Below are positions 1 through 64,000 of a stretch of DNA of 64,000 bases, piece after piece; the first letter of the stretch is position 1; each line of letters starts with the position of its first letter. Made by a program: the position numbers and the translations under genes. This DNA is from Vulcanimicrobiota bacterium (GTDB taxonomy: Bacteria > Vulcanimicrobiota > Vulcanimicrobiia > Vulcanimicrobiales > Vulcanimicrobiaceae): contig PLWS01000002.1 in assembly GCA_003151115.1 (NCBI GenBank), positions 558,001 through 622,000 of the forward strand. Direction: 5' to 3'. The notes under the pieces were generated by a model. The model had not been told where the DNA came from. It saw nothing but the letters and a program-made list of their open reading frames with translations, and made no database searches.

Positions 1-1
1 C

Positions 2-130
2 GATCCGAGTAAAAAGGGTGCATGGGTGCACGTAAACCACAACGACTACGTGAAATATGTCCAGACCGTTGCCGACGGCAGATGGACGGACAATCTCCTG
101 TCATTGCCGGAAATGACGCACGGAACGTAG
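2..130 (+). CDS. C-terminal fragment of an unidentified protein (cut by window edge)
   Basis: An open frame enters from the left edge and stops at TAG 128-130, giving 42 residues that include the stretches AWVHVNHNDYVKYVQ and NLLSLPEMTHGT. The composition looks like folded protein rather than chance reading. I do not recognise the family. The start and most of the gene lie outside the window, so nothing can be said of its function. The 230 bases that follow, up to the next gene, show no convincing coding signal. Confidence 0.45.
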   Translation, partial: DPSKKGAWVHVNHNDYVKYVQTVADGRWTDNLLSLPEMTHGT

Positions 131-364
131 GCTCGGGATCGCCGGCCGAGACGGTGCGGCTGACCTCCAACATGATATCGGTATTAGCGTGTAGTTTCAT
201 GGTTAGGGGTTGCCATGATATTTCCGAAGATGAATGGAGAAGAGCGCAACGTTCATGCACATGTTGGCCGAATTACGTTCGGTTCAGTAGCTGGATCGCA
301 TGAAGTTTTTGTAAGGGTGCTACGTCGAGCAATGTAATGTCGATGCGGAAATCGGCGTTTGCGC

Positions 365-643
365 TTACCGGCCACCGCCGACTAGCACTTCGAGCAACGC
401 ACGTAGCTGTTTTGCGGCGGCGAAGTCGGGGTTCAGCAAAACGCGACGATTTCCGTCGAAATAATCCGAGCGGACAACCCCCTCTTTCTCCCATCGCTTC
501 ACGGCCGCTTTAACAGACATCCAGTCGACACTTAAAGCCTCAGCCATCGTGACGTAATCTGCTTTGCCGACCAGTGCAAGATAAACCAGTACCCGTTCTC
601 GCGTCGCCGATTGGAAAATCGGCCTAGAGAGCTGCTGCGACAT
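365..643 (-). CDS. Small winged-helix DNA-binding protein
   Basis: About 92 residues from ATG 643. The segment ATRERVLVYLALVGKADYVT and the following MAEALSVDWMSVKAAVKRWE read as a helix-turn-helix with a wing (EGVVRSDYFDGNRRVLLNPD), as in MarR/ArsR-like or transcription-associated winged helices. The C-terminus is a short helix ending in VGGGR. It lies 86 bases downstream of, and in the same direction as, the membrane glycosyltransferase-like gene. The reading frame stays open upstream (residues rich in Ala/Arg), so a start a little earlier at TTG or GTG is possible. The DNA target is unknown. Fold assignment is by pattern only. Confidence 0.6.
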   Translation of the reverse strand: MSQQLSRPIFQSATRERVLVYLALVGKADYVTMAEALSVDWMSVKAAVKRWEKEGVVRSDYFDGNRRVLLNPDFAAAKQLRALLEVLVGGGR

Positions 644-729
644 GTTGCTCTTCTTCTCGAGATCGCGCAATGCGCGCTCCAATAGCGTGCGCGCCGCGCG
701 AGCGCTGGTCGCAACCAACTCGGAACGAT

Positions 730-2304
730 CTACGGCCTGATGAGTCGGCCCGTGTACTGGTCGCGGTACGCATGCGCAAGCGGCAGTACGCGCCACAATT
801 GATGCGCTGAATCCAGCTGACCCGCTGGTAACAGCCGTACACTTATTGCCGATGGGACCGAATTGCCTAGCCAATATACCCTTTGATTTCTCAGCCAAGA
901 AGAGTAGTATGGAGCGTAATCCGTAAACCAGCCGGCTACGATCACTCGCTTCTCAAGAGATCGATCGACATAGGCTCCATAGGCGAGGGAGGTTGCGTCG
1001 AGCCAGTTCGTAACGACCACGCTGCCTGTTGGTATATGCGAGGCCGCTTCGTTGATCAGTGTTCGCCCGCCGACGTTGTTTCTGTGCTCAAAGAGTACGC
1101 GATTATTCAGCAGCGTTTCACTGGCCCATACCAACATCAACACGCAGACCACGGACGCGCGCAGACTATTTCGCTGATTAAAGGCGCTCTGCCGTATCGA
1201 AGCTGCACCGCCCATGAGGATTGGTACAAGCCACAAAGAGAGCATACGGTAGCGCTCAGGGTCGCCCTCGACATTAGCGTAAGCAAACGAGAACGGTACT
1301 ACGGACAGCGCGAGCAGCAAGAGCGTCGACGTAAGCCTCCAATTGATTGACCACAACCGCGCTAATCCGACGAACGCGAGTATGATGCCGAATGCCCCGT
1401 ACGTTGAGTCAAGCATGGCTAACCAGTTCCACACGTACGCTTGAAGATTGCCTGAATGGAATAGAGACAGAATCGTGCCCGCAGCACCAAACTGGCTTCC
1501 CGTGACCTCTGCGACGAACCCAGACCACGTCGAGGGATCGTTGTAGTTCCAAAAAAGGCCGCCGTGTATTCCGGCGAGGGCCGAGGTCGGATCTAGATGC
1601 TCGAACTTGATGATCGCGGAGCGCATGGGTAGATAGGCGTACAGCGACAAACAAGCGAGAATGATGAGCATTGCGCGAGCAAGATCTTTAAGCGTGACCC
1701 GCTTTACGCAACACGCGAACGCGGCGCCCGGCAGAAGCCAGATAGCCAGCGGATGCGTTGCCATCGCAAGACCGAGACTCGCCACCGCACCGAAAAACAT
1801 GTCTCTGCGGCCTTGCTTCAGCCAACTGACCCAAAACAGAACGCTAAAAGCACACAACATTAGCGCGAGATCATGTGCCTCCGCACGCGTCGCGTGATCC
1901 CATATAACGCCGGTGACTGCAAACCACACGGCGCCGATAAGGGCGATGACCTTTGGGATGTCAAATTCGCGAGCCGTAAGATAGAGCGCTAGACATGCAG
2001 CGCTGACGCAGAGTGCCGAGAATACGTTGAGCCTGAAGGCGATGGTTCCGAACGAAAAGACGTGGCTGAACACGTACCCGGCGACGACGTAAAGCGGAAA
2101 TCCGGTCGGATGCGCTACCCCGAGAATATACGGTACCCCTTGCATCTCCGCGATATCCCAAGACGCCGGCTCTGCGGACGTTGAGCTGACGAACACCGCA
2201 CAGGGAATCGCAAACGCCAGCATTCCATAAGCAAAGCGCCGCGGCAAATCGAGTACCGGCACGGGCGATGGGTTGGATTTTGTGAGCGAGGCCGATCTAG
2301 CCAT
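730..2304 (-). CDS. Multi-pass membrane protein of the DUF2723 (protein O-mannosyltransferase-like) group
   Basis: About 524 residues with roughly ten or more hydrophobic segments. Near the N-terminus the motif SWDIAEMQGVPYILGVAHP followed by TGFPLY matches the first luminal/periplasmic loop of DUF2723/GT39-like proteins, where an acidic residue and a HP(P/T)G(Y/F)PLY motif are diagnostic. Family members are GT-C glycosyltransferases that use polyprenyl-phosphate sugars. The real substrate here is unknown. ATG 2304 is preferred to ATG 2370 because it gives a short basic N-terminus before the first membrane span; neither has a strong Shine-Dalgarno. A polyprenol-phosphate sugar synthase lies at 19.05 kb and could provide such a donor (inference). 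Confidence 0.7.
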   Translation of the reverse strand: MARSASLTKSNPSPVPVLDLPRRFAYGMLAFAIPCAVFVSSTSAEPASWDIAEMQGVPYILGVAHPTGFPLYVVAGYVFSHVFSFGTIAFRLNVFSALCVSAACLALYLTAREFDIPKVIALIGAVWFAVTGVIWDHATRAEAHDLALMLCAFSVLFWVSWLKQGRRDMFFGAVASLGLAMATHPLAIWLLPGAAFACCVKRVTLKDLARAMLIILACLSLYAYLPMRSAIIKFEHLDPTSALAGIHGGLFWNYNDPSTWSGFVAEVTGSQFGAAGTILSLFHSGNLQAYVWNWLAMLDSTYGAFGIILAFVGLARLWSINWRLTSTLLLLALSVVPFSFAYANVEGDPERYRMLSLWLVPILMGGAASIRQSAFNQRNSLRASVVCVLMLVWASETLLNNRVLFEHRNNVGGRTLINEAASHIPTGSVVVTNWLDATSLAYGAYVDRSLEKRVIVAGWFTDYAPYYSSWLRNQRVYWLGNSVPSAISVRLLPAGQLDSAHQLWRVLPLAHAYRDQYTGRLIRP

Positions 2305-2431
2305 AATGTAACGCTGTTGCAGCTCAGGGCCTAGGTGTGATTGCCAAAGCCTTAAATCATCGTATGGCAATCAATGGCGATTCCACTACGATGCGGCTGG
2401 CGCGGGATCGCCTGTAGACGACTTATGACGC

Positions 2432-3439
2432 TTACTCGAACGAGGTTATCTCGCGAACAGTATTCCCCGCGGAGTCCGTCACGAACAGCGCGTGAAGCGC
2501 GAGATCGTACACAATGCCCGTCGGAGCATTGAATTCCGCCGAGCTTGCCGGGCCGTCTGCTTCAGCGGCGAGTCCCGTCCCGGCGAATACGCTGACGACC
2601 CCGCCGGCGACGTGAAGAACCTGGTTTTTGGAAGGATTCGTGACATAGAACGAATCGTTCGTTGCATCATAGGTGATGGCCGCTCCACCTTGCAGCAGAG
2701 CAGATGCGATGAACGAATGCGAGCCAGCGGATGAGACCTGCTCGATCTCACCGTACGCTTGATTGAGCACGTAAACGTTGCCGTCCTTGGAATCGAAGCA
2801 GACCCCCAGCGCACCCGGGGCGACGGCCGTCGTCGTCATATTGCGGTTTGGAGTCACGACGATCAGGTCTCCCGCGCGATTTTCCGTAATGTTCAGATTC
2901 CCTGCGGTATCTATCGCTATTTTTCCAAGGATTTGGGGCGGAAGAGACGCGGATGCCGGCACTTGCATGAAGTTGCTGACGGTGCCGTTCGTCCCGATAC
3001 GGTCGATACTCGACGATGCCGGTTCCGTTGCGTACAAGTTTCCGTCGGCAGGATTGAAGGCAAGTGCCGCAGGTGCGGCAAGACTGCGCGTGAGCGTCGC
3101 AACGGTGCCTTGGACGGTCAGTTTTCGGGCGCTACCCGTGGATGGCTCGAGAACGTATAAGAGTCCAGCACGCGGATCGAGTGCGATGTCCGACGGGGCA
3201 TCAAAGCTCGCCTGGCGCCCCGTCCCGTCCACGCTTGCGGTGTTACCGCTGCCGGCCAATGTCGAGACGAACGGAATGGATGGAGTTGTGCCCGGACTCG
3301 GCACGGCGGTCGCGCCCAACGCGCTGCCGCCGCAACCGGCCATCAGCATTGCGCATAGCAATGCGAACGCCAGCCTTGCAAGTTCTTGGTGCCGTGAGTG
3401 CTCGAACTTGTCCTTAATCCCTTGCTGCGCCAAAGCCAT
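2432..3439 (-). CDS. Secreted lipoprotein with NHL/SMP-30-like beta-propeller repeats
   Basis: The N-terminus is a hydrophobic stretch ending in the lipobox LMAGC, followed by a Ser/Pro/Thr linker and then repeats of the type DAPSDIALDPRAGLLYVLE, AALAFNPADGNLYATEP, GVCFDSKDGNVYVLN and APTGIVYDLALHALFVTD. These are NHL-type propeller blades, about six in 335 residues. Such proteins usually act as extracytoplasmic binding scaffolds, and no catalytic site can be named. The first repeat contains the common VSTLAGSG motif of bacterial NHL proteins. An alternative start at 3481 adds 14 residues to an already long n-region. It stands alone, convergent with nothing close. Confidence 0.75.
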   Translation of the reverse strand: MALAQQGIKDKFEHSRHQELARLAFALLCAMLMAGCGGSALGATAVPSPGTTPSIPFVSTLAGSGNTASVDGTGRQASFDAPSDIALDPRAGLLYVLEPSTGSARKLTVQGTVATLTRSLAAPAALAFNPADGNLYATEPASSSIDRIGTNGTVSNFMQVPASASLPPQILGKIAIDTAGNLNITENRAGDLIVVTPNRNMTTTAVAPGALGVCFDSKDGNVYVLNQAYGEIEQVSSAGSHSFIASALLQGGAAITYDATNDSFYVTNPSKNQVLHVAGGVVSVFAGTGLAAEADGPASSAEFNAPTGIVYDLALHALFVTDSAGNTVREITSFE

Positions 3440-3531
3440 GCTCGCTACGGTTCTCTCATTGAATATGTCGTGACCATCCACGCCATGTCGGACAACGGCG
3501 TGGCTTCACTCCTTAGTGCTAGTCTGCTTAG

Positions 3532-3777
3532 ATGGCTCGAATTGGCTACTTGGCTCGTCGGACCTACCAGCGCCTAGGCATGGCACGGACCATGCGGTGG
3601 CTTGTCGAGCACACTCCCGCGGCAGTTAGCGCTTGGGGTGACAACTCCACGGACTTTCGCATAATGATTCGCGGTCAGGCCGGTTCTGATGGGACGATAA
3701 AGGGAACGATGGAAAGACCTGACATGCCTGGAGTCACACTGCCGATCCGGCTCATCCTTAAAGAACAGCTCCCGTAG
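3532..3777 (+). CDS. Possible small hypothetical protein
   Basis: An 81-residue frame whose second half (GDNSTDFRIMIRGQAGSDGT and on to LPIRLILKEQLP) has plausible beta-strand character, while the first half is Arg-rich. No Shine-Dalgarno sequence is visible before the ATG and no family is recognised. It could equally be a decayed gene in this repeat-bearing accessory stretch. Confidence 0.3.
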   Translation: MARIGYLARRTYQRLGMARTMRWLVEHTPAAVSAWGDNSTDFRIMIRGQAGSDGTIKGTMERPDMPGVTLPIRLILKEQLP

Positions 3778-3807
3778 CGTCCCATACCGAACGAGTCGTT
3801 AAACCAC

Positions 3808-3840
3808 GCCGCCTCGCTCTCGGCATAGGGGCCTCGTTCA
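3808..3840. repeat. Dispersed GC-rich repeat, copy 1
   Basis: The block GCCTCGCTCTCGGCATAGGG then GCCTCGTT resembles two other blocks at 5433-5468 and 6375-6410. The three share the order CCTCGCTC, CGGCA, a run of G, CCTCGTT. All three sit in non-coding DNA between small orphan genes. Confidence 0.5.
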
Positions 3841-3885
3841 CAGTCGTTGATCCGTCGCGCGGAGTAAGTATAGGAGAGATGTTAA

Positions 3886-4134
3886 GTGGTTGCGCTTGCG
3901 GTTCTGGTTACCATCATCCTGAGCGTATTCATGGTGACAGGATCGTATCGCCAGGTTTCGCTAGGATGGCGACCGATATATGCACTCCTGCAAATCGGAT
4001 TTTCAGTGTTCGTCGTGCTTCTCGCCTGGTACCACGGGCAACCTAATGATTTTGCGTACTTCATAGCTTTTATGGCGACGTGTTTGCTGCTGGTTATCGT
4101 CTTTTTGCTCGGAAGAAAATGGCATCAATCCTAG
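3886..4134 (+). CDS. Small membrane protein, three predicted spans
   Basis: 82 residues beginning at GTG 3886, preceded by a good ribosome-binding site (AGGAGAG at 3872-3878). Three hydrophobic stretches are seen: VALAVLVTIILSVFMV, IYALLQIGFSVFVVLLAW and FIAFMATCLLLVIVFLL. The C-terminus is basic (GRKWHQS). The arrangement is that of many small inner-membrane proteins of unknown role. No family is recognised. Confidence 0.6.
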   Translation: MVALAVLVTIILSVFMVTGSYRQVSLGWRPIYALLQIGFSVFVVLLAWYHGQPNDFAYFIAFMATCLLLVIVFLLGRKWHQS

Positions 4135-4326
4135 CCATGTTTAACGCAATCGCTTACGCGCAACTGCAGATGACGTACGCCCAGTTTATCATTTGATTCC
4201 CGTGACGGCACGGGGGGACATTTTGATCCGTGCCGTTTTCTTGGATGGAAAGGAACCCTAGAGCCTGGCCTTATGAAATTCTATGTGCGCCCAAATGATC
4301 GGTGCGCTTACATTTAGAAGCCGCGA

Positions 4327-4677
4327 TCACATGGCAATATTTGGGACGTGACCGGAAAGCACGGTCGTCATTAAGCCAGCTGCTATTCCCAGCACATATG
4401 CCGCTGGCAAACCGACAGCCAAAGCAAGCGACGCCCGCCGCCATAGCCAATGACGCGCAATCAGAACGGCGAGTGCAGCGCTCACAAATCCGATGATTCC
4501 GTAATACCAATACAGAAGAAGACCTACTTCCGCACCGGATACCAACGTAAGGATTTGAAAACCTGAATTGAAGTGGTGCGCCGAAGGATCATAAATGAAC
4601 GCGCCGAGGCCGGCGCCGGCGGCGATAAGAACGCCAGCTATAATGCACCCAAACGTTAGTCCTATGTATCTGTTCAC
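4327..4677 (-). CDS. Membrane protein with four predicted spans
   Basis: Read from GTG 4677, which has a purine-rich AGAAGGGAAG just upstream; an ATG at 4710 would add 11 residues. The 116-residue product contains hydrophobic segments YIGLTFGCIIAGVLIAAGAG, FQILTLVSGAEVGLLLYWYY, IIGFVSAALAVLIARHWLW and LALAVGLPAAYVLGIAAGLM. It resembles small uncharacterised integral membrane proteins, with no motif that names a function. It stands alone between small orphan genes. Confidence 0.55.
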   Translation of the reverse strand: MNRYIGLTFGCIIAGVLIAAGAGLGAFIYDPSAHHFNSGFQILTLVSGAEVGLLLYWYYGIIGFVSAALAVLIARHWLWRRASLALAVGLPAAYVLGIAAGLMTTVLSGHVPNIAM

Positions 4678-4925
4678 GCAACTTCCCTTCTCTGTCACAA
4701 CCGAAATCAAAGCGGATGAGGAGCCGCGATTGGACCCACATATTGGACTGAACCCACCGCTTGAGTGCTTTCGCGGTTTCCGTTCGGCGAGCTAACGTGG
4801 TGATTGGGGCGTCCAACGAGCAGCCTCCACATGGCTTCGAGTCGAACAACGTATTTTGCGATTCTTGGGCACGCAGATAGAGACCTACCCTTTACCATAA
4901 TCGCAACAAAAGGAGAATGACAGAC

Positions 4926-5225
4926 TTGAATCGTCGGTGGAAGTGGAGCTTTTGGCGGGGTGCCTACGTCAATAACGTAGACCGCCGATTCATAAAAATA
5001 AAATGGATAGGCGCTCGCAAATTCTATTTTGTGTACTTCACCGATGATGGCCGAGCGTTCGTCGAAGCCGAAAATACCTATGATGGAACAATCGTGTGGC
5101 CTGGCCGCACGCAGGATTGGTTAACCCATTCGGGCACGACGCGCATGACGGAGCAGGAAAGGGACGCGATCGTCGCCGATCTTCGCGAGGCCGCCAGGGT
5201 AACGGTTAATAACACAGATCCTTAA
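4926..5225 (+). CDS. Small hypothetical cytoplasmic protein
   Basis: About 99 residues, rich in Trp, Arg and aromatic residues at the N-terminus (NRRWKWSFWRGAYV) with a beta-rich middle (ARKFYFVYFTDDGRAFVEAE) and a helical acidic tail (TEQERDAIVADLREAARV). An AGGAG sits at 4911-4915. It is only one base from ATG 4917, so TTG 4926, ten bases downstream of the ribosome-binding site, is the better start. No family is recognised and there are no operon partners. Confidence 0.5.
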   Translation: MNRRWKWSFWRGAYVNNVDRRFIKIKWIGARKFYFVYFTDDGRAFVEAENTYDGTIVWPGRTQDWLTHSGTTRMTEQERDAIVADLREAARVTVNNTDP

Positions 5226-5772
5226 GTGCCATCATGCCTTGATCAAAGCTAGAGCTAATCCGCAAGAGATATTGTAACGAGCTTGATTCCGCTTCGTGAC
5301 TTATTCTGATCGCATTCGGCGTGAACTCGGTGGCAGAGCCCGGGGCACAGGCAACGGCATCATTCCGGCCGGTTGGCGACTGTGTTAAGCTCTGGCGAAG
5401 CCCCGCGACACAGCCACCTCGCTCCCGGCACAGCCACCTCGCTCCGCGGCACAGGGGGCCTCGTTTTCCCGGCTCGCGTGACGCATTGTAACTTGAAACG
5501 CTGAAGCCCCTGAGCGCCTCGATCCGAGCCCCCTCCCCGCGGGTGCCGAAGGGGTCGGCGCGTGATGCGTGATGCACGCGATATTTTTAGCGCATTGTGT
5601 TTACTATTTAATCGCATTTCCGCAACGTGCGAGGCGCAAGAGGCGCGTTTGTCAGTTGGGAAATAAATGGTCGCTACGAAGAGCCGACCGGTGTGACCTT
5701 CGGTACCCACATTCACTTCCAGATAAGAGGGGTGCCAATGTTCGATCCGTATCTCTCCTTTGGGTTTAGGGA
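5226..5772. other. Intergenic stretch with short tandem and dispersed repeats
   Basis: No frame here has convincing coding character. Around 5405-5445 a roughly 20-base unit containing CACAGCCACCTCGCTCC is present twice in tandem. It is followed at 5433-5468 by a second copy of the dispersed GC-rich block seen near 3.8 and 6.4 kb. The rest is unassigned. Confidence 0.5.
5433..5468. repeat. Dispersed GC-rich repeat, copy 2
   Basis: CCTCGCTCC, CGGCACAGGG and GGCCTCGTTTT in the same order as the copies at 3808 and 6375. Confidence 0.5.
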
Positions 5773-6255
5773 TTGAATAGATATATTCGGATCGCGCTGC
5801 TCGTAACGTCGTTGGCGGCATGTAACCACAGCCCGACCCGACAGTATTACATGCGCTCCGGTCCGGTCGACGCGTTCATTTTCAATGTGGCTCGTGCGGG
5901 GACAGCGATATCGGGAACATATACTTGGGAAACAATAATCGGACCCGGCAGATTAGCGATAAACCATTTCTCGGTCGAGCCAGTGTCTGGCAATGAGATA
6001 GCCCTTCGATCGAAAGACCGTCGTCGATCTTCGCGCTGGCTAGTCTCGTGGACAGACGGATCATTTAACCTCTTTGATCAAGCGCATCATAGGCGCCTGA
6101 CCTTCACGAATGTCCCCAAGCGGGAGGTTGAGGGCTTTGAGGCACAGCTACGCGCAATTGCCGGCATTTCCGGCCCCATAATCAAAATTCCAGTATCGGG
6201 GCTCCCAGAGCAACAAATGCAGCCATGCACGGATGGTTTGGAGCTGCCGTGCTGA
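5773..6255 (+). CDS. Small lipoprotein of unknown function
   Basis: 160 residues from TTG 5773, with TTTAGGGA upstream. The N-terminus NRYIRIALLVTSLAAC is a typical lipoprotein signal ending in the lipobox SLAAC, so the mature protein should be lipid-anchored from Cys17. The mature part is beta-rich (FNVARAGTAISGTYTWET) and ends with a Cys-containing tail (MQPCTDGLELPC) that could form a disulphide. No domain is recognised. It is isolated in accessory DNA. Confidence 0.55.
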   Translation: MNRYIRIALLVTSLAACNHSPTRQYYMRSGPVDAFIFNVARAGTAISGTYTWETIIGPGRLAINHFSVEPVSGNEIALRSKDRRRSSRWLVSWTDGSFNLFDQAHHRRLTFTNVPKREVEGFEAQLRAIAGISGPIIKIPVSGLPEQQMQPCTDGLELPC

Positions 6256-6374
6256 TCTAGGCTTCCAAATTGTGACCGCGCCGTTCACGAAACCTCTACA
6301 CGCGCCGCGCAGCTCGGGTGTAAGCCGCGCGGCTACTAAGCACAGTGCCCTAACGACAGGGCGCTAAGACACGA

Positions 6375-6410
6375 GCCCGCCTCGCTCCCGGCACTGGGGG
6401 GCCTCGTTTT
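6375..6410. repeat. Dispersed GC-rich repeat, copy 3
   Basis: CGCCTCGCTCCCGGCACTGG followed by GGGGCCTCGTTTT matches the blocks at 3808 and 5433 in order and spacing. Confidence 0.5.
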
Positions 6411-6559
6411 CGGGCCCTCTGTCTCCTATCCCATGGTAACGCTGCCTTGAGTAGCCGGCTGACGCATCACTTCCAGAAATTCTCAATCAAATAACCGTGA
6501 CAAGTTCCATTTCCGAGCATAATAATCGTGATAGATCGAATAAACGGTATAACGCGGTT

Positions 6560-6596
6560 TCTACGTGGGGGAATTGAACCCGCGTAAATGGTCCAT
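6560..6596 (-). other. tRNA- or tmRNA-like 3' end remnant
   Basis: Read on the minus strand this stretch carries ACGCGGGTTCAATTCCC followed by CCACGTAGA, the signature of a T-arm plus acceptor strand. No matching 5' half (TCTACGT) is found at tRNA distance, and the T-stem has a mismatch. It may be a leftover attachment site or a decayed RNA gene. Confidence 0.3.
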
Positions 6597-6680
6597 ATTA
6601 TAAGGTAGGGCAATCCAGCGAGTCTCAAGCAGCCTTGCGTCGCACGAAAAGTGGACCAACAAGTACCCGCCGGAAAATCA

Positions 6681-6714
6681 ACAGGTCCAGAAACTAAGTT
6701 GTTTCTGGACCTGT
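6681..6714 (-). terminator. Terminator of the initiator tRNA
   Basis: A perfect 14-bp inverted repeat (ACAGGTCCAGAAAC and its complement) with a 6-base loop lies 5 bases beyond the tRNA 3' end. On the minus strand it is followed by TGATTTTCC, a modest U-rich tail. Confidence 0.8.
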
Positions 6715-6719
6715 GCAGG

Positions 6720-6793
<74 letters not shown>

Positions 6794-6803
6794 GCGGAAG
6801 ACT

Positions 6804-6809
6804 CTTATA
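6804..6809 (-). promoter_or_regulatory. Probable -10 box for the initiator tRNA
   Basis: TATAAG on the minus strand ends about ten bases before the tRNA 5' end at 6793. No good -35 is visible at the usual distance. The box lies in the leader of the divergent adenosine deaminase gene. Confidence 0.35.
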
Positions 6810-6813
6810 CGGT

Positions 6814-7860
6814 ATGATGACGCCCGAACTCCTGCGGAAGATGCCCAAAGTGCAGTTGCACTGCCACCTGGAGGGCACGTTGCGCGCAGCCACGTTCATA
6901 GACCTCGCGCGCAAGCATGGGGTTGCGTTGACCTATCGCCCGCACGGAGCCGGGCCATTCCCGGCCGACGAGCCGCCGGCCGACGCGGCCGACCCCTACG
7001 CGTTCAAGGATTTCGAAGGTTTCTTGTTGACCTTCGCCGCCGTCAGCCGCTCGCTCGCAGAGCCGGCCGATTACAAATTGCTTGCGGCGCAATATCTCCA
7101 GGACGCGATCGCGCAGAATGTTATGTATGCCGAGCTCTTCGTCTCGCCGTCGGTGTGGCGATTCTTTCATAAGAGCATCGACGTGCGGGCATGCATGGCG
7201 GCAGTTCGCGAAGCGTGTGAAGCGGCGCGCGAATCGGAGGGAATAGAAGCGGCCTTCATCGTCGATCTGACGCGTAACTTTGGCGTTGAGAGCGCAATGC
7301 ACACGGCCAAGCTCGCCGTCGAGATGCAAGACCTGGGCGTAATCGGCGTTGGCCTGGGGGGCGACGAGGCGCATTATCCGGCGGAAATGTTCGAGGGCTG
7401 CTTCGACTTCGCTCGCGCCAACGGTTTGCATTGCGTTGCCCACGCGGGCGAGAACGCCGGTGCCGCCAGCGTGCGCGCGGCTGTCGAGACGCTTCATGCC
7501 GAACGGATCGGCCACGGGATTCGTGCGCTTGAAGATCCCGCCGTCGTGCAGCTGCTGGTTGAGAAGAAGATTCCGCTCGAGATTTGTCCGACATCAAATT
7601 TCCTGACCGGCGTGGCGCTGGGCGAAGCGCCGCATCCGCTGGTCGAAATCGACGCAGCCGGATGCGTCGTTACGATCGACGCCGACGATCCCGCGATTTT
7701 CAAGACGACGCTGACCGACGAGCTTGCCTACGCGGCTGAAGTTGCCGGCGATGATGCGCCGCTAAGGTTTACGCGCAATGCGATCGAAGCCGCTTTTGCG
7801 TCTCCGCAAACCAAGGATCGCCTGCGCAAGCGCCTCGACGCCTTGAGCCCGGAAGCCTAA
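6814..7860 (+). CDS. add: Adenosine deaminase family amidohydrolase
   Basis: About 348 residues. This is a zinc-dependent deaminase of purine salvage (adenosine to inosine, or adenine to hypoxanthine in the sister group). The N-terminal KVQLHCHLEGTLR gives the first zinc ligands His16 and His18. HAGEN supplies the next histidine and the catalytic Glu, followed by ERIGHGIRA and ICPTSN. Near the C-terminus IDADDPAIF is the usual (T/A)DDPxxF motif. Start is ATG 6814 (or 6817), with GGAAG upstream; a longer frame would run through the tRNA. First gene of a rightward run. Adenosine versus adenine specificity cannot be settled by eye. Confidence 0.88.
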   Translation: MMTPELLRKMPKVQLHCHLEGTLRAATFIDLARKHGVALTYRPHGAGPFPADEPPADAADPYAFKDFEGFLLTFAAVSRSLAEPADYKLLAAQYLQDAIAQNVMYAELFVSPSVWRFFHKSIDVRACMAAVREACEAARESEGIEAAFIVDLTRNFGVESAMHTAKLAVEMQDLGVIGVGLGGDEAHYPAEMFEGCFDFARANGLHCVAHAGENAGAASVRAAVETLHAERIGHGIRALEDPAVVQLLVEKKIPLEICPTSNFLTGVALGEAPHPLVEIDAAGCVVTIDADDPAIFKTTLTDELAYAAEVAGDDAPLRFTRNAIEAAFASPQTKDRLRKRLDALSPEA

Positions 7861-7883
7861 GCCCGGCGTCGAAAGGTTCGGGG

Positions 7884-8549
7884 ATGTCGGGGCATAGCCA
7901 CTTCGCGGAATCTACCGAGGAGTATCTCGAGGCCGTCTACAGACTGGAACGCGAGGGGCCGGGCGTGACGACGTCGGGGCTGGCTTCGGAATTGGGCGTT
8001 GCGCCGGCATCGGTTTCGGGCATGCTCAAGAAGCTCGCGTCGGAGGGCCATCTGGAATACGTCGCGCGTGGCGAAGTGAAACTCACGCAAACGGGGCTGG
8101 AAGTCGCCGTGCGCGTCGTGCGCCGGCACCGGCTCGCGGAATGTCTGCTCACGAATATTTTGGGCATGCCGTGGGACGAAGTGCAGTCCGAAGCGTGCAT
8201 GCTCGAGCACGCGATCACCGAAAAAATGGAAGCGCGCCTGATCGACATCCTGGGCGATCCGAAAGAGTGTCCGCACGGCTTGCCGATTCCACCCAAAGAC
8301 TTGAGCACGCCGCAGCGCGCCGGCATTCCGCTCGCGCAGATCGAAGTCGGCAGCGACGCGATCGTGCAAGGCGTCACCGAAGAAGTTCCCGAGATCTTAC
8401 GGTATTTGGGCGACGTCGGCTTGCGTCCGGGCGCGCACGTCACCGTCCACGAGAAAGCGCCGCTGGGCGGACCGATGACCGTTGAGGTCGAGAAGCGTCG
8501 TCACGCCATCTCGCTCGAACTGGCGCGCATGGTGATGGTGGCCGGTTGA
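7884..8549 (+). CDS. DtxR/MntR-family metal-dependent transcriptional repressor
   Basis: 221 residues. The N-terminal winged helix (TEEYLEAVYRLEREGPGVTT then SELGVAPASVSGMLKKLASE) is the DtxR DNA-binding domain. The dimerisation/metal domain carries HRLAECLL, EVQSEACMLEHAITEKME and CPHGLPIP, in which the Glu, Cys and His ligands of the ancillary and primary sites are recognisable. The C-terminal 70 residues resemble the SH3-like FeoA domain (LRPGAHVTVHEKAPLGGP). It probably senses Mn or Fe and represses uptake genes. It overlaps the rhomboid gene by 4 bases, so they are co-translated. Metal identity is undecided. Confidence 0.88.
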   Translation: MSGHSHFAESTEEYLEAVYRLEREGPGVTTSGLASELGVAPASVSGMLKKLASEGHLEYVARGEVKLTQTGLEVAVRVVRRHRLAECLLTNILGMPWDEVQSEACMLEHAITEKMEARLIDILGDPKECPHGLPIPPKDLSTPQRAGIPLAQIEVGSDAIVQGVTEEVPEILRYLGDVGLRPGAHVTVHEKAPLGGPMTVEVEKRRHAISLELARMVMVAG

Positions 8550-9178
8550 TCACTCGCGTCCTGATTCTGCTCAACGTCATCGGCTTTCTTTGGGAGATGT
8601 ACGTTGGCGGTCCGGGTGTCTTTTCCGGAAACATCCCTTCAAACTCGCACGTCGTCGACGGTATGCTCGCGCCGATCACGGTCACGAAATACCACCAATA
8701 CTACCGGATATTTACGTCGGCCTTTTTGCACGGCAGCATCATCCACATCGGCGTGAACATGCTCTCCCTCTATTGGCTTGGAAGATTTATTGAAGTCGCA
8801 CTAGGCTCGGCGCGCATGCTTGTGGTCTACGCCGGTTCGCTGATCGGCGCCGGGCTGGCAATCATCCTTTTCTCGCCGCCCGACGCCGCCACGCTCGGCG
8901 CCAGCGGCGCGATCTTCGGTCTCTTCGGCGCACTCTTCGCGATCGGTTTAAAAATGGGCGAACGCGGCGGCGCACTGATCCGGTCGAATATCGGGATACT
9001 CGTTATCAATCTCGTGTACTCGTTTTCGTTTCCCGGAATTTCGTGGCAAGCACACATCGGCGGGTTGATTACGGGCTTTATTCTGACACTTGCGCTCTTC
9101 TGGCCGCCCAAACCGGTTTGGACGCGCGCGTACGATCCGAACACCGGGGCGGTGTACGAGTCTCAAGTCGAATCGTGA
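8546..9178 (+). CDS. Rhomboid family intramembrane serine protease
   Basis: 210 residues with six predicted membrane spans. The catalytic dyad is visible: Ser120 in GASGAIFG and His170 in AHIGGLITG, and HGSIIHIGVNM in TM2 gives the oxyanion-hole His/Asn. It cleaves type I-like membrane substrates in the bilayer; the target is unknown. It starts at TTG 8546, which overlaps the stop of the DtxR-type regulator (TTGA), so it is translationally coupled to that gene. Its own stop overlaps the dinG GTG. The length is that of the short bacterial form without extra domains. Confidence 0.88.
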   Translation: MITRVLILLNVIGFLWEMYVGGPGVFSGNIPSNSHVVDGMLAPITVTKYHQYYRIFTSAFLHGSIIHIGVNMLSLYWLGRFIEVALGSARMLVVYAGSLIGAGLAIILFSPPDAATLGASGAIFGLFGALFAIGLKMGERGGALIRSNIGILVINLVYSFSFPGISWQAHIGGLITGFILTLALFWPPKPVWTRAYDPNTGAVYESQVES

Positions 9179-11082
9179 CGGCAATCGATGAAGTTTTTGC
9201 ACCCGGTGGACCGATTGAAAAATCGCTCGCCGGTTTTGAAGCGCGCCCGGGCCAGCTGCAAATGGCGCAGCTCATCGAGCGCGGGTTTCTCGAAGGCATG
9301 CATACGATTGTCGAAGCCGGGACGGGCGTCGGCAAGTCACTGGCGTACCTCGTGCCGGCGCTGCGCAGCGGCAAGAAGATCCTTATCTCGACCGGCACCA
9401 TCGCGCTGCAGGAACAGCTCTACAACAAGGACCTGCCGCTGGTGACGCACGCGCTCGACATTTCCGCGCGCGTAACCCTGCTCAAGGGCCGCAATCATTA
9501 TCTCTGCAAGCAGAAGCTCGAGAACATGCGCGCGGATAAGCTGCTGGCGCCCTCGCGCACGATGCAGAAGATGTGGGAGTGGGGCGTGCGCACGCAGACG
9601 GGCGACCGTGCCGAGTTGCCGTTCTTGCCGGCGTACGATGAATGGGAGCAGCTCGATGCGGATGCCGATGACTGCGTCGGCGAGTACTGCGAGCACTTCC
9701 GCGAGTGCTTTTTCTTCAAAAAACGCGATGAGGCGAAATTTGCCGACGTCGTCATCGTCAATCATGCGCTGTTTTTCCTGGATCTCGCGATGGGCGGCGG
9801 GCTCTTGCCGCCGTACGATTTTGTGATACTGGACGAAGCTCATCAATGCGAACGTTGGGCCACGGCCGCGCTGACGGCCACGCTCTCGCGCGGGACGATC
9901 GGGCGCATGATGCGGAAACTCCATCGCTCGTATACCGTTCCGGGACATTTCGACGCCGAGTTCGAGCGTGGACTGCGCGGCTTCGAGTCGGCGCTCGCGC
10001 GCGTGCCCGGCGACCGCTACCCGCTGCACGCGAACGAGTCGGCGTGGCCGGCGCTCGAAACGTTGCGCGACTCTTTGTATAAGTTGGAGAACTGGCTGTA
10101 CGCAAGTTGGCACGACGCGCTGAAACGAAAGCCGCAGAACGACGCGGAAGCCGAGCGCCGCCGCGATCTGGCGATGCGCGCGATCTTGGCGCACCAGGCC
10201 ACGATCGAACGCGCGCAAGCGCCCAGCGACACCGCGATCGCCTGGGTGGAACGCTCCGAAGCGGACAGCTCGTACCAACTCAATAGCGCTCCGTACGATG
10301 TCTCGGAATATCTGCGGGCGATGCTGTTCGAGCGGACGCAGAGCGTGGTGCTGACGAGCGCGACAATCGCCGACAGCGGCTCAGAGGACGGGGCGTTCGA
10401 GTTTCTCAAACGTTCGCTAGGAATCGCCGAAGCGCAGGAGCTGATCGCGCCTTCGCCGTTCGATTATCCATCGCAAGCGCGCCTGTACGTTGCGCCGCCC
10501 GAACTCAATCCGAAAATGCCGCACTTTGCCAAGCTCGCGGCGCCGCTCGTTGAAGAGTGCCTGGACCGCAGCCGCGGGCGCGCGTTCGTCCTCTTTACAT
10601 CCCACGCGCGTTTGCGCGAGGTTTACGCGCTGCTGCGGGAGCGGATCCCCTATCCGGTCCGTCTGCAGGGCGAGCTTCCACGCATGCATTTGCTGGAATG
10701 GTTTCGTACGACGCCAAATGCCGTGCTGTTCGCGACCGGCACGTTTTGGGAAGGTATCGACGTGGTGGGCGAGCAGCTGTCGTGCGTGATCATCGACCGT
10801 CTGCCGTTTCCGTCGCCCGGCGATCCGCTCGTGCAAGCGCGCATCGAGTCTTTGGAAGCGCGCGGCTTGAGCGGCTTCGACAATTATATGATCCCGTCGG
10901 CGATTGTTCGCCTCAAGCAAGGCTTTGGACGGCTCGTTCGCAGCAAGAGCGATCGTGGCATGGTTGCGCTCCTCGACGGGCGCGCAGCTTCATCGCGCTA
11001 CGGCGAACAGATTCTCCGCGCGCTCCCCCCTGCCACACGCATAACTCACCTTGACGAACTTACGGAGTTTTTTAACGCATGA
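9175..11082 (+). CDS. dinG: DinG/XPD-type ATP-dependent DNA helicase
   Basis: About 635 residues from GTG 9175, which overlaps the rhomboid stop (GTGA). Helicase motifs of superfamily 2 appear in order: Walker A EAGTGVGKSLAYL, the Fe-S region DDCVGEYCEHFREC, the DEAH box ILDEAHQCER, SAT-like TSATIADSG, then FATGTFWEGIDVVGEQ and QGFGRLVRSKSDRG. The cluster cysteines and the motif QLSCVIIDRLPF are those of DinG, a 5'-3' helicase that resolves R-loops and D-loops. No N-terminal exonuclease domain is present, unlike the Gram-positive DinG. A frame extension upstream to 9043 overlaps the rhomboid gene and is not needed. Confidence 0.9.
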   Translation: MTAIDEVFAPGGPIEKSLAGFEARPGQLQMAQLIERGFLEGMHTIVEAGTGVGKSLAYLVPALRSGKKILISTGTIALQEQLYNKDLPLVTHALDISARVTLLKGRNHYLCKQKLENMRADKLLAPSRTMQKMWEWGVRTQTGDRAELPFLPAYDEWEQLDADADDCVGEYCEHFRECFFFKKRDEAKFADVVIVNHALFFLDLAMGGGLLPPYDFVILDEAHQCERWATAALTATLSRGTIGRMMRKLHRSYTVPGHFDAEFERGLRGFESALARVPGDRYPLHANESAWPALETLRDSLYKLENWLYASWHDALKRKPQNDAEAERRRDLAMRAILAHQATIERAQAPSDTAIAWVERSEADSSYQLNSAPYDVSEYLRAMLFERTQSVVLTSATIADSGSEDGAFEFLKRSLGIAEAQELIAPSPFDYPSQARLYVAPPELNPKMPHFAKLAAPLVEECLDRSRGRAFVLFTSHARLREVYALLRERIPYPVRLQGELPRMHLLEWFRTTPNAVLFATGTFWEGIDVVGEQLSCVIIDRLPFPSPGDPLVQARIESLEARGLSGFDNYMIPSAIVRLKQGFGRLVRSKSDRGMVALLDGRAASSRYGEQILRALPPATRITHLDELTEFFNA

Positions 11083-12101
11083 AACGGATCGCAAGTCTTA
11101 TCCTCGTCGCGCTTTTCGCAGTGCCGGCGCCCGCGTTCGCGTGGGGTACGAAGGGACACGAGATTATCGGGCAACTCGCCGGCTCATCGTTCCCGTCTAC
11201 GTTACCGGCATTCATGCGGACGATGCCGGCTCAGTACGAGATCATGTATCTCGGGCCGGAGCTCGATCGCCTGAAGGGATCGGGGACGGCGTGGGATGCC
11301 GAAAACGACCCCGGACATTATATCAATCTCGACGACAACGGCATGATCGCGGGCGTTGTCTCGCTCCAAAAGTTGCCTGCAAGCCGCGAGGCGTACGACA
11401 CAGCGCTCAGAGCAGCCGGCACCGATCAATACCGGCAAGGATACTCGCCCTACGCGATCCTGGAGGGTTGGGAACAGCTGCGCTATGATTTCGGATACTG
11501 GCGCGTCGACAACTATCACGCGAGCCATGCGGCAACTTCGGGCGCCCGCGCGGTAGCAGCAACGGATCGCGCGATCGACCAAGCCCTGATTTTGCGCGAC
11601 GCCGGCGTTTGGGGACACTTTGTCGAGGACGGCAGCCAACCGCTGCACGTCACCATACATTTCAACGGCTGGGGGAACTATCCGAACCCGAACGGCTACA
11701 CGAACGCGAAAAACACGCACTCATTTTTCGAGAGCACGTTCGTCGATCGCTACATCACGCCCGGCATCGTGAACCAGTTAATGGTGCCGTCGATGATGAT
11801 GCCGCCGGATAAGCTGCTGACGCAGGATCAGGTGATGAATCTCATTGCGGGCTACTTGCAAGGTACGCTGCAAGCTGTTGGGCCGCTCTATGATATCGAG
11901 AAGGCGGGCGGCTTCGCGAATGGGTCGCCGGCGGCAGTCAAGTTCACGGCAACGCAGCTCGCACGCGGAGCCATCGAGCTACGCGACCTCATTACGCTTG
12001 CGTGGTACGACAGCCTCAACACAAAGGTCGGCTATCCGTATCAGAGCGTGCGTGACATACTGAACGGCGCACCACCCCCGAAGGGCTCGGATGGCTCTTA
12101 G
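11079..12101 (+). CDS. Secreted S1/P1-type zinc nuclease
   Basis: 340 residues with a signal peptide (KRIASLILVALFAVPAPAFA) cleaved just before WGTKGHEIIG. The new N-terminal Trp and His6 are zinc ligands in S1/P1 nucleases, which use a trinuclear zinc site to cut single-stranded nucleic acid or remove 3' phosphates. Further ligands fit DPGHYINLDD, YHASHAA and the diagnostic GHFVEDGSQPLHVTIHFN. Related phospholipase C proteins share the fold, so the substrate is not certain. The ATG overlaps the dinG stop by 4 bases. The C-terminus is Pro/Gly-rich and seems normal. Confidence 0.8.
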   Translation: MKRIASLILVALFAVPAPAFAWGTKGHEIIGQLAGSSFPSTLPAFMRTMPAQYEIMYLGPELDRLKGSGTAWDAENDPGHYINLDDNGMIAGVVSLQKLPASREAYDTALRAAGTDQYRQGYSPYAILEGWEQLRYDFGYWRVDNYHASHAATSGARAVAATDRAIDQALILRDAGVWGHFVEDGSQPLHVTIHFNGWGNYPNPNGYTNAKNTHSFFESTFVDRYITPGIVNQLMVPSMMMPPDKLLTQDQVMNLIAGYLQGTLQAVGPLYDIEKAGGFANGSPAAVKFTATQLARGAIELRDLITLAWYDSLNTKVGYPYQSVRDILNGAPPPKGSDGS

Positions 12102-13149
12102 ACTATCCCGAGTTCGCAGCGTTCTCGTCGCTGTCGCGGTGTCGCTGACGGCGTGCATGCAAGTGCATGCGGGTGGCGTTGAGGCGCTTGGCACCGACGT
12201 TCAAAAAACGATTGACACGACCCTGGCGCGGCTGCTTAAGTCAGCAGATCAGCGGCTCATCATCAAACCTAGTAGCTGTCCGCAGCTCATTGATGTCTCG
12301 GGCGGAAAAGTCAGCTGGTGCACCCTAACGGTAGACAACGTCGCCTTGCCGGTCCGGGTGGTAGGCTCGGGCGCATCCTTCAAAGTGAATTTTGTCGGAA
12401 CTTTCTATGAGCGATCGATTATTGAGAAAACTGTTGCCAACATCATCAAGGAGTCGAACGGTCTTTCTCTGGCTGCGCATTGCCCTGGTAAGGTCGTCGA
12501 GCTATTGCCGGATTACGCGACCTTCATATGCGGTCTCACTGGTTCACCGATAGCCAGGAGCGCTCGCGTAAGGGCGATGCCCAAGGGAAGGATTTTTGTT
12601 TACAATGTGCCGGGTCTGAAGAGCCTCTCGCGAATTCCTGACAATGTTTTGACGCTTCACAAGAATCGCAAACACGTTAGTGTAGACGGAAAAGTTGTCG
12701 TCGCCTTTATTAAAAGCGGTATCGCGGCTAACCCAATTGTAAGCAATCAATTAAACAAAACCATCATCACGTGTCCCGACAGGCTAGATCTGACCGGAAC
12801 AAAACACGGAGTATGCCTCGCGCGTATCCGGGAAACCGATGTGGTGCAGCGGATTGATGTCTGGATAGACGACGTTGAAGGCTTTGGAACGCGCCCTTTG
12901 GATGCGGTGCTACGTGGAGACAAAGTGCAAGCCCTGATCGAACAGGACTTAAACGCAAGGCTTCGTGACAATGGAGACGCTCCGGATGCGGGCGTAACCT
13001 GCCGAATAGGTCGTTTCTCCGCTCCGGTCCACAGCCAGTTTTCATGCGCCGCGACAGTTGCCGGAAAGCGTTACAACATGATGATCACCGTGCAGGATTA
13101 TACGGGGCGCCTGAGCTGGCACGGCGTCGAGGCAACGCCGCAGCCCTAA
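12091..13149 (+). CDS. Secreted protein with four DUF4333-like cysteine-pair repeats
   Basis: 352 residues starting at ATG 12091 inside the end of the nuclease gene. A signal sequence (SVLVAVAVSLTACMQVHAGG) ends near an LTAC that could act as lipobox. The mature part holds four units of about 70-80 residues, each opening with CP or CR and a second Cys about 15-18 residues on: SCPQLIDVSGGKVSWC, HCPGKVVELLPDYATFIC, TCPDRLDLTGTKHGVC and TCRIGRFSAPVHSQFSC. This Cys...Cys spacing before a beta-strand pair recalls DUF4333. Each unit likely makes one disulphide. Base composition is less GC-biased than its neighbours, suggesting a later arrival. Function unknown. Confidence 0.6.
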   Translation: MALRLSRVRSVLVAVAVSLTACMQVHAGGVEALGTDVQKTIDTTLARLLKSADQRLIIKPSSCPQLIDVSGGKVSWCTLTVDNVALPVRVVGSGASFKVNFVGTFYERSIIEKTVANIIKESNGLSLAAHCPGKVVELLPDYATFICGLTGSPIARSARVRAMPKGRIFVYNVPGLKSLSRIPDNVLTLHKNRKHVSVDGKVVVAFIKSGIAANPIVSNQLNKTIITCPDRLDLTGTKHGVCLARIRETDVVQRIDVWIDDVEGFGTRPLDAVLRGDKVQALIEQDLNARLRDNGDAPDAGVTCRIGRFSAPVHSQFSCAATVAGKRYNMMITVQDYTGRLSWHGVEATPQP

Positions 13150-13169
13150 CATCGTTACGAGCTAGCGGG

Positions 13170-13230
13170 CCTCGACAAGCTCGGCCGTCCTTCGACTGGG
13201 CGCCTTACGGCGCCCGCTCAGGATGACAAT
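13170..13230. repeat. Intergenic repeat with hairpin between convergent genes
   Basis: CCTCGACAAGCTCGG, CCTTCGACTGGG and GCTCAGGATGACAA are the kind of interspersed repeat found between genes in many uncultured genomes. Inside it GGGCGCC-TTAC-GGCGCCC (13198-13215) forms a perfect 7-bp hairpin, which could stop transcription from either side. Confidence 0.5.
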
Positions 13231-13279
13231 ACAGCAGCCATCCGCACCAACTTTGCGTTCGCGGCCGAGCACGAGCGCG

Positions 13280-15241
<1,962 letters not shown>

Positions 15242-15269
15242 GCGGCGAGTTTACCGGGAGTCGGCGGCC

Positions 15270-15770
15270 ATGCCTGCCGAAAAAATCAGCGTGAATATCC
15301 TTGGCGCGGTGCTGCTGGCAGCAAGCGCGGCCGGCGGTCTGGCCACGGTTCGGCTCGGTGCGCCCCCGCCGGACTTTACGCTGCGCACCAAACAGGGTGC
15401 CGTGCCTCTTTCGCAGCTGCGCGGAAAGCCGGTGGTCATAAACTTTTGGGCGACGTGGTGCCCGCCGTGCACCGACGAGTTGCCTTACTTCACGCGGCTG
15501 GCGCGCGACTACGGCGACCGCGTCGTAATTGTGACCGTATCTAATGAAGCACCCGGGGTCGCACGCGACTACTTGCGCCTGCATCATTTGAATCTGCCGC
15601 TCGTCGAGGACCCGGCCGGCTCCGTCTTTTCGGCCTATGCCCTGCCGCCGATTCCCGGGACGGTGGTCATCGACACCCGAGGGCCGCGTCGAGTACGTTT
15701 CGGCCGGCGGCCTCTCGTGGGACGAGCTCCAAACGGCGGTCGACAGGGCGCTCGGCAGCCCAGGTGCTAG
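15270..15770 (+). CDS. TlpA/ResA-like thioredoxin-fold protein, C-terminus frameshifted
   Basis: Membrane-anchored or secreted thiol oxidoreductase. The N-terminal signal (VNILGAVLLAASAAGGLA) is followed by GAPPPDFTLRTKQG and the active site NFWATWCPPCTDELPYF, with the cis-Pro loop at PPIPGTVVIDTRG. Family members reduce apocytochrome c or other periplasmic cysteines. After DTRG the reading frame becomes Arg-rich, while the frame one base back continues RVEYVSAGGLSWDELQ and TAVDRALGSPG to a stop at 15798, just 5 bases before hrcA. A single extra G in GGG near 15681-15683 explains this. The ATG at 15240 is an alternative start. Whether the shift is real or a sequencing error is open. Confidence 0.8.
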   Translation: MPAEKISVNILGAVLLAASAAGGLATVRLGAPPPDFTLRTKQGAVPLSQLRGKPVVINFWATWCPPCTDELPYFTRLARDYGDRVVIVTVSNEAPGVARDYLRLHHLNLPLVEDPAGSVFSAYALPPIPGTVVIDTRGPRRVRFGRRPLVGRAPNGGRQGARQPRC

Positions 15771-15793
15771 CACTCCCAGCCCGCGATTGCTAA
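15767..15793 (+). promoter_or_regulatory. CIRCE element (HrcA operator)
   Basis: CTAGCACTC, nine bases, GATTGCTAA. This matches the CIRCE consensus TTAGCACTC-N9-GAGTGCTAA in 16 of 18 arm positions with exact spacing. It lies 10-36 bases before the hrcA ATG, so it would act at the transcription start or leader and supports autoregulation of hrcA-dnaJ by HrcA. It overlaps the frame-corrected end of the thioredoxin-like gene. Confidence 0.85.
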
Positions 15794-15802
15794 GATAGAG
15801 CG

Positions 15803-16855
15803 ATGAACCCCGGAAGCCCCGGCGGCCTGGACAAGCGCAAAGCGTACATCCTGGCGACGGTCGTCTATGAGTACATCGCCACCGCCGAACCGGTCGCGTC
15901 CCAAACCCTCACCCAAAAGTACCACCTGGGCGTGAGCTCGGCCACCGTGCGCAACGAGTTGGCCGACTTGGAAGCGGGCGGCTACCTCGTGCAGCCGCAT
16001 ACGTCGGCCGGGCGCATTCCGTCCGATGCCGGCTACCGCACGTTCGTCGATCAATTGATGCATCCGGAGTCGCTGCAGCCCGCCGACCGGCGGCGCATCC
16101 GCGACGAGCTGCGCGACGCGAGCCGCGAACTCGACGAAGTGATCGAAAGCGCTACCCGGCTGCTCGGCAGACTCTCCAAGAATCTCGCGTTCGCGACCAA
16201 GCCGTCCAACGATGCGCAAACGTTCCGCCATCTGCAACTGATTTGGCTTTCCGCGCGAACGGGTATGGCGATCATCGTGACGTCGATGGGGGTTGCGGCG
16301 CAAAGTCTTTTCGAACTGAAAGCCGATGCGGGACCGGACGAACTCACGCGCCTTTCGAACGCACTCAACTCGCGCCTCGGCAATAAGATGCTGCGCGACA
16401 TTCGCGAAAGCGACGTTGCGGCGGCAATCGGCGAACTTGGACTTGCCGGCGAATTCAAGAACGTGATCATGACCGCACTCCGCAGCGCGCGCCACGGCGA
16501 ACAATCCGCGCTGGCCGCGTCGGGCGCGCAGAATCTGCTCGATCAGCCGGAGTTCCAAGACGCGCGTAAGTTGCGCTCGATCCTCAACATCGTCGAGGAA
16601 CAGAAGACGCTGTACGATTTAGTCGCCGATTCGATGACGGCCGAAGCGCCCGCGGTGAAGATCGGCCACGAGCTGGGCGTCGACGAAATGAACGACTTCA
16701 GCATCGTAACCGTGCCCTATCGCTTCGGCGAGAGCGCGATCGGCATGCTCTCGGTCTTGGGCCCGCGCCGTATGCCGTATGCGCGCTTAATGGCGCTCGC
16801 ATCCGGCACCGCGGAAACGTTGTCCTCGCGTCTTTCAGACGCCGAGATCAAGTAG
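15803..16855 (+). CDS. hrcA: Heat-inducible transcription repressor HrcA
   Basis: 350 residues. The N-terminal winged helix is evident in KRKAYILATVVYEYIATAEP, VASQTLTQKYHLGVSSATVR and NELADLEAGGYLVQPHTSAG, the classic HrcA DNA-binding segment. The C-terminal GAF-like regulatory domain ends with VTVPYRFGESAIGMLSVLGP and RRMPYARLM. HrcA binds CIRCE and is released on heat shock when GroEL is titrated. A CIRCE copy lies immediately upstream. dnaJ follows after 3 bases. grpE and dnaK, the usual companions, are not here. Confidence 0.95.
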   Translation: MNPGSPGGLDKRKAYILATVVYEYIATAEPVASQTLTQKYHLGVSSATVRNELADLEAGGYLVQPHTSAGRIPSDAGYRTFVDQLMHPESLQPADRRRIRDELRDASRELDEVIESATRLLGRLSKNLAFATKPSNDAQTFRHLQLIWLSARTGMAIIVTSMGVAAQSLFELKADAGPDELTRLSNALNSRLGNKMLRDIRESDVAAAIGELGLAGEFKNVIMTALRSARHGEQSALAASGAQNLLDQPEFQDARKLRSILNIVEEQKTLYDLVADSMTAEAPAVKIGHELGVDEMNDFSIVTVPYRFGESAIGMLSVLGPRRMPYARLMALASGTAETLSSRLSDAEIK

Positions 16856-16858
16856 CCG

Positions 16859-17998
16859 ATGCCGCGCGACCTCTACGAAGTGCTCGGCGTCAGCCGGGCA
16901 GCGGATGCCGACGAGGTGCGGCGCGCATACCGTAAACTCGCGCGCAAGCATCATCCGGACGTGGCGGCCGACAAGTCCGACGCCGAGCATCGGTTCAAAG
17001 AGATCAACCAAGCCTACGAGGTGCTCTCGGATCCGCAGAAGCGCGCGCAGTACGATCGTTCCGGCACGATTGGCAACGGCGCGAGCTCCGCGCACGGATT
17101 CGGCGACTTCGGTTTCGGTCAGGGCTTCGGTTCGAGCGGATTCGGCGACATTTTCGATATGTTCTTCGGCGAACGCGGCGGCGCGCAGCAAACGATGCGT
17201 CGCAACGGACCGGCGCGCGGCGAAGATCTGCGTTACGATTTGCAGATTTCGCTTGAGGAAGCGTTTTCCGGCGTGACGCGCGAGATCCAATTTTCGCATT
17301 TGGCGGCTTGCGAGACGTGCCGCGGATCGGGCGCTGCCCCGGGCACGCTGATCACGCCTTGCGATCGCTGCGCCGGCACGGGCGTGATGCGGACGGTGCG
17401 CCAGACGCCGCTCGGGCAATTCGTCACGCAATCAGCCTGTTCGAAGTGCGGAGGCGAAGGGCAAGTCGTCGAGCATCCGTGCCCCGATTGCGGCGGCCGC
17501 GGACGGCGCGAAGTCGATCGCACGCTGAGCGTAAAAATTCCGGCCGGCGTGGACGAGGGAAGCCGCATTCGCATCAACGGCGGCGGCGCGGCCGGTACGC
17601 GGGGCGGCAGCACGGGCGATCTCTATGTGTACATCACGATAGCGCCGCACAAAATCTTCAAACGCGACGGGCTCGACACGTACGTTGACGTGCCGATCAG
17701 CTTTCCGCAAGCGGCGCTCGGAGGCACGATCAGCATTCCATCGCTCGAAGGGCCGCTGGAACTCGGCATCGGCGCGGGCACGCAATCCGGCGTCAGCGTC
17801 AGAATGCGCGGACGCGGCATGCCCACCGTTCGCGGCACGCAGCGCGGCGACCATGTCGTGACGGTGCACGTCGAGATTCCCGGAAAATTGACGCACCGCC
17901 AGCGCGAATTACTCGAAGAGTATGCGCGGCTGGGAGGAGATCGCATCCAGGAGCGATCGTTTTTCGACAAAGTCAAAGACGCGTTCCGTCCGGAATAA
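16859..17998 (+). CDS. dnaJ: Chaperone DnaJ
   Basis: 379 residues with full type I layout. The J domain has HPD at residues 32-34, and a Gly/Phe-rich linker follows (FGDFGFGQGFGSSGFGDIFD). The zinc domain has four CxxCxGxG-type repeats (CETCRGSG, CDRCAGTG, CSKCGGEG, CPDCGGRG), then come the C-terminal substrate domains (VKIPAGVDEGSRIRINGGG and VRMRGRGMPTVRGTQRGDHV). It stimulates DnaK ATP hydrolysis and delivers clients. It is cotranscribed with hrcA, so likely heat-induced through CIRCE. The rsmE ATG follows after 2 bases, implying coupled expression. Confidence 0.95.
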   Translation: MPRDLYEVLGVSRAADADEVRRAYRKLARKHHPDVAADKSDAEHRFKEINQAYEVLSDPQKRAQYDRSGTIGNGASSAHGFGDFGFGQGFGSSGFGDIFDMFFGERGGAQQTMRRNGPARGEDLRYDLQISLEEAFSGVTREIQFSHLAACETCRGSGAAPGTLITPCDRCAGTGVMRTVRQTPLGQFVTQSACSKCGGEGQVVEHPCPDCGGRGRREVDRTLSVKIPAGVDEGSRIRINGGGAAGTRGGSTGDLYVYITIAPHKIFKRDGLDTYVDVPISFPQAALGGTISIPSLEGPLELGIGAGTQSGVSVRMRGRGMPTVRGTQRGDHVVTVHVEIPGKLTHRQRELLEEYARLGGDRIQERSFFDKVKDAFRPE

Positions 17999-18000
17999 CG

Positions 18001-18732
18001 ATGGCGGCGCCGCGATTCTTCGTTGAGGGCGTTCACAGCGCGGGGCAAACGGTGACACTTGCGGGTGATGATGCGCACAAGGTTGCCCATGTCTTGCGAA
18101 AACGATCGGGCGATTCGATTCAGATCATCGATTCGGCGGCACATCGTTTCGACGCGGTACTAGCGATCGAAAACGGAGCCGTGCAGGCGCGCCTCGGCGA
18201 ACCGTCCGCGCCGCACGTCTCGCCGCGCTTGGAGATTACCGTCGTGCAAGGCGTGCCCAAGGGGCAGAAGATGGATTTCGTCGTTGAAAAACTGACGGAG
18301 CTCGGGGTTGCGGCGATCGTTCCACTCTACTCCGAGCGTTCGGTTGTGATCGAAAGCGGCAAAGGGAAATTGGATCGCTGGCGTCGCTTGGCGAAGACCG
18401 CCGCAGCGCAATGCGGCCGCGATGAGATTCCCGGCGTTGCCGAACCGGTTCAATTTGCGGCGCTGCTCAAAACGTTTTCCAATTACGATGCGGTGCTGTT
18501 TCCGTGGGAACTCGCCGAGGATGCGCCGCTGCGCGACATTCTTCCGTCGCTGATCGCCGGCGCGCGGCGCATGCTGATCGTCGTCGGACCCGAAGGCGGT
18601 TTCGCGCATTCGGAAGCCGAAGCCGCACGGCGCGCCGGAGCGCACGTCATCGGTTTGGGGGCGCATATTCTACGCACGGAGACCGCTGCGCTCGTCGTCG
18701 TCGCGTTGCTGAACTACTTGACGGGGGTATAA
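18001..18732 (+). CDS. rsmE: 16S rRNA m3U1498 methyltransferase RsmE
   Basis: 243 residues. It methylates N3 of U1498 in 16S rRNA using S-adenosylmethionine. It belongs to the SPOUT (trefoil-knot) class: the knot motifs are IVVGPEGGFAHSEAEAA and LGAHILRTETAALVVVALLN. An N-terminal PUA-like segment (RFFVEGVHSAGQTVTLAGDD and AHKVAHVLRKRSGD) binds RNA. ALPKGQ-type motif VVQGVPKGQKMDFVVEKLTE is also present. The adjacency dnaJ-rsmE is conserved in many bacteria, which strengthens the call. Intact length. Confidence 0.95.
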   Translation: MAAPRFFVEGVHSAGQTVTLAGDDAHKVAHVLRKRSGDSIQIIDSAAHRFDAVLAIENGAVQARLGEPSAPHVSPRLEITVVQGVPKGQKMDFVVEKLTELGVAAIVPLYSERSVVIESGKGKLDRWRRLAKTAAAQCGRDEIPGVAEPVQFAALLKTFSNYDAVLFPWELAEDAPLRDILPSLIAGARRMLIVVGPEGGFAHSEAEAARRAGAHVIGLGAHILRTETAALVVVALLNYLTGV

Positions 18733-18738
18733 GCTGGC

Positions 18739-19020
18739 ATGCCTAGGTTGCTCGAAAATCTGCCCAACGGCACGCCGGTGCTCAGCGCTACCGAAGGCCC
18801 GCTGGGAGAAGTGCGCGGCGTCTTTGCGATTGGAGAGACGCGCGTCCCGGAGTGCTTGCTGATTTTCTGGAACGACACCAAGGAAGAGACGCTGCTCGAC
18901 GCCTACGAGGTGCTAGCGATCTCCGATGAAGGCGTGATGCTGCGCAGCGCGCGCGAAATGTACAAAGTGCTCCCCGGCTACGACCCGTATAGCAATCCAC
19001 TGCTCAAACGCCTCACGTAG
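18739..19020 (+). CDS. Small PRC-barrel-like protein of unknown function
   Basis: 93 residues. The N-terminal half (NGTPVLSATEGPLGEVRGVF, then TRVPECLLIFW) has the beta-barrel pattern of PRC-barrel or related domains in which GTPVLS..GxxLGxV leads the fold. The tail EMYKVLPGYDPYSNPLLKRL is polar. It follows rsmE by 6 bases, so belongs to the same transcript. Role unknown; PRC-like modules often accompany ribosome maturation or photosynthetic proteins. Fold assignment is pattern-based. Confidence 0.6.
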   Translation: MPRLLENLPNGTPVLSATEGPLGEVRGVFAIGETRVPECLLIFWNDTKEETLLDAYEVLAISDEGVMLRSAREMYKVLPGYDPYSNPLLKRLT

Positions 19021-19050
19021 AAAGGCCCGGACCGGGACAGAACGAACGGC

Positions 19051-19761
19051 ATGTCCAGTTTGAAATTCTCTATCGTCATTCCGACATACAACGAAGCGGG
19101 CGGCATCGAGCGCCTGATTCGCGAGCTTGACGATGTGTTCAAACAGAACGCGCTCGACGGTGAGATTATCGTCGTCGACGACAATTCACCCGACGGTACC
19201 GGGGCTATCGTCGACCGCCTCGCGCAAGAGCTTCCGGTTCGCTGTCTGCACCGGCCCGGCAAGATGGGTCTTGCGAGCGGCGTGATCGATGGGTGGCGCA
19301 CAGCTCGCCCGGAATCCGAAGCGCTGGGCGCGATGGACGCCGACTTCAGTCACGACATCGCGATTCTTCCGAAGCTCGTGCGCGCGCTCGAAGATGGTTA
19401 CGGGTTGGCGGTGGGAAGCCGTTACGTTCGCGGCGGCGGAATTACCAACTGGCCATGGACGCGCATCGTTACCTCGAAGGTCGCGTGCGCGCTGGCGCAG
19501 CCGCTGACGCGCCTCAAAGATATTACGAGCGGCTATTTTTTGGTCCGGCGCTCCGCCATCGAAGGTGTGGCGCTCGATCCGATCGGCTTCAAGATCGGGC
19601 TGGAAGTGATCGCGAAGGGGCATTATGGGAAGGCGCTGGAAGTTCCATACGTGTTTACCGATCGCGTCTCGGGCGAGTCGAAGCTCAACAATAAAGAGAT
19701 ATTCAACTATTTGAAGCAGTTGCGCAAACTCTACGCCGGCCGGATATTCTCGAGGTCATAG
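19051..19761 (+). CDS. Polyprenol-phosphate mannose/glucose synthase (GT2, Dpm1-like)
   Basis: 236 residues. The catalytic GT-A domain is intact: FSIVIPTYNEAGGIERLI, VVDDNSPDGTGAIVD (nucleotide-binding Asp), AMDADFSHD (DxD) and GSRYVRGGGITNWPWTR. The conserved SGYFLVRRSAIE and DRVSGESKLNNKEI complete the Dpm1 signature. It transfers a sugar from a nucleotide donor to polyprenyl phosphate at the inner face of the membrane. No membrane spans are seen at the C-terminus, unlike GtrB-type enzymes. It directly precedes accD (stop TAG 19759-19761, ATG 19762). Confidence 0.85.
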   Translation: MSSLKFSIVIPTYNEAGGIERLIRELDDVFKQNALDGEIIVVDDNSPDGTGAIVDRLAQELPVRCLHRPGKMGLASGVIDGWRTARPESEALGAMDADFSHDIAILPKLVRALEDGYGLAVGSRYVRGGGITNWPWTRIVTSKVACALAQPLTRLKDITSGYFLVRRSAIEGVALDPIGFKIGLEVIAKGHYGKALEVPYVFTDRVSGESKLNNKEIFNYLKQLRKLYAGRIFSRS

Positions 19762-20613
19762 ATGCCTGACTGGCTGCCGCGCCGCCGCGCAAAAAACGAG
19801 CCTGCCGAGGACGCTGCGACGTGGAGCAAGTGCCCGAAGTGCTCCGAGGTTTTGTACCGGCGCGACCTTGCGGCGAACTTGTGGGTGTGTCCGCGCTGTG
19901 GCCACCATTTCCGCATGAGCGCGGTCGACCGTATCAACATTACCGTCGACGGCGACTTTAAGGAGATCGGCGCCGATGTTCTTCCGGGCGATCCTCTTGA
20001 GTGGGTCGACAAAAAGAAATACGCGGCGAAGCTCGCTGGCGATCGCGAGAAATCGCAATTGAGCGAAGCGGTGATCTGTGGAATCGGAAAGATCGGTGGA
20101 TTCGAAACCGCGATCGGCGTGATGGATTTTCACTTCCGCGGCGGTACGATGGGAACCGTGGTCGGCGAACGCATTGCGATGCTGCTCGAACGCGCGCGCG
20201 ACCTTCGCTTGCCGTGCGTGATCTTCACGGCCAGCGGCGGTGCGCGGATGGAAGAGGGCATGCTCGCGCTGATGCAGCTGGCAAAAACGACCGCCGCCGT
20301 CGCGCGCTATCGCGAAGACGGAAACTTTCTGGTGACGGTGCTGACCGATCCGACGACGGGCGGCGTCTCGGCTTCCTTCGCTTTTCAGGCCGACGTGATC
20401 GCCGCCGAGCCCAAAGCAATGATCGGCTTCGCGGGCCGGCGCGTGATCGAACAAACGATCCGGCAGAAACTTCCCGACCAATTTCAGACCGCCGAGTTCT
20501 TGTTGGAGAAGGGCCATATCGATATGGTCGTTCCGCGCGCGGACCTCAAAGCTATGCTGACGCGGTTACTGGATTATGCAGCAGCAGGCCGCTCCCGGAC
20601 CGCGGCCTCGTGA
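19762..20613 (+). CDS. accD: Acetyl-CoA carboxylase carboxyltransferase subunit beta
   Basis: 283 residues. It forms with AccA the transferase that moves CO2 from carboxybiotin to acetyl-CoA, giving malonyl-CoA for fatty acid synthesis. The N-terminal Cys4 zinc ribbon is CPKCSEVLYRRDL and VCPRCGHHF. Crotonase-fold motifs are IFTASGGARMEEGMLALMQL, TDPTTGGVSASFAFQ and IGFAGRRVIEQTI. It overlaps accA by 4 bases, ensuring stoichiometric translation. Biotin carboxylase and BCCP genes are not in this window. Confidence 0.95.
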   Translation: MPDWLPRRRAKNEPAEDAATWSKCPKCSEVLYRRDLAANLWVCPRCGHHFRMSAVDRINITVDGDFKEIGADVLPGDPLEWVDKKKYAAKLAGDREKSQLSEAVICGIGKIGGFETAIGVMDFHFRGGTMGTVVGERIAMLLERARDLRLPCVIFTASGGARMEEGMLALMQLAKTTAAVARYREDGNFLVTVLTDPTTGGVSASFAFQADVIAAEPKAMIGFAGRRVIEQTIRQKLPDQFQTAEFLLEKGHIDMVVPRADLKAMLTRLLDYAAAGRSRTAAS

Positions 20614-21590
20614 ATTTGATCGTGGAACGCGAAAGAGGGCTGCTCGAACTCGAAAAGCGCATTGCCGAGCTCCGCGAGGCAAACGCTGCGCAGTCGCTCG
20701 ATCTTTCGTCCGAAATTCGCGCGCTCGAAGAAAAATACTCGCAGATTCAACGCGAGATCTTCGGTTCGATGACGCCGTGGCAAAAAGTCCACATGGCGCG
20801 GCATCCGAACCGGCCGACCGCGTCGGATTATATCGCGGAGTTTGCGCAGTTCGACGAACTCCACGGCGACCGCCATTTCCGCGACGATCATGCGATCGTC
20901 GGCGGCTTCGCGAAACTGGGCGAGCGCGCGGTAATGGTCATCGCGCAACAGCGCGGCCGCGACACCAAAGAGAACCTGCGACGCAATTTCGGCATGCCCT
21001 CGCCCGAGGGATACCGCAAGGTCCAGCGCTTGGCGCATTTGGCGTCGCACCTGGGTTTGCCCATCGTGACCTTCGTCGACACCAAAGGCGCCGATCCGGG
21101 CATCGGCTCGGAAGAGCGGGCCCAATCTGAAGCTATTGCGGCGTGCCTGTACGAGTTCACGATCGCGCGCGTGCCGATCGTTGCGACCGTGATCGGCGAA
21201 GGCGGCAGCGGCGGCGCGCTCGCGCTCAGCATCGCCGACCGGATCATCATGCTCGAGCACAGCTACTATTCGGTTGCGAGCCCCGAAGGATGCGCGGCGA
21301 TTCTGTGGAGCGACGCATCGAAAGCTGAAGAAGCCGCCGCGCGGCTCAAACTAACCGCGCAAGATCTGCTCCAGTTCGGTATCGCCGACGAAATCGTGCC
21401 CGAACCGACGGGCGGCGCGCACCGCGATCCAGCGGGGACGATCTCGCGCGTGTTGAAGAATATCAGCGATGCCCTCGGCGAGCTTTCGAGCTTGCCGGCG
21501 GCGCAGCTGAAAGAGGCGCGCTATCAGAAGTATCGGCGAATAGGCGCATGGCAAACCGAGCGCCTGGAAACGGTAAAAACCGGCCCGTGA
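20610..21590 (+). CDS. accA: Acetyl-CoA carboxylase carboxyltransferase subunit alpha
   Basis: 326 residues from GTG 20610, whose last bases form the accD stop (GTGA). The N-terminal coiled-coil (ERGLLELEKRIAELREANAA) and MTPWQKVHMARHPNRPTASD are typical. Catalytic-core motifs follow: FDELHGDRHFRDDHAIVGG, GMPSPEGYRKVQRLA, FVDTKGADPGIGSEERAQSE, GEGGSGGALALSIAD and YYSVASPEGCAAILW. The same frame is open far upstream inside accD, but that part is meaningless. It is followed by an FtsB-like gene that starts within its stop codon. Confidence 0.95.
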   Translation: MNLIVERERGLLELEKRIAELREANAAQSLDLSSEIRALEEKYSQIQREIFGSMTPWQKVHMARHPNRPTASDYIAEFAQFDELHGDRHFRDDHAIVGGFAKLGERAVMVIAQQRGRDTKENLRRNFGMPSPEGYRKVQRLAHLASHLGLPIVTFVDTKGADPGIGSEERAQSEAIAACLYEFTIARVPIVATVIGEGGSGGALALSIADRIIMLEHSYYSVASPEGCAAILWSDASKAEEAAARLKLTAQDLLQFGIADEIVPEPTGGAHRDPAGTISRVLKNISDALGELSSLPAAQLKEARYQKYRRIGAWQTERLETVKTGP

Positions 21591-21892
21591 AAAAGCGCGC
21601 GGCTCAGGTTTTTCGTCTCCTGAGCCGCATGGCCGTCGCCGCGATGGTCCTGATAGCGGCAACCCTGGTCTCGATCCAGTTCGCACACATCGTCAACGAA
21701 AACGTAGCGATGGCTCGCTCGCTTTCTTCGGTGCAAAAAGATATTGGCGTGCTGGCGCACCGCAAACTCAGCGAGCAGCGCGAGATCCGGCGCTTGATGG
21801 ATCCGCAAGGCGCCGTTCCCGAGATCCACGACCGGCTGCATTTGGTCGGTCCCAACGAAACGATCATTTACGTAAAACCGCCGAGGCAATGA
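21587..21892 (+). CDS. FtsB/DivIC-like single-span coiled-coil protein
   Basis: About 101 residues from GTG 21587, overlapping the accA stop (GTGA); an ATG at 21548 would add 13 residues. A basic cytoplasmic start (KKRAAQVFRLLSR) is followed by one membrane span (MAVAAMVLIAATLVSIQF) and then a helical extracytoplasmic part (ENVAMARSLSSVQKDIGVLA, LSEQREIRRLMDPQG) ending in a short globular tail. This topology is that of divisome proteins of the FtsB/FtsL/DivIC group, which link FtsQ to FtsWI. Identity as FtsB is inferred from topology, since there is no catalytic motif. Confidence 0.55.
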   Translation: MKKRAAQVFRLLSRMAVAAMVLIAATLVSIQFAHIVNENVAMARSLSSVQKDIGVLAHRKLSEQREIRRLMDPQGAVPEIHDRLHLVGPNETIIYVKPPRQ

Positions 21893-22254
21893 ACGGCGAG
21901 ACGCAGCCAGGCGTCGTCATCAACGTCCACGCATTCGGAGCCGTCGTCCGCCTATCCGACGGCCGCTTGGCGAGCGTTCCCGCCGTCGATCTCTCCAGAA
22001 ATCACGACGCTTACGAACGCGCGCTCGCGCGGCGCAAGCCAGTAGAGTTCATGGTGACCGGAGATGACCGGCACCCGCTCGCCATGCTCGCACCGCAGAT
22101 GCATGATGCCGATCTCGAAGAGCAGATCGCACAGTATCTCAAGATGACGCAAGAGTGGGAGAAGCCGGACGTGCCGCCCGCGCACGAACGGCATTTTTTG
22201 CGCAAGAAACGCCGCGCCGCACTTTTCGAGTCGCGACACAGCCCTGACAGCTAA
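21889..22254 (+). CDS. S1-like RNA-binding domain protein
   Basis: 121 residues starting four bases inside the previous gene. The N-terminal half, PGVVINVHAFGAVVRLSDGR followed by LASVPAVDL, is an S1/OB-fold pattern (GxVxxVxxFGAxVxLxDGxxG). The C-terminal half is charged and helical (DLEEQIAQYLKMTQEWEKPD, FLRKKRRAALFESR). Small S1 proteins next to divisome FtsB/DivIC genes are known (YabR in Bacillus lies beside divIC), which supports both calls. Function is probably RNA-related; no more can be said. Confidence 0.65.
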   Translation: MNGETQPGVVINVHAFGAVVRLSDGRLASVPAVDLSRNHDAYERALARRKPVEFMVTGDDRHPLAMLAPQMHDADLEEQIAQYLKMTQEWEKPDVPPAHERHFLRKKRRAALFESRHSPDS

Positions 22255-23113
22255 AGCCCTCATCAGCATCGGCACAAACTCGACGCGAGCGCTCGTCGTG
22301 GAGTTCGATCCAGCGCCGAAGATTCTGCTGCAGCGTTCGACCGGGACGCGGATAGGCGAGGGGTTGCGCGACAGCGGGCGGTTGGGCGAAGACGCCATGC
22401 TTCGTACACTAAAAGCGATCGAGGAGCACATCGTTGCTGTTCGAGAATTTCGACCGGCCCTGAAGGCAATCGCGACAAGTGCGTTGCGACGCGCGGATAA
22501 CGCGGACGAGTTCGCCCGGGCTGTTGAATCTGTCACCGGCGTACCACTGGAAATAATCAGCGGCGAAGAAGAGGCACGCTGTTCTTACGAAGGCGCAGTC
22601 TCCGGATTGCCGGCCGGACAAACGTACGGCGTGCTCGACGTCGGCGGAGGCAGCTCGGAATACGCAACGCGCAACGCCCACGCCTCGCTTGAAATCGGCG
22701 CGGTGCGCTTGACGGAGCGGTTTCCGAGGCTTAGCGGGATCGCCGGTCCCGATGAAATCGAGCGGGCGCGCTCGTACGTGAGAACTGCGCTCCGGCCACT
22801 TGGGGATTTCGCGAAAGTCAATCGGCTGATCGTCGTTGGCGGCAGTGCGACGACGTCGCGCTCCGTGATCGCGGGCCGGCGTATGGCGGAGCCTTACGAG
22901 GGGTTGACGCGCGCAGATTTGGCAAGCGTCGTCATGCGGCTAGCGTCGCTGGCTCTGGAAGAGCGAAAAGAACTGCCCGGCATGGTCGCGCAGCGCGCCG
23001 ACATCTTACTCGCCGGCGCCCTTGTTCTCGACGAAGCTTGTGCGCTAACCGGGCACTCCGAAGCAATCGTTTCGACCAACGATCTGCTGCTCGGCTACCT
23101 GCTGCGCCACTAG
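22244..23113 (+). CDS. Ppx/GppA-family exopolyphosphatase/pppGpp phosphatase
   Basis: The first ATP-fold phosphate loop, ISIGTNSTRALVVEF, is encoded at about 22262-22306, so translation must begin upstream of the GTG at 22298. The only near-cognate codon with the right distance is CTG 22244, overlapping the S1-domain gene; no ATG, GTG or TTG is in frame there. Downstream motifs ATSALRRADNADEF, ISGEEEARCSYEGAV, VLDVGGGSSEYA and IVVGGSATTS are those of the Ppx/GppA ASKHA fold. It hydrolyses polyphosphate or pppGpp. At about 290 residues it lacks the C-terminal HD domain, as in the short Ppx1-type enzymes. Confidence 0.8.
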   Translation: MTAKALISIGTNSTRALVVEFDPAPKILLQRSTGTRIGEGLRDSGRLGEDAMLRTLKAIEEHIVAVREFRPALKAIATSALRRADNADEFARAVESVTGVPLEIISGEEEARCSYEGAVSGLPAGQTYGVLDVGGGSSEYATRNAHASLEIGAVRLTERFPRLSGIAGPDEIERARSYVRTALRPLGDFAKVNRLIVVGGSATTSRSVIAGRRMAEPYEGLTRADLASVVMRLASLALEERKELPGMVAQRADILLAGALVLDEACALTGHSEAIVSTNDLLLGYLLRH

Positions 23114-23137
23114 CGGACCGGAGCGCCGTGCGTAGAA

Positions 23138-23671
23138 GTGCGCATGATGAGCGATAGCGAGGTTTTCCGGGCCGTGCTCGACGCGCGGCGCGCGTGGAGC
23201 TACTACTTAGACGCGACCGAGGAAGACGAAGAAGAGCTGTACGAAGCGTACCTCGAGACCGCGACCGAGGCCATTCCGTACGTCGGCGGTTTGATTGAGC
23301 TCTGCGTTGAGGCAAATCTCATCGCCATCTCCGCGCACGACCGCGAGGATCGCTACGTCGATCTAGCCGCGACCGGTGCGCGCGTGCATGCCGACGCGAT
23401 CATCGAAATCGCCGGCGACATCGTGCTGGGACATTCGGATGAATTGCCGTCATTCGAACGCCGCTCCCGCGAAGAAGACGAAGAGACGCGCTTCAACCGC
23501 GCACGTGAAGTCTTCCGCGAGATGAACCGCCCCAACGTCAGCCGCGCCGTCGAAGAATTGCGGCAGCTGCGTGAAGAAGCGCTGCGCGGCGGTCAAAGCA
23601 AACTCGCGGAAAAGCTCTCGCACGTGCTGGGCCTGCTGCAAATTTCTCCGCCGCGCCTGACGAGCGACTAG
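23138..23671 (+). CDS. Hypothetical acidic alpha-helical protein
   Basis: 177 residues from ATG 23138 (or the second Met at 23147). It is highly acidic in ATEEDEEELYEAYLETATEA and helical throughout, with a long charged C-terminal half (RSREEDEETRFNRAREVFRE, VEELRQLREEALRGGQSKLA). No domain is recognised. It closes the rightward operon, 24 bases after ppx, and its end overlaps by 4 bases the convergent H1-like gene. A role in protein-protein contacts seems likely from composition alone. Confidence 0.6.
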   Translation: MRMMSDSEVFRAVLDARRAWSYYLDATEEDEEELYEAYLETATEAIPYVGGLIELCVEANLIAISAHDREDRYVDLAATGARVHADAIIEIAGDIVLGHSDELPSFERRSREEDEETRFNRAREVFREMNRPNVSRAVEELRQLREEALRGGQSKLAEKLSHVLGLLQISPPRLTSD

Positions 23672-23901
23672 CGCTTTTTTTTCGGAACTTTATCGCCTTC
23701 GGCGCGCGCTTCGGAAAGGCCGATCGCGATGGCTTGCTTGCGGCTTGTGACTTTCTTGCCGCTGCGGCCCGACTTCAGCTCGCCGCGCTTCATCTCGTGC
23801 ATGGTGCGTTCGACTTTACGCGATGCTTTGGGTCCGTACTTCCGCGTGCTCTTCTTACGGCTGGTCGTTTTCTTGCGGCCGCTCTTGCGTTTTCTTGCCA
23901 T
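23668..23901 (-). CDS. Lys/Arg-rich H1-like protein (DUF6496-type)
   Basis: 77 residues, more than a third Lys or Arg. The N-terminus is a run of KR/SR/KK pairs (RKRKSGRKKTTSRKKSTRK) and the C-terminus carries VTSRKQAIAIGLSEARAEG, the signature of the bacterial DUF6496 family. Such proteins are thought to bind nucleic acid like histone H1 tails, but this is not established. A strong AGGAGG lies just before the ATG. It is preceded, 15 bases away, by a 58-codon gene on the same strand. Confidence 0.7.
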   Translation of the reverse strand: MARKRKSGRKKTTSRKKSTRKYGPKASRKVERTMHEMKRGELKSGRSGKKVTSRKQAIAIGLSEARAEGDKVPKKKR

Positions 23902-23916
23902 ACGGTACCTCCTACC

Positions 23917-24093
23917 CTATTCGGTACTGGGCGCGCTGTTGACGTCGCCCGACGATTTTTTCACTAACCCTTGCCTAAGCTCGTCGCGGAGCTCGGCCAG
24001 CGCGGGGTCGAGCCCGCCCTGCTGATCGAGGCGTTCCAGCGCGAGCAACAGCCGGTTAGCGCGCGCCGCGTCGGACCGTATCACGATCTCCAT
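23917..24093 (-). CDS. 58-residue hypothetical protein upstream of the H1-like gene
   Basis: Starts at ATG 24093 and ends TAG 23917-23919. The product begins MEIVIRSDAARANRLLLALE, continues with a helical segment (LDPALAELRDELRQGLVKK) and a polar tail ending SAPSTE. It looks like a small amphipathic helical hairpin with periodic Leu. Coding character is good and it is co-oriented with the DUF6496-type gene 15 bases later, so the two are probably one transcript. No family is recognised. Confidence 0.55.
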   Translation of the reverse strand: MEIVIRSDAARANRLLLALERLDQQGGLDPALAELRDELRQGLVKKSSGDVNSAPSTE

Positions 24094-24242
24094 AAATCAC
24101 TCTTACCCCGAACGAGCCATTTGATCCATCGAGCGCCATGACGGAAGCGCTCACCCGTTACGCGAGGGCATCGGGCGAGGACTAGTCTGCCGGGGCGCAC
24201 AAAGCGCGCGCATGGCCGATCCGGCGAACCCGGAACCTCCCG

Positions 24243-25169
24243 CTATAACCGCTCGATCAAGGGGCGTAAGTCGAAGCGGCCACGCGATTGCGTCAGCCGC
24301 TTCCACAGGTCGCCAATTTTGTTGACGCGCTTGACGGCATTGAGCATCCTAAAGTCTGGCGGCTCGATTCCGCGCTCGACTTCGTCCCAAGCCACCGGCA
24401 TAGAAACGCCCGCAAACGCGTTCGGCCGCACGGAATAAATCGAAGCCAGCGTCGCGCCGGAACGGTTTTGATTGTAGTCGAGGTGAACTTTGTCGCGCGG
24501 CCGGTTCGCGACTTTGTATTCGACCGTGAAGACGTCGCGATGCGCGCGGGCGAGCTCGTGTCCAAGCTTCTTTGAGAACGCCCAGACTTCGTGCTGCGCC
24601 GGCCCGCGTTTGATACCGACATAGATATGCATGCCGCGGCCGCCGGAGGTTTTGGCGAAGACCGTCATCCCCAAACCTTCGAGCGCGTCGCGCACGATGA
24701 GCGCCGCCTCGCGCACAAGCCCAAAGGGCGCCTCTTTTTCCGGATCAAGATCGAAATGCAGCACGTCCGGTTGATCGGGCGAGTCGCAAAAGCCATACCA
24801 GGGATTGAGATCGATGCAGCCCAGGTTGATGAGCCACAAAAGGGACGCCAAATCATTGGCGATCGGAAAGTCGATGATGCCCTTTCCGTGCTCGACCGGG
24901 CATGTTTTGATCCATTCCGGCCGCGAAGCCGGTGTGCGCTTCATGAAGAAGAATTCGCCCTCGATACCATTGGGGTAGCGTTTCATGACTATCGCGCGGT
25001 CGCGCAAGTGGGGCAAGAGCGCTGGCGCGATACCTTCGTAATATTCAAGCAGATCGCGCTTTCGCAAACCCAGCGTCGGCCAGAAAACCTTGTTGAGGTT
25101 TGTGAGCGGAAGGGACTTGCCCGCGATCTTGATCGTCGCAGCTTCGACGTTTTTCGGAATCAGGCTCAC
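24243..25169 (-). CDS. LigD-type DNA polymerase/primase domain protein
   Basis: About 308 residues from GTG 25169, which overlaps the hydrolase stop (GTGA). It matches the polymerase module of LigD (archaeo-eukaryotic primase fold): NLNKVFWPTLGLRKRDLLEY, YPNGIEGEFFFMKRTP, then the catalytic DxD in HFDLDPEKEAPF, KTSGGRGMHIYVGI and FTVEYKVANRPRDKVHLDYN. In non-homologous end joining this unit adds (ribo)nucleotides to broken ends with Ku. Neither ligase nor phosphoesterase domain is attached and no ku gene is visible here, so it is the stand-alone form. Confidence 0.9.
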   Translation of the reverse strand: MSLIPKNVEAATIKIAGKSLPLTNLNKVFWPTLGLRKRDLLEYYEGIAPALLPHLRDRAIVMKRYPNGIEGEFFFMKRTPASRPEWIKTCPVEHGKGIIDFPIANDLASLLWLINLGCIDLNPWYGFCDSPDQPDVLHFDLDPEKEAPFGLVREAALIVRDALEGLGMTVFAKTSGGRGMHIYVGIKRGPAQHEVWAFSKKLGHELARAHRDVFTVEYKVANRPRDKVHLDYNQNRSGATLASIYSVRPNAFAGVSMPVAWDEVERGIEPPDFRMLNAVKRVNKIGDLWKRLTQSRGRFDLRPLIERL

Positions 25170-25822
25170 GGCGCGCCGCCCTCCGGCAGGTGCGCTGCAA
25201 ACCATTGTTGCGCGAGCATCGTGACTTCTTCCAGTGCACCCGGCTCTTCGAAGAGATGCGTGGCGCCTGGAACGACGGTAACCTTGCTGTTTTGCAAGCG
25301 CGAAGCGGCTGCCCGGTTCAAGTCGAGCACAATCGGATCGCGCGAACCGACGATCAGTAAGACGGGCGCCGCAACCGAGGCGAGCGCCTCTCCCGCCAAA
25401 TCCGGACGCCCGCCGCGCGAGACGACCGCCCGCACGTCATTTCGCTGCGATGCCGCAACAAGCGCGGCTGCCGCCCCCGTGCTGGCGCCGAAATACCCGA
25501 TTGGCAAGACTTGCAGCTCCGTCTGAGACCGCGCCCATGCCGTTGCGTCCACCATTCTTCGCGAAAGCAGCCCGATATCGAATCGCAATTCGCCCGAGCG
25601 GTTGTCGATGCGCTCTTCATCCGCGGTCAGCAGATCCATTAAGAGCGTCGCGAAGCCAGATTGGCTCAGGCTACCGGCAACAAAACGGTTGCGCGGACTG
25701 TGCCTGCCGCTGCCGCTGCCATGCGCGAAAATGATGAGTCCGCGCGCTTTTGTATCCGGCATTCCGAGCGTGCCGGCAAGCCGGTTGCCATCGGCACGCA
25801 GTTCGACCTCGCGCTCACTCAT
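25166..25822 (-). CDS. Alpha/beta hydrolase (dienelactone hydrolase-like)
   Basis: 218 residues. Fold landmarks: GLIIFAHGSGSGRHSPRNRF (oxyanion strand), nucleophile elbow GYFGASTGAAAAL with Ser, VLLIVGSRDPIVLDLNRAAA (Asp) and the catalytic His in GATHLFEEPG. Proteins of this type are found fused or adjacent to the phosphoribosyltransferase-like protein seen here, and the 4-base overlaps on both sides confirm a coupled trio with LigD polymerase. The natural ester or phospho-ester substrate is not known. Confidence 0.8.
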   Translation of the reverse strand: MSEREVELRADGNRLAGTLGMPDTKARGLIIFAHGSGSGRHSPRNRFVAGSLSQSGFATLLMDLLTADEERIDNRSGELRFDIGLLSRRMVDATAWARSQTELQVLPIGYFGASTGAAAALVAASQRNDVRAVVSRGGRPDLAGEALASVAAPVLLIVGSRDPIVLDLNRAAASRLQNSKVTVVPGATHLFEEPGALEEVTMLAQQWFAAHLPEGGAP

Positions 25823-26466
25823 TGCGTTTCAGCCAATCGCGAGCGTCGCAGCATGTCGCCCACCTCGTCGTCGGTCACTTGCCGGAAATCATCGTACCAC
25901 GCGCCGACGCCGCGAAACGGCTCGGGAGTCGCGACGCAGACCATTTCGTCGACGTACCGCGCGATGTTGGCACAGGTATCGGCAGGTGCGACCGGTACCG
26001 CAACGATGATTTTGCTGGGCGAGCGAGCGCGCAGCGCGAGCACGGCCGCATACATGCTTGCCCCGGTGGCGAGACCGTCGTCGATCAGGATAACGGGTCT
26101 TCCCGAAACGTCCGGCGCAGGTATACCGCCGCGGTACGTTTCCTCGCGGCGCCGGAGTTCTTCCAGTTCGGTTTGCGTGACCGCTTTCAGCGTTGCATCG
26201 TCGATCCCGAGTTGGGCGAGCGTATCTTCGTTGAGGACGCGTACGCCGCCCGACGCAATTGCACCCATCGCGAGTTCTTCATGCCCGGGGACGCCGAGCT
26301 TACGCACTACGAAGACGTCGAGCGGCGCGTGCAGCGCTCGCGCGACCTCGTAGGCCACGGGAACTCCGCCGCGCGGGAGCGCCAGCACGTAGGCGCCCAT
26401 ATCCTTATAAGCCGACAGTTTCCCGGCCAGCTGTCTACCTGCGTCGGCGCGATCTCTGAAGATCAT
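25819..26466 (-). CDS. Phosphoribosyltransferase-fold protein
   Basis: About 215 residues read from ATG 26466 (MIFRDRADAGRQLAGKL); a longer form would start at 26490. PRTase elements are VLALPRGGVPVAYEVARAL, the hood segment DVFVVRKLGVPGHEELAMGA, and the PRPP-binding loop VILIDDGLATGASMYAA. The insert between, with EDTLAQLGIDDATLKAV and EELRRREETYRGG, is typical of the uncharacterised COG1926 group. In related genomes this domain is fused to the kind of hydrolase encoded next to it. Substrate unknown. It is the first gene of the minus-strand trio. Confidence 0.82.
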   Translation of the reverse strand: MIFRDRADAGRQLAGKLSAYKDMGAYVLALPRGGVPVAYEVARALHAPLDVFVVRKLGVPGHEELAMGAIASGGVRVLNEDTLAQLGIDDATLKAVTQTELEELRRREETYRGGIPAPDVSGRPVILIDDGLATGASMYAAVLALRARSPSKIIVAVPVAPADTCANIARYVDEMVCVATPEPFRGVGAWYDDFRQVTDDEVGDMLRRSRLAETQ

Positions 26467-26576
26467 CCCTGGGATTTCTTCTCCAAGCAAGCAGGTTTGG
26501 AAACGGTTGCCCGCCCGCCCTCTGCCCGTCGCGCATGGGTAAGTATTCTACCGACTCACCAAAGGGAGGAAGCGAG

Positions 26577-27029
26577 ATGGCGGTACGTATGGACCCCAAT
26601 GAATTATGGCAACGTTCGCGGGGCGTAATCAACCAAGCCGTCGGCCGCGGCGCCGAGATCCTGGCCGACCGCGTCGAGCATTACGGCACCGTTGCGAGCG
26701 ACATCGGTGAAGTGCTGTGCGAGAAAGGCGAACCTCAGGTTGCCGATTTTGCAGACATGCTGGCCGTCGGCGTCAGCGATGCGGCGAGCTATTTGCGCAC
26801 GCACGACGGCACCACGCTATGGAGCGACGCGCAAGAATTCGCCCGCGGGCGCAGCTGGCTGCTGGCCGGGATCGGCGTAGTCGGCGGCATGGCTGTGGCA
26901 CGCGCGGTGCGCAGCGCTAACCGGATGCGCGATTGGGAGCAGCCCGATTACGTCGAGTCTTATGCACAATCGCAACCCACATTCGGCGAATCGTCGCTAA
27001 ACGGCGGGCGGTACGACGAACGGTTATGA
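26577..27029 (+). CDS. Hypothetical protein with one C-terminal hydrophobic segment
   Basis: 150 residues from ATG 26577, chosen because GGGAGGAAGCG precedes it directly. It is alpha-helical, with a polar front (ELWQRSRGVINQAVGRGAEI) and a likely membrane helix LLAGIGVVGGMAVARAV near residue 105, then an acidic tail. Such proteins with an amphipathic helix region and one span are typical of stress-related envelope proteins (DUF3618/YtxH-like), which also fits the next gene. No catalytic motif. It is divergent from the PRTase gene. Confidence 0.6.
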   Translation: MAVRMDPNELWQRSRGVINQAVGRGAEILADRVEHYGTVASDIGEVLCEKGEPQVADFADMLAVGVSDAASYLRTHDGTTLWSDAQEFARGRSWLLAGIGVVGGMAVARAVRSANRMRDWEQPDYVESYAQSQPTFGESSLNGGRYDERL

Positions 27030-27055
27030 GCGCGAAGCGTGAAGGAGGACATAGC

Positions 27056-27439
27056 ATGGATCAAGAGCGGTATGAATTTCACGAAGTAGAACACGCGCGC
27101 GAGAAGGGTCTCGTGCAAGGTGCGAAGGATGCGATCGGCAGCGCAGGCATGCGCATGCGGCATGTCACGGTCGAGAACCCGATGGGCATGCTGCTGGTCG
27201 GAATGGCGGTCGGGTTTCTGGTCGGCATGATGCTGCCGGTCACCCGTTTCGAGTCGGAGAGGATCGGGCCGATGACCGATCAGATGAAAAACAAAATGCG
27301 CGAAGCCGGCGGCGAAATCGTGCGTCGCGGCGGCGAGGTCATCAAGGATACGATCGAGGCGTCAAAAGAAGCCGCCACGGCTTCGATTCGTTTGCAAACC
27401 GCGGAGATGATGCCCGACGACGCGTCGTCGATGACCTAG
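27056..27439 (+). CDS. YtxH/DUF3618-like membrane-associated helical protein
   Basis: About 127 residues from ATG 27056, preceded by AAGGAGG. A polar, charged N-terminus (YEFHEVEHAREKGLVQGAKD) leads to one membrane helix, MGMLLVGMAVGFLVGMMLP. A helical, charged C-terminus follows (QMKNKMREAGGEIVRRGGEV, EASKEAATASIRLQ) of the apolipoprotein-like or YtxH type. It is 26 bases downstream of a similar protein, so both are probably one operon, ended by the hairpin at 27460-27503. Confidence 0.65.
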   Translation: MDQERYEFHEVEHAREKGLVQGAKDAIGSAGMRMRHVTVENPMGMLLVGMAVGFLVGMMLPVTRFESERIGPMTDQMKNKMREAGGEIVRRGGEVIKDTIEASKEAATASIRLQTAEMMPDDASSMT

Positions 27440-27459
27440 AGAACTGCTTTCCAGGCAGT

Positions 27460-27503
27460 AAAGGGACGGCCGATTCGATAAGAGTCGACCGCCCCTTTCT
27501 TTT
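27460..27503 (+). terminator. Rho-independent terminator after the membrane-protein pair
   Basis: AAAGGG, CGG and CGA pair with TCG, CCG and CCCTTT (mismatches at two positions), followed by CTTTT. The T-run ends directly at the first base of tRNA-Leu, so the hairpin also acts as a boundary to the tRNA's 5' end. Confidence 0.65.
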
Positions 27504-27809
27504 GGGATGGTGGTGGAATCGGTAGACACAGCAGACTTTTCTTGGAGCCGCGGATAGGGAAACCGGCCGCGGGATGCGCTCAAATTCGGTGAACGCCTCC
27601 GCCGCACGTGCGGCGACGCCAACGCCGAGCCAAGCGAATTGCGTGCAATTCGAAGGTGTAGAGACTGGACGGGCGCGGCCTACGTGGCGAACGCCATATG
27701 GTCAAGGCACAGTCCGGACCACAAACGTCGAAGGGCGGTAGCGAAAGTTATAGTGGTGCGAAAATTTGCTGGCCGAAAGGCCGTCCGGGTTCGAGTCCCG
27801 GCCATCCCA
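27504..27809 (+). tRNA. tRNA-Leu(UAA) interrupted by a group I intron
   Basis: Exon 1 (27504-27538) begins GGGATGG and holds the D-arm GGTAGACA; exon 2 (27761-27809) holds the class II variable arm GGCCGAAAGGCC, the T-arm CCGGG-TTCGAGT-CCCGG and acceptor CCATCCC with discriminator A. Joined, the anticodon arm is GCAGA-CTTAAAA-TTTGC, giving anticodon TAA and one G:T pair. The intron falls between U34 and A35. The spliced length is 84 nt. CCA is not encoded. All arms fit, so the identity is secure. Confidence 0.95.
27539..27760 (+). ncRNA. Group I self-splicing intron in tRNA-Leu (222 nt, IC3-like)
   Basis: The four conserved core elements occur in order: P (CTCAAATTCGGTGAACGCC, about 27580), Q (AACGCCGAGCCAAGCG, about 27621), R (GGTGTAGAGACTGGACGGG, about 27655) and S (AAGGCACAGTCC, 27704-27715). 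R GACT and S AGTC form P7. A CCGCGG pair gives P2. The last base is G (omega-G, 27760). The exon 1 end is U, as required for the U:G pair of P1. No homing endonuclease frame is inside. These elements and the U-AA insertion site match the cyanobacterial/plastid tRNA-Leu introns. Confidence 0.92.
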
Positions 27810-27882
27810 ATTACGAAAGCGCATATTTGCTAGCCTAGACCAATTACTAGTCGGCATAGCTGGCTTTCAGAAAGGTCGAGAG

Positions 27883-28641
27883 ATGCATCTTAGAAGCGTG
27901 TCGTTATGGTCAGCCGCCCTTCTCAGTGTTGTGCTAGCCGGCAGTGGGCGTGAGAGAGCATTCGCGCAGACCGCGCCGCCGGTCGCGTGCTTTGACGCTC
28001 ATTGTGACACTCAACTGGACATTATGCACGCAGATATAACGGCTTCACTCATTGGTTGCAACCCACAAAAGAACGATCTTGTTCTGGTCAACGGCAAGCG
28101 ACAAGACGGCATCCTTTGGACGCTCTTTGGAATCGAACCGGCCACGGTAAAATCTGTAGATGCTGGCTTTAGCAAGGCACTGACGCTTATGCATCGTCCG
28201 CTGCCGACGACCTTTCCGGAGGTGACCTTTCGCCTTAAACCTGGCTACTATAGCGGCCTGACGCTATCGGTTGGGAAGTGTTCATTCGGGCCATTCTCAT
28301 TGGCGACGACGGATGCAAGCGGCGATCGGCATCTGATACTCGTCGAAGGGCGGGGCACTGCCGCGTCGGGCCTCGCCGGGGTGTACGGATATATGCCACT
28401 ACCGGACTTACAGATCGTCTTGCACGGCGGGACACCAGAAGAAACCCTCGTGGCAAGAGATGAGATCGACCCTAACCCGTTTGGTGATATGTATATGTTT
28501 TTTTTCGATGCCGTTAAACCGGGACGATACACGCTTTCGGTGTCCGGCATAGGATGGGAGAAGTCGCTAGGTGAGGTTGTTGTCGATAAGCCGGGCGACT
28601 TAGTTCTGCGCTATATCCATGATAGCGAGTTGGGCCTTTAG
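27883..28641 (+). CDS. Secreted hypothetical protein
   Basis: About 252 residues from ATG 27883, with AAAGG upstream; a longer frame would read through the tRNA. A signal peptide (LWSAALLSVVLAGSGRERAF) ends in AFA-Q. Mature features include two Cys in PPVACFDAHCDTQLD and one in SLIGCNP and SVGKCSFG, and beta-rich segments (VTFRLKPGYYSGLTLSVGKC, RYTLSVSGIGWEKSLGEVVV) resembling an Ig-like or carboxypeptidase-regulatory fold. Codon use is less GC-biased than its neighbours. Not recognised. Confidence 0.6.
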   Translation: MHLRSVSLWSAALLSVVLAGSGRERAFAQTAPPVACFDAHCDTQLDIMHADITASLIGCNPQKNDLVLVNGKRQDGILWTLFGIEPATVKSVDAGFSKALTLMHRPLPTTFPEVTFRLKPGYYSGLTLSVGKCSFGPFSLATTDASGDRHLILVEGRGTAASGLAGVYGYMPLPDLQIVLHGGTPEETLVARDEIDPNPFGDMYMFFFDAVKPGRYTLSVSGIGWEKSLGEVVVDKPGDLVLRYIHDSELGL

Positions 28642-28695
28642 CGCCTCACACCTGACTGCAACCTTCGCGGTGCAGCGCGGGTTAGGTGAAGCGAT

Positions 28696-29031
28696 ATGAT
28701 CTGCGAACCCGAGACTGCTCCCGTCGACGTCCTCCTCGTCAAAGCCAAACAGGCAGGCGCCGAGGAGGTCCAAGAGCCCATTTACGGCGGCTATGAGAAT
28801 TCCCGCGGCGACGTTTCGCTTTTCGCAGAGAAGCTCGTCTACCGCGTGAATTTCAAGAACAAGACGGTTCGCCAGCATCCGAGCCTCAATCCCGAGGCCC
28901 AGGCCCTCTACGAGGCCGCCGGCGCGGGCGAGGCGTTCCAATACTGCAACGTCAATTTCCGGCGCCTGAGCAACGATCAGATCGTCGAGATCTGCGGCTC
29001 GGGCTCGTTCCGCGCGACGCCGCGAGTCTAA
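28696..29031 (+). CDS. Hypothetical small protein
   Basis: 111 residues from ATG 28696. The body has mixed alpha/beta character (VDVLLVKAKQAGAEEVQEPI, LFAEKLVYRVNFKNKTVRQH, ALYEAAGAGEAFQYCNVNFR) and a Cys near each end (CEPE, EICGSGSF). No motif is diagnostic. It precedes a hydrophilic small protein by 22 bases in the same direction, so may be cotranscribed. Confidence 0.55.
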   Translation: MICEPETAPVDVLLVKAKQAGAEEVQEPIYGGYENSRGDVSLFAEKLVYRVNFKNKTVRQHPSLNPEAQALYEAAGAGEAFQYCNVNFRRLSNDQIVEICGSGSFRATPRV

Positions 29032-29053
29032 ACAAAGCGGGTAAGACCGCTTC

Positions 29054-29248
29054 ATGGACAAGCTTCCCAAAGACCGCGACGGCGAAATCTTCCAGGACGA
29101 CCTGACCGAAAATCAGAGCAAAGAGGGCGGGCCGCGCCGCGACGACGCCGCGCGCGATAAGACCATGGATCCCGGCGTCGACTCGCAAGAAGGCGATCGC
29201 GCCATGGAGCAAAACCGGTTCGGCGTGAACGACCCGAAGAAACCCTAA
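29054..29248 (+). CDS. Hydrophilic, probably disordered small protein
   Basis: 64 residues almost free of hydrophobic amino acids: LPKDRDGEIFQDDLTENQ, PRRDDAARDKTMDPGVDSQE. Asp, Glu, Lys and Arg together exceed 40 percent. This composition fits intrinsically disordered, hydrophilin-like proteins. The stop at 29248 is 3 bases before the TTG of the HAD gene. Not recognised. Confidence 0.5.
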   Translation: MDKLPKDRDGEIFQDDLTENQSKEGGPRRDDAARDKTMDPGVDSQEGDRAMEQNRFGVNDPKKP

Positions 29249-29251
29249 CGC

Positions 29252-29914
29252 TTGCCCGCGTTTATCTTCGATCTCGACGGCACGCTTGTCGACAGCGTCT
29301 ACCAGCACGTCATGGCGTGGCATGCGGCGCTGCGTGAATGCGGTTTCGATCTCTCGGTTTGGCGCATCCACCGGCGCATCGGCATGAGCGGCGGTTTGAT
29401 GATTCGGGCGCTCGCGCGCGAACTGGATATGCCGCTCGACGAGTCCGCCATCAACCGCTTGGGCGAATTGCACGAGCAAGAGTTTAGGCGGCGCATTCCC
29501 TCGATATCGCCGCTCCCCGGGGCGCGCGAACTCTTAGCGGAGCTACGCGAACGCGAGATTCCCTATATTTTAGCGACGAGCGGAACGCAAGCAAACGCCG
29601 GGCCAATGCTCGAGTTGCTGGGCCGAGCCGACGAAAAGATCATCACGCGCGAGGACGTGAAGCGCGCCAAGCCCGATCCCGATCTCTTCCTGGCCGCGGC
29701 CGAGAAACTCCATGTAAAGGACGTCGAAGCGATGGTCGTCGGCGACAGCGTGTGGGACATGCTGGCTGCGCGGCGGGCGAATTTCCTGGGCGTAGGGGTA
29801 CTGAGCGGCGGTTACGGGCAACAAGAACTCGAACAGGCCGGAGCATTCCGCGTCTACGCCGATCCGGAAGAGATGCGCCGGCACTTGGACGAGCTGGGCG
29901 TGCGTGAAGAGTAA
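29252..29914 (+). CDS. HAD-superfamily phosphatase (phosphoglycolate phosphatase-like)
   Basis: 220 residues from TTG 29252. HAD motif I is FIFDLDGTLVDS (Asp7 nucleophile, Asp9 acid). Motif II is LATSGTQANAG. The Lys of motif III is in REDVKRAKPDPDLFLAAA. Motif IV is MVVGDSVWDMLAARRANF. An all-helical cap between motifs I and II contains QHVMAWHAALRECGFD, so it is a type C1 HAD like Gph or beta-phosphoglucomutase. Substrate not certain. A 50-residue acidic protein follows 10 bases later. Confidence 0.85.
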   Translation: MPAFIFDLDGTLVDSVYQHVMAWHAALRECGFDLSVWRIHRRIGMSGGLMIRALARELDMPLDESAINRLGELHEQEFRRRIPSISPLPGARELLAELREREIPYILATSGTQANAGPMLELLGRADEKIITREDVKRAKPDPDLFLAAAEKLHVKDVEAMVVGDSVWDMLAARRANFLGVGVLSGGYGQQELEQAGAFRVYADPEEMRRHLDELGVREE

Positions 29915-29924
29915 AGGAGATCTT

Positions 29925-30077
29925 ATGGAACGCGAACGTCTCGATGACGAAGACAAGGCCGAGCGGGAAACCGACGAAGTAGAGTCGGCCGAAGCCGTCT
30001 ACGGCGACACGGATCTAAATCCTAATGCCGATGACCAAAAAGACGCGCATCACGCCGAGCCCGACGAGCACGTGTAA
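29925..30077 (+). CDS. 50-residue acidic small protein
   Basis: Starts ATG 29925 after a strong AAAGGAGATCTT ribosome-binding site and ends TAA 30075-30077. Product: MERERLDDEDKAERETDEVE, SAEAVYGDTDLNPNADDQKD, then AHHAEPDEHV. Over 40 percent Asp/Glu, no hydrophobic core. The good ribosome-binding site and placement 10 bases after the HAD gene argue that it is real. Similar in style to the hydrophilic protein at 29.05 kb. Confidence 0.55.
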   Translation: MERERLDDEDKAERETDEVESAEAVYGDTDLNPNADDQKDAHHAEPDEHV

Positions 30078-30085
30078 ATACTTTC

Positions 30086-31012
30086 CTAACCGGGCGGGTG
30101 CTGCTTCACAAACGCCGCGATGGCATCGTGGAGTTTTTGCGGCTGGTCGTACATGACGAAGTGCCTTGAGGGTTCGATCATTTGCACGTTTGCGGCCGGG
30201 TCGTTCGCCAGGAGAGTCTCGTAATAGCCGCGCTTAGCGGCAGCGTCCGGCAGCATTTTACCCTCGAGCGCCGCATCGTAGGGCGCGATCACCAAGAGAG
30301 GCGTGCCCACCGCCGTGAGCTGCGAACGCAGATCGAGTGCGACGTCTTCTGACGTCCAGGCGGCGGTGGCCGCAATATCGCTGCGCGCGGTCAAGGGCGC
30401 CACGACTGCGATGTCGTCCGGCGATGTCATCAGGTTGGGTAGTACGTAGGTCTTTTCCGCCGCAGCGAACTGCGCCGGCGTCGAGATCGATGACATCGAT
30501 GCTGCCATCTGCGCGCTGGCTTGCGCCCGCTGATCGGCTGTCATTCTATCCATACCCGGGAAGATCGGCAGCCCGTCAACCGATATCACGCCGCCGAGTT
30601 TGTCCGAGTGCTGCTCGGCGAGCATGATCGCGAGGGTACCGCCCAAACTGTGGCCGATCACGACCGGTTTGACGATCGACTCCGTCTGCAGAAGCGTCCA
30701 AAAATCGGCGGAAACGGTTTGGAAGAGCGGAGTCTTGATTGCCGGATGCCCGTCGAAGCCGGGCAGCGTGAGCGCATAAATCGTGTAACCTGAGGAGAAC
30801 TGCGTAATTTCTCCCGACCATTCCCACGGTCCGCACGTGAGTCCCGGAATGAAAACCAGCGCGCGCCTTCCCGGCGTTCCGTAAACGTCAACGTGAACCG
30901 AGCCCGAATCGAAGGATTTCAGCGGCGCCGGAAGCGCCGGCGGAATGGTCGCACGCGCAGCGGCGGGCGCGGAGAATAAGGCAAGGACGAAGGCAAGAAG
31001 AAAGCGCTGCAT
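30086..31012 (-). CDS. Secreted alpha/beta hydrolase
   Basis: 308 residues with a signal peptide (RFLLAFVLALFSAPAAARAT). The fold is visible: ALVFIPGLTCGPWEWSG (HGxP-like oxyanion loop), nucleophile GHSLGGTLAIMLAEQ, a lid region of about 60 residues, then TPLLVIAPYDAAL (Asp region) and PSRHFVMYDQP (His). It likely acts as an esterase or lipase in the periplasm; the substrate is unknown. It lies 3 bases downstream of the XRE gene on the same strand, perhaps the end of the same transcript. Confidence 0.78.
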   Translation of the reverse strand: MQRFLLAFVLALFSAPAAARATIPPALPAPLKSFDSGSVHVDVYGTPGRRALVFIPGLTCGPWEWSGEITQFSSGYTIYALTLPGFDGHPAIKTPLFQTVSADFWTLLQTESIVKPVVIGHSLGGTLAIMLAEQHSDKLGGVISVDGLPIFPGMDRMTADQRAQASAQMAASMSSISTPAQFAAAEKTYVLPNLMTSPDDIAVVAPLTARSDIAATAAWTSEDVALDLRSQLTAVGTPLLVIAPYDAALEGKMLPDAAAKRGYYETLLANDPAANVQMIEPSRHFVMYDQPQKLHDAIAAFVKQHPPG

Positions 31013-31015
31013 CAG

Positions 31016-31216
31016 TTACTCCTCGGGCGCCGGATCGAAAATCTCTTCGACCGGTTTGTTAAACAACTTTGAAATTTTGAAAGCCAGCGGAAGACTCGGG
31101 GCGTATTTGCCCGTTTCGAGCGCGTTTATCGTCTGGCGCGCGATCCCGAGGCGATCGGCGACCTCGGCTTGCGACCATTCGTGTTCGGCGCGAAGTACGC
31201 GGATGCGGTTGCGCAT
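31016..31216 (-). CDS. XRE-family (Cro/CI-type) transcriptional regulator
   Basis: 66 residues, a bare helix-turn-helix: RIRVLRAEHEWSQAEVADRL, then GIARQTINALETGKYAPSLP, ending KLFNKPVEEIFDPAPEE. This is the compact YozG/Rv-type regulator that often sits beside a small membrane protein. ATG 31216 overlaps the membrane gene's TGA (TGATG), while TTG 31219 is an alternative. A palindromic operator candidate lies upstream of the pair at 31653-31679, suggesting autoregulation. Confidence 0.85.
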   Translation of the reverse strand: MRNRIRVLRAEHEWSQAEVADRLGIARQTINALETGKYAPSLPLAFKISKLFNKPVEEIFDPAPEE

Positions 31217-31617
31217 CAACGGTACCGTCGCGCCACAAACGGCTGGGCGATGATCCAGGCGACCATGACTGCCGCATAGGTATACCAGGCGCTCAGGTGC
31301 GGCAGCCCCACGGTTTCCAAGAACCCGTAAGTGATTGCGAGCAATGCGGTAATGCCGGCGGCGAGCGATAGCGACTCGATCTGAATCCGCCGCTGCAGCT
31401 CGTCGATGCTGCCCATGTAACGAACGATCGCGGCGAAAACAAACGCGATTGGGATGAGCGGCAGAAGCGCAAATACGAGTTTGAGCGCCGGCGTTAAGCC
31501 GTGCTCGATAACTTTGATGCTGATGATCAAGACGACGGCGTAAGCGACCATCGAAAGCGTGAACTCGACGGCATAGCGGCGCCCGGCGGCGGCTGTAGGA
31601 TTCGGCGTGGTTTGCAT
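31216..31617 (-). CDS. Membrane protein co-encoded with the XRE regulator
   Basis: About 133 residues from ATG 31617, with four predicted spans: FTLSMVAYAVVLIISIKVIE, LVFALLPLIPIAFVFAAIVR, LAAGITALLAITYGFLETVG and WYTYAAVMVAWIIAQPFVAR. Between spans 2 and 3 the loop YMGSIDELQRRIQIES is conserved-looking. Such proteins paired with a short XRE regulator are widespread and uncharacterised. The pair overlaps by one base. Confidence 0.65.
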   Translation of the reverse strand: MQTTPNPTAAAGRRYAVEFTLSMVAYAVVLIISIKVIEHGLTPALKLVFALLPLIPIAFVFAAIVRYMGSIDELQRRIQIESLSLAAGITALLAITYGFLETVGLPHLSAWYTYAAVMVAWIIAQPFVARRYR

Positions 31618-31652
31618 GGCCAAAAGGTAGCGCAAACGCGTCTAAAAGTCAA

Positions 31653-31679
31653 GTATAAACGACATTATGTCGCCTATAC
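31653..31679. promoter_or_regulatory. Palindromic operator candidate for the XRE pair
   Basis: Perfect inner dyad CGACAT-T-ATGTCG (31660-31672) with outer arms GTATA and TATAC, 27 bases in all, only the AA/CC steps unpaired. It lies about 36-62 bases before the membrane-protein start, next to a TTGACT on the minus strand (31652-31647), which could be a -35. Confidence 0.6.
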
Positions 31680-31695
31680 GTTACCGCAAGGCCTC

Positions 31696-32496
31696 TTAGG
31701 GGCGCACGCCGATGCCGAACCCGAAATAGTGCCCGCGCGCTAAATCGGTGACCGTTTGGCCGAGCTCGGCGTCGATCTCGAAGTTCGGGCGCAGCATGTA
31801 CTGAATGCCGCCGTTGACGCCAAACAGCGTCCCGCCGTCGGGGCGAATTCGCGTTTGGCCATACCATTCTGCATAGAATTGTGTGCGCGGATTGCTTTGG
31901 ATCGTGAACGCAACCGATGGCAGCAGCGACGTGAACCGCGCTGCGCGTCCGGAAAGCGATTGCGCGAAAGAAGACTGCACGCCGATCGTGGTCGCGAATC
32001 CGGCAGCCGGCGAAAGTGAATGCCCGTAATCGAAATTGAGCGTCGCAACGGGCGCGCCGGCCGTGAAGAGCGGCGAGCCGCTCGGGAACACATAGAGCAG
32101 ATCGACCGCTGCAGTATCGGAGGGGCCGCTAAAAAACTCGTATTTCGCACCGAGCCCGGTGTCGGCGAAGCCGCGCTGAATAGTGCCGCCGGCGTTTTGG
32201 ACCAGGTAGTTCGGACCGACGACGTCCCACTCTAATCGCGGAGCCGCGCCGAAACGAATGAAGCCCTGCGGATAGAGCGCCGCGTGCGATCCGTCGTTTT
32301 GCACCAAATTCGCGTATCCGAGCTCCCACAAGCTTTCGCGCGGCTTCACCGCGCACGCGCTAAACCCGATCGTCGGCCGGTTCAGTGCGGCCAACACATT
32401 CGTCGTCGTCCCGCCGCACGGGTCGGCCGAGGGGGCTGGGGAGGGCGAAGCAGCCGCAGCAGCGGCTAGCACGACCGTAAGCAGGGGTGCCACCAT
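31696..32496 (-). CDS. Outer-membrane beta-barrel protein (transporter-like)
   Basis: About 266 residues from ATG 32496 (GTG 32505 is an alternative). A short signal (APLLTVVLAAAAAASPSPAP) precedes two Cys (DPCGGTT, FSACAVK). The rest alternates short amphipathic strands (SLWELGYANLVQ, PRLEWDVVGPNYLVQ, GLGAKYEFF, SVAFTIQS, FYAEWYGQTRI) and ends in HYFGFGIGVRP, an aromatic-rich terminal strand. This is the look of a 12-strand barrel such as the MetA-pathway phenol transporters. Ligand unknown. It is divergent from etfB. Confidence 0.6.
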   Translation of the reverse strand: MVAPLLTVVLAAAAAASPSPAPSADPCGGTTTNVLAALNRPTIGFSACAVKPRESLWELGYANLVQNDGSHAALYPQGFIRFGAAPRLEWDVVGPNYLVQNAGGTIQRGFADTGLGAKYEFFSGPSDTAAVDLLYVFPSGSPLFTAGAPVATLNFDYGHSLSPAAGFATTIGVQSSFAQSLSGRAARFTSLLPSVAFTIQSNPRTQFYAEWYGQTRIRPDGGTLFGVNGGIQYMLRPNFEIDAELGQTVTDLARGHYFGFGIGVRP

Positions 32497-32508
32497 AGCG
32501 GACACAAT

Positions 32509-32550
32509 GAACCCGGGTTCTCCCGAACCCCTTCCGGGGTCTCCGTTTTT
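32509..32550 (+). promoter_or_regulatory. Leader with mutually exclusive hairpins before etfB
   Basis: GAACCC (32509-32514) can pair with GGGTTC (32515-32520), or GGGTTC with GAACCC (32525-32530), or ACCCC with GGGGT (32527-32540), the last followed by TTTTT at 32546-32550. The layout resembles an attenuator 20 bases upstream of the etfB start. It could also be chance in GC-rich DNA. Confidence 0.35.
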
Positions 32551-32570
32551 ATTGGAGGTCTTTTCCTCGC

Positions 32571-33362
32571 GTGAAGATCGTCGTAACCGTAAAGCTCGTG
32601 CCGGATCCAAATGCCGTCCGCCGGATCGATCCGGCGACGAAACGTTTGGTGCGCGCGGGCGTCGAAACCGCGCTTAATCCGTTCGACGAGTACGCGATCG
32701 AAGCTGCGTTGCAATTGAAAGAACGGCTCGGCGCCGAGACCACCGTGACGATCTTCACCATGGCCCCCGAGAGCATGAAAGAGTCGCTGCGCAAAGCGCT
32801 TGCGATGGGGGCTGACGACGCCGTCATGCTCAGCGATCCCGCGCTGGAGGGTAGCGATGTGTCGGTGACGTCTTACGCGATGGCGCAGGCGCTCAAGAAA
32901 ACCGGTTTCGATCTGATTCTCTCCGGCGCGCTCTCCGACGACGGCAACACCGGCGGCGTGCCGGGTGCGCTCGCCGAGTATTTGGGCGTGCCGGGGCTGA
33001 CCAACGTGCGAAAGATCGAAGAGATTGGCGACGGCCGCATTAAAGCGCAGCGCGAAACCGACAGCGGTTACCAAGTCGTGTCGGGACCGTTGCCCGCGCT
33101 GGTGACGGTAACGATGGCCGTCGGCGAACCGCGCTACGCATCGCTCAAAGGCATCATGGGCGCCAAGAAAAAGACGATCTCGACGCTTTCCGCCGCCGAT
33201 TGCGGCATCGATCGTCTGGTCGGCAGCGACGGCGCAAAAATGGAAGTCGTCTCGATTGCGGCGCCGAAGGCGCGCGAAAAAGCGCGCGTCGTTGAAGCTG
33301 AAGACGGAGCAGCGGGCGCGCAAGCCATTCTCGATTTTCTACGCGAACGGAAGCTCGTCTGA
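32571..33362 (+). CDS. etfB: Electron transfer flavoprotein subunit beta
   Basis: 263 residues from GTG 32571, with GGAGG upstream. Pairs with EtfA; together they bind FAD and carry electrons from acyl-CoA and other dehydrogenases to the quinone pool. Motifs: KIVVTVKLVPDPNAVRRID, NPFDEYAIEAALQLKER, ILSGALSDDGNTGGVPGALA and the ETF-beta signature KAREKARVVEAED near the end. The AMP site and Leu-Asn-rich recognition loop region are present. etfA begins in its stop codon (TGATG). Confidence 0.92.
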   Translation: MKIVVTVKLVPDPNAVRRIDPATKRLVRAGVETALNPFDEYAIEAALQLKERLGAETTVTIFTMAPESMKESLRKALAMGADDAVMLSDPALEGSDVSVTSYAMAQALKKTGFDLILSGALSDDGNTGGVPGALAEYLGVPGLTNVRKIEEIGDGRIKAQRETDSGYQVVSGPLPALVTVTMAVGEPRYASLKGIMGAKKKTISTLSAADCGIDRLVGSDGAKMEVVSIAAPKAREKARVVEAEDGAAGAQAILDFLRERKLV

Positions 33363-34348
33363 TGCGCAACGTCATCATCTTCGTCGAGCATAGCAGCGGA
33401 CAGACGCGCAAAGTCACCTTCGAGCTTGCGGCTGAGGCGCGCCGGCTGGCCGACGCGCTCGGCGGGAAAGCGCACGCGCTGGTTGCGGGATCCGGATCCG
33501 CTGCTCTCGCGCAGCAACTGCAAAATCATCCGCTCGACAAAATCTTTCACACCGAAGATCCGGACGTCGACAAGTTTCTACTCGACCCGGCCGTCGACTA
33601 TTTAGAAGCCGCGGCGAAATCAATCGGACCGGCGGTCATCTTGGTGCCGAACACGATGCTGGGCCGCGACATCGCCGGCCGGATCGCCGCGCGCCTGGAT
33701 GCGGGCTTAGCCTCCGACGTCACGGAGTTGCGAGTTGAAAACGGACGCGTGCAATGCATCGCGCCGAAACTGCAAGGTTCGACGATCACCACGTGCGCAT
33801 TCAAAGGCGGAGATTACGGCGTCATTACCATCCGCCCGAACGCTTTTGCCGCGCATCCGCAGGCGACCGGGGCTGAGCTGGTTCCGCTCGAGAAGCCGGC
33901 CGGCAAAAGCTACGGCATGATGGTGGAAAGCGATGTTGAGGAAGCAAGCGGCGAGATCGGACTGGAAGAGGCGGCCGTCGTTGTTAGCGGCGGGCGCGGG
34001 CTCGGCGGTCCGGAGCCGTTCGAGACCTTGCTCAAACCGCTGGCCGAGGCTTTCGGCGGAGCGGTCGGCGCTTCGCGGGCGGCCGCCGATGCCGGCTGGG
34101 TTCCCTACAGTCTGCAAATCGGCCAAACGGGCAAGATCGTCAGCCCTCAACTCTACATCGCCGTAGGCATTTCCGGCGCCATCCAGCATAAAGTGGGAAT
34201 GCAAACTTCCGGGACGATCGTGGCGATCAACCGGGACGGCACCGTACCGATCGGCGAATGCGCGGATTTACTCGTGGTCGGCGACCTGTTTCAAATTATC
34301 CCTGCGCTCACGACGCTGGTCAAAGGGGCCAAAACAGCTCATGCGTGA
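33362..34348 (+). CDS. etfA: Electron transfer flavoprotein subunit alpha
   Basis: 328 residues, one-base overlap with etfB. The C-terminal FAD domain is intact: VVSGGRGLGGPEPFETLLKP, GGAVGASRAAADAGWVPYSL, IGQTGKIVSPQLYIAVGISG, AIQHKVGMQTSGTIVAIN and IFQ-like DLFQIIPALTTLV at the end. The N-terminal domain forms the interface with EtfB. Length and motifs suit canonical (non-bifurcating) ETF, though the distinction needs detailed residues. An ETF:quinone oxidoreductase is not seen nearby. Confidence 0.93.
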   Translation: MRNVIIFVEHSSGQTRKVTFELAAEARRLADALGGKAHALVAGSGSAALAQQLQNHPLDKIFHTEDPDVDKFLLDPAVDYLEAAAKSIGPAVILVPNTMLGRDIAGRIAARLDAGLASDVTELRVENGRVQCIAPKLQGSTITTCAFKGGDYGVITIRPNAFAAHPQATGAELVPLEKPAGKSYGMMVESDVEEASGEIGLEEAAVVVSGGRGLGGPEPFETLLKPLAEAFGGAVGASRAAADAGWVPYSLQIGQTGKIVSPQLYIAVGISGAIQHKVGMQTSGTIVAINRDGTVPIGECADLLVVGDLFQIIPALTTLVKGAKTAHA

Positions 34349-34401
34349 CGTTCGCCCCCCTTGGGCCGTTAACACCGTAGCATTTCGATAAGGACGAAGA
34401 C

Positions 34402-35940
34402 TTGAAACGTTTCCTATTACTCGCCTCGTTCGCAGCCGCACTCGGTTCGGCGCTTGCTTTCTCCGGTTCGCCGGCGCACGCAACGCTGATTGCGGCGCGG
34501 GCGACGGCAACGCCCTCTCCCACGCCGGCTCCCATTCCGACGGCCTCGCCCGAGCCGCCTCAGATCGCTATCCCGCGGCTCCAAGCACGGCTGAAGGCTA
34601 ATCCCAACGACCGGGACGCGATGACCGAACTGGCCGGCCAGTTCTTGGGCTTGGGCTCGCCGCAAGCCGCGCAAGCCGCTCTGCAACTCACGCAACACGT
34701 GATGCAGCTGGGCACCAAAACCGCGCAGGTGTACTTCCTCGACGGTAACGCGCAGCTCGCCCTGGGCAATCTGGGCGCAGCGACGGCTGATTTCGAAGCG
34801 GCCTCCAATCTCGAGCCGACCAATCTCGCGGTGCTCGGACAACTCGCGCAGCTGTATCTGCAGGCCAAACCACCGCGTTCGGCTGATGCGGAGCGCCTTG
34901 CAAACCGCGCGGTGACGTTCAACAAGACGGAGCCCCGGGCGTACGTCACGCTGGGCATGGTACTCGCGTCGGAACAGAAATGGGACGACGCACGCAAACA
35001 ATTCGAGCAAGCCTACGTGCTCGACAACAAAGACATCAGTCCGCTGATTCAAGAAGCGCAGACGTGGGTGGCCCAAAACACGCTGCCCAACGCGCTGACG
35101 GCGATCGACCGCGCGATTTCGCTGGATCCGAAAAACGTGCAGGCGCTCGTTTTTCGCGCCGGCGTGCTCGCCAAAGAAAATAACTTCGCGGCATCAGCCC
35201 AGGCGTTCGATGACGCCATTGCAGCCTCGACCAACGACTACGAGAAAGCAACGGTCGTGGTTCAAAAAGCGCTGATGTACGCTAACGCAAAACAGCCGGC
35301 GCAGGCCCAAGGCGTCTACGAGACCGCTTTCAAGCAGTATCCGACGATTTCGAGTCTGCACACCGCATACGGCGAGTATTGGATGACAAACCGCCAGCCG
35401 GGCCGCGCAGAACAGCAGTTCTTGCAGGCCGTGCGGATCGACAGGAATGATACGAGCGCGCTGATCGACCTGGCGCAGCTGAAAATGGGCCAAAACAAAC
35501 CGGCCGATGCGGCGCTCTATCTCAAGCAGCTCGCGCAAGCCGCTCCAAGCGGACAGACGTTCGCGCTGCTTGGGCAAGCCTACGTTTCCAGCCATCAATA
35601 TGCGTTGGCGCGGGCGGCGTGCGCGCAGTCTTTCCAGATGGCGCGCAATCCAGATACGCTGGCATGCGTCGCGGGCTCGGATTACAGCATGAAGAACTAT
35701 AAGGAGTCGGCGCAACTCTTCACGATTCTCGACACGCAGCTGCGGGGATACATCGATCAGCATCTCGATTATCTCTACATGATGGGTGTTTCGTACACGA
35801 ATACCAAGCAGCCGGCCAAAGCCATCACGTCATACCGGCGCTTGCTAAAGTTGATGAAACCCGGCTCCAAAGAGTACAAGCAGATCCAGGCCAAGGTGGC
35901 AGCGCTTGTGAAGGCAGCGCCGCCGGCGAAGAAACACTAG
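34402..35940 (+). CDS. Secreted tetratricopeptide-repeat protein
   Basis: 512 residues from TTG 34402. A signal peptide (KRFLLLASFAAALGSALAFS) ends at AHA. A Pro/Thr linker (ATPSPTPAPIPTASPEPP) is followed by about twelve TPR units such as QVYFLDGNAQLALGNLGAA, AYVTLGMVLASEQKWDDARK, SALIDLAQLKMGQNKPADAA and YLYMMGVSYTNTKQPAKAI. These helical repeats bind peptides or partner proteins. No catalytic domain. It ends with a basic tail (PPAKKH). Probably a periplasmic assembly scaffold. Confidence 0.8.
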   Translation: MKRFLLLASFAAALGSALAFSGSPAHATLIAARATATPSPTPAPIPTASPEPPQIAIPRLQARLKANPNDRDAMTELAGQFLGLGSPQAAQAALQLTQHVMQLGTKTAQVYFLDGNAQLALGNLGAATADFEAASNLEPTNLAVLGQLAQLYLQAKPPRSADAERLANRAVTFNKTEPRAYVTLGMVLASEQKWDDARKQFEQAYVLDNKDISPLIQEAQTWVAQNTLPNALTAIDRAISLDPKNVQALVFRAGVLAKENNFAASAQAFDDAIAASTNDYEKATVVVQKALMYANAKQPAQAQGVYETAFKQYPTISSLHTAYGEYWMTNRQPGRAEQQFLQAVRIDRNDTSALIDLAQLKMGQNKPADAALYLKQLAQAAPSGQTFALLGQAYVSSHQYALARAACAQSFQMARNPDTLACVAGSDYSMKNYKESAQLFTILDTQLRGYIDQHLDYLYMMGVSYTNTKQPAKAITSYRRLLKLMKPGSKEYKQIQAKVAALVKAAPPAKKH

Positions 35941-35945
35941 ATGGT

Positions 35946-36959
35946 TTGAGAATCGTCTACGACAAGCTCTACGGCGACCACTTACGCGGCATTCCCCATC
36001 CGGAAGCGCCGGGCCGCGTTGAGGCGGTCGCCGATTTTTTACGCCGCAATGGAAAATTCGAAGACGTCATAGCGCCGCGCGATGCGACCGCAGCGGAGAT
36101 CGAGCGCGTGCATGCTTCCGGCTATGTCGATCTGGTGCGCGCCGAAGCCGCCAGCATGGCGGATTTTGCGGGTTATCTCTCTACCGGCGACACGGTCGTC
36201 GACGTCCGCTCTTTTGACGTGGCGCGGCGCGCCGCCGGCGGCGCGGTCGTTGCGATGGAAACCGCGATGCACGAAGGCGGCAGCGCCTTTGCCGTCGTCC
36301 GTCCGCCGGGCCATCACGCCGAAGCACGGCGGGGCATGGGGTTTTGCGTTTTCAACAACGCCGCCATCGCGGCGCGCGCGGCGCAGGCGCAATTCGGAGC
36401 GCGCACGCTGATCGTCGATTTCGATTATCACCACGGCAACGGAACGCAGGCCGTCAGCGGCGCCGGCCTCTCATACGTTTCAACGCATGCGTTTCCGGCA
36501 TATCCCGGTACCGGCGGCCGGGACGAAAATTACGCGCTCCCCAAACGCGATGCGATCGTCAACGTTCCGTTGCCGCCGCACGATTTTGGAACGGAAGCGT
36601 TCGTTGCGCTTTGGGAACGGCTGCTGCCGATCGCGGCTGCACACGTTCGGCCCGACCTGCTGATCGTCAGTGCGGGCTTCGATTATGTCACGGGCGATCC
36701 GGCCGGCGATCTGGGCGTCGACGTTGGGGCCGCGTCGCATCTCGGCGCACTCATCGATCGCGTCGGACGAGAATACTGCGGCGGACGCGTGGCTTACGTC
36801 TTGGAGGGCGGCTATGACTGGGATGCGCTGGCGCGTTCGGTCGCTGCAATCATAGACGCGCACGGCGCGCCGGTAAAGGGCGAAGCGAGCGGTGCGGAAG
36901 ACTCCGCGATTCCGGCTGCGCAGCGCGAGCTGCTCGAAACGATCGAAGCTTTAGACTGA
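35946..36959 (+). CDS. Histone deacetylase-like (acetoin utilisation/APAH-type) hydrolase
   Basis: 337 residues from TTG 35946. The class II HDAC-like fold motifs are VVRPPGHHAEARRGMGFCVF, NNAAIAARAAQAQ, LIVDFDYHHGNGTQAV (zinc ligands Asp and His) and LLIVSAGFDYVTGDPAGDLG. The conserved Tyr region LEGGYDWDALARSV follows. Bacterial members remove acetyl groups from polyamines or protein lysines. Acs, regulated elsewhere by lysine acetylation, is in the same window, but a link is speculative. Its C-terminus overlaps the convergent RseB-like gene by 9 bases. Confidence 0.88.
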   Translation: MRIVYDKLYGDHLRGIPHPEAPGRVEAVADFLRRNGKFEDVIAPRDATAAEIERVHASGYVDLVRAEAASMADFAGYLSTGDTVVDVRSFDVARRAAGGAVVAMETAMHEGGSAFAVVRPPGHHAEARRGMGFCVFNNAAIAARAAQAQFGARTLIVDFDYHHGNGTQAVSGAGLSYVSTHAFPAYPGTGGRDENYALPKRDAIVNVPLPPHDFGTEAFVALWERLLPIAAAHVRPDLLIVSAGFDYVTGDPAGDLGVDVGAASHLGALIDRVGREYCGGRVAYVLEGGYDWDALARSVAAIIDAHGAPVKGEASGAEDSAIPAAQRELLETIEALD

Positions 36960-37913
36960 CGATCCGATGCGCGTCAGTTCGGCCAGCGTGAGCTCGCCGA
37001 CGAGCGCGTAGTGCAGGTTGCCGTCGGTCCACGTCAGCAGTGTCGTCGCTCCGTCGCGCACGTATTGCGCGTCGTGCGACTGAAGTTTGGTGGCATGAAC
37101 GGTGTAGCGGCTCATGTCGACCGCGGCGCCGCGGGCGTTTTCGAAGAGCGAGACCGTGCGCAGTCCGTCCGAATAGAGTAGATGCAAGGTGCGCACGCCC
37201 TTGACGTCGTTCACCTCGCCCGCAACGGGTAAAAATCCATCGGGCAAATATTTCGGACCGAGCGCGCGGAAGCCGGCGGCTTTTACCACCGCCCGCAAAT
37301 CGTTGGACGGAAGGCCCTCGTCCTGTCCGCGCACTTGCTTGAATCCGGCCGGCACTTCGAAGGTCTGATCCGGAATCGCCGGCGTGAAGCGTATCTGTTC
37401 GAAGCGCATCTGGCTGGTGACCGTGCCCGTGGCGCCGAAGCGGTCGCGTTCCAGCACGAGTTTGGTCTGCGCGTCGAGCGAAAGACGAATGACCGTTTCG
37501 CCCGTGTATTTATTTACGAGCAGCACCTGATATGCGCGGCGGCCGGCGACGCTGGTGTCGGGCGCGAGCACGGCATTATAGTTGCGTAGCAGCAGACCGA
37601 AGTTGTCGTCGAGGGCGACCTGGTCGTCCAGCGCGTCGTTGCGCGCGACGACGATGCGGTTGCGGTGCACGTCGACGTTGTATTCCATCGTGCCGCGGCT
37701 GATGATCGAATCACCGTAGAGCGACTCGGGCGCCAAATACCAGCGCCGCGTCCTGTCGGGCGCGCGGTGTTCCACGCGAAAGAGTACGGCGTCGGCGTGG
37801 TTGGTTCCAAAGTCGACGCTTTGAATTTGCCCGATGTACGAATACTTGCTGTAAGCGTCTACAGCTTGCCGCAAGAGCTGCGACGGATCGCTGTGCTGCG
37901 CCGATCCCAGCAA
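36951..37913 (-). CDS. RseB/MucB-like sigma-factor regulatory protein
   Basis: About 320 residues, read from TTG 37913. Upstream in frame the reading continues HKTRALALALTGTLLLGSAQ, an obvious signal peptide, but with no ATG, GTG or TTG, so the true start is unresolved and may be non-canonical. The mature part matches the RseB fold: DAYSKYSYIGQIQSVDF, RTRRWYLAPESLYGDSIISR, a middle barrel, and GFRALGPKYLPDGFLPVAGE. RseB-type proteins shield the anti-sigma factor from proteolysis and sense lipids. It follows the anti-sigma gene and its neighbour order fits rpoE-rseA-rseB. Confidence 0.7.
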   Translation of the reverse strand: MLGSAQHSDPSQLLRQAVDAYSKYSYIGQIQSVDFGTNHADAVLFRVEHRAPDRTRRWYLAPESLYGDSIISRGTMEYNVDVHRNRIVVARNDALDDQVALDDNFGLLLRNYNAVLAPDTSVAGRRAYQVLLVNKYTGETVIRLSLDAQTKLVLERDRFGATGTVTSQMRFEQIRFTPAIPDQTFEVPAGFKQVRGQDEGLPSNDLRAVVKAAGFRALGPKYLPDGFLPVAGEVNDVKGVRTLHLLYSDGLRTVSLFENARGAAVDMSRYTVHATKLQSHDAQYVRDGATTLLTWTDGNLHYALVGELTLAELTRIGSSV

Positions 37914-37950
37914 GAGCGTGCCGGTCAGCGCGAGCGCAAGCGCACGCGTC

Positions 37951-38466
37951 TTATGGATTGGCGTCCGCCGTGTACGACGCGGCTACCGCAACGGCACTCG
38001 GCGCTTTGGGTGCAGCCGACTCGAGGTCGGCCGCGCTCGCCGTCGCCCGATCGTTAAACGGCACCGTGCTGTCGAGGGCGGCGTGGTCTTGCAAATAGTA
38101 GCCCGCATCGATCGGTGCGGGTCCCTGCGGTCCCAGATACGCGGTTCCGAAGTATGCGGCCAGCGCTAATGCCGCGGCGACCGGAAGCGAGACGGCTGGA
38201 CGAAGCCAATTGGCCCAGTTGCCCCACGGCGACGGACGGGCGGCGCGAATGCGTTCCCAGATCTCCGCTTTGACCGACGAGGGCAGCTCGCGCGTGTCCG
38301 ACGCGGCATAAGTCCGCAGCAAGTCGCTCAGCGCCAGCTCGGCGTCGTATTCCGCGCGGCATGCCGGGCATGCCTCGAGGTGCGCGTAAACGTGCGCGTC
38401 TTGTTCGGGAGCGAGCCCTGCGTGCATGTAGTCGATCAATATTTGGTTGTTCAGATGCTCGGTCAT
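37951..38466 (-). CDS. Zinc-binding anti-sigma factor (ZAS, RseA-like)
   Basis: 171 residues from ATG 38466, overlapping the sigma gene by 4 bases (ATGA). The ZAS domain has QDAHVYAHLEACPACRAEY, with His29, Cys33 and Cys36 in the HxxxCxxC arrangement. One membrane span follows (SLPVAAALALAAYFGTAYLG) near residue 100. A periplasmic tail (DAGYYLQDHAALDSTVPFN) ends in Ala-rich sequence. It should hold the RpoE-type sigma factor at the membrane until released by proteolysis. Confidence 0.88.
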   Translation of the reverse strand: MTEHLNNQILIDYMHAGLAPEQDAHVYAHLEACPACRAEYDAELALSDLLRTYAASDTRELPSSVKAEIWERIRAARPSPWGNWANWLRPAVSLPVAAALALAAYFGTAYLGPQGPAPIDAGYYLQDHAALDSTVPFNDRATASAADLESAAPKAPSAVAVAASYTADANP

Positions 38467-39035
38467 GATTTTTGTTGCTCCATTTGTCTCTGTACGAGTC
38501 TGCGAAGTAGCGCTCTGGCACGGTGGAGTCTCGAGCGGACCGTTCCTATCGAGCACCCCATGATTTCGGCGATTTCCTGATAACTGTACTCCTCGATGTC
38601 CGCGAGCACGATGACCTGGCGTTGATCTCCCGAGAGCTGTTCGAGCGACCGCGCAAGCGGCTCGCTCAGCTGGCCCTCGACGTATTCTTCGATGGGCGAT
38701 ACGGCCAGGGGGCGTTCCCCCGCGAATTCCTGGGGAGCGTTGTCCTCGGGAATCTCTTCCTGATAACGTCCCTTGCGGCGGCGAAGTTCGTCCCGGTGAA
38801 GATTCGTGACGATCCGGTAGATCCAGGACAAGAAGGACGTCCCAGGCTGAAATGACCGCCAGGCCCGGTAGACCCGGATAAAGGCCTCCTGGGTGAGGTC
38901 CCGCGCATCCGCCTCGTTGTGGGTCAGCCGGAAGGCGAAATTATACGTCGCTTTGCCGTATTGCTCGATCGCACGCTCGAGAAAGGCCGACTGTTCCGGG
39001 GTCGGCGGCGCAACCGGTTTTCGCGGGACTCCCAT
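38463..39035 (-). CDS. RpoE-type (ECF) RNA polymerase sigma factor
   Basis: 190 residues from ATG 39035. Region 2 is AFLERAIEQYGKATYNFAFR, LTHNEADARDLTQEAFIRVY and WIYRIVTNLHRDELRRRK; the linker is acidic; region 4 is LSGDQRQVIVLADIEEYSYQ and EIAEIMGCSIGTVRSRLHRA. It directs RNA polymerase to envelope or oxidative stress promoters. A frame extension upstream to 39407 is Arg-rich and not credible. The coupled anti-sigma gene follows. Confidence 0.93.
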   Translation of the reverse strand: MGVPRKPVAPPTPEQSAFLERAIEQYGKATYNFAFRLTHNEADARDLTQEAFIRVYRAWRSFQPGTSFLSWIYRIVTNLHRDELRRRKGRYQEEIPEDNAPQEFAGERPLAVSPIEEYVEGQLSEPLARSLEQLSGDQRQVIVLADIEEYSYQEIAEIMGCSIGTVRSRLHRARALLRRLVQRQMEQQKS

Positions 39036-39157
39036 CGTGCCTCGTTTTACCCGTACGCTTGCTTTAGGCCCTGTGCAGGCGGTGGCAGGCTGCCGCTTGT
39101 CCGGGCCGACCGCTGCGCGCTGGGTACCTTCATAGATGCTATGGCGCGAGAGAAACG

Positions 39158-40039
39158 ATGCGAGTGATTCGGGCGGAGCAGCTGACCCGCTCCGGCGATA
39201 CATCGCATGCGGAGCTGGCGCGCCGGTGCATTCATTCCGCCCGCTGTGAAATCGCCGGCGTCGTGATGGAGTTGCGGACCGATATCGCCGAAGTGGCGCG
39301 CCTCTTCGCGTTGCGTTATGCTGATCACGCCGCGCAGCGCGAACCCGATTTCCATTATTACGTCTCGACGGCGCGCGCGGGATATGCATTTTGGTCGGAT
39401 CACGCACCGTCCTGGCGCTGGACGCAAGGGTTGCTTCCGGCGGACGCGATCGTATTTCTGGCCGATGCGGTCATCGTTTCGGCGATCATCCGCTACGACT
39501 CCGAGATCGCTTCAATACATGCCGCGGCGCTGGAATTCCAGGATACCGCGATTGCGATCGCGGGAAATTCAGGCGCCGCGAAGACGAGCGCCATGCTGGC
39601 ATGCGTGCGGCGCGGTATGCGCGTCTACTCCGACGAGCGCGCGCTGATTCGCGAAAACACCGTTTATCCGTTCTTGCGGCGCTCCTCGGTGCGCGCCGCC
39701 GGCGCGCGGTTACTGCTGGCCGATCGCGATGCCGCGCTCGATCCGCCCGAACTTTCGGTGAAAATGTGTTTTGGATCCGAGGCCGTCGCCGAACCGCGTC
39801 CGCTCGGCGCGCTCTTCGTGATTGCCGGTTCGGGCGGTTCGGCTTCGCTCGAGCATATCGACGCTGCCGCCGCGCTGCCGGCGATCACGCGTTGGTTCGA
39901 GGCGCGCGGCGACCTGATGGATCGCGTCACGCGCGCGATCGCGCTGCTGCGGCGCGTGCACTGCTTCTGGCTCGTGCTGGGATCGCCCGACGAAACGGCC
40001 GTCGCAATCGCCTACGCCGTAACGATGCTGGCGCAATGA
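39158..40039 (+). CDS. HPr kinase-like P-loop protein
   Basis: 293 residues. The Walker A motif IAIAGNSGAAKTSAMLACV lies at about residues 133-147, followed by VYSDERALIREN, resembling the D of Walker B. The fold matches the HprK/P-like Ser kinase family (AGxSGxGKSTxA) seen as stand-alone proteins in PqqD-linked and capsule loci, which lack the N-terminal domain of real HprK. No HPr or phosphotransferase gene is in the window, so a role in carbon control is unlikely. Substrate unknown. The following gene overlaps it by 4 bases. Confidence 0.6.
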   Translation: MRVIRAEQLTRSGDTSHAELARRCIHSARCEIAGVVMELRTDIAEVARLFALRYADHAAQREPDFHYYVSTARAGYAFWSDHAPSWRWTQGLLPADAIVFLADAVIVSAIIRYDSEIASIHAAALEFQDTAIAIAGNSGAAKTSAMLACVRRGMRVYSDERALIRENTVYPFLRRSSVRAAGARLLLADRDAALDPPELSVKMCFGSEAVAEPRPLGALFVIAGSGGSASLEHIDAAAALPAITRWFEARGDLMDRVTRAIALLRRVHCFWLVLGSPDETAVAIAYAVTMLAQ

Positions 40040-40332
40040 GCCATCTGCGGGCGCGTTTTCTCTTTGCCGTGATTGTCGCTGCCGACGTCACCATCATTCT
40101 GAGCGGGATCCCTCTGCTGCGCTACACGTATTTGGCTGTCCAGCAGCGCGCGGGCGACATTCCGCTGCTCGTGCAGCTTCTGGTCGCGAATATGTCGCTG
40201 CTGCTGCTCGTGACTGCCGCGATGTCCGCCTGCGGAATGCTGGGAGCGTGCGCCGTGCGCGGTGCGCTTAGGTACTCCCCCAGATTTTCCGCACGACCCA
40301 TCCAAGCGTCACAAACGAGATACCGGCGATAA
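40036..40332 (+). CDS. Small two-span membrane protein
   Basis: 98 residues from ATG 40036, overlapping the kinase-like gene's stop (ATGA). Hydrophobic stretches FLFAVIVAADVTIILSGIP and MSLLLLVTAAMSACGML flank a polar loop; the C-terminus is Arg-rich (RYSPRFSARPIQASQ). Its last 65 bases overlap the end of the convergent SCO1-like gene. It is translationally coupled to the kinase-like protein, suggesting a shared role. Confidence 0.5.
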   Translation: MSHLRARFLFAVIVAADVTIILSGIPLLRYTYLAVQQRAGDIPLLVQLLVANMSLLLLVTAAMSACGMLGACAVRGALRYSPRFSARPIQASQTRYRR

Positions 40333-41215
40333 TCAAAAACAAGACCGTCTCCAGCGCAACGATTCCCGCGAACTGATTTCCGCCGCATAGCGCGGTGACG
40401 CCGGCGATCAGCCAGAGCTGAAAGCGCCCGAACGGGCTGGCGGCCATGCCTGCAAGGTGCCGGGCCTGCGCGGCGAGCGAATCCGGCGTAAAACCTGAAG
40501 TCTGTAAGATTTGCGCGACGCGCCCATCCGGCGAAGCCAAGAAGACCTTGTCGCTGTGGATGAAGCTGGCGTCGCCGTTTTGCAGCGACGTGATGCCGAA
40601 TTGATCGAGCAGCGCCGCGATATCGTGCGGCTGGCCGGTCAGCACCGAGATCGAAGCCGGATTCATATGGAAGAGCCGCGCGTAGCGCGCCAGGACGACG
40701 GGCGAGTCGTACATCGGATCGATCGTGATCAAGTAGAGATGGAAGCGGTCCGTCCCCAGTTGTTTTTGCATGGCAACGAATTTTGCAGCGATCAGCGGGC
40801 ACTCGTCTCTGCACCGCGTGAAGATGAAGCTGGTCATCGTGACGCCGTGAAACGCTGCCAGGTCCACCAACTGACCGCGCTGATCGACGAGCTTCGTCTG
40901 CGGCAACTTCGAGCCGATGTCCAGCGCGATGACTTTGCCCGTTTGCGGAAGGCCGGCAACAAACGGCCCGGCGAGCGCCGCGTCATACCAACGCCACGGA
41001 CGCGTCGTCTCGTCAATGAATCCGTCGATGCCGTCGCCGCCGGTAAGAGTCAGGTGCGGTTCGATCCGGTACGCGCGCGTCGCCGCGGGCAGCATCCCGG
41101 TTACGGCTTCGTTCCGGATGATTGCCGTATTCTTCGACGTAACCGCCAGCACAGTACCGTGCACCGGTATGACGGTCAAGAGAGCGGCAACCACCATCCC
41201 GGCAAAAGCCGTCAC
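40268..41215 (-). CDS. SCO1/SenC-like copper-binding protein
   Basis: 315 residues. The N-terminal signal (AFAGMVVAALLTVIPVHG) leads to the thioredoxin-like SCO fold with FIFTRCRDECPLIAAKF (Cys135 and Cys139 in CxxxC) and His220 in DASFIHSDKVFL, the three copper ligands. A domain before it (ITTP-like PHLTLTGGDGIDGFIDE) and a C-terminal membrane span (GIVALETVLFLIIAGISFVT) are extra. SCO proteins deliver copper to cytochrome oxidase CuA or act as thiol reductants. It closes the long minus-strand operon, 4 bases after the His-rich gene. Confidence 0.85.
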   Translation of the reverse strand: MTAFAGMVVAALLTVIPVHGTVLAVTSKNTAIIRNEAVTGMLPAATRAYRIEPHLTLTGGDGIDGFIDETTRPWRWYDAALAGPFVAGLPQTGKVIALDIGSKLPQTKLVDQRGQLVDLAAFHGVTMTSFIFTRCRDECPLIAAKFVAMQKQLGTDRFHLYLITIDPMYDSPVVLARYARLFHMNPASISVLTGQPHDIAALLDQFGITSLQNGDASFIHSDKVFLASPDGRVAQILQTSGFTPDSLAAQARHLAGMAASPFGRFQLWLIAGVTALCGGNQFAGIVALETVLFLIIAGISFVTLGWVVRKIWGST

Positions 41216-41219
41216 TGCA

Positions 41220-41978
41220 TTAGTCCCCTAGCGGGAACGTGTAATTCGGCGGCGGGACGATCGGCGTCCCGACTTCCAAAACGATCTGCTGATGGGCGCG
41301 AAGCGGAATCGAAGCGAGATCGCCGCTATATTGCGAGCCGTTGACATATGCGGTCACGGGGCCTTTGAACGGGCCGACTTGGTTGCGGCTGAGCGGCTGT
41401 CCCCAGATGTCGAAGAAGTTTCCGAGCGTGTAGTTTCCGCCGTTGGGGGAGACGACGCTGCCCGCTTCGACGTGAATGATGCCACTCGGATCGTGCGTAT
41501 GAATCCAGTACAGACAGCCTTGCGTGGGCGAAGTCGAGGCCATCCCCAGATATGGGGGCACCTGAACCTGGACGCCGTGATTGAAGATTGCGAGATGCGT
41601 GTGCACGTGCAGCACGGCCGCTTCGGACGTGTCGCACGGAATGTTGTCGACGGGCAGGCTTCGGCCGCCCACGATGGTGTCGCCGATAAAACCGTGCGCC
41701 GGATCGGGAGTGGGAAAGACTCGTTTGCCGAGCGCGGCGCCGTCCTTCAATTGAATCGATTTGCCGCTCGCGCTGGGGCCCGGCGTGGGCGTGGAGGTGA
41801 CGAAACCTTGTTGCGCGTTGCGTTTCGAGTTTTGGAGTGCCGTCATGATGCCGAACCCGACGAAAACAAGCACGATAACGACGGCGAGTCCGATATAGAC
41901 GGGCACCATGGGATCGCGGCGCGGCGGCGGAGCCGAACCTCCGCGCTGCTGACGGCGGCGATCTGCGCGAGAACTCAT
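41220..41978 (-). CDS. Membrane-anchored His-rich metal-binding candidate
   Basis: 252 residues. One membrane span (VYIGLAVVIVLVFVGFGIMT) follows a basic start; a linker leads to a domain with clustered histidines: VLHVHTHLAIFNHGVQVQVP and CLYWIHTHDPSGIIHVEAG. The His and Cys positions look like a metal site, with the HTHL and IHTHD pairs being most striking. No family name is certain. It overlaps hldD by 4 bases and precedes the SCO gene, so belongs to the redox-metal operon. Copper or another soft metal is inferred from context. Confidence 0.6.
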   Translation of the reverse strand: MSSRADRRRQQRGGSAPPPRRDPMVPVYIGLAVVIVLVFVGFGIMTALQNSKRNAQQGFVTSTPTPGPSASGKSIQLKDGAALGKRVFPTPDPAHGFIGDTIVGGRSLPVDNIPCDTSEAAVLHVHTHLAIFNHGVQVQVPPYLGMASTSPTQGCLYWIHTHDPSGIIHVEAGSVVSPNGGNYTLGNFFDIWGQPLSRNQVGPFKGPVTAYVNGSQYSGDLASIPLRAHQQIVLEVGTPIVPPPNYTFPLGD

Positions 41979-43006
41979 GCGCTGCGATTAAGTGCGGCGG
42001 ACGATTCGGCCTGCGCCGGATCGAGCCCGCGGCCGGGCAGCAAGTAGTTGGAAACGTAGTCGTCGACGGCACGATCGAGTGCGGTGACCGGATGCTCGTA
42101 ACCGGCGGCGCGCAACCGGTCGATCGTCGCGCAGGTGCAGTATTGGTATTTGTCGCGCAGTTCGCCCGGCATGTCGACGAACTCAATGCGTTCGGGCACG
42201 CGGAGCGACCGGAAAATCGGCCGCACGAGATCGATCCACGTATGGGCCTGTCCGGAGCCGAGGTTGAAGATGCCGAACGCCTGACGATCGGCAAGGTGCA
42301 GCGTCATCTCGGCCGCGTCTTTGACGTAGAGAAAATCGCGCCGCTGTTCGCCGTCGCGGTACTCGCTGCGGTAACTCTTGAACAGCCGGATGCTGCCGGT
42401 CTCCTGGATTTGGCGGTATGCTTTGTCGACCAAGCTGCGCATGTCGCCCTTGTGCTGTTCGTTCGGACCGAAGACGTTGAAGTATTTGAGCCCCGTGATC
42501 TTGCCGAGCCAGCCGTTGTCGCGCGCGAAAAGATCGAAGCGGTGCTTCGAATACGCATACATGTTCAGCGGCCGCAGTGCATCGAGTTCGCCATCGTCGC
42601 GCAGGTTGCGCTCGAGCCCGCCATAAGTTGCCGCAGAGGACGCGTAAACGAATCGCACGCCATGCTCGATTGCCCACTGCGCCAAATGTTTGGTGTACTC
42701 GTAGTTATTGCGCATCAGGAAAGCGGTGTCGGTTTCCGTGGTAGACGAGCAAGCGCCTAGATGCAGCAGCGTGCCGACGCCGTCGAAATCGCCGGGCTGG
42801 CTCTGCAGCGCGGATTCGAAATCGCCGGCGTCCATGTAGTCGCGGTAGCGCAGCGGGACGAGATTCTTCCACTTTTCGGATTGGTCGAGCCGGTCGACGA
42901 TCAGGACGTCGTCGATGCCGCGCAGGTTGAGCGCCCAAACGAGCGCGCTGCCGATGAATCCGGCGCCGCCCGTAACCACGATGCGCCCGCGGCCGAGAAA
43001 GTGCAT
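41975..43006 (-). CDS. hldD: ADP-L-glycero-D-manno-heptose-6-epimerase
   Basis: About 343 residues from ATG 43006. Short-chain dehydrogenase/epimerase fold with NADP site RIVVTGGAGFIGSALVWALN, YASSAATYGG, catalytic LNMYAYSKHRFDLFARD and FFNVFGPNE-like LKYFNVFGPNEQHKGDM. HldD makes the heptose of LPS inner core, so the organism should have an outer membrane with LPS. It sits oddly inside a metal-related operon, 17 bases after the permease gene. The frame extension to 43054 is not needed. Confidence 0.92.
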   Translation of the reverse strand: MHFLGRGRIVVTGGAGFIGSALVWALNLRGIDDVLIVDRLDQSEKWKNLVPLRYRDYMDAGDFESALQSQPGDFDGVGTLLHLGACSSTTETDTAFLMRNNYEYTKHLAQWAIEHGVRFVYASSAATYGGLERNLRDDGELDALRPLNMYAYSKHRFDLFARDNGWLGKITGLKYFNVFGPNEQHKGDMRSLVDKAYRQIQETGSIRLFKSYRSEYRDGEQRRDFLYVKDAAEMTLHLADRQAFGIFNLGSGQAHTWIDLVRPIFRSLRVPERIEFVDMPGELRDKYQYCTCATIDRLRAAGYEHPVTALDRAVDDYVSNYLLPGRGLDPAQAESSAALNRSA

Positions 43007-43023
43007 CGGGTTAACGTTTGCCG

Positions 43024-44136
43024 TTAGTGCGCGTGGCCCTCGTGCGCCGGGCAATTATGCGACATCGGGTGTTTGGCGTTGACGTAATACAGAGCGATCG
43101 CAAGGGCGCCGAGCGCGAGGTTCAGCCAGAACGTGTAGTTGATTGCGAAGAGCGAGAGATCCGTGCGAATGTGCGGATTAGGGTGCGGGATTGCGCCGAA
43201 CGCACCGAAAACGAACTGCATGACGATGCCTGCCGCGACCATCGTCACAAAAAACACGGCGCCGATGTAGGCCGCCATCTTTAGGCCGTAGTAGCGCCGG
43301 TAGACGTCCAGCAGCGGCAGCACGATCAGATCCGCATATAAGAAACTGAGCACTCCGCCGAAACTGATCCCGCTGCCCCATAAGATCGCCGCCATCGGCA
43401 CGTTGCCGATCGAGCAAACGAACGAAACGATCGCGACGAGCGGGCCGGCAATCGCATTGGCCATTACCTGAACGCCCGGCGGCGCTCCGTGCAGAAAGAA
43501 TGCGCCCCACACGCCGGCGGGAACGAATATTCCGAGCGCGCCGGCGATCAGAAAGCCCAACGCCAAGTCCTGCCACAACATGGAAACGTCCATCACGAAC
43601 GTCTGCGCGATGGTTACGGGAGTTTGCGGATTGCGCAGTTTCTCCCAAAACGTTTCGCCCGCGACGGTTTCATCGTCGCCGGTCGCTTCGTCGAGATGAC
43701 GGCGGGCTTGTTCGATCAGCGCTGTGGGATAGGTTGCTTTGACGATTAGCGCCATGATGGCGATCAGCAGAACGCCGCCGATCCATTCCGCGGCGGTAAA
43801 CTGCCAGCCCATCAAGAGATAGAGGATGATGCCGAGTTCCACAACGAGGTTCGTCGACGCGAAGAGAAACGCAAGCGACGGGATGAATCCGGCGCCCTTT
43901 TTGAAGAGCGTCTTGCTCATCGCCGCCGCTGCGTACGAACAGGAAGAGCTCGCGGCTCCGTAAGCGGTCGCGAGCGCGATTTCGCGCAGCCCGTTACGGC
44001 CGAGCTGGGCGGTCATGCGTTCTTTCGAGACGAGCGTTTGAATCGCGGCCGAAAGAAAAAAACCGAGCACCAAACTCCACGCGACCTGCCAGAACATTCC
44101 CGCGGCCAACAAGAGCGCCTGGCCGATCGCGTGCAT
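43024..44136 (-). CDS. Predicted permease (ArsP/DUF318 family)
   Basis: 370 residues with about ten spans. Family landmarks: ATAYGAASSSCSYAAAAMSK, LFKKGAGFIPSLAFLFASTN (the SSNL-like segment), VCSIGNVPMAAILWGSGISF and GGVLSFLYADLIVLPLLDVY, as in ArsP_1 permeases that export organoarsenicals or metal complexes. The tail HPMSHNCPAHEGHAH is a terminal metal-binding motif with six His/Cys. It begins 9 bases after the TonB receptor stop. The transported species is not known; the tail suggests a metal. Confidence 0.82.
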   Translation of the reverse strand: MHAIGQALLLAAGMFWQVAWSLVLGFFLSAAIQTLVSKERMTAQLGRNGLREIALATAYGAASSSCSYAAAAMSKTLFKKGAGFIPSLAFLFASTNLVVELGIILYLLMGWQFTAAEWIGGVLLIAIMALIVKATYPTALIEQARRHLDEATGDDETVAGETFWEKLRNPQTPVTIAQTFVMDVSMLWQDLALGFLIAGALGIFVPAGVWGAFFLHGAPPGVQVMANAIAGPLVAIVSFVCSIGNVPMAAILWGSGISFGGVLSFLYADLIVLPLLDVYRRYYGLKMAAYIGAVFFVTMVAAGIVMQFVFGAFGAIPHPNPHIRTDLSLFAINYTFWLNLALGALAIALYYVNAKHPMSHNCPAHEGHAH

Positions 44137-44145
44137 CGAGTTGCC

Positions 44146-46461
44146 TTAGAAGGGGGCCGTCAGCCGGAACAAGATCGCGCGTCCCGTGGAAATCTGCGTC
44201 GTGTTGAATCCGTTGGCGATTTTTATGATGTACTGATGGTTCAGCAGATTTTCAACGTTGAGATCGAAGCCCAGCGAACGGTCGCCGTTCTTGCCCGCAT
44301 CTTTGCCAAGTGAAAGATTCACCGTAAAGTGCGCGGGCAGGCGTCCCTCGCCGTTTTCAAACTGCACCGGATAGCCGGTGCCGTACTCGCCTTGCAGCGT
44401 AGTGAACCACGCCGCCTTGTCTCCGAACCGGTGCGTGTAAGCGCCGTTGGCTTCGTAGGTCTGATCGTGATCCTCGGGCTGCAGATCCGCCGCCGTAACC
44501 GGTCCCGGTGGATTGACGTCCGGCGGAAACAGGAAGGTCGACCCGGAAACGCCCGCCGCCTCCGCGCGCGAAGCCGTCGCCGAGAGGAACCAGCTGTCCG
44601 CGATGTCCCGGCGGCCCTGAAGCCGTAATTCCACGCCTTCATCGCGCCCGATGGCGTTGTTGAAGACCGCAAAGAGCGGCGTATTGAGCAATTGCGTCGT
44701 GTCGAGCACGTTGACCGCTGTTCGCATGAAGAGGTTGAAATACCCGGTCGTGCCCGCGTTGAACGTGTGCGCGACAGCCATTTCAAAATACGAATCGCGT
44801 TCGGGTTTCAGATCGTAGACCGGAACCTCGGGGCAGCCCTGCAGCGCGACGCACGCCTGCCGGACGTCTTCGAGCTGAGGTGCGGCGTATAAGCGTCCGT
44901 AGTAGAAGTGGACGACGTTCTTTGCATCGGGCGCGATGTTCACGCCGATGCGCGGGCTGATTTGGTATCCGCCCGTGAACCCGGTCGAATGATCGTAGCG
45001 CACGCCGTAGTCGACCGAGAGCGCATGCGACGGCGACCACTTGTCCTGTGCGTACAACCCGATTTGCCACCCGGGTTGCGAAACGTCGGTGCTAACCGTC
45101 GCAAGTGCTCCACCTTCATCGAGCATGCCGAAGGTTTGGTGCGAGGTGAAGATCTCGCGTGAAAAGTCGGCTCCGGCTTTCACCGCGTGATGCGCCGACG
45201 CTCTGAGTTGGGAGACGCGCAACCCCGCGTAGCTCGCGTAGCGGTTTTGACGCAAACCGACGAGGTTTACGAGATCGCCGCTATTGGGATCGGGCTGCGT
45301 CCCTTGAACGTCGTTGGCAAGGTCTCCGTCGTAGGCAATACGCGTGTAACGGTACCACGGAATGATCTGAAAGACGCCGTTGCCGTCTTTCGACGACAGC
45401 GTCAAATTCAGGTTCGCGTAGCGGTCGTACTCGCGCTGAACGTCGTCCGTGCCCGGCACGTTGACGACGGAGTCGTTGGGATTGTTCGGATCGGTGTTGA
45501 TGGGGATTTGGAACTGCGCCAGTTGGTTCGAGAAGTCGAACGACAGCGTGCCGCGCGGACCGGCCGGCGTAATGAAGCGTAAGAACTGATCCGATTGCGA
45601 CGAGTTGTCGTGGATGGCGTTGAACGTCGGCGCATCGACGCCCCGATTCGTTCGTTGCGTGTTCGCGCTTAGGAAGAGTTGGGCCGAGCCCAGTTTGAGC
45701 GCTTCGTTAAAGCTCGCGATTCCCTGGCCTAAGTTGCCGCCCCCGATAGTGAAGGTGCCTTGCGCGGGAACCTGTAGGCTGCTCAGCCGGTTGGTGACGA
45801 TGTTGATGACGGCGCCTTGCCGGCTGCCGCCATACTCTGCCGGGAATGCTCCCGTAAAGATCTCGAGCGAGTCGATGTTTTTGGGATCGATGATCTCGGA
45901 AAAATTCGAACTGGTCGCTTGCGGAATCGGCGCGCCATCGATCTCGTAGGTCAGTCCGTGGAAACCGTGGGCCACCGGTTCGTTGTACGAAAAACGCACG
46001 ATGCCGGGCACCGTTTGCACGACGCGGTCTAAACTGTTGTTCGACGGCAGCGCGGCCAGTTGCTGACGGCTCAGAATGTTGCTGGAGACCGGCGTTCCCG
46101 ATGCGCCGGCACGCGAGCTCACGTTGAGATTGCCGATGACTTTGAGCTGGCCCAAAGCCATATTGATCGTGAGCACCGAGTCCGAGGCCACCGAAACGCT
46201 CAAACTGCGATCGGGCACGCCCGGATACGACGCCGTGAGTGTGTAGTCGCCGAACGGCACTTGTGAGAAAACGTAATTGCCGGCGGTGTCGCTTATCGTG
46301 CGCAGCAGAGAGCCTTCGCCTCTGAGCGCCAAGCTCACGCCGGCCCGTGGCGTGTTATCGACGATGACGCTTCCGCGCACGACGCCGGTAACGGCCGCGC
46401 TCGCGGGGAGCGCTGTAAAAAATACGATGATGGCGCAAAGCGCCGGGACGAGTTTTCGCAT
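44146..46461 (-). CDS. TonB-dependent outer-membrane receptor with carboxypeptidase-like plug extension
   Basis: 771 residues. The signal peptide KLVPALCAIIVFFTALPASA is followed by a CarboxypepD_reg-like domain (VVRGSVIVDNTPRAGVSLAL, GNYVFSQVPFGDYTLTASYP), then the plug (LSRQQLAALPSNNSLDRVVQ, TYEIDGAPIPQATSSNFSEI, FTGAFPAEYGGSRQGAVINI) and a 22-strand barrel ending TGRAILFRLTAPF. It imports iron or copper chelates or another large ligand with energy from TonB. No TonB box can be fixed by eye. Upstream is a strong inverted repeat (46472-46519). Cargo probably metal from context. Confidence 0.88.
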   Translation of the reverse strand: MRKLVPALCAIIVFFTALPASAAVTGVVRGSVIVDNTPRAGVSLALRGEGSLLRTISDTAGNYVFSQVPFGDYTLTASYPGVPDRSLSVSVASDSVLTINMALGQLKVIGNLNVSSRAGASGTPVSSNILSRQQLAALPSNNSLDRVVQTVPGIVRFSYNEPVAHGFHGLTYEIDGAPIPQATSSNFSEIIDPKNIDSLEIFTGAFPAEYGGSRQGAVINIVTNRLSSLQVPAQGTFTIGGGNLGQGIASFNEALKLGSAQLFLSANTQRTNRGVDAPTFNAIHDNSSQSDQFLRFITPAGPRGTLSFDFSNQLAQFQIPINTDPNNPNDSVVNVPGTDDVQREYDRYANLNLTLSSKDGNGVFQIIPWYRYTRIAYDGDLANDVQGTQPDPNSGDLVNLVGLRQNRYASYAGLRVSQLRASAHHAVKAGADFSREIFTSHQTFGMLDEGGALATVSTDVSQPGWQIGLYAQDKWSPSHALSVDYGVRYDHSTGFTGGYQISPRIGVNIAPDAKNVVHFYYGRLYAAPQLEDVRQACVALQGCPEVPVYDLKPERDSYFEMAVAHTFNAGTTGYFNLFMRTAVNVLDTTQLLNTPLFAVFNNAIGRDEGVELRLQGRRDIADSWFLSATASRAEAAGVSGSTFLFPPDVNPPGPVTAADLQPEDHDQTYEANGAYTHRFGDKAAWFTTLQGEYGTGYPVQFENGEGRLPAHFTVNLSLGKDAGKNGDRSLGFDLNVENLLNHQYIIKIANGFNTTQISTGRAILFRLTAPF

Positions 46462-46471
46462 GCAGTTTCCT

Positions 46472-46519
46472 TTTAACGCAAAAAGTAATGAAGGCGCCCT
46501 AGGCGCGTTTTGCGTTAAA
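46472..46519. promoter_or_regulatory. 12-bp inverted repeat in the leader of the TonB receptor
   Basis: TTTAACGCAAAA (46472-46483) and TTTTGCGTTAAA (46508-46519) are perfect complements; inside lies GGCGCC-CTA-GGCGC. It overlaps the stop of the upstream membrane gene by a few bases and sits just before AAGGAAACTGC-ATG of the receptor. It could be an operator, an intra-operon terminator or a translation-control hairpin. Confidence 0.6.
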
Positions 46520-47009
46520 CCGGCGGCGGTCGAGAGAAAAGCCGGTACGTTGGGCTGAGCGAACCGAAAGCATGCACCGGCGTGCGGCAGATTGTCGCGA
46601 ACTGCCGGAACGGCGGGCGCAACCTTGCGAAAAATTGGCGCGCGACGCCGTCAGCGGCGCGTGCGAAGCCATGCCATGCGATTATCACGATCCAAGCAGC
46701 TAAACAGACGGCGACGAAACAAGGCAAAACCGCTATGGTATGCGGGCTCTCACGCAGCTCGATGAATGCGAACCATACTGCCGCGCTCGCAATTGTGCCG
46801 GCGACCGGGGGCGCCGCTCCCAGCCGGCGCAGGGATCTTGGCGATAGTGCTGCGGCTGCCGCGAGGGCTGCGCAAACGATCGAAAGGATAACGAGTATGC
46901 CGTGCGCAGCGCCGCCGACGGTGTGATTGCCGTGGAAGACGCCGGCATGAGCCAGTAGTGCGGCCGGCAGACCGAGTAGCACGGAAACGGCGATTGTGCG
47001 TATCGTCAT
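46515..47009 (-). CDS. Membrane protein with four predicted spans in the redox-metal operon
   Basis: 164 residues beginning 4 bases inside the multicopper oxidase gene (ATGA). Spans: IRTIAVSVLLGLPAALLAHA, AAHGILVILSIVCAALAAAA, PPVAGTIASAAVWFAFIELR and TIAVLPCFVAVCLAAWIVII. The first loop contains HAGVFHGNH, three histidines that could sit in the periplasm. No family is recognised. Its C-terminus is Pro/Arg-rich (PTYRLFSRPPPV). Confidence 0.6.
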   Translation of the reverse strand: MTIRTIAVSVLLGLPAALLAHAGVFHGNHTVGGAAHGILVILSIVCAALAAAAALSPRSLRRLGAAPPVAGTIASAAVWFAFIELRESPHTIAVLPCFVAVCLAAWIVIIAWHGFARAADGVARQFFARLRPPFRQFATICRTPVHAFGSLSPTYRLFSRPPPV

Positions 47010-48427
47010 ATCGCGTAGACGACTTCGGTCATCATGCCATCCATCATGTGGATCGCGTTGTGGCAGTGCAGCAACCAGCGGCCGGCGGGCGAATCGGCGC
47101 GAAAGCGCCAGCTCAACGTTCCATCGTTCGCGCGCACGAGCGACGTATCTTTGGGCAGCGGCCGCGCGAGCGGTACACCGTCGGCCTCCGTTACTTCGAA
47201 AACGTGGCCGTGCAAATGCATCGGATGATCCATGTCGGTCTTATTCGTGAAACGCACGGTGACGAGATCGTTGCGGCGAACGTCGATGCGTGGGGTATTC
47301 GGATAGGTCTGGCCGTTGATCGTCCAGCGCGAGCTCCCGTATTTCCCGTCGTCCAAAATGAAATCGTAATGCTTTACCCCTTGAGGCGGCATGGCGCTCC
47401 CGGTGCCACCCGCCTTCAAGTACGTGAAGTAGTCTGCGCCTTCGAGCGATTGCGGACTGCTGAGCGGCGGCGCGTTTTCCATGCCTTCCGTATGCACGAC
47501 GGCGGCTTGCTCGTATGCGAACGGATCGGTCGAGAGGCCCTGCAGCAGCCACGCGCCGGGTGCGCCGACTTCAAACCATGCGTCGTATCGTTCGGCAACG
47601 CCCACGCGAAGCGCGTCGACTTCCACGGGTGCAGGAAGCGGATTGCCGTCGCTATGTGTGACTATGAGCCGGTGTCCAGCCAGCCGGACGTAGCGCGTTT
47701 GAGTGGGGTTGGCGTTGAGAATGCGGAGTCGCACGTGCTGGCCGACTTTGACCGCGAGCCGCTTTGTATTCGGATAGGAAGCGCCGTTGATGCAGTGTGC
47801 GCTGAACGCGACTTCGTCGCCCATTTTGTCGTCGGGCGCCATCTCGGTCAGCTCGGGCGATCCGAGCGGATCGACCATCGGCGCGCTGCCGACGCCCATC
47901 ATGGCGGGTTCGACCGTAGCCATTTTCGGGACGTCGTGAAAAACGAGCGCGAACTCCGCATCGGCCCGCTGATCGCGCGGATCCTCAACGACGATCATCC
48001 CGAACAAACCGCGCAGCAAACCATCGCCGACGTGATCGTGATACCAGCGCGTGCCGGGCGGTTCGGGCGAAAATTCGTAGAGAAAGGATCCGCCCGGGGG
48101 AACGGCCGGTTGCGTAACGCCTTCCGAGCCATCCATCTTGTTCGGCAAAATCATGCCGTGCCAATGAATCGTCGAACCTTGCCCGGTTTTGTTGATGAAT
48201 TTCGCGCGCAGCCGCTGCCCGTGAACCACGCGCAGCAGCGGCCCCGGAATGGTTCCGTTAAAACCGAGCCCTGCGAAATTGAGCCCGGGAACCGGCGAGA
48301 AGCGAACGGAGCCGGCGGTTAAGGTGTATTGCACCAGTTCGCTTGCCAGCGCCCGTTCTGAAAGCGGCGGCAGCGTGGCGACAATCATCGCGCCGCCGCT
48401 CGCCCGTATGAAAGACGACCGCCGCAC
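47006..48427 (-). CDS. Multicopper oxidase
   Basis: 473 residues from GTG 48427, whose G overlaps the previous stop (TAGTG). A Tat-like N-terminus (MRRSSFIRASGGAM) leads to three cupredoxin domains. All four copper-binding clusters are present: STIHWHGMIL, TRWYHDHVGDG, HPMHLHGHVFE (from residue 401) and HCHNAIHMMDGM (from 454), so the type 1 and trinuclear sites look complete; the axial Met of type 1 copper is in MMDGMM. Oxidises copper(I), iron(II), manganese or phenols with O2. The neighbours favour a metal substrate. Confidence 0.92.
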   Translation of the reverse strand: MRRSSFIRASGGAMIVATLPPLSERALASELVQYTLTAGSVRFSPVPGLNFAGLGFNGTIPGPLLRVVHGQRLRAKFINKTGQGSTIHWHGMILPNKMDGSEGVTQPAVPPGGSFLYEFSPEPPGTRWYHDHVGDGLLRGLFGMIVVEDPRDQRADAEFALVFHDVPKMATVEPAMMGVGSAPMVDPLGSPELTEMAPDDKMGDEVAFSAHCINGASYPNTKRLAVKVGQHVRLRILNANPTQTRYVRLAGHRLIVTHSDGNPLPAPVEVDALRVGVAERYDAWFEVGAPGAWLLQGLSTDPFAYEQAAVVHTEGMENAPPLSSPQSLEGADYFTYLKAGGTGSAMPPQGVKHYDFILDDGKYGSSRWTINGQTYPNTPRIDVRRNDLVTVRFTNKTDMDHPMHLHGHVFEVTEADGVPLARPLPKDTSLVRANDGTLSWRFRADSPAGRWLLHCHNAIHMMDGMMTEVVYAI

Positions 48428-50190
48428 TACGTCCCCACGTTGAGTGGGATGTCCAACTCACGTCCGTCATATTGGACCTGTACGATCCATGGACCGCCCA
48501 TCGAGAATGTGATGCGGCCGGTAAACGTGCGCGGATCCGAAGGTGACGGCTGCAGTTGCACCATCGCCGTGTGGTGCGTGCCCGTTCCCATACGCATGAC
48601 GGGAAGAACGCTGACGCTTGTGGGCAACGTTCCCGGGAACGTGACACTGATCGTGGCGGAATCGACCGGCGTTTGCGGCGAGAATGTAACGATCGGCGCC
48701 GTGTTGTTGATGCCGCCGTCGAGTGACGTGAGGTAGGCCACGATGTCGGAGACTTGCGTGGCACTGAAACCGAAGGTCGGCATCGGAGCGCGCGGATGAA
48801 TGATGAAGTCCGCGATCTGATCGTTTGACATGTGGTGCTCGAGCCCGAACAGCGCCGGTCCGATTCCCCCGCCCTTCAGACCCGCGCCGTGACAGCCGGC
48901 GCAGCCGTTGGATTGCACGAGCTGCGCGCCATTGTTGGCGTCACCACCCGATGACGCCGCCAATGGTGCCGCACTTGCCGGCGCGACAGGCGACGACGGA
49001 ACTGATGCCTGGAACGCCGACCCTACCGGTACGTCGTGCCCATTAGATAGGATCCGGTGACCATTGTCCCACGGTCCCGCATAGGCGAGCCTGAACAATA
49101 TCTGCGGTTTTTGCGCCGGGATCATCCGGACTTCACCGATCACGGCGAGGTTCGGCTGAAAGTTGTGCGCGAGATCGACGATGTATTGCCGGTCGAGCGA
49201 ATCGCTCGAGGCGACGTCATATCGCACGAGCATGTGGTCCTTAGCGAAATCGCGTTCGGCTTCTAGGAAGAAGCCGTTGGACGTTGTGTTCATGGTATCG
49301 ACGTCCGGCCGCGTGTCGTTACCACGATAGTACATCGTTTGGAAGTGCCAGCGGCTATCTTGATACGAGAGATATGCGCCTTGGCGCGTCCACTGGTCGC
49401 TGAAAAGAAAATCGCCGGAATCCGGATCGAGCACGGGCGCGTCACCGCGCATTGCCACCAAGCCGAGCTCCCACGGAATCGCCATGCCGCCGTACGAGAC
49501 GTTGAGGTCGTACGCGCGTGGGTTGACGGTCTTGTTGTAATCGAGCGCGTCACCGGTCGGGCCGCTCCCGGTCAGAAACGACGCGTTGTACATGAACTCG
49601 TTGCTCATGCCGGAAAATGCCACACCCCAGCGCGCTTCGGCGGCGTTGAAATCGTTCTGTCCTGTGGTTTGTTCGGCTAACAGATAGCCTGACGGCGTCC
49701 ACGCGTGCGCCGGCATGAAGGGAAACGGCGTGTGGAACTTCCCAACTTGCAGCGAGTTGGTGCCGCCGAACAATCCGTTCCATGACAGCCACACCTGTTC
49801 GGTTTGACCGATGACGCCGGAATCGATGATGTGCTGCTCGGCATACCAAGTGAAATCTTTTCCAAGAAACCCGCCGCCCAGAAGCGACAGATCGCTCATC
49901 TGAATGTATCCTTTTTGGTCTCCCGTGCTGAGTACCGAGTCCACATACATACGCACGGCGATCGGCAGCGCTTGGTCCTGAGAACGCCGGTCGAGAATTT
50001 GGAAATTGCTCATCATCACCATCATCCCGTAGCGCGTCATGCCCGGGAATGTGGTGTGACACGTTTGACACGAAACGCCTTGCCCGTTGGCAAAGACGGG
50101 GACGGCTTCAGCCCGTCCGGCGACGGCTGCCGTGATCGCCACAGTCGCGCACATCGCGCGAACTGCGGCAACAAGAACGCGTTGCGACAC
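48427..50190 (-). CDS. Outer-membrane porin-cytochrome fusion with two c-type haem sites
   Basis: 587 residues from GTG 50190, with GGAGG nine bases upstream. After the signal peptide the first haem site is SCQTCHTTFPGMTRYG (Cys41, Cys44, His45), followed by a long beta-strand-rich barrel (QTEQVWLSWNGLFGGTNSLQ, GVAFSGMSNEFMYNASFL, WHFQTMYYRG). A second cytochrome c domain has NGCAGCHGAGLKGGG (Cys430, Cys433, His434) and Met470 in APMPTFGF. The last 90 residues (SVSVLPVMRMGTGTHHTAM) resemble YtkA/FixH-type domains. The N-terminal part matches Cyc2-like cytochrome-porins. The adjacent multicopper oxidase suggests extracellular metal redox. Confidence 0.75.
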   Translation of the reverse strand: MSQRVLVAAVRAMCATVAITAAVAGRAEAVPVFANGQGVSCQTCHTTFPGMTRYGMMVMMSNFQILDRRSQDQALPIAVRMYVDSVLSTGDQKGYIQMSDLSLLGGGFLGKDFTWYAEQHIIDSGVIGQTEQVWLSWNGLFGGTNSLQVGKFHTPFPFMPAHAWTPSGYLLAEQTTGQNDFNAAEARWGVAFSGMSNEFMYNASFLTGSGPTGDALDYNKTVNPRAYDLNVSYGGMAIPWELGLVAMRGDAPVLDPDSGDFLFSDQWTRQGAYLSYQDSRWHFQTMYYRGNDTRPDVDTMNTTSNGFFLEAERDFAKDHMLVRYDVASSDSLDRQYIVDLAHNFQPNLAVIGEVRMIPAQKPQILFRLAYAGPWDNGHRILSNGHDVPVGSAFQASVPSSPVAPASAAPLAASSGGDANNGAQLVQSNGCAGCHGAGLKGGGIGPALFGLEHHMSNDQIADFIIHPRAPMPTFGFSATQVSDIVAYLTSLDGGINNTAPIVTFSPQTPVDSATISVTFPGTLPTSVSVLPVMRMGTGTHHTAMVQLQPSPSDPRTFTGRITFSMGGPWIVQVQYDGRELDIPLNVGT

Positions 50191-50229
50191 GCGGGGTACC
50201 TCCGTTAGAGCGCAGTCAGAGTTAGGAGA

Positions 50230-50775
50230 CTACGCGAACGGAGGAGGACGTTGGAAACGGCTGTTGCCGGCACTGGCGAAAAGCGTAACGGCGCGCGGCG
50301 CCGGCTTGATGAGCGTGAACGAGGCCGCGGTCTTGGAGAGACGCTCGAGATAGCTGCCGGCTTCGTCGGCACAAACGATGCACCGTTCGATGAGTTTGCT
50401 GAAGAGCGAAAGCCCGTACGCGGCGAGCAGCGCCGACGCGAGCTGTGTCGCGATGCCGGCCGGTGTAATGGCGTGCCCTTCGAACGTTTCGGCCGCGGCG
50501 AAGAGTATGAGCTGCGCCGCCGCCAGTCGCGGCGCAAGCGCCAGAACCGAACCCTCGATCTTCGACCGCCGGAAGATGCCTGCTCGCAACAAAGCGCTCG
50601 CAACGATGAGGACGCTGAGCACGACAAACGCGGCCCCTGCAAGTTCCAGAGTGGGCGTGAGCCAGCCGTGCCGGCCGTCGGTCAAGGTGATGCCCGTGAG
50701 GGTGTACCCGGCGACGTGGCCCGCAGCCATCGAGGGGACGACCGCGGCGAGCCAGAGCGGCAAACGTTTGCTCAC
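50230..50775 (-). CDS. Membrane protein upstream of the redox-metal operon
   Basis: 181 residues with four predicted spans: LPLWLAAVVPSMAAGHVAGY, LTPTLELAGAAFVVLSVLIV, LAPRLAAAQLILFAAAETFE and PAGIATQLASALLAAYGLSL. GHVAGYTLTG and FEGHAITPAGI supply two histidines at membrane edges. A Cys pair lies in RCIVCADEAG. It reads in the same direction as, and ends 40 bases before, the porin-cytochrome start, so it is likely first in that operon. No family recognised. Confidence 0.55.
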   Translation of the reverse strand: MSKRLPLWLAAVVPSMAAGHVAGYTLTGITLTDGRHGWLTPTLELAGAAFVVLSVLIVASALLRAGIFRRSKIEGSVLALAPRLAAAQLILFAAAETFEGHAITPAGIATQLASALLAAYGLSLFSKLIERCIVCADEAGSYLERLSKTAASFTLIKPAPRAVTLFASAGNSRFQRPPPFA

Positions 50776-50794
50776 GCTCGTGGGCTTCGCGAAG

Positions 50795-50840
50795 GCTCCC
50801 CGCGACCCCCGGGGGCAACCGGGACCCCCTCGTCATCGGT
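50795..50840. other. GC-rich hairpin cluster between divergent genes
   Basis: GACCCCCGGGGGCAACCGGG followed by ACCCCC can form several alternative hairpins, for example CCCCC with GGGGG and GGGGGC with the later CCCC. It sits in the 170-base divergent region upstream of the membrane gene and the 182-residue gene. No known riboswitch is recognised. Confidence 0.35.
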
Positions 50841-50946
50841 TGGAGAGGGCGTGAATAGCACAAGGGGGGCTCTTGCGCGGATGTCTAAGTGACCGGACCC
50901 CCCCAGCGAGTCAGAGTCCGAACTATAGGTACAAGGAAGCATCATC

Positions 50947-51495
50947 ATGAGCGCCCGGCTGCCCGTCGAGAATAGCGATACCGTCAATTTGGTCTGCGCG
51001 CTGCTCGTGCGCTATCCGGAAATCGCGTCGATCCGGTCGATGCCCGGCGAGGGCATGGTGCGGTTCACGTTCGCAATCGGCCAGCGCATGGACCGCCAAA
51101 CCCAGCGCGCCATCGGCGAGGAGATCGAAGCGCACGTCAAAGGTTTTCTCGCGCTCTCGGGTGACGGCGGCGACTTGCACGTGGAGTGCGAATCCGAACG
51201 GACGCTCAGCTTCGTGCACGTCACCCGCGACCTCGATACGTTCACCAAAGACGAGCTCGGCATGCTCACCGGTTTGTTTTTGCAGCGCTTTGGAGCGGCG
51301 CTGGTACTCAATCCCGTGCCGGAAGAACATCCCGACGAGGATCCGGTCGCGCAGGATGAACTGGTCGAGTGTGCGATCGAAGCTTTGCGCGATCCCGCGC
51401 AGTCAAAGAGTCTTGTCGGCTTCCGCGAGGAAAAACACGTGCTCGTGTATTTTTTGAAATCGCGTAAGAAAGCAAAGGCTCCGGCCCGCCGATAA
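50947..51495 (+). CDS. Hypothetical protein preceding ymdB
   Basis: 182 residues from ATG 50947 with AAGGAAGC upstream. Two similar alpha/beta halves may be present: NLVCALLVRYPEIASIRSMP and MVRFTFAIG, then FVHVTRDLDTFTKDELGML. The tail is basic (KSRKKAKAPARR). No domain is recognised. It ends 5 bases before the ymdB start. In many Firmicutes-like genomes ymdB is preceded by the ribonuclease Y gene; this protein occupies that place but shows no KH or HD motif. Confidence 0.6.
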   Translation: MSARLPVENSDTVNLVCALLVRYPEIASIRSMPGEGMVRFTFAIGQRMDRQTQRAIGEEIEAHVKGFLALSGDGGDLHVECESERTLSFVHVTRDLDTFTKDELGMLTGLFLQRFGAALVLNPVPEEHPDEDPVAQDELVECAIEALRDPAQSKSLVGFREEKHVLVYFLKSRKKAKAPARR

Positions 51496-51500
51496 CGACA

Positions 51501-52286
51501 CTGAATATACTCCTGGTGGGCGACGTGGTCGGATCGCCGGGAAGAGAAACGCTCAAACGCTGCCTTCCGATGGCGCGCGATCAATACAAGATCGACGCGT
51601 GCATCGCCAATGGTGAAAACGCTGCCGGCGGTTTCGGCTTGACGGTGCCGACGGCGGAAGAGATGTTCGAAACGGGCGTCGATTTCATCACGAGCGGAAA
51701 TCACATTTTCGACAAACGCGACTTCAAGACGTATCTCGAGTCGAGCGACCGCGTCGTCCGGCCGGTCAATTATCCGCCGGGTGTTCCCGGGCGAGGTATC
51801 GGCACGTTCTCCGTCAACGGCTCGACGATCGGCGTCATAAACGTGATGGGCCGCACGTTCATGCCTCCGGTGGACGATCCGTTTCGGGCCGTGGACGCGG
51901 CGCTCGCGAACCTGAGCGCGCAGGCGCGCATCATCGTTGTAGACGTGCACGCCGAAGCGACGAGCGAGAAAGTCGCGCTCGGGCGGTACCTCGACGGAAA
52001 GGTGGCGGCCGTCTACGGAACGCACACGCACGTCCAAACGGCGGACGAACAGATTCTGCCCGGGGGGACCGCCTACATCAGCGACCTCGGCATGACGGGG
52101 CCGACCGAAGGCATCATCGGAATGGAGTCGGAAGCCGTCCTGGATCGCTTCATCACTGGGTTTTCGGACCGCTTTTCCGTGGAGAAGGCCGGAACGAAAC
52201 AGTTTTGCGCGGCGGTCGTAACCATCGATGTGGGCTCCGGGCGCGCGACGGAGATCAAACGTATATTTCAGCGAGGCATAGCATGA
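51501..52286 (+). CDS. ymdB: YmdB-type metallophosphoesterase
   Basis: About 261 residues. The first metal-binding strand NILLVGDVVGSPGRETL is encoded from 51504, upstream of the GTG at 51516, so initiation at CTG 51501 is the likeliest; no ATG, GTG or TTG lies earlier in frame. Other metal ligands: CIANGENAAGG, ITSGNHIFDKRD, VDVHAEATSEK and GTHTHVQTADEQ. YmdB is a cyclic-nucleotide phosphodiesterase affecting biofilm and sporulation decisions in Bacillus. spoVS overlaps its end by 4 bases, a common pairing. Confidence 0.88.
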   Translation: MNILLVGDVVGSPGRETLKRCLPMARDQYKIDACIANGENAAGGFGLTVPTAEEMFETGVDFITSGNHIFDKRDFKTYLESSDRVVRPVNYPPGVPGRGIGTFSVNGSTIGVINVMGRTFMPPVDDPFRAVDAALANLSAQARIIVVDVHAEATSEKVALGRYLDGKVAAVYGTHTHVQTADEQILPGGTAYISDLGMTGPTEGIIGMESEAVLDRFITGFSDRFSVEKAGTKQFCAAVVTIDVGSGRATEIKRIFQRGIA

Positions 52287-52594
52287 TAGAGGATCCGGCA
52301 AAACCCGTCATCACCAGCAACGTCCTCAAGGTTTCAGCGAAGAGCAATCCCAACTCGGTGGCGGGCGCCCTGGCTGCGGTCCTGCGCGAACGGCCCGGCG
52401 TGGAGCTGCAAGCCGTCGGCGCCGGCGCTATCAATCAGGCGGTCAAGGCGATCGCGATCGCGCGCAGTTATCTGGCCGGGCAGATGGGTTTGAGTTGCGT
52501 GCCTTCCTTTATAGACGTGCAGATAGACGGGAACGAGCGGACCGGCATTTCGCTGCTGATCGAGCGCCGTTTAGAAGGGGAAGCGCAGCGCTAG
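52283..52594 (+). CDS. spoVS: Stage V sporulation protein S homologue
   Basis: 103 residues from ATG 52283 (ATGA overlap with ymdB). The sequence VLKVSAKSNPNSVAGALAAV, then GAGAINQAVKAIAIARSYLA and a hydrophobic end (IERRLEG) follows the highly conserved SpoVS pattern of small Alba-like proteins, here with a longer N-terminus and tail than the Bacillus form. SpoVS homologues occur in many non-sporulating bacteria, and its role there is unknown. No other sporulation genes are in the window. Confidence 0.92.
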   Translation: MIEDPAKPVITSNVLKVSAKSNPNSVAGALAAVLRERPGVELQAVGAGAINQAVKAIAIARSYLAGQMGLSCVPSFIDVQIDGNERTGISLLIERRLEGEAQR

Positions 52595-53394
52595 TCGACT
52601 TCCACTCGCACACCTGCGAGAGCGACGGCACCCTCACACCCTCCGAACTTCGCGACGCTATGCGCACGCGGGGCGTGCAGATTTTCGCGATCACCGATCA
52701 CGATACGCTCGCTGCGTTCGGCCGGCTCGAGCCGGTCGCGGGCATTCGCCTCGTTACCGGCATCGAGATCAACGCCGCGCATGCGGACGGCGAAGTGCAC
52801 GTGCTGGGATTCGGGCTGCAGACCGGTCCGTCACCGCTCACCGCCGTCATCGAAGCAAACCGGGAAGCTCGCCGCGTTCGCGTTGGCCGTATCGTCACGC
52901 AATTGCGCGAAGCGGGCTATGATATTACGTTCGCCGACGTAGAAGCAGAGGCCGCGCCGAACGCAACGCTGGGCCGTCCGCACGTCGGCAAAGCGCTCAT
53001 TCGCAAAGGCATCGTCTCCGATATCGAAGCAGCGTTTCGCGGATTCTTGCGGGGCGGAACGGCCGGTTACGTACCCTCGACGCACATCACACCGCACGAA
53101 GCCGTCGACGCGATCGCGGCTGCGGGCGGCATTCCGGTGCTTGCGCATCCGGGACGCTTGCGCGACGAATCGATTATCGGCGAATTGGCGCAGCGCGGTT
53201 TGCGCGGCCTCGAAGTTTTCTATCCGGCGCACGACAACTACCAGCGCCATCATTTCCGGGGAATCGCCCGGCAGTTCGGATTGGTGATGACGGGCGGATC
53301 CGATTTTCACGACATCCGCTACAACACGCGCGGCGTCGGCATGGAAGTGGCGGAGGAAGACATCCGCCCGTTCCTCGATCTATTGCCGCGTTAG
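52591..53394 (+). CDS. PHP-domain phosphoesterase
   Basis: About 267 residues. PHP motif I, VDFHSHTCESDGTLTP, starts within 4 bases of the spoVS stop. No ATG, GTG or TTG is in frame near it, and the only canonical start (TTG 52495) would add 32 Arg-rich residues overlapping spoVS, so the true start is uncertain. An AGAAGGGG at 52573-52580 sits properly for initiation at about 52591. Other motifs: FAITDHDTLAAFG, ATLGRPHVGKALI, PVLAHPGR and TGGSDFHD. It is of the RNase AM/YciV type (3',5'-nucleoside bisphosphate or short-RNA cleavage). Confidence 0.82.
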   Translation, partial: LVDFHSHTCESDGTLTPSELRDAMRTRGVQIFAITDHDTLAAFGRLEPVAGIRLVTGIEINAAHADGEVHVLGFGLQTGPSPLTAVIEANREARRVRVGRIVTQLREAGYDITFADVEAEAAPNATLGRPHVGKALIRKGIVSDIEAAFRGFLRGGTAGYVPSTHITPHEAVDAIAAAGGIPVLAHPGRLRDESIIGELAQRGLRGLEVFYPAHDNYQRHHFRGIARQFGLVMTGGSDFHDIRYNTRGVGMEVAEEDIRPFLDLLPR

Positions 53395-53952
53395 CGCTTC
53401 GTTGACCGCTTTACGCAGCGAAGCGGTCAGACCCGTCGCTTCGCGCTCGTAGCGTTCGAGGATCGCCCGCTGCGCCGCGACGGTCGCGGCGTCGCGCATG
53501 AACCGGTGGTTGATGCGGACGTTGTATGCGCATCCCTGCAGGGCCGCATGTGCGAACTCGGCGGCGCAGCCCGCATCGCTCAAGAGATTGGCATTTCCGA
53601 GCGCGAGCGCGTTGGCGCTGAGATGCAGCGCGTCGAGCGCGATCTGCATCCCTTCGAGCGGAACCTCAGCGGCTTGGGCCAGCGCGGCTTGGCGCTCCTC
53701 GCCGCGCGTCTGCATGACGAGCTCGAAGGCGCCTTCGTCGCGGCGGCTCTGCTCGAGCGCTCGCGCGCGGAGTGCGTCGGCGCGGGCTGCCAGCCCGGCA
53801 TTGTTGCAGATGCGCGCGACCATCGCCACGAGCGCGCAAGCCGCCGCTGCGACAATCATCGCAGCGCTGCCTCCGCCCGGCACGGCCTCGGCCGACGCGA
53901 GCCGGGTCAAATACTCTTCCACGGCCGACACTTTAGGTAGCGGGGCAGGCAA
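53380..53952 (-). CDS. Cyclodeaminase/methenyl-THF cyclohydrolase-like protein
   Basis: 190 residues. The N-terminus VEEYLTRLASAEAVPGGGSA and AAMIVAAAACALVAMVARIC are the conserved start of the FTCD C-terminal domain family, where PGGGSxxA forms the folate-binding loop. The rest is helical (SANALALGNANLLSDAGCAA, LQGCAYNVRINHRFMRD). The family includes formiminotetrahydrofolate cyclodeaminase and FchA (methenyltetrahydrofolate cyclohydrolase). Next to SAM-cycle genes a one-carbon role is sensible. It overlaps the PHP gene's end by 15 bases and is divergent from ahcY. Confidence 0.85.
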   Translation of the reverse strand: MPAPLPKVSAVEEYLTRLASAEAVPGGGSAAMIVAAAACALVAMVARICNNAGLAARADALRARALEQSRRDEGAFELVMQTRGEERQAALAQAAEVPLEGMQIALDALHLSANALALGNANLLSDAGCAAEFAHAALQGCAYNVRINHRFMRDAATVAAQRAILERYEREATGLTASLRKAVNEALTRQ

Positions 53953-53969
53953 CTCTTGTGGCAGAATAA

Positions 53970-55277
<1,308 letters not shown>

Positions 55278-55278
55278 G

Positions 55279-56511
55279 ATGGGATTCCGGCGTCTTTTCA
55301 CCAGCGAGTCCGTGACCGAGGGACATCCCGACAAGGTCGCGGATCAGATCTCGGATGCGGTGCTCGATGCGATCCTCAAGGCGGATCCGCAAGGGCGCGT
55401 CGCCTGCGAAACATTTGCGATCACCGGGCAGATTCACATCGCCGGCGAGATCACGACCAACACGTACATCGATATTCCGCGTATCGTGCGCCAAGTGATC
55501 GAAGACATCGGTTATACGAAATCCGCCGTCGGATTCGACGCGGAAACGTGTGGCGTCAGCGTGTCGATCGACGAGCAGTCGGCCGACATCGCGCTGGGCG
55601 TCGACAATTCGCTCGAGGCCAAGGCAGGCGAGCATCCCAACGACCGCTACGAGCGGCTTGGCGCGGGCGACCAAGGCATGATGTTCGGCTACGCGTGCCG
55701 CGACACCGAGGAACTGATGCCGCTGCCGATCGTGCTGGCACATAATTTGGTGCGCCATCTGACCGCGCTGCGCAAGAACGGCGATATTCCGTATCTTCGT
55801 CCGGACGGCAAGTCGCAGGTCACCGTAGAGTACGATGACGACAAGCCGGTGCGCATCGACGCGGTCGTCGTCTCGACGCAGCACGATCCCGACATCGCGC
55901 TGGAAACCATTCGCAGCGAGATCACCGAGAAAGTGATCAACCACGTGATTCCGGCATCGCTGCGCGACAAGAACACGCGCATCTATGTGAACCCGACCGG
56001 ACGTTTCGTCATCGGTGGCCCAAAGGGCGACGCGGGGTTGACCGGACGCAAGATCATCGCCGATACCTACGGCGGGATGGCGCGGCACGGCGGCGGCGCA
56101 TTTTCGGGAAAAGATCCGACGAAAGTCGATCGCTCCGGCGCTTACGCCGCTCGACACGTTGCAAAAAATATCGTCGCGGCCGGACTGGCGGATCGCTGCG
56201 AGGTGCAGGTCGCGTATGCGATCGGCGTCGCGCGTCCGATGAATGTTTCGGTCGAAACGTTCGGCACGGCAAAAATTCCCGAAGGCCGCATCGCCGAGAT
56301 CGTCGCAAAGACGTTCGATTTGCGTCCGGCGGCGATTATCGACCGGCTCGACTTGCGCCGCCCCATATACAGGCAGACGGCCGCTTACGGACATTTTGGC
56401 CGCCCCGACTTGGATCTGCCGTGGGAGAAGCTCGACAAGGTCGAGGCGCTGCGCTCGGCTTCGGGTCTGAGTGCCGACGCGCTCAAGGTCCCCGATTTCG
56501 CCAAGCATTGA
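55279..56511 (+). CDS. metK: S-adenosylmethionine synthetase
   Basis: 410 residues from ATG 55279. Makes SAM from methionine and ATP. Motifs: [20 protein letters not shown], the loop [39 protein letters not shown], and the P-loop-like [20 protein letters not shown] with catalytic Lys/His. Length slightly above E. coli. With ahcY upstream the product and its by-product are handled as one unit. A frame extension upstream inside ahcY is spurious. Confidence 0.95.
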
Positions 56512-56568
56512 ACTCCCGGTGGGGCCCGTGACGTTACTCTGGAAACGCCTCCAGCCAAAGGAGACTGC

Positions 56569-57168
56569 ATGAACTGGTCCAGCAAACTCGCGGCCATCGC
56601 GATGCTCGCGGCTTTCGCGGCGCCCTCGTTCGCCTTCGCGCAAACGACCGTCACGCTTGCCAAGGGCGACACGGTAAATCTTTCGATGCAGAGCACGCTC
56701 GACACGGGCTCGGCGTACGTCGGCGAACGCTTCACCGCGCGCGTTGTTCCGCCGTATCCCGAAGGCGACACCGATCTCGCTAATGCGGTCGCAAGCGGCG
56801 AAGTCGTAAAGGTGACGCCGGCAGGTCAAGGGCGCAATCCCGAACTGTTGCTGAACTTTTCGACGATCACGCTGGCGAATGGTTCGTCCTATCCGATCAA
56901 TGCCGAAGTGACCGGCGCCGGCACCACGCAGCAGCAGAAGAACGCCGGGCACACCGTGCTGACGACGCTCGGCGGACTGATTGCCGGCAACGTCATCGGC
57001 AAAGTGATCTTCCACGCGGCTACCGGAATCGGCGGCCTCATTGGGGCTGCCGGCGGATTCCTAATCGGCCAAAACAAGAAATCGAACGTCACGCTCTCGC
57101 CCGGGGCGAATATCCAGCTGACGCTGACGCGTCCCTTGCTGGTGCGCCGTCAAGCGGGGCAGCCCTAA
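56569..57168 (+). CDS. Secreted protein with glycine-zipper segment
   Basis: 199 residues from ATG 56569, with AAAGGAGACTGC just upstream. A signal peptide (KLAAIAMLAAFAAPSFAFA) ends at AQ. A beta-rich domain (GDTVNLSMQSTLDTGSAYVG, LLLNFSTITLANGSSYPIN) precedes a Gly-rich helical hairpin (LGGLIAGNVIGKVIFHAATG, IGGLIGAAGGFLIGQNKKS), which looks like a glycine zipper able to enter membranes. No family name. It is followed by a strong terminator at 57194. Confidence 0.65.
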   Translation: MNWSSKLAAIAMLAAFAAPSFAFAQTTVTLAKGDTVNLSMQSTLDTGSAYVGERFTARVVPPYPEGDTDLANAVASGEVVKVTPAGQGRNPELLLNFSTITLANGSSYPINAEVTGAGTTQQQKNAGHTVLTTLGGLIAGNVIGKVIFHAATGIGGLIGAAGGFLIGQNKKSNVTLSPGANIQLTLTRPLLVRRQAGQP

Positions 57169-57193
57169 CTAACCCTAGACTTCTGAGTGCAGA

Positions 57194-57220
57194 GCGGCAT
57201 CCGGAAACGGGTGCCGCTTT
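57194..57220 (+). terminator. Rho-independent terminator
   Basis: GCGGCATCC-GGAAAC-GGGTGCCGC (9-bp stem including one G:T pair), followed by TTTCGTT. It ends the secreted-protein transcript, 28 bases before tRNA-Asn. Confidence 0.75.
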
Positions 57221-57247
57221 CGTTAGCGGAGAACAGGCCGAGCGCAG

Positions 57248-57323
57248 TCCGGATTAGCTCAGTTGGTAGAGCAGCTGACTGTTAATCAGCGGGCCGTTGG
57301 TTCGAGTCCAACATCCGGAGCCA
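57248..57323 (+). tRNA. tRNA-Asn (GUU)
   Basis: Starts TCCGGAT and ends ATCCGGA-G-CCA, a perfect acceptor. D-arm GCTCAGTTGGTAGAGC, anticodon arm CTGAC-TGTTAAT-CAG with GTT, T-arm GTTGG-TTCGAGT-CCAAC. Unlike the other two tRNAs in the window it encodes CCA. Its last 45 bases are repeated at 63164-63208, so it is the integration target of the island that follows. Confidence 0.95.
57279..57323 (+). repeat. Attachment core inside tRNA-Asn (left copy)
   Basis: From CTGTTAATCAGCGGG to GGAGCCA, 45 bases, matching 63164-63208 with a single C/T difference. The left copy is part of the functional tRNA. Confidence 0.8.
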
Positions 57324-57364
57324 AATAAGTAAAGGGCCGCGAAAGCGGTCCTTTACTTATTTGG
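57321..57364 (+). terminator. Long perfect hairpin following tRNA-Asn
   Basis: CCAAATAAGTAAAGG pairs with CCTTTACTTATTTGG, with G:T and CCGC/GCGG extending it round a GAAA loop: a 20-bp stem. It begins at the tRNA's CCA. It may work as a bidirectional terminator or belong to the attachment site. Confidence 0.75.
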
Positions 57365-57474
57365 CCCGTACTGTTGGATGCCGTGTGCCGCATGTCGTGC
57401 AGCCGGGTTGTCGAGATACCGGCCTTGCGAGCGAGTCGAGCGAAACCGTTGGTCGCCGTCATGGGCGTGAGTCG
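57365..57474 (-). pseudogene. Remnant of a tyrosine integrase (C-terminal fragment)
   Basis: On the minus strand the frame reads PMTATNGFARLARKAGISTT and RLHDMRHTASN, the conserved box around the catalytic Arg-His (HDxRHT) of tyrosine recombinases, with nothing convincing beyond it on either side. The tail after it is the read-through of the tRNA complement. It is cut by the IS1380 fragment at about 57475. This was presumably the integrase of the island at tRNA-Asn. Confidence 0.65.
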
Positions 57475-57882
57475 ATGCCCAAGCTCATCGTCACGAACTT
57501 GCGCTATGCGTCCAAGAATGTCGTCGGGTTCTACAACAAATGCGGGACGGCTGAGCAATGGATCAAAGAAGGGAAAGCCGCGATCAAGTGGACGCGGCTC
57601 TCGTGCCGCTCGTTTAACGCGAACGCTGTTCGCCTCCAGCTTCACGCGCTGGCTTACAATCTTGGGAACTTCCTTCGGACCCTGGCGACCACGGAACCAA
57701 TTGCCGAGTGGTCGTTAACAACTCTTCGGGAGAAGCTGATCAAGATCGGCGCAAAGGTCGTCAGCCACGGCCGGTACGTCGCGTTTCAGATGGCGGAGGT
57801 CGCGATCCCACGGCACTTGTTCGCCGAGATCACGCAGAGAATCGTCGCCTTGCGATCGCCGCCGATAGCGATGGCAACATGA
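57475..57882 (+). pseudogene. IS1380-family transposase, C-terminal fragment
   Basis: About 135 residues, beginning abruptly at PKLIVTNLRYASKNVVGFYN and continuing KCGTAEQWIKEGKAAIKWTR, LSCRSFNANAVRLQLHALAY, NLGNFLRTLATTEPIAEWSL and TTLREKLIKIGAKVVSHGRY. That order (VTNL...FYNxRGxAEQWIKEGK...RLSC) is diagnostic of the last third of IS1380 transposases, which holds the catalytic Glu. The first two-thirds are missing, so it cannot move itself. A CCAGAATAGG near 58050 may be the old right end. Confidence 0.8.
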
Positions 57883-58168
57883 ACGCCCCGGCCGACCGCG
57901 TGCGCCGGACAACGACGGGAGATTTGCGCCCTAATGACCATGCGGCAAGGCTTTTTCGCGCCCGCCGGACCGTCGCGGGCTTTATCCCGGGCCGGACCGA
58001 CGATTTGGCTTGCGGAGGGCCCGAAAAAACGGCCGGAATCACCGGCGGCTACCAGAATAGGAGGCTCATATGGCGAATCCCGGGTGAATTGATCGCCCGC
58101 GTGTTGGGTTGGAACTCGACGCCACGCGCTCGACGTTTCGTGAATGCCGGCTGATCCGCGACAGTAAT

Positions 58169-59092
58169 ATGTATATGAAGACAATGATCGATCACGCAGA
58201 CCTGTTAGCCAAACCAGGCCACGACATCCACCTCGTGGATTTCGATCCGGCCTTCACGTCCGACTTCAAAAACAAGCACGACGCGACGGGGAAACTTACC
58301 GAGGATGTCGAGCGTTTATCGGCGCTCCAAGATATCTTTTACGCCGATCAACGGTATGCACTGCTCATCATTTTCCAGGGGATGGATGCAGCAGGCAAAG
58401 ATGGCGCGATCAGACACGTGATGTCGGGCGTCAGCCCGCAAGGTGTGGACGTGTACCCCTTCAAGCAGCCGTCTGCGCAGGAGTTATCGCACGATTACCT
58501 CTGGCGTTGCGCGAAGGTACTGCCCGAACGCGGCCGGATCGCCATTTTCAATCGCTCGTACTACGAAGAGCTAGCTGTCGTTCGGGTTCACGAGACGCTG
58601 CTCGAGCGCGAGCGCCTTCCGTCCGAGCCGTCCGGTTCGGATTTATGGAAAGATCGCTATCAGGATATTTTGTCCTTTGAGCGGCACCTCTTGCGCAACG
58701 GCACGTTGATCCTGAAATTCTTCCTGCTTCTTTCAAAAAATGAGCAACGCAAGCGCTTACTCGCGCGCATCGATTTGCCGGAGAAAAACTGGAAGATTTC
58801 GGCAGCTGACATTCACGAGCGCATGTTTTGGGAAAGCTACCAACGTGTTTACGACGAGTTGCTGACGCACACGAGTACCGCGTCGTCACCTTGGTACATT
58901 ATTCCCGCGGACCATAAATGGTTCTCACGTGCAGCCATCGCGGACGTCATCGTCGCACGCCTGAAAGGGCTCAGACTGGCCTACCCAACGATCACGGAGG
59001 AACAGCGATCGCAACTCGCAGTAGAGCGGAAGCAGCTCTCGGATGAAAATGGAGCATCCTCGAACCCGCGGAACGCACTCGTACCATCATAA
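58169..59092 (+). CDS. ppk2: Polyphosphate kinase 2 family protein
   Basis: 307 residues from ATG 58169 (a second Met two codons later). Walker A is IIFQGMDAAGKDGAIRHVMS (residues about 68-87), the lid is RRAKVLPERGRIAIFNRSYY-like with NRSYYEELAVVRVHETLL as Walker B, then FERHLLRNGTLILKFFLLLS and ARIDLPEKNWKISAADIHER. PPK2 enzymes use polyphosphate to phosphorylate nucleotides (NDP to NTP in class I). Probably first gene of a two-gene unit with the P-type ATPase. Carried on the island, with AT-richer codon choice than the core genes. Confidence 0.9.
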   Translation: MYMKTMIDHADLLAKPGHDIHLVDFDPAFTSDFKNKHDATGKLTEDVERLSALQDIFYADQRYALLIIFQGMDAAGKDGAIRHVMSGVSPQGVDVYPFKQPSAQELSHDYLWRCAKVLPERGRIAIFNRSYYEELAVVRVHETLLERERLPSEPSGSDLWKDRYQDILSFERHLLRNGTLILKFFLLLSKNEQRKRLLARIDLPEKNWKISAADIHERMFWESYQRVYDELLTHTSTASSPWYIIPADHKWFSRAAIADVIVARLKGLRLAYPTITEEQRSQLAVERKQLSDENGASSNPRNALVPS

Positions 59093-59100
59093 CGCCGACA

Positions 59101-61428
59101 ATTGCTCCGGTTAGTCCGGAGTCGCCAGGTCTAACGCAAGCCGAGGCGGCGAAGCGCCTTGCAGCTGACGGAGCCAACGCCGTGGCTGACGCGGCGATGA
59201 ACCCTCTGCACGATGTCATAACCAAGTTTTGGGCACCCGTGCCGTGGTTGCTCGAGGCGGCGGTCATTCTGCAGCTCATTCTTCACGATTATGTGCAAGC
59301 GGGCATCGTCTTCGCGCTGATCGTGTTCAACGCAGTCCTGGGCTATCTCCAGTCGAGCAGGGCGCAGGCGACGCTCGCTGCACTGAAGTCTCGGCTTGCG
59401 CTGAATGCATCGGTTCGACGTGACGGGGTTTGGAGGATCGCTCCCGCCACGACCTTAGTACGTGGCGATATTATCAAGCTGTCTCTTGGCGGCATCGTCG
59501 CCGCTGATGCGCGTATCGTCACCGGCGAGGTGCTGCTCGACCAGTCGATGCTGACCGGCGAATCGGTTCCGATCGAGGCTGGGGCCGGAATCCAAGCGTA
59601 TGTGGGCGGGTTGGTCAGGCGCGGCGAGGCGGTCGCCGAGGTCACGGCGACCGGTAAACGTACGAAGTTCGGTCGAACGGCAGAGCTCGTTCGGAGCGCA
59701 CACGTCGTGAGCACGCAGCAGAAAACTGTGATGCGTGTCGTGCGTAATCTCGCCGTATTTAACGGCGTCGTCATCGTGGGACTGCTCGCCTACGCGCTCG
59801 TTCTGCGCCTATCGACCGCCGAAATCATCGCCCTTATCCTCACCGCAGTACTGGCATCGATCCCGGTCGCGCTGCCGGCAACCTTTACGCTAGCGGCCGC
59901 AATTGGTGCGCGCTCTTTGGCTGCGGCCGGCGTCTTACCGACACGTTTATCGGCCGTCGACGAGGCTGCTTCGATGGACGTCCTGTGTGCAGACAAGACC
60001 GGAACGTTAACGCTGAACGAACTGAAAGTGACCGCAATCCGTCCGACGTCTGGCTTTGATGAAGCGCAGGTTCTGAACTTGGCTGCGCTTGCAAGTTCCG
60101 AGGGAGGGGAGGATCCCGTCGATGCGGCGATTCGGGCCGCTGCAGCGAAGGATCGTGTTGACGATCCGCCGGTCCTGCTGAGCTTCGTGCCGTTTGATCC
60201 GAAGACAAAAATGTCTGAGGCGATGGTAGCATGCGGCCCCTCCAAGCTCAAACAACGCGTCATCAAAGGCGCCTTCGCGACGGTGAGTGCTCTCGCAGTA
60301 CCGCAGCCCGACGCAGTGACAAGCGCGAAGCAATTGGAGGGTAAGGGTTACCGTGTCTTAGCCGTCGCCTTCGGTCCGCCGGAGGCTCTCAAACTGGCCG
60401 GGCTCATCGCATTGAGCGACCCGCCACGACCCGACTCCGCTCCCCTGATTCAAGAACTCGGCACGCTTGGTGTCCGCACGGTGATGGTTACCGGCGACGC
60501 ACCAACCACGGCTGGAATCGTCGCTACGGCCGTCGGTCTTGTCGGTGCCGTGTGTCCCGTCGGTTCGTTGCCGGAAGCACTGACACCTGACAAATTCGCC
60601 GTCTATGCAAGCGTGCTTCCGGAGGACAAGTATCGACTCGTGCAAGCGTTTCAGAAATCGGGCCACGTCGTCGGGATGTGCGGCGATGGAGCGAACGACG
60701 CTCCTGCCCTGCGTCAAGCACAGATGGGCATCGCCGTTGCTACCGCGACCGACGTCGCGAAATCCGCGGCCGGAATCGTGCTGACGACATCGGGCCTTGG
60801 CGGCATCGTTGCGGCGGTGAAAGAAGGGCGCATTACCTTCCAACGCATTCTAAGCTACACGTTGAATCAGATCGTCAAGAAAGTCGTGGTGGGGCTGCTC
60901 CTTATCGTTGGTCTGATCATGACTGGTCACGCGGTTCTTACGCCGATGCTTATGATCATCCTAATGGTCGCTGGGGATTTCCCGGCGATGTCGCTGACGA
61001 CGGACAACGTAACGCCCTCCCCGCTACCGAACGTCTGGCGCATCAGTAACCTAACGATCGCGGGCGCCGGAATCGGACTATGTCTCCTGGCGTTCTGTAG
61101 CGCTGCCCTCGCGATTGGGTTCTTCCGCCTCCATTTCTCTACCGATGCGCTTCAATCGCTTGCCTTCGTCACTGTCGCGTTCGGTAGCCAGGCAACGATT
61201 TACGCCCTACGTGAACGACGCCACATGTTTTCATTGTGGCCGAGCCGTTTGCTCGTCCTGTCATCAGCCTGTACCCTTATGGTCAGTGCGCTTCTCGCGG
61301 CGTTCGGCATTCTCATGGTGCCGTTGCCTTCGGTAATCATCAGCGAGATCTTTGTCGCTACCGTCATGTTCGCGATCGTGCTGGACGTCATTAAAGTCCC
61401 ACTCTTTAGACGCTTGAGGCTCTCATAG
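59101..61428 (+). CDS. P-type ATPase of the proton-pump (P3A) type
   Basis: About 775 residues. The N-terminal domain LTQAEAAKRLAADGANAVAD is encoded from 59131, upstream of the first canonical start (GTG 59182); no ATG, GTG or TTG is in frame before it, so ATT 59101 or a truncated form from 59182 must be considered. Motifs: MLTGESVPIEAG, phosphorylation site VLCADKTGTLTLNELKVTAI, KGAFATVSAL, VMVTGDAPTTAG and GMCGDGANDAPALRQAQMGI. About ten spans. TATDVAKSAAGIVLTTSGLG and the lack of metal-binding domains fit H+-ATPases such as Pma1-like prokaryotic pumps. Confidence 0.85.
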   Translation: MAPVSPESPGLTQAEAAKRLAADGANAVADAAMNPLHDVITKFWAPVPWLLEAAVILQLILHDYVQAGIVFALIVFNAVLGYLQSSRAQATLAALKSRLALNASVRRDGVWRIAPATTLVRGDIIKLSLGGIVAADARIVTGEVLLDQSMLTGESVPIEAGAGIQAYVGGLVRRGEAVAEVTATGKRTKFGRTAELVRSAHVVSTQQKTVMRVVRNLAVFNGVVIVGLLAYALVLRLSTAEIIALILTAVLASIPVALPATFTLAAAIGARSLAAAGVLPTRLSAVDEAASMDVLCADKTGTLTLNELKVTAIRPTSGFDEAQVLNLAALASSEGGEDPVDAAIRAAAAKDRVDDPPVLLSFVPFDPKTKMSEAMVACGPSKLKQRVIKGAFATVSALAVPQPDAVTSAKQLEGKGYRVLAVAFGPPEALKLAGLIALSDPPRPDSAPLIQELGTLGVRTVMVTGDAPTTAGIVATAVGLVGAVCPVGSLPEALTPDKFAVYASVLPEDKYRLVQAFQKSGHVVGMCGDGANDAPALRQAQMGIAVATATDVAKSAAGIVLTTSGLGGIVAAVKEGRITFQRILSYTLNQIVKKVVVGLLLIVGLIMTGHAVLTPMLMIILMVAGDFPAMSLTTDNVTPSPLPNVWRISNLTIAGAGIGLCLLAFCSAALAIGFFRLHFSTDALQSLAFVTVAFGSQATIYALRERRHMFSLWPSRLLVLSSACTLMVSALLAAFGILMVPLPSVIISEIFVATVMFAIVLDVIKVPLFRRLRLS

Positions 61429-61534
61429 TGGATCACGTCATCGCGGCCATGAAACGGGGATCCGTGTAGCAGCCGTCGGTTGCGAGATTACGCTCTCGCG
61501 CGCGGCGTTTGCAAAAATGGCGCACGAGGAAGTC

Positions 61535-61684
61535 GGTTGCAGTTTGGTTGCAGTCGGTTGCAACCGCACGCGCCCAGGTGTGACCCGTGCGACCACAAAG
61601 CCTCGATCTCGCGCTCGTCGAAGACCCATAGCGACCCTCAGTAACCGCTATTTAACCGATTCGAATCCCGTTGGGGCTACCAAG
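61535..61684. repeat. 150-bp direct repeat, copy A
   Basis: Runs from GGTTGCAGTTTGGTTGCAGT to GGGGCTACCAAG and matches 62848-62997 base for base over most of its length (about 90 percent by eye, two compensating single-base indels). Read on the minus strand both copies could encode a stretch like GSLWVFDEREIEALWSRR. They frame the aldo/keto reductase gene. Confidence 0.8.
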
Positions 61685-61727
61685 ACGACCCAAGGCGAGC
61701 ACCCGCGTGTGAGAGAAATGGTGGAAA

Positions 61728-62717
<990 letters not shown>

Positions 62718-62847
62718 CCAAAGATGCTAAAAATTGCTCCGCGAATGCCGCAGTTTTCTCAGTAGCTGCCGGGAAGGCGGCCGAGCTGCTCTGCCCGAGG
62801 GCCGAAGTTTTCGATCATGTTACGTCCAGTCGCTCGGTGCCTGAACT
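62718..62847. other. Short non-coding stretch after the reductase gene
   Basis: No gene or clear terminator is seen between the reductase stop and repeat copy B. Confidence 0.4.
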
Positions 62848-62997
62848 GGTTGCAATTTGGTTGCAGTCGGCCGCAACCGCACGTGCCCAGGTGTGACCCT
62901 GCGCGACCACAAAGCCTCGATCTCACGCTCGTCGAAGACCCATAGCGACCCTTGGTAACCGCTACTTGACCGATTCGATTCCGTTGGCGCTACCAAG
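62848..62997. repeat. 150-bp direct repeat, copy B
   Basis: Second copy of the unit at 61535-61684, same length and orientation. It differs at scattered single bases, so the duplication is not very recent or was under no selection. Confidence 0.8.
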
Positions 62998-63163
62998 TTT
63001 GTCCTTAGTTTACGGGCCTCTCTTCCTTTTTATAAGGGTGTGCGGGTGACCGTCTGGTGACCCCCGCGTTTGACCCCCACCACATCCCGCTAGATACATT
63101 TAAACTGTTGCTAAACCACCCCATCCACGAGCGTTTTAGAACTCGCCGCACGCGTGCCGGGTT

Positions 63164-63208
63164 CTGTTAATCAGCGGGTCGTTGGTTCGAGTCCAACATC
63201 CGGAGCCA
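63164..63208 (+). repeat. Attachment core, right copy (tRNA-Asn 3' end)
   Basis: 45 bases, CTGTTAATCAGCGGGTCGTT to GGAGCCA, identical to the tRNA-Asn 3' part except for one base (T instead of C at 63179). No D-arm or 5' acceptor precedes it, so it is not a tRNA gene. It marks the right end of the first island and the left end of the element with the integrase. Confidence 0.85.
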
Positions 63209-63213
63209 TATAG

Positions 63214-63252
63214 GAGCCTGCCAAATAAGGGTTTTTGGCAGGCTCTTTATTT
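63214..63252 (+). terminator. Hairpin beyond the attachment core
   Basis: GAGCCTGCCA pairs with TGGCAGGCTC (10 bp) across a 12-base loop, followed by TTTATTTG. Confidence 0.65.
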
Positions 63253-63380
63253 GTCCCACAGAGCGATTTCAATTTGGCTGCACATTTGGCTGCATAACGG
63301 ATGCACTTTTTCACCCGTTCCGGTGGACGGACGTGGATTCCGTTCGGGGTGGAACTCCGGCTGCAGGCGATACCTAGTAT

Positions 63381-63581
63381 GTGAAAGACTACAACCAACC
63401 CCCGCTCGCCGTCACGGTCGAACAGGCCGCGACTATGCTCAGCCTGAGCCGTGCGAAAGTGTATTTGCTCATGGACGAAGGGCGACTCGACTACATCAAG
63501 ATCGATACCGCTCGACGTGTCCCCGTCGATGCGATCTACGAATTTGTAGAACAGCATCGCAAACGCGCAACGGCTTCGTAG
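63381..63581 (+). CDS. Excisionase-like helix-turn-helix protein
   Basis: 66 residues from GTG 63381. The pattern LAVTVEQAATMLSLSRAKVY, LLMDEGRLDYIKIDTARRVP and VDAIYEFVEQHRK is the HTH_17/excisionase (MerR-like) fold used by Xis proteins to bend DNA next to attachment sites. It lies 172 bases after the attachment core and 18 bases before the integrase, in the usual xis-int order. It probably controls the direction of recombination for the second element. Confidence 0.85.
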   Translation: MKDYNQPPLAVTVEQAATMLSLSRAKVYLLMDEGRLDYIKIDTARRVPVDAIYEFVEQHRKRATAS

Positions 63582-63599
63582 ACGCTCGCAGGTATTACA

Positions 63600-64000
63600 A
63601 TGGCTGATCGCAGGCGCGGCCGATTTGAAGGCTCAGTGTATGAGCGTGAGTACCGGCGTCAAGATGGATCGATCTATCGGCGCTGGTGTGCTTGCGAATC
63701 CGTGCGGCTTGATAATGGGCGGGTTGTGCGGGTTACGGCAAGCGATCCAAGCAAATGCGCCGCTATCGCCAAAGTGCAAGAGACCAAGAAGGCCGTTCGC
63801 CAACGTCAGGAAAGGCCGGATCGGACTCGGACTACTCTAGCCGCCTATCTCGAACGCTGGTTAAAATCGTACGTCGAGAACGAGGTTGAAGAAACGACCT
63901 TCGTTTCATATCGAGGGATTATCCGGAAACACATCGTTCCGTATATTGGTCAAGTACGCCTGACCGATCTACGGACGCTGGATGTTCGAGCGCAAGTATT
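63600..64000 (+). CDS. int: Tyrosine integrase, N-terminal part (runs off window)
   Basis: Starts ATG 63600 and remains open to the window end (133 codons). The first 70 residues, RRRGRFEGSVYEREYRRQDG and IYRRWCACESVRLDNGRVVR, look like an arm-binding domain; then TLAAYLERWLKSYVENEVEE, TTFVSYRGIIRKHIVPYIGQ and VRLTDLRTLDVRAQV match the SAM-like core-binding domain of phage integrases. The catalytic domain lies beyond the window. It reads away from the tRNA-Asn attachment core and would catalyse insertion at tRNA-Asn. Confidence 0.9.
   Translation, partial: MADRRRGRFEGSVYEREYRRQDGSIYRRWCACESVRLDNGRVVRVTASDPSKCAAIAKVQETKKAVRQRQERPDRTRTTLAAYLERWLKSYVENEVEETTFVSYRGIIRKHIVPYIGQVRLTDLRTLDVRAQV

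Follow-up and report, generated by a model that had tools for sequence, protein, structure and literature searches.

The 64,000-nucleotide stretch of DNA analyzed here (the window) carries at positions 27504–27809 of its forward strand a tRNA-Leu(UAA) gene, the anticodon of which is interrupted between U34 and A35 by a 222-nt insert. The 5′ exon (27504–27538, +) extends from the acceptor strand to U34 and ends in C32-U33-U34, and the 3′ exon (27761–27809, +) runs from A35 to the discriminator and begins with A35-A36-A37-A38. The insert between them (27539–27760, +) starts with UUCUUGGAGCC and ends with a G. Once it is omitted, a cloverleaf with a UAA anticodon is obtained, and the exons match those of uninterrupted orthologues. 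As noted in a preliminary description of this DNA, the insert is free of an endonuclease; 222 nt leave no space for one. The same description had placed the host in a non-cyanobacterial diderm phylum, which holds true: the organism belongs to the Vulcanimicrobiota/Eremiobacterota, and a TonB-dependent receptor encoded in the window fits a diderm host. Directly upstream, positions 27466–27503 contain a GGGACGG..CCGCCCC stem and then a T-rich run that extends up to the first tRNA base. This element may be the terminator of the upstream gene adjoining the tRNA start; it was not called by a consensus terminator scan.

Uninterrupted orthologues from the same genus define the exact boundaries of the insert. 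In genome G001, the first exon block (contig C16, 6071–6105) runs straight into the second (6106–6154) with no insert between them. Exon 1 is identical to that of the window in 35 of 35 bases, exon 2 differs by one mismatch, and the junction reads GACTT/AAAAT both in G001 and in a second genome of the genus, G004. When the 306-nt gene was used as query against relatives, full-length copies were recovered from many genomes (mostly 71–89% identity), and other relatives returned the two exons only, directly adjoining. The best full-length homologues reach E values down to 1e-112, so the intron-bearing gene is not a chance arrangement.

Comparative analysis confirms the insert as a group I intron with a predicted P1–P9 core, all elements of which lie on the forward strand. 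P1 (27536–27547) pairs the exon residues C32-U33-U34 (27536–27538) with an internal guide GAG (27545–27547) and is invariant in the two sets of 29 and 31 sequences described below, including the wobble pair U34·G27545 at the 5′ splice site. P2 (27548–27572) is a stem with a GAAA tetraloop, four of its six outer pairs being changed on both sides in the 29-intron alignment. The strands of P3, GCGCUC (27576–27581) and GGGCGC (27671–27676), form a pseudoknot with P7; five of the six pairs are changed on both sides, with 100% pairing across host groups and covariation among the 31 introns. P4 (27586–27591, element P, with 27623–27628, element Q) is 99.5–100% paired. P5 (27595–27596 with 27618–27619) carries a variable hairpin and shows compensatory U-A/G-C/C-G changes, and P6 (27629–27631 with 27655–27657), which also carries a variable hairpin, is found in both alignments. 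P7, the guanosine-binding helix of the predicted fold, joins GACUG (27663–27667, element R) to CAGUC (27710–27714, element S); three of five pairs are changed on both sides, pairing is 100%, and the 3′ strand is again backed by covariation among the 31 introns. In P8 (27677–27680 with 27700–27703) three of four pairs are changed on both sides, and P9 (27718–27722 with 27753–27757), present in both alignments, is built around a GAAA hairpin (27738–27751). The conserved elements P, Q, R, and S of the preliminary description are thus borne out by the paired strands of P4 and P7, and its terminal G by G27760, which is invariant in the intron alignments.

The explicit P1–P9 model, including the P3/P7 pseudoknot, was scored on two alignments against 500 shuffles each, and on the first also against slid pairings. 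The first alignment comprises 29 introns of the phylum, and the second comprises 31 introns from the phylum, proteobacteria, a planctomycete, phages, and a plasmid. In the first, 99.1% of cells are paired and 12 pairs are changed on both sides; the covariation score of 0.208 compares with 0.088 for shuffled alignments (reached by 0/500) and ≤0.065 for slid pairings. In the second, 26 pairs are changed on both sides, with a score of 0.420 versus 0.160 shuffled (0/500). Across both, 95–99% of cells are paired, and compensatory changes are present in P2, P3, P5, P7, P8, and P9. We relied on covariation because the folding energy of one sequence proved uninformative: the fold of the intron alone, a check put forward in the preliminary description, gave a z value of −0.27, i.e. 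no excess stability. Its central claim of a 222-nt group I intron between U34 and A35 nevertheless stands, carried by the empty orthologues, the homologues (1e-112), and the covariation (0/500). In both alignments P4–P5 and P6 are short, leaving a compact core without a P5abc extension; P5(a–d) is absent from subgroup IC3 (PMC11835236). Judged on these traits (compact core and tRNA host), the intron has the features of subgroup IC3.

Standard tools overlook this gene, as had been predicted. On the window, both ARAGORN and the Rfam tRNA model RF00005 call only two other tRNAs and miss the split tRNA-Leu(UAA). That group I introns conceal tRNA genes has been pointed out by the authors of tRNAscan-SE (PMC8450103). 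In these intron-bearing genomes, an essential tRNA gene is dropped by standard annotation. The Rfam group I model RF00028, suggested earlier as a check, gave a divided result: the window copy is unmatched even at E ≤ 10, and the orthologous introns of three relatives (G010, G015, and G018) are matched with 30–35 bits (E values of 2e-7 to 9e-6), below the gathering score of 50 bits, which is a detection aid and not a defining trait. With 74 bits, the same model detects another group I intron in this genome, located in the 23S rRNA gene (locus L031, about 1030–1305; G000:C2:1025–1296) between the flanks ..CCTAAGGT and AGCGAAATTCC, a site that we take to be at about E. coli position 1931. Some relatives show two RF00028 matches close together.

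The genome (2.55 Mb in 8 contigs, 98.5% complete) encodes further Leu tRNAs with the anticodons CAA, GAG, UAG, and CAG, every one uninterrupted. An uninterrupted tRNA-Leu(UAA) elsewhere, named in the preliminary description as the finding to look for, was not found in it, and neither was any other second Leu(UAA) gene. UUA accounts for 40 of 10,725 codons in 25 window open reading frames, most of them not verified as genes. Since UUA codons are used and the interrupted gene is the sole one found for Leu(UAA), the intron must be removed, provided that the missing 1.5% of the genome hides no UAA gene. The intron would almost certainly cut itself out of the tRNA precursor. The transcript would fold into P1–P9 with guanosine bound in P7, be cut after U34 at the U·G pair of P1, and have U34 joined to A35 at the terminal G27760, giving a mature UUA-reading tRNA. 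One could read the failure of RF00028 on the window copy as the sign of a dead insertion, in which case the gene would be a pseudogene and UUA would be decoded by another tRNA. We rejected this reading, which is extremely improbable, after a search of the 98.5% complete genome for a second Leu(UAA) gene gave none; moreover, the exons are intact, and the intron core is conserved and covaries over many genomes.

The preliminary description had also proposed a comparison with relatives, and full-length intron homologues as well as exact empty sites were found among 149 genomes of the phylum. The intron pattern occurs in 51 of these 149 genomes, including one likely chance match (G139), which leaves about 50. 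G139 aside, all intron-bearing genomes belong to two families, f1 and f3, of one class, and families outside that class possess uninterrupted Leu(UAA) genes wherever a gene was found. In a further family, f2 (G037–G040, four genomes, 82–98% complete), neither a filled nor an uninterrupted tRNA-Leu(UAA) gene was detected by pattern or similarity. The extracted set comprises 47 complete introns of 206–358 nt and 34 empty genes. Interspersed with the intron-bearing genomes are others with a precise empty site, within the same genus and across the family. Filled and empty loci have flanking genes in common, again in this genus and across the family, which identifies the empty sites as orthologous. 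The intron of G035 (L308) contains an inserted palindromic repeat of the CCCTGAGCG..GTCGAAGGG type, for which no match was found in the window.

The 47 introns of the phylum all group in a single clade (support 100/100), and they still do so when the long rows are left out of the alignment. On an RpoB tree of 64 genomes, the distribution requires 19 changes of presence or, with a single gain, 20 losses (18 in f1); some nodes are weakly supported, in this tree as well as in the intron tree (197 columns). In f1, the main family, the distances between introns correlate with those between RpoB sequences (r = 0.52, 0/2000 permutations). Together, the single clade and this correlation favor a history within the phylum in which the intron was acquired once, passed on mainly vertically, and lost precisely many times. 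The acquisition would have taken place in the class ancestor or in one of its families, precise losses would have followed many times since, and the endonuclease-free intron would now be a passenger inherited with its tRNA gene. In the genome of the window, the rpoB match (G000:C6:877173–880414) is in pieces and more than one reading frame, with 877800–878570 and 878567–879670 overlapping by four bases, which may reflect either an assembly frameshift or a gene that is split.

Counting alone is also compatible with repeated gains, as the roughly 19 changes on the host tree may be arrivals, either through homing or because the entire tRNA gene was transferred together with its intron. There are signs of such traffic. 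The intron of G023 is misplaced in the intron tree, where it groups with introns of another genus, hinting at some transfer. In f3, intron-bearing genomes possess a tRNA-Leu(UAA) of the GGGATGATGG type with different neighbors and lack the GGGCGCG-type gene, whereas intronless genomes carry a GGGCGCG-type tRNA-Leu(UAA) at another locus, so the whole gene has been replaced, in one direction or the other. Rudi et al. 2002, cited in PMC3984707, reportedly found horizontal transfer and locus recombination for a tRNA-Leu(UAA) intron. Even so, repeated gain in place of loss is unlikely for this phylum. The window copy and the short copies are too small for an endonuclease, intron and RpoB distances correlate in f1, and the empty exons are equal or nearly equal to filled ones at orthologous loci and nested in intron-bearing clades. 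A placement of the f3 introns within those of f1 was not significant (AU p 0.29) and was dropped as a claim. One genome, G109, has two empty Leu(UAA) genes (L406), one with exons identical to those of G019 (L402) from a different genus, which is a case of either contamination or transfer.

Outside the phylum, the same site was surveyed in one genome per species with a tRNA-Leu 5′ exon followed by an intron start as the pattern. Among the matches listed, introns at this site occur in at least 32 betaproteobacterial, at least 23 gammaproteobacterial, and at least 5 further pseudomonadotal records, as well as in at least 9 Vulcanimicrobiota, at least 2 unclassified, at least 1 planctomycete, and at least 1 Desulfobulbus record. 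At least one Chloroflexota record, among the same matches, closely resembles a Nitrosomonadales locus and for that reason may be a binning error. Pattern matches in Bacteroidota and others were set aside, as on reading they turned out to be uninterrupted tRNA-Leu genes. At 17 of 58 loci checked, an orphan tRNA-Leu 5′ half lies about 190–225 bp upstream of the intact intron-bearing tRNA (L058 from 2406, L066 from 2768, L044, and 14 other proteobacterial loci); it may be what an integrative element left behind, or else a leader hairpin.

Mobile elements carry the intron as well. It is present at this site in dozens of IMG/VR contigs. One of these (L210) encodes, near the intron-bearing gene, proteins with matches to phage tail and baseplate families. 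Viral contigs scanned for the core motif gave no matches, and one phage row of the intron set (L191) ends early. The best match in a phage collection is a 700-nt intron in a tRNA-Leu of the 595-kb phage LR756511.1 (locus L195). It encodes an HNH endonuclease (phrog_10822, E 1e-46; PF01844) and is the nearest outside relative of the phylum introns in the tree (100/93; 97/84 without the long rows), a position that gives no direction of transfer. A plasmid collection yields 1264 matching records, and in 1254 the match spans ≥80% of the gene, with 60–80% identity; over a thousand of the plasmids are enterobacterial. Two loci on conjugative plasmids were read (L194, 5001–5281; L471, 2501–2780); in both, an intron-bearing tRNA-Leu(UAA) that is missing from the annotation lies near aac(3)-IId.

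Across phyla, the patchy distribution and the phage carriers favor lateral spread. The question of ancestral versus lateral origin raised in the preliminary description is thereby partly answered, with one acquisition and many losses favored inside the phylum and lateral spread favored between phyla. Its cyanobacterial and plastid frame for this site and intron type was too narrow, as such introns are common in beta- and gammaproteobacteria, phages, and plasmids, and an interrupted tRNA-Leu-TAA had already been reported in Beggiatoaceae (PMC4853749). Our preferred reading, to which we assign a probability of roughly 90%, is that this intron belongs among the small group I ribozymes of bacterial tRNA-Leu(UAA) genes, was acquired once, has been inherited vertically as a passenger, was lost many times, and had a source that was most likely lateral, plausibly by way of phage. 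It is conceivable, at somewhat less than even odds, that the intron travels on phages and plasmids and that its endonuclease-free copies on the chromosomes of separate phyla were seeded by phage copies with an endonuclease. If so, the textbook "ancient" tRNA intron would be a collection of introns that arrived laterally.

A single intron that predates the divergence of cyanobacteria and Vulcanimicrobiota and descended strictly vertically would account for the same site and the same architecture, and placing a provisional Anabaena intron sequence, which is a lead only, next to the phylum introns was not rejected (AU p 0.17). Such descent is nonetheless highly improbable, given that the gene is uninterrupted in those genomes of the phylum that were read from outside the one class, and that among the introns found those of phages and a planctomycete lie closest. 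In the debate on ancient introns, the tRNA-Leu(UAA) intron serves as a classic case. Vertical and lateral inheritance can be tested against each other now that another phylum offers dozens of orthologous sites, filled and empty, along with a phage relative bearing an HNH endonuclease.

Reviews assign bacterial tRNA introns mainly to cyanobacteria and to a few alpha- and betaproteobacteria (PMC4033280). According to a 2014 review (PMC3984707), every phage intron seen by then lay in a protein-coding gene, although phages have many tRNA genes; the phage tRNA introns found here do not fit this statement. We found no earlier report of a group I intron in Eremiobacterota in the open-access literature. 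The intron is an ordinary ribozyme of known kind in a phylum for which no such report was found; what is notable is that orthologous sites occur both filled and empty and that a phage relative bears an endonuclease. Interrupted tRNA-Leu-TAA genes with putative group I introns were described in Beggiatoa BOGUAY and Thiomargarita of the Beggiatoaceae (PMC4853749). By description they likewise lie outside cyanobacteria, but they belong to Gammaproteobacteria, and their structure and type were not determined in that work. The tRNA-Leu(UAA) introns of Achromobacter (L051) and Stutzerimonas (L057) resemble the window intron in site, helices, P1, and terminal G, whereas proteobacterial introns such as these are 57–64% identical over aligned core columns, have other P3/P7 base pairs, and form a separate clade. 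The intron of phage LR756511.1 occupies the same site in a phage tRNA-Leu, and over core columns its identity is 70% with the window copy and as high as 79% with others, but it differs from the window copy by its HNH endonuclease reading frame. Cyanobacterial tRNA-Leu(UAA) introns are like the window intron in host tRNA, small size, lack of an endonuclease, order of core elements, and presumably the U34/A35 insertion site, whereas the window intron resides in a different phylum, where precise losses are frequent.
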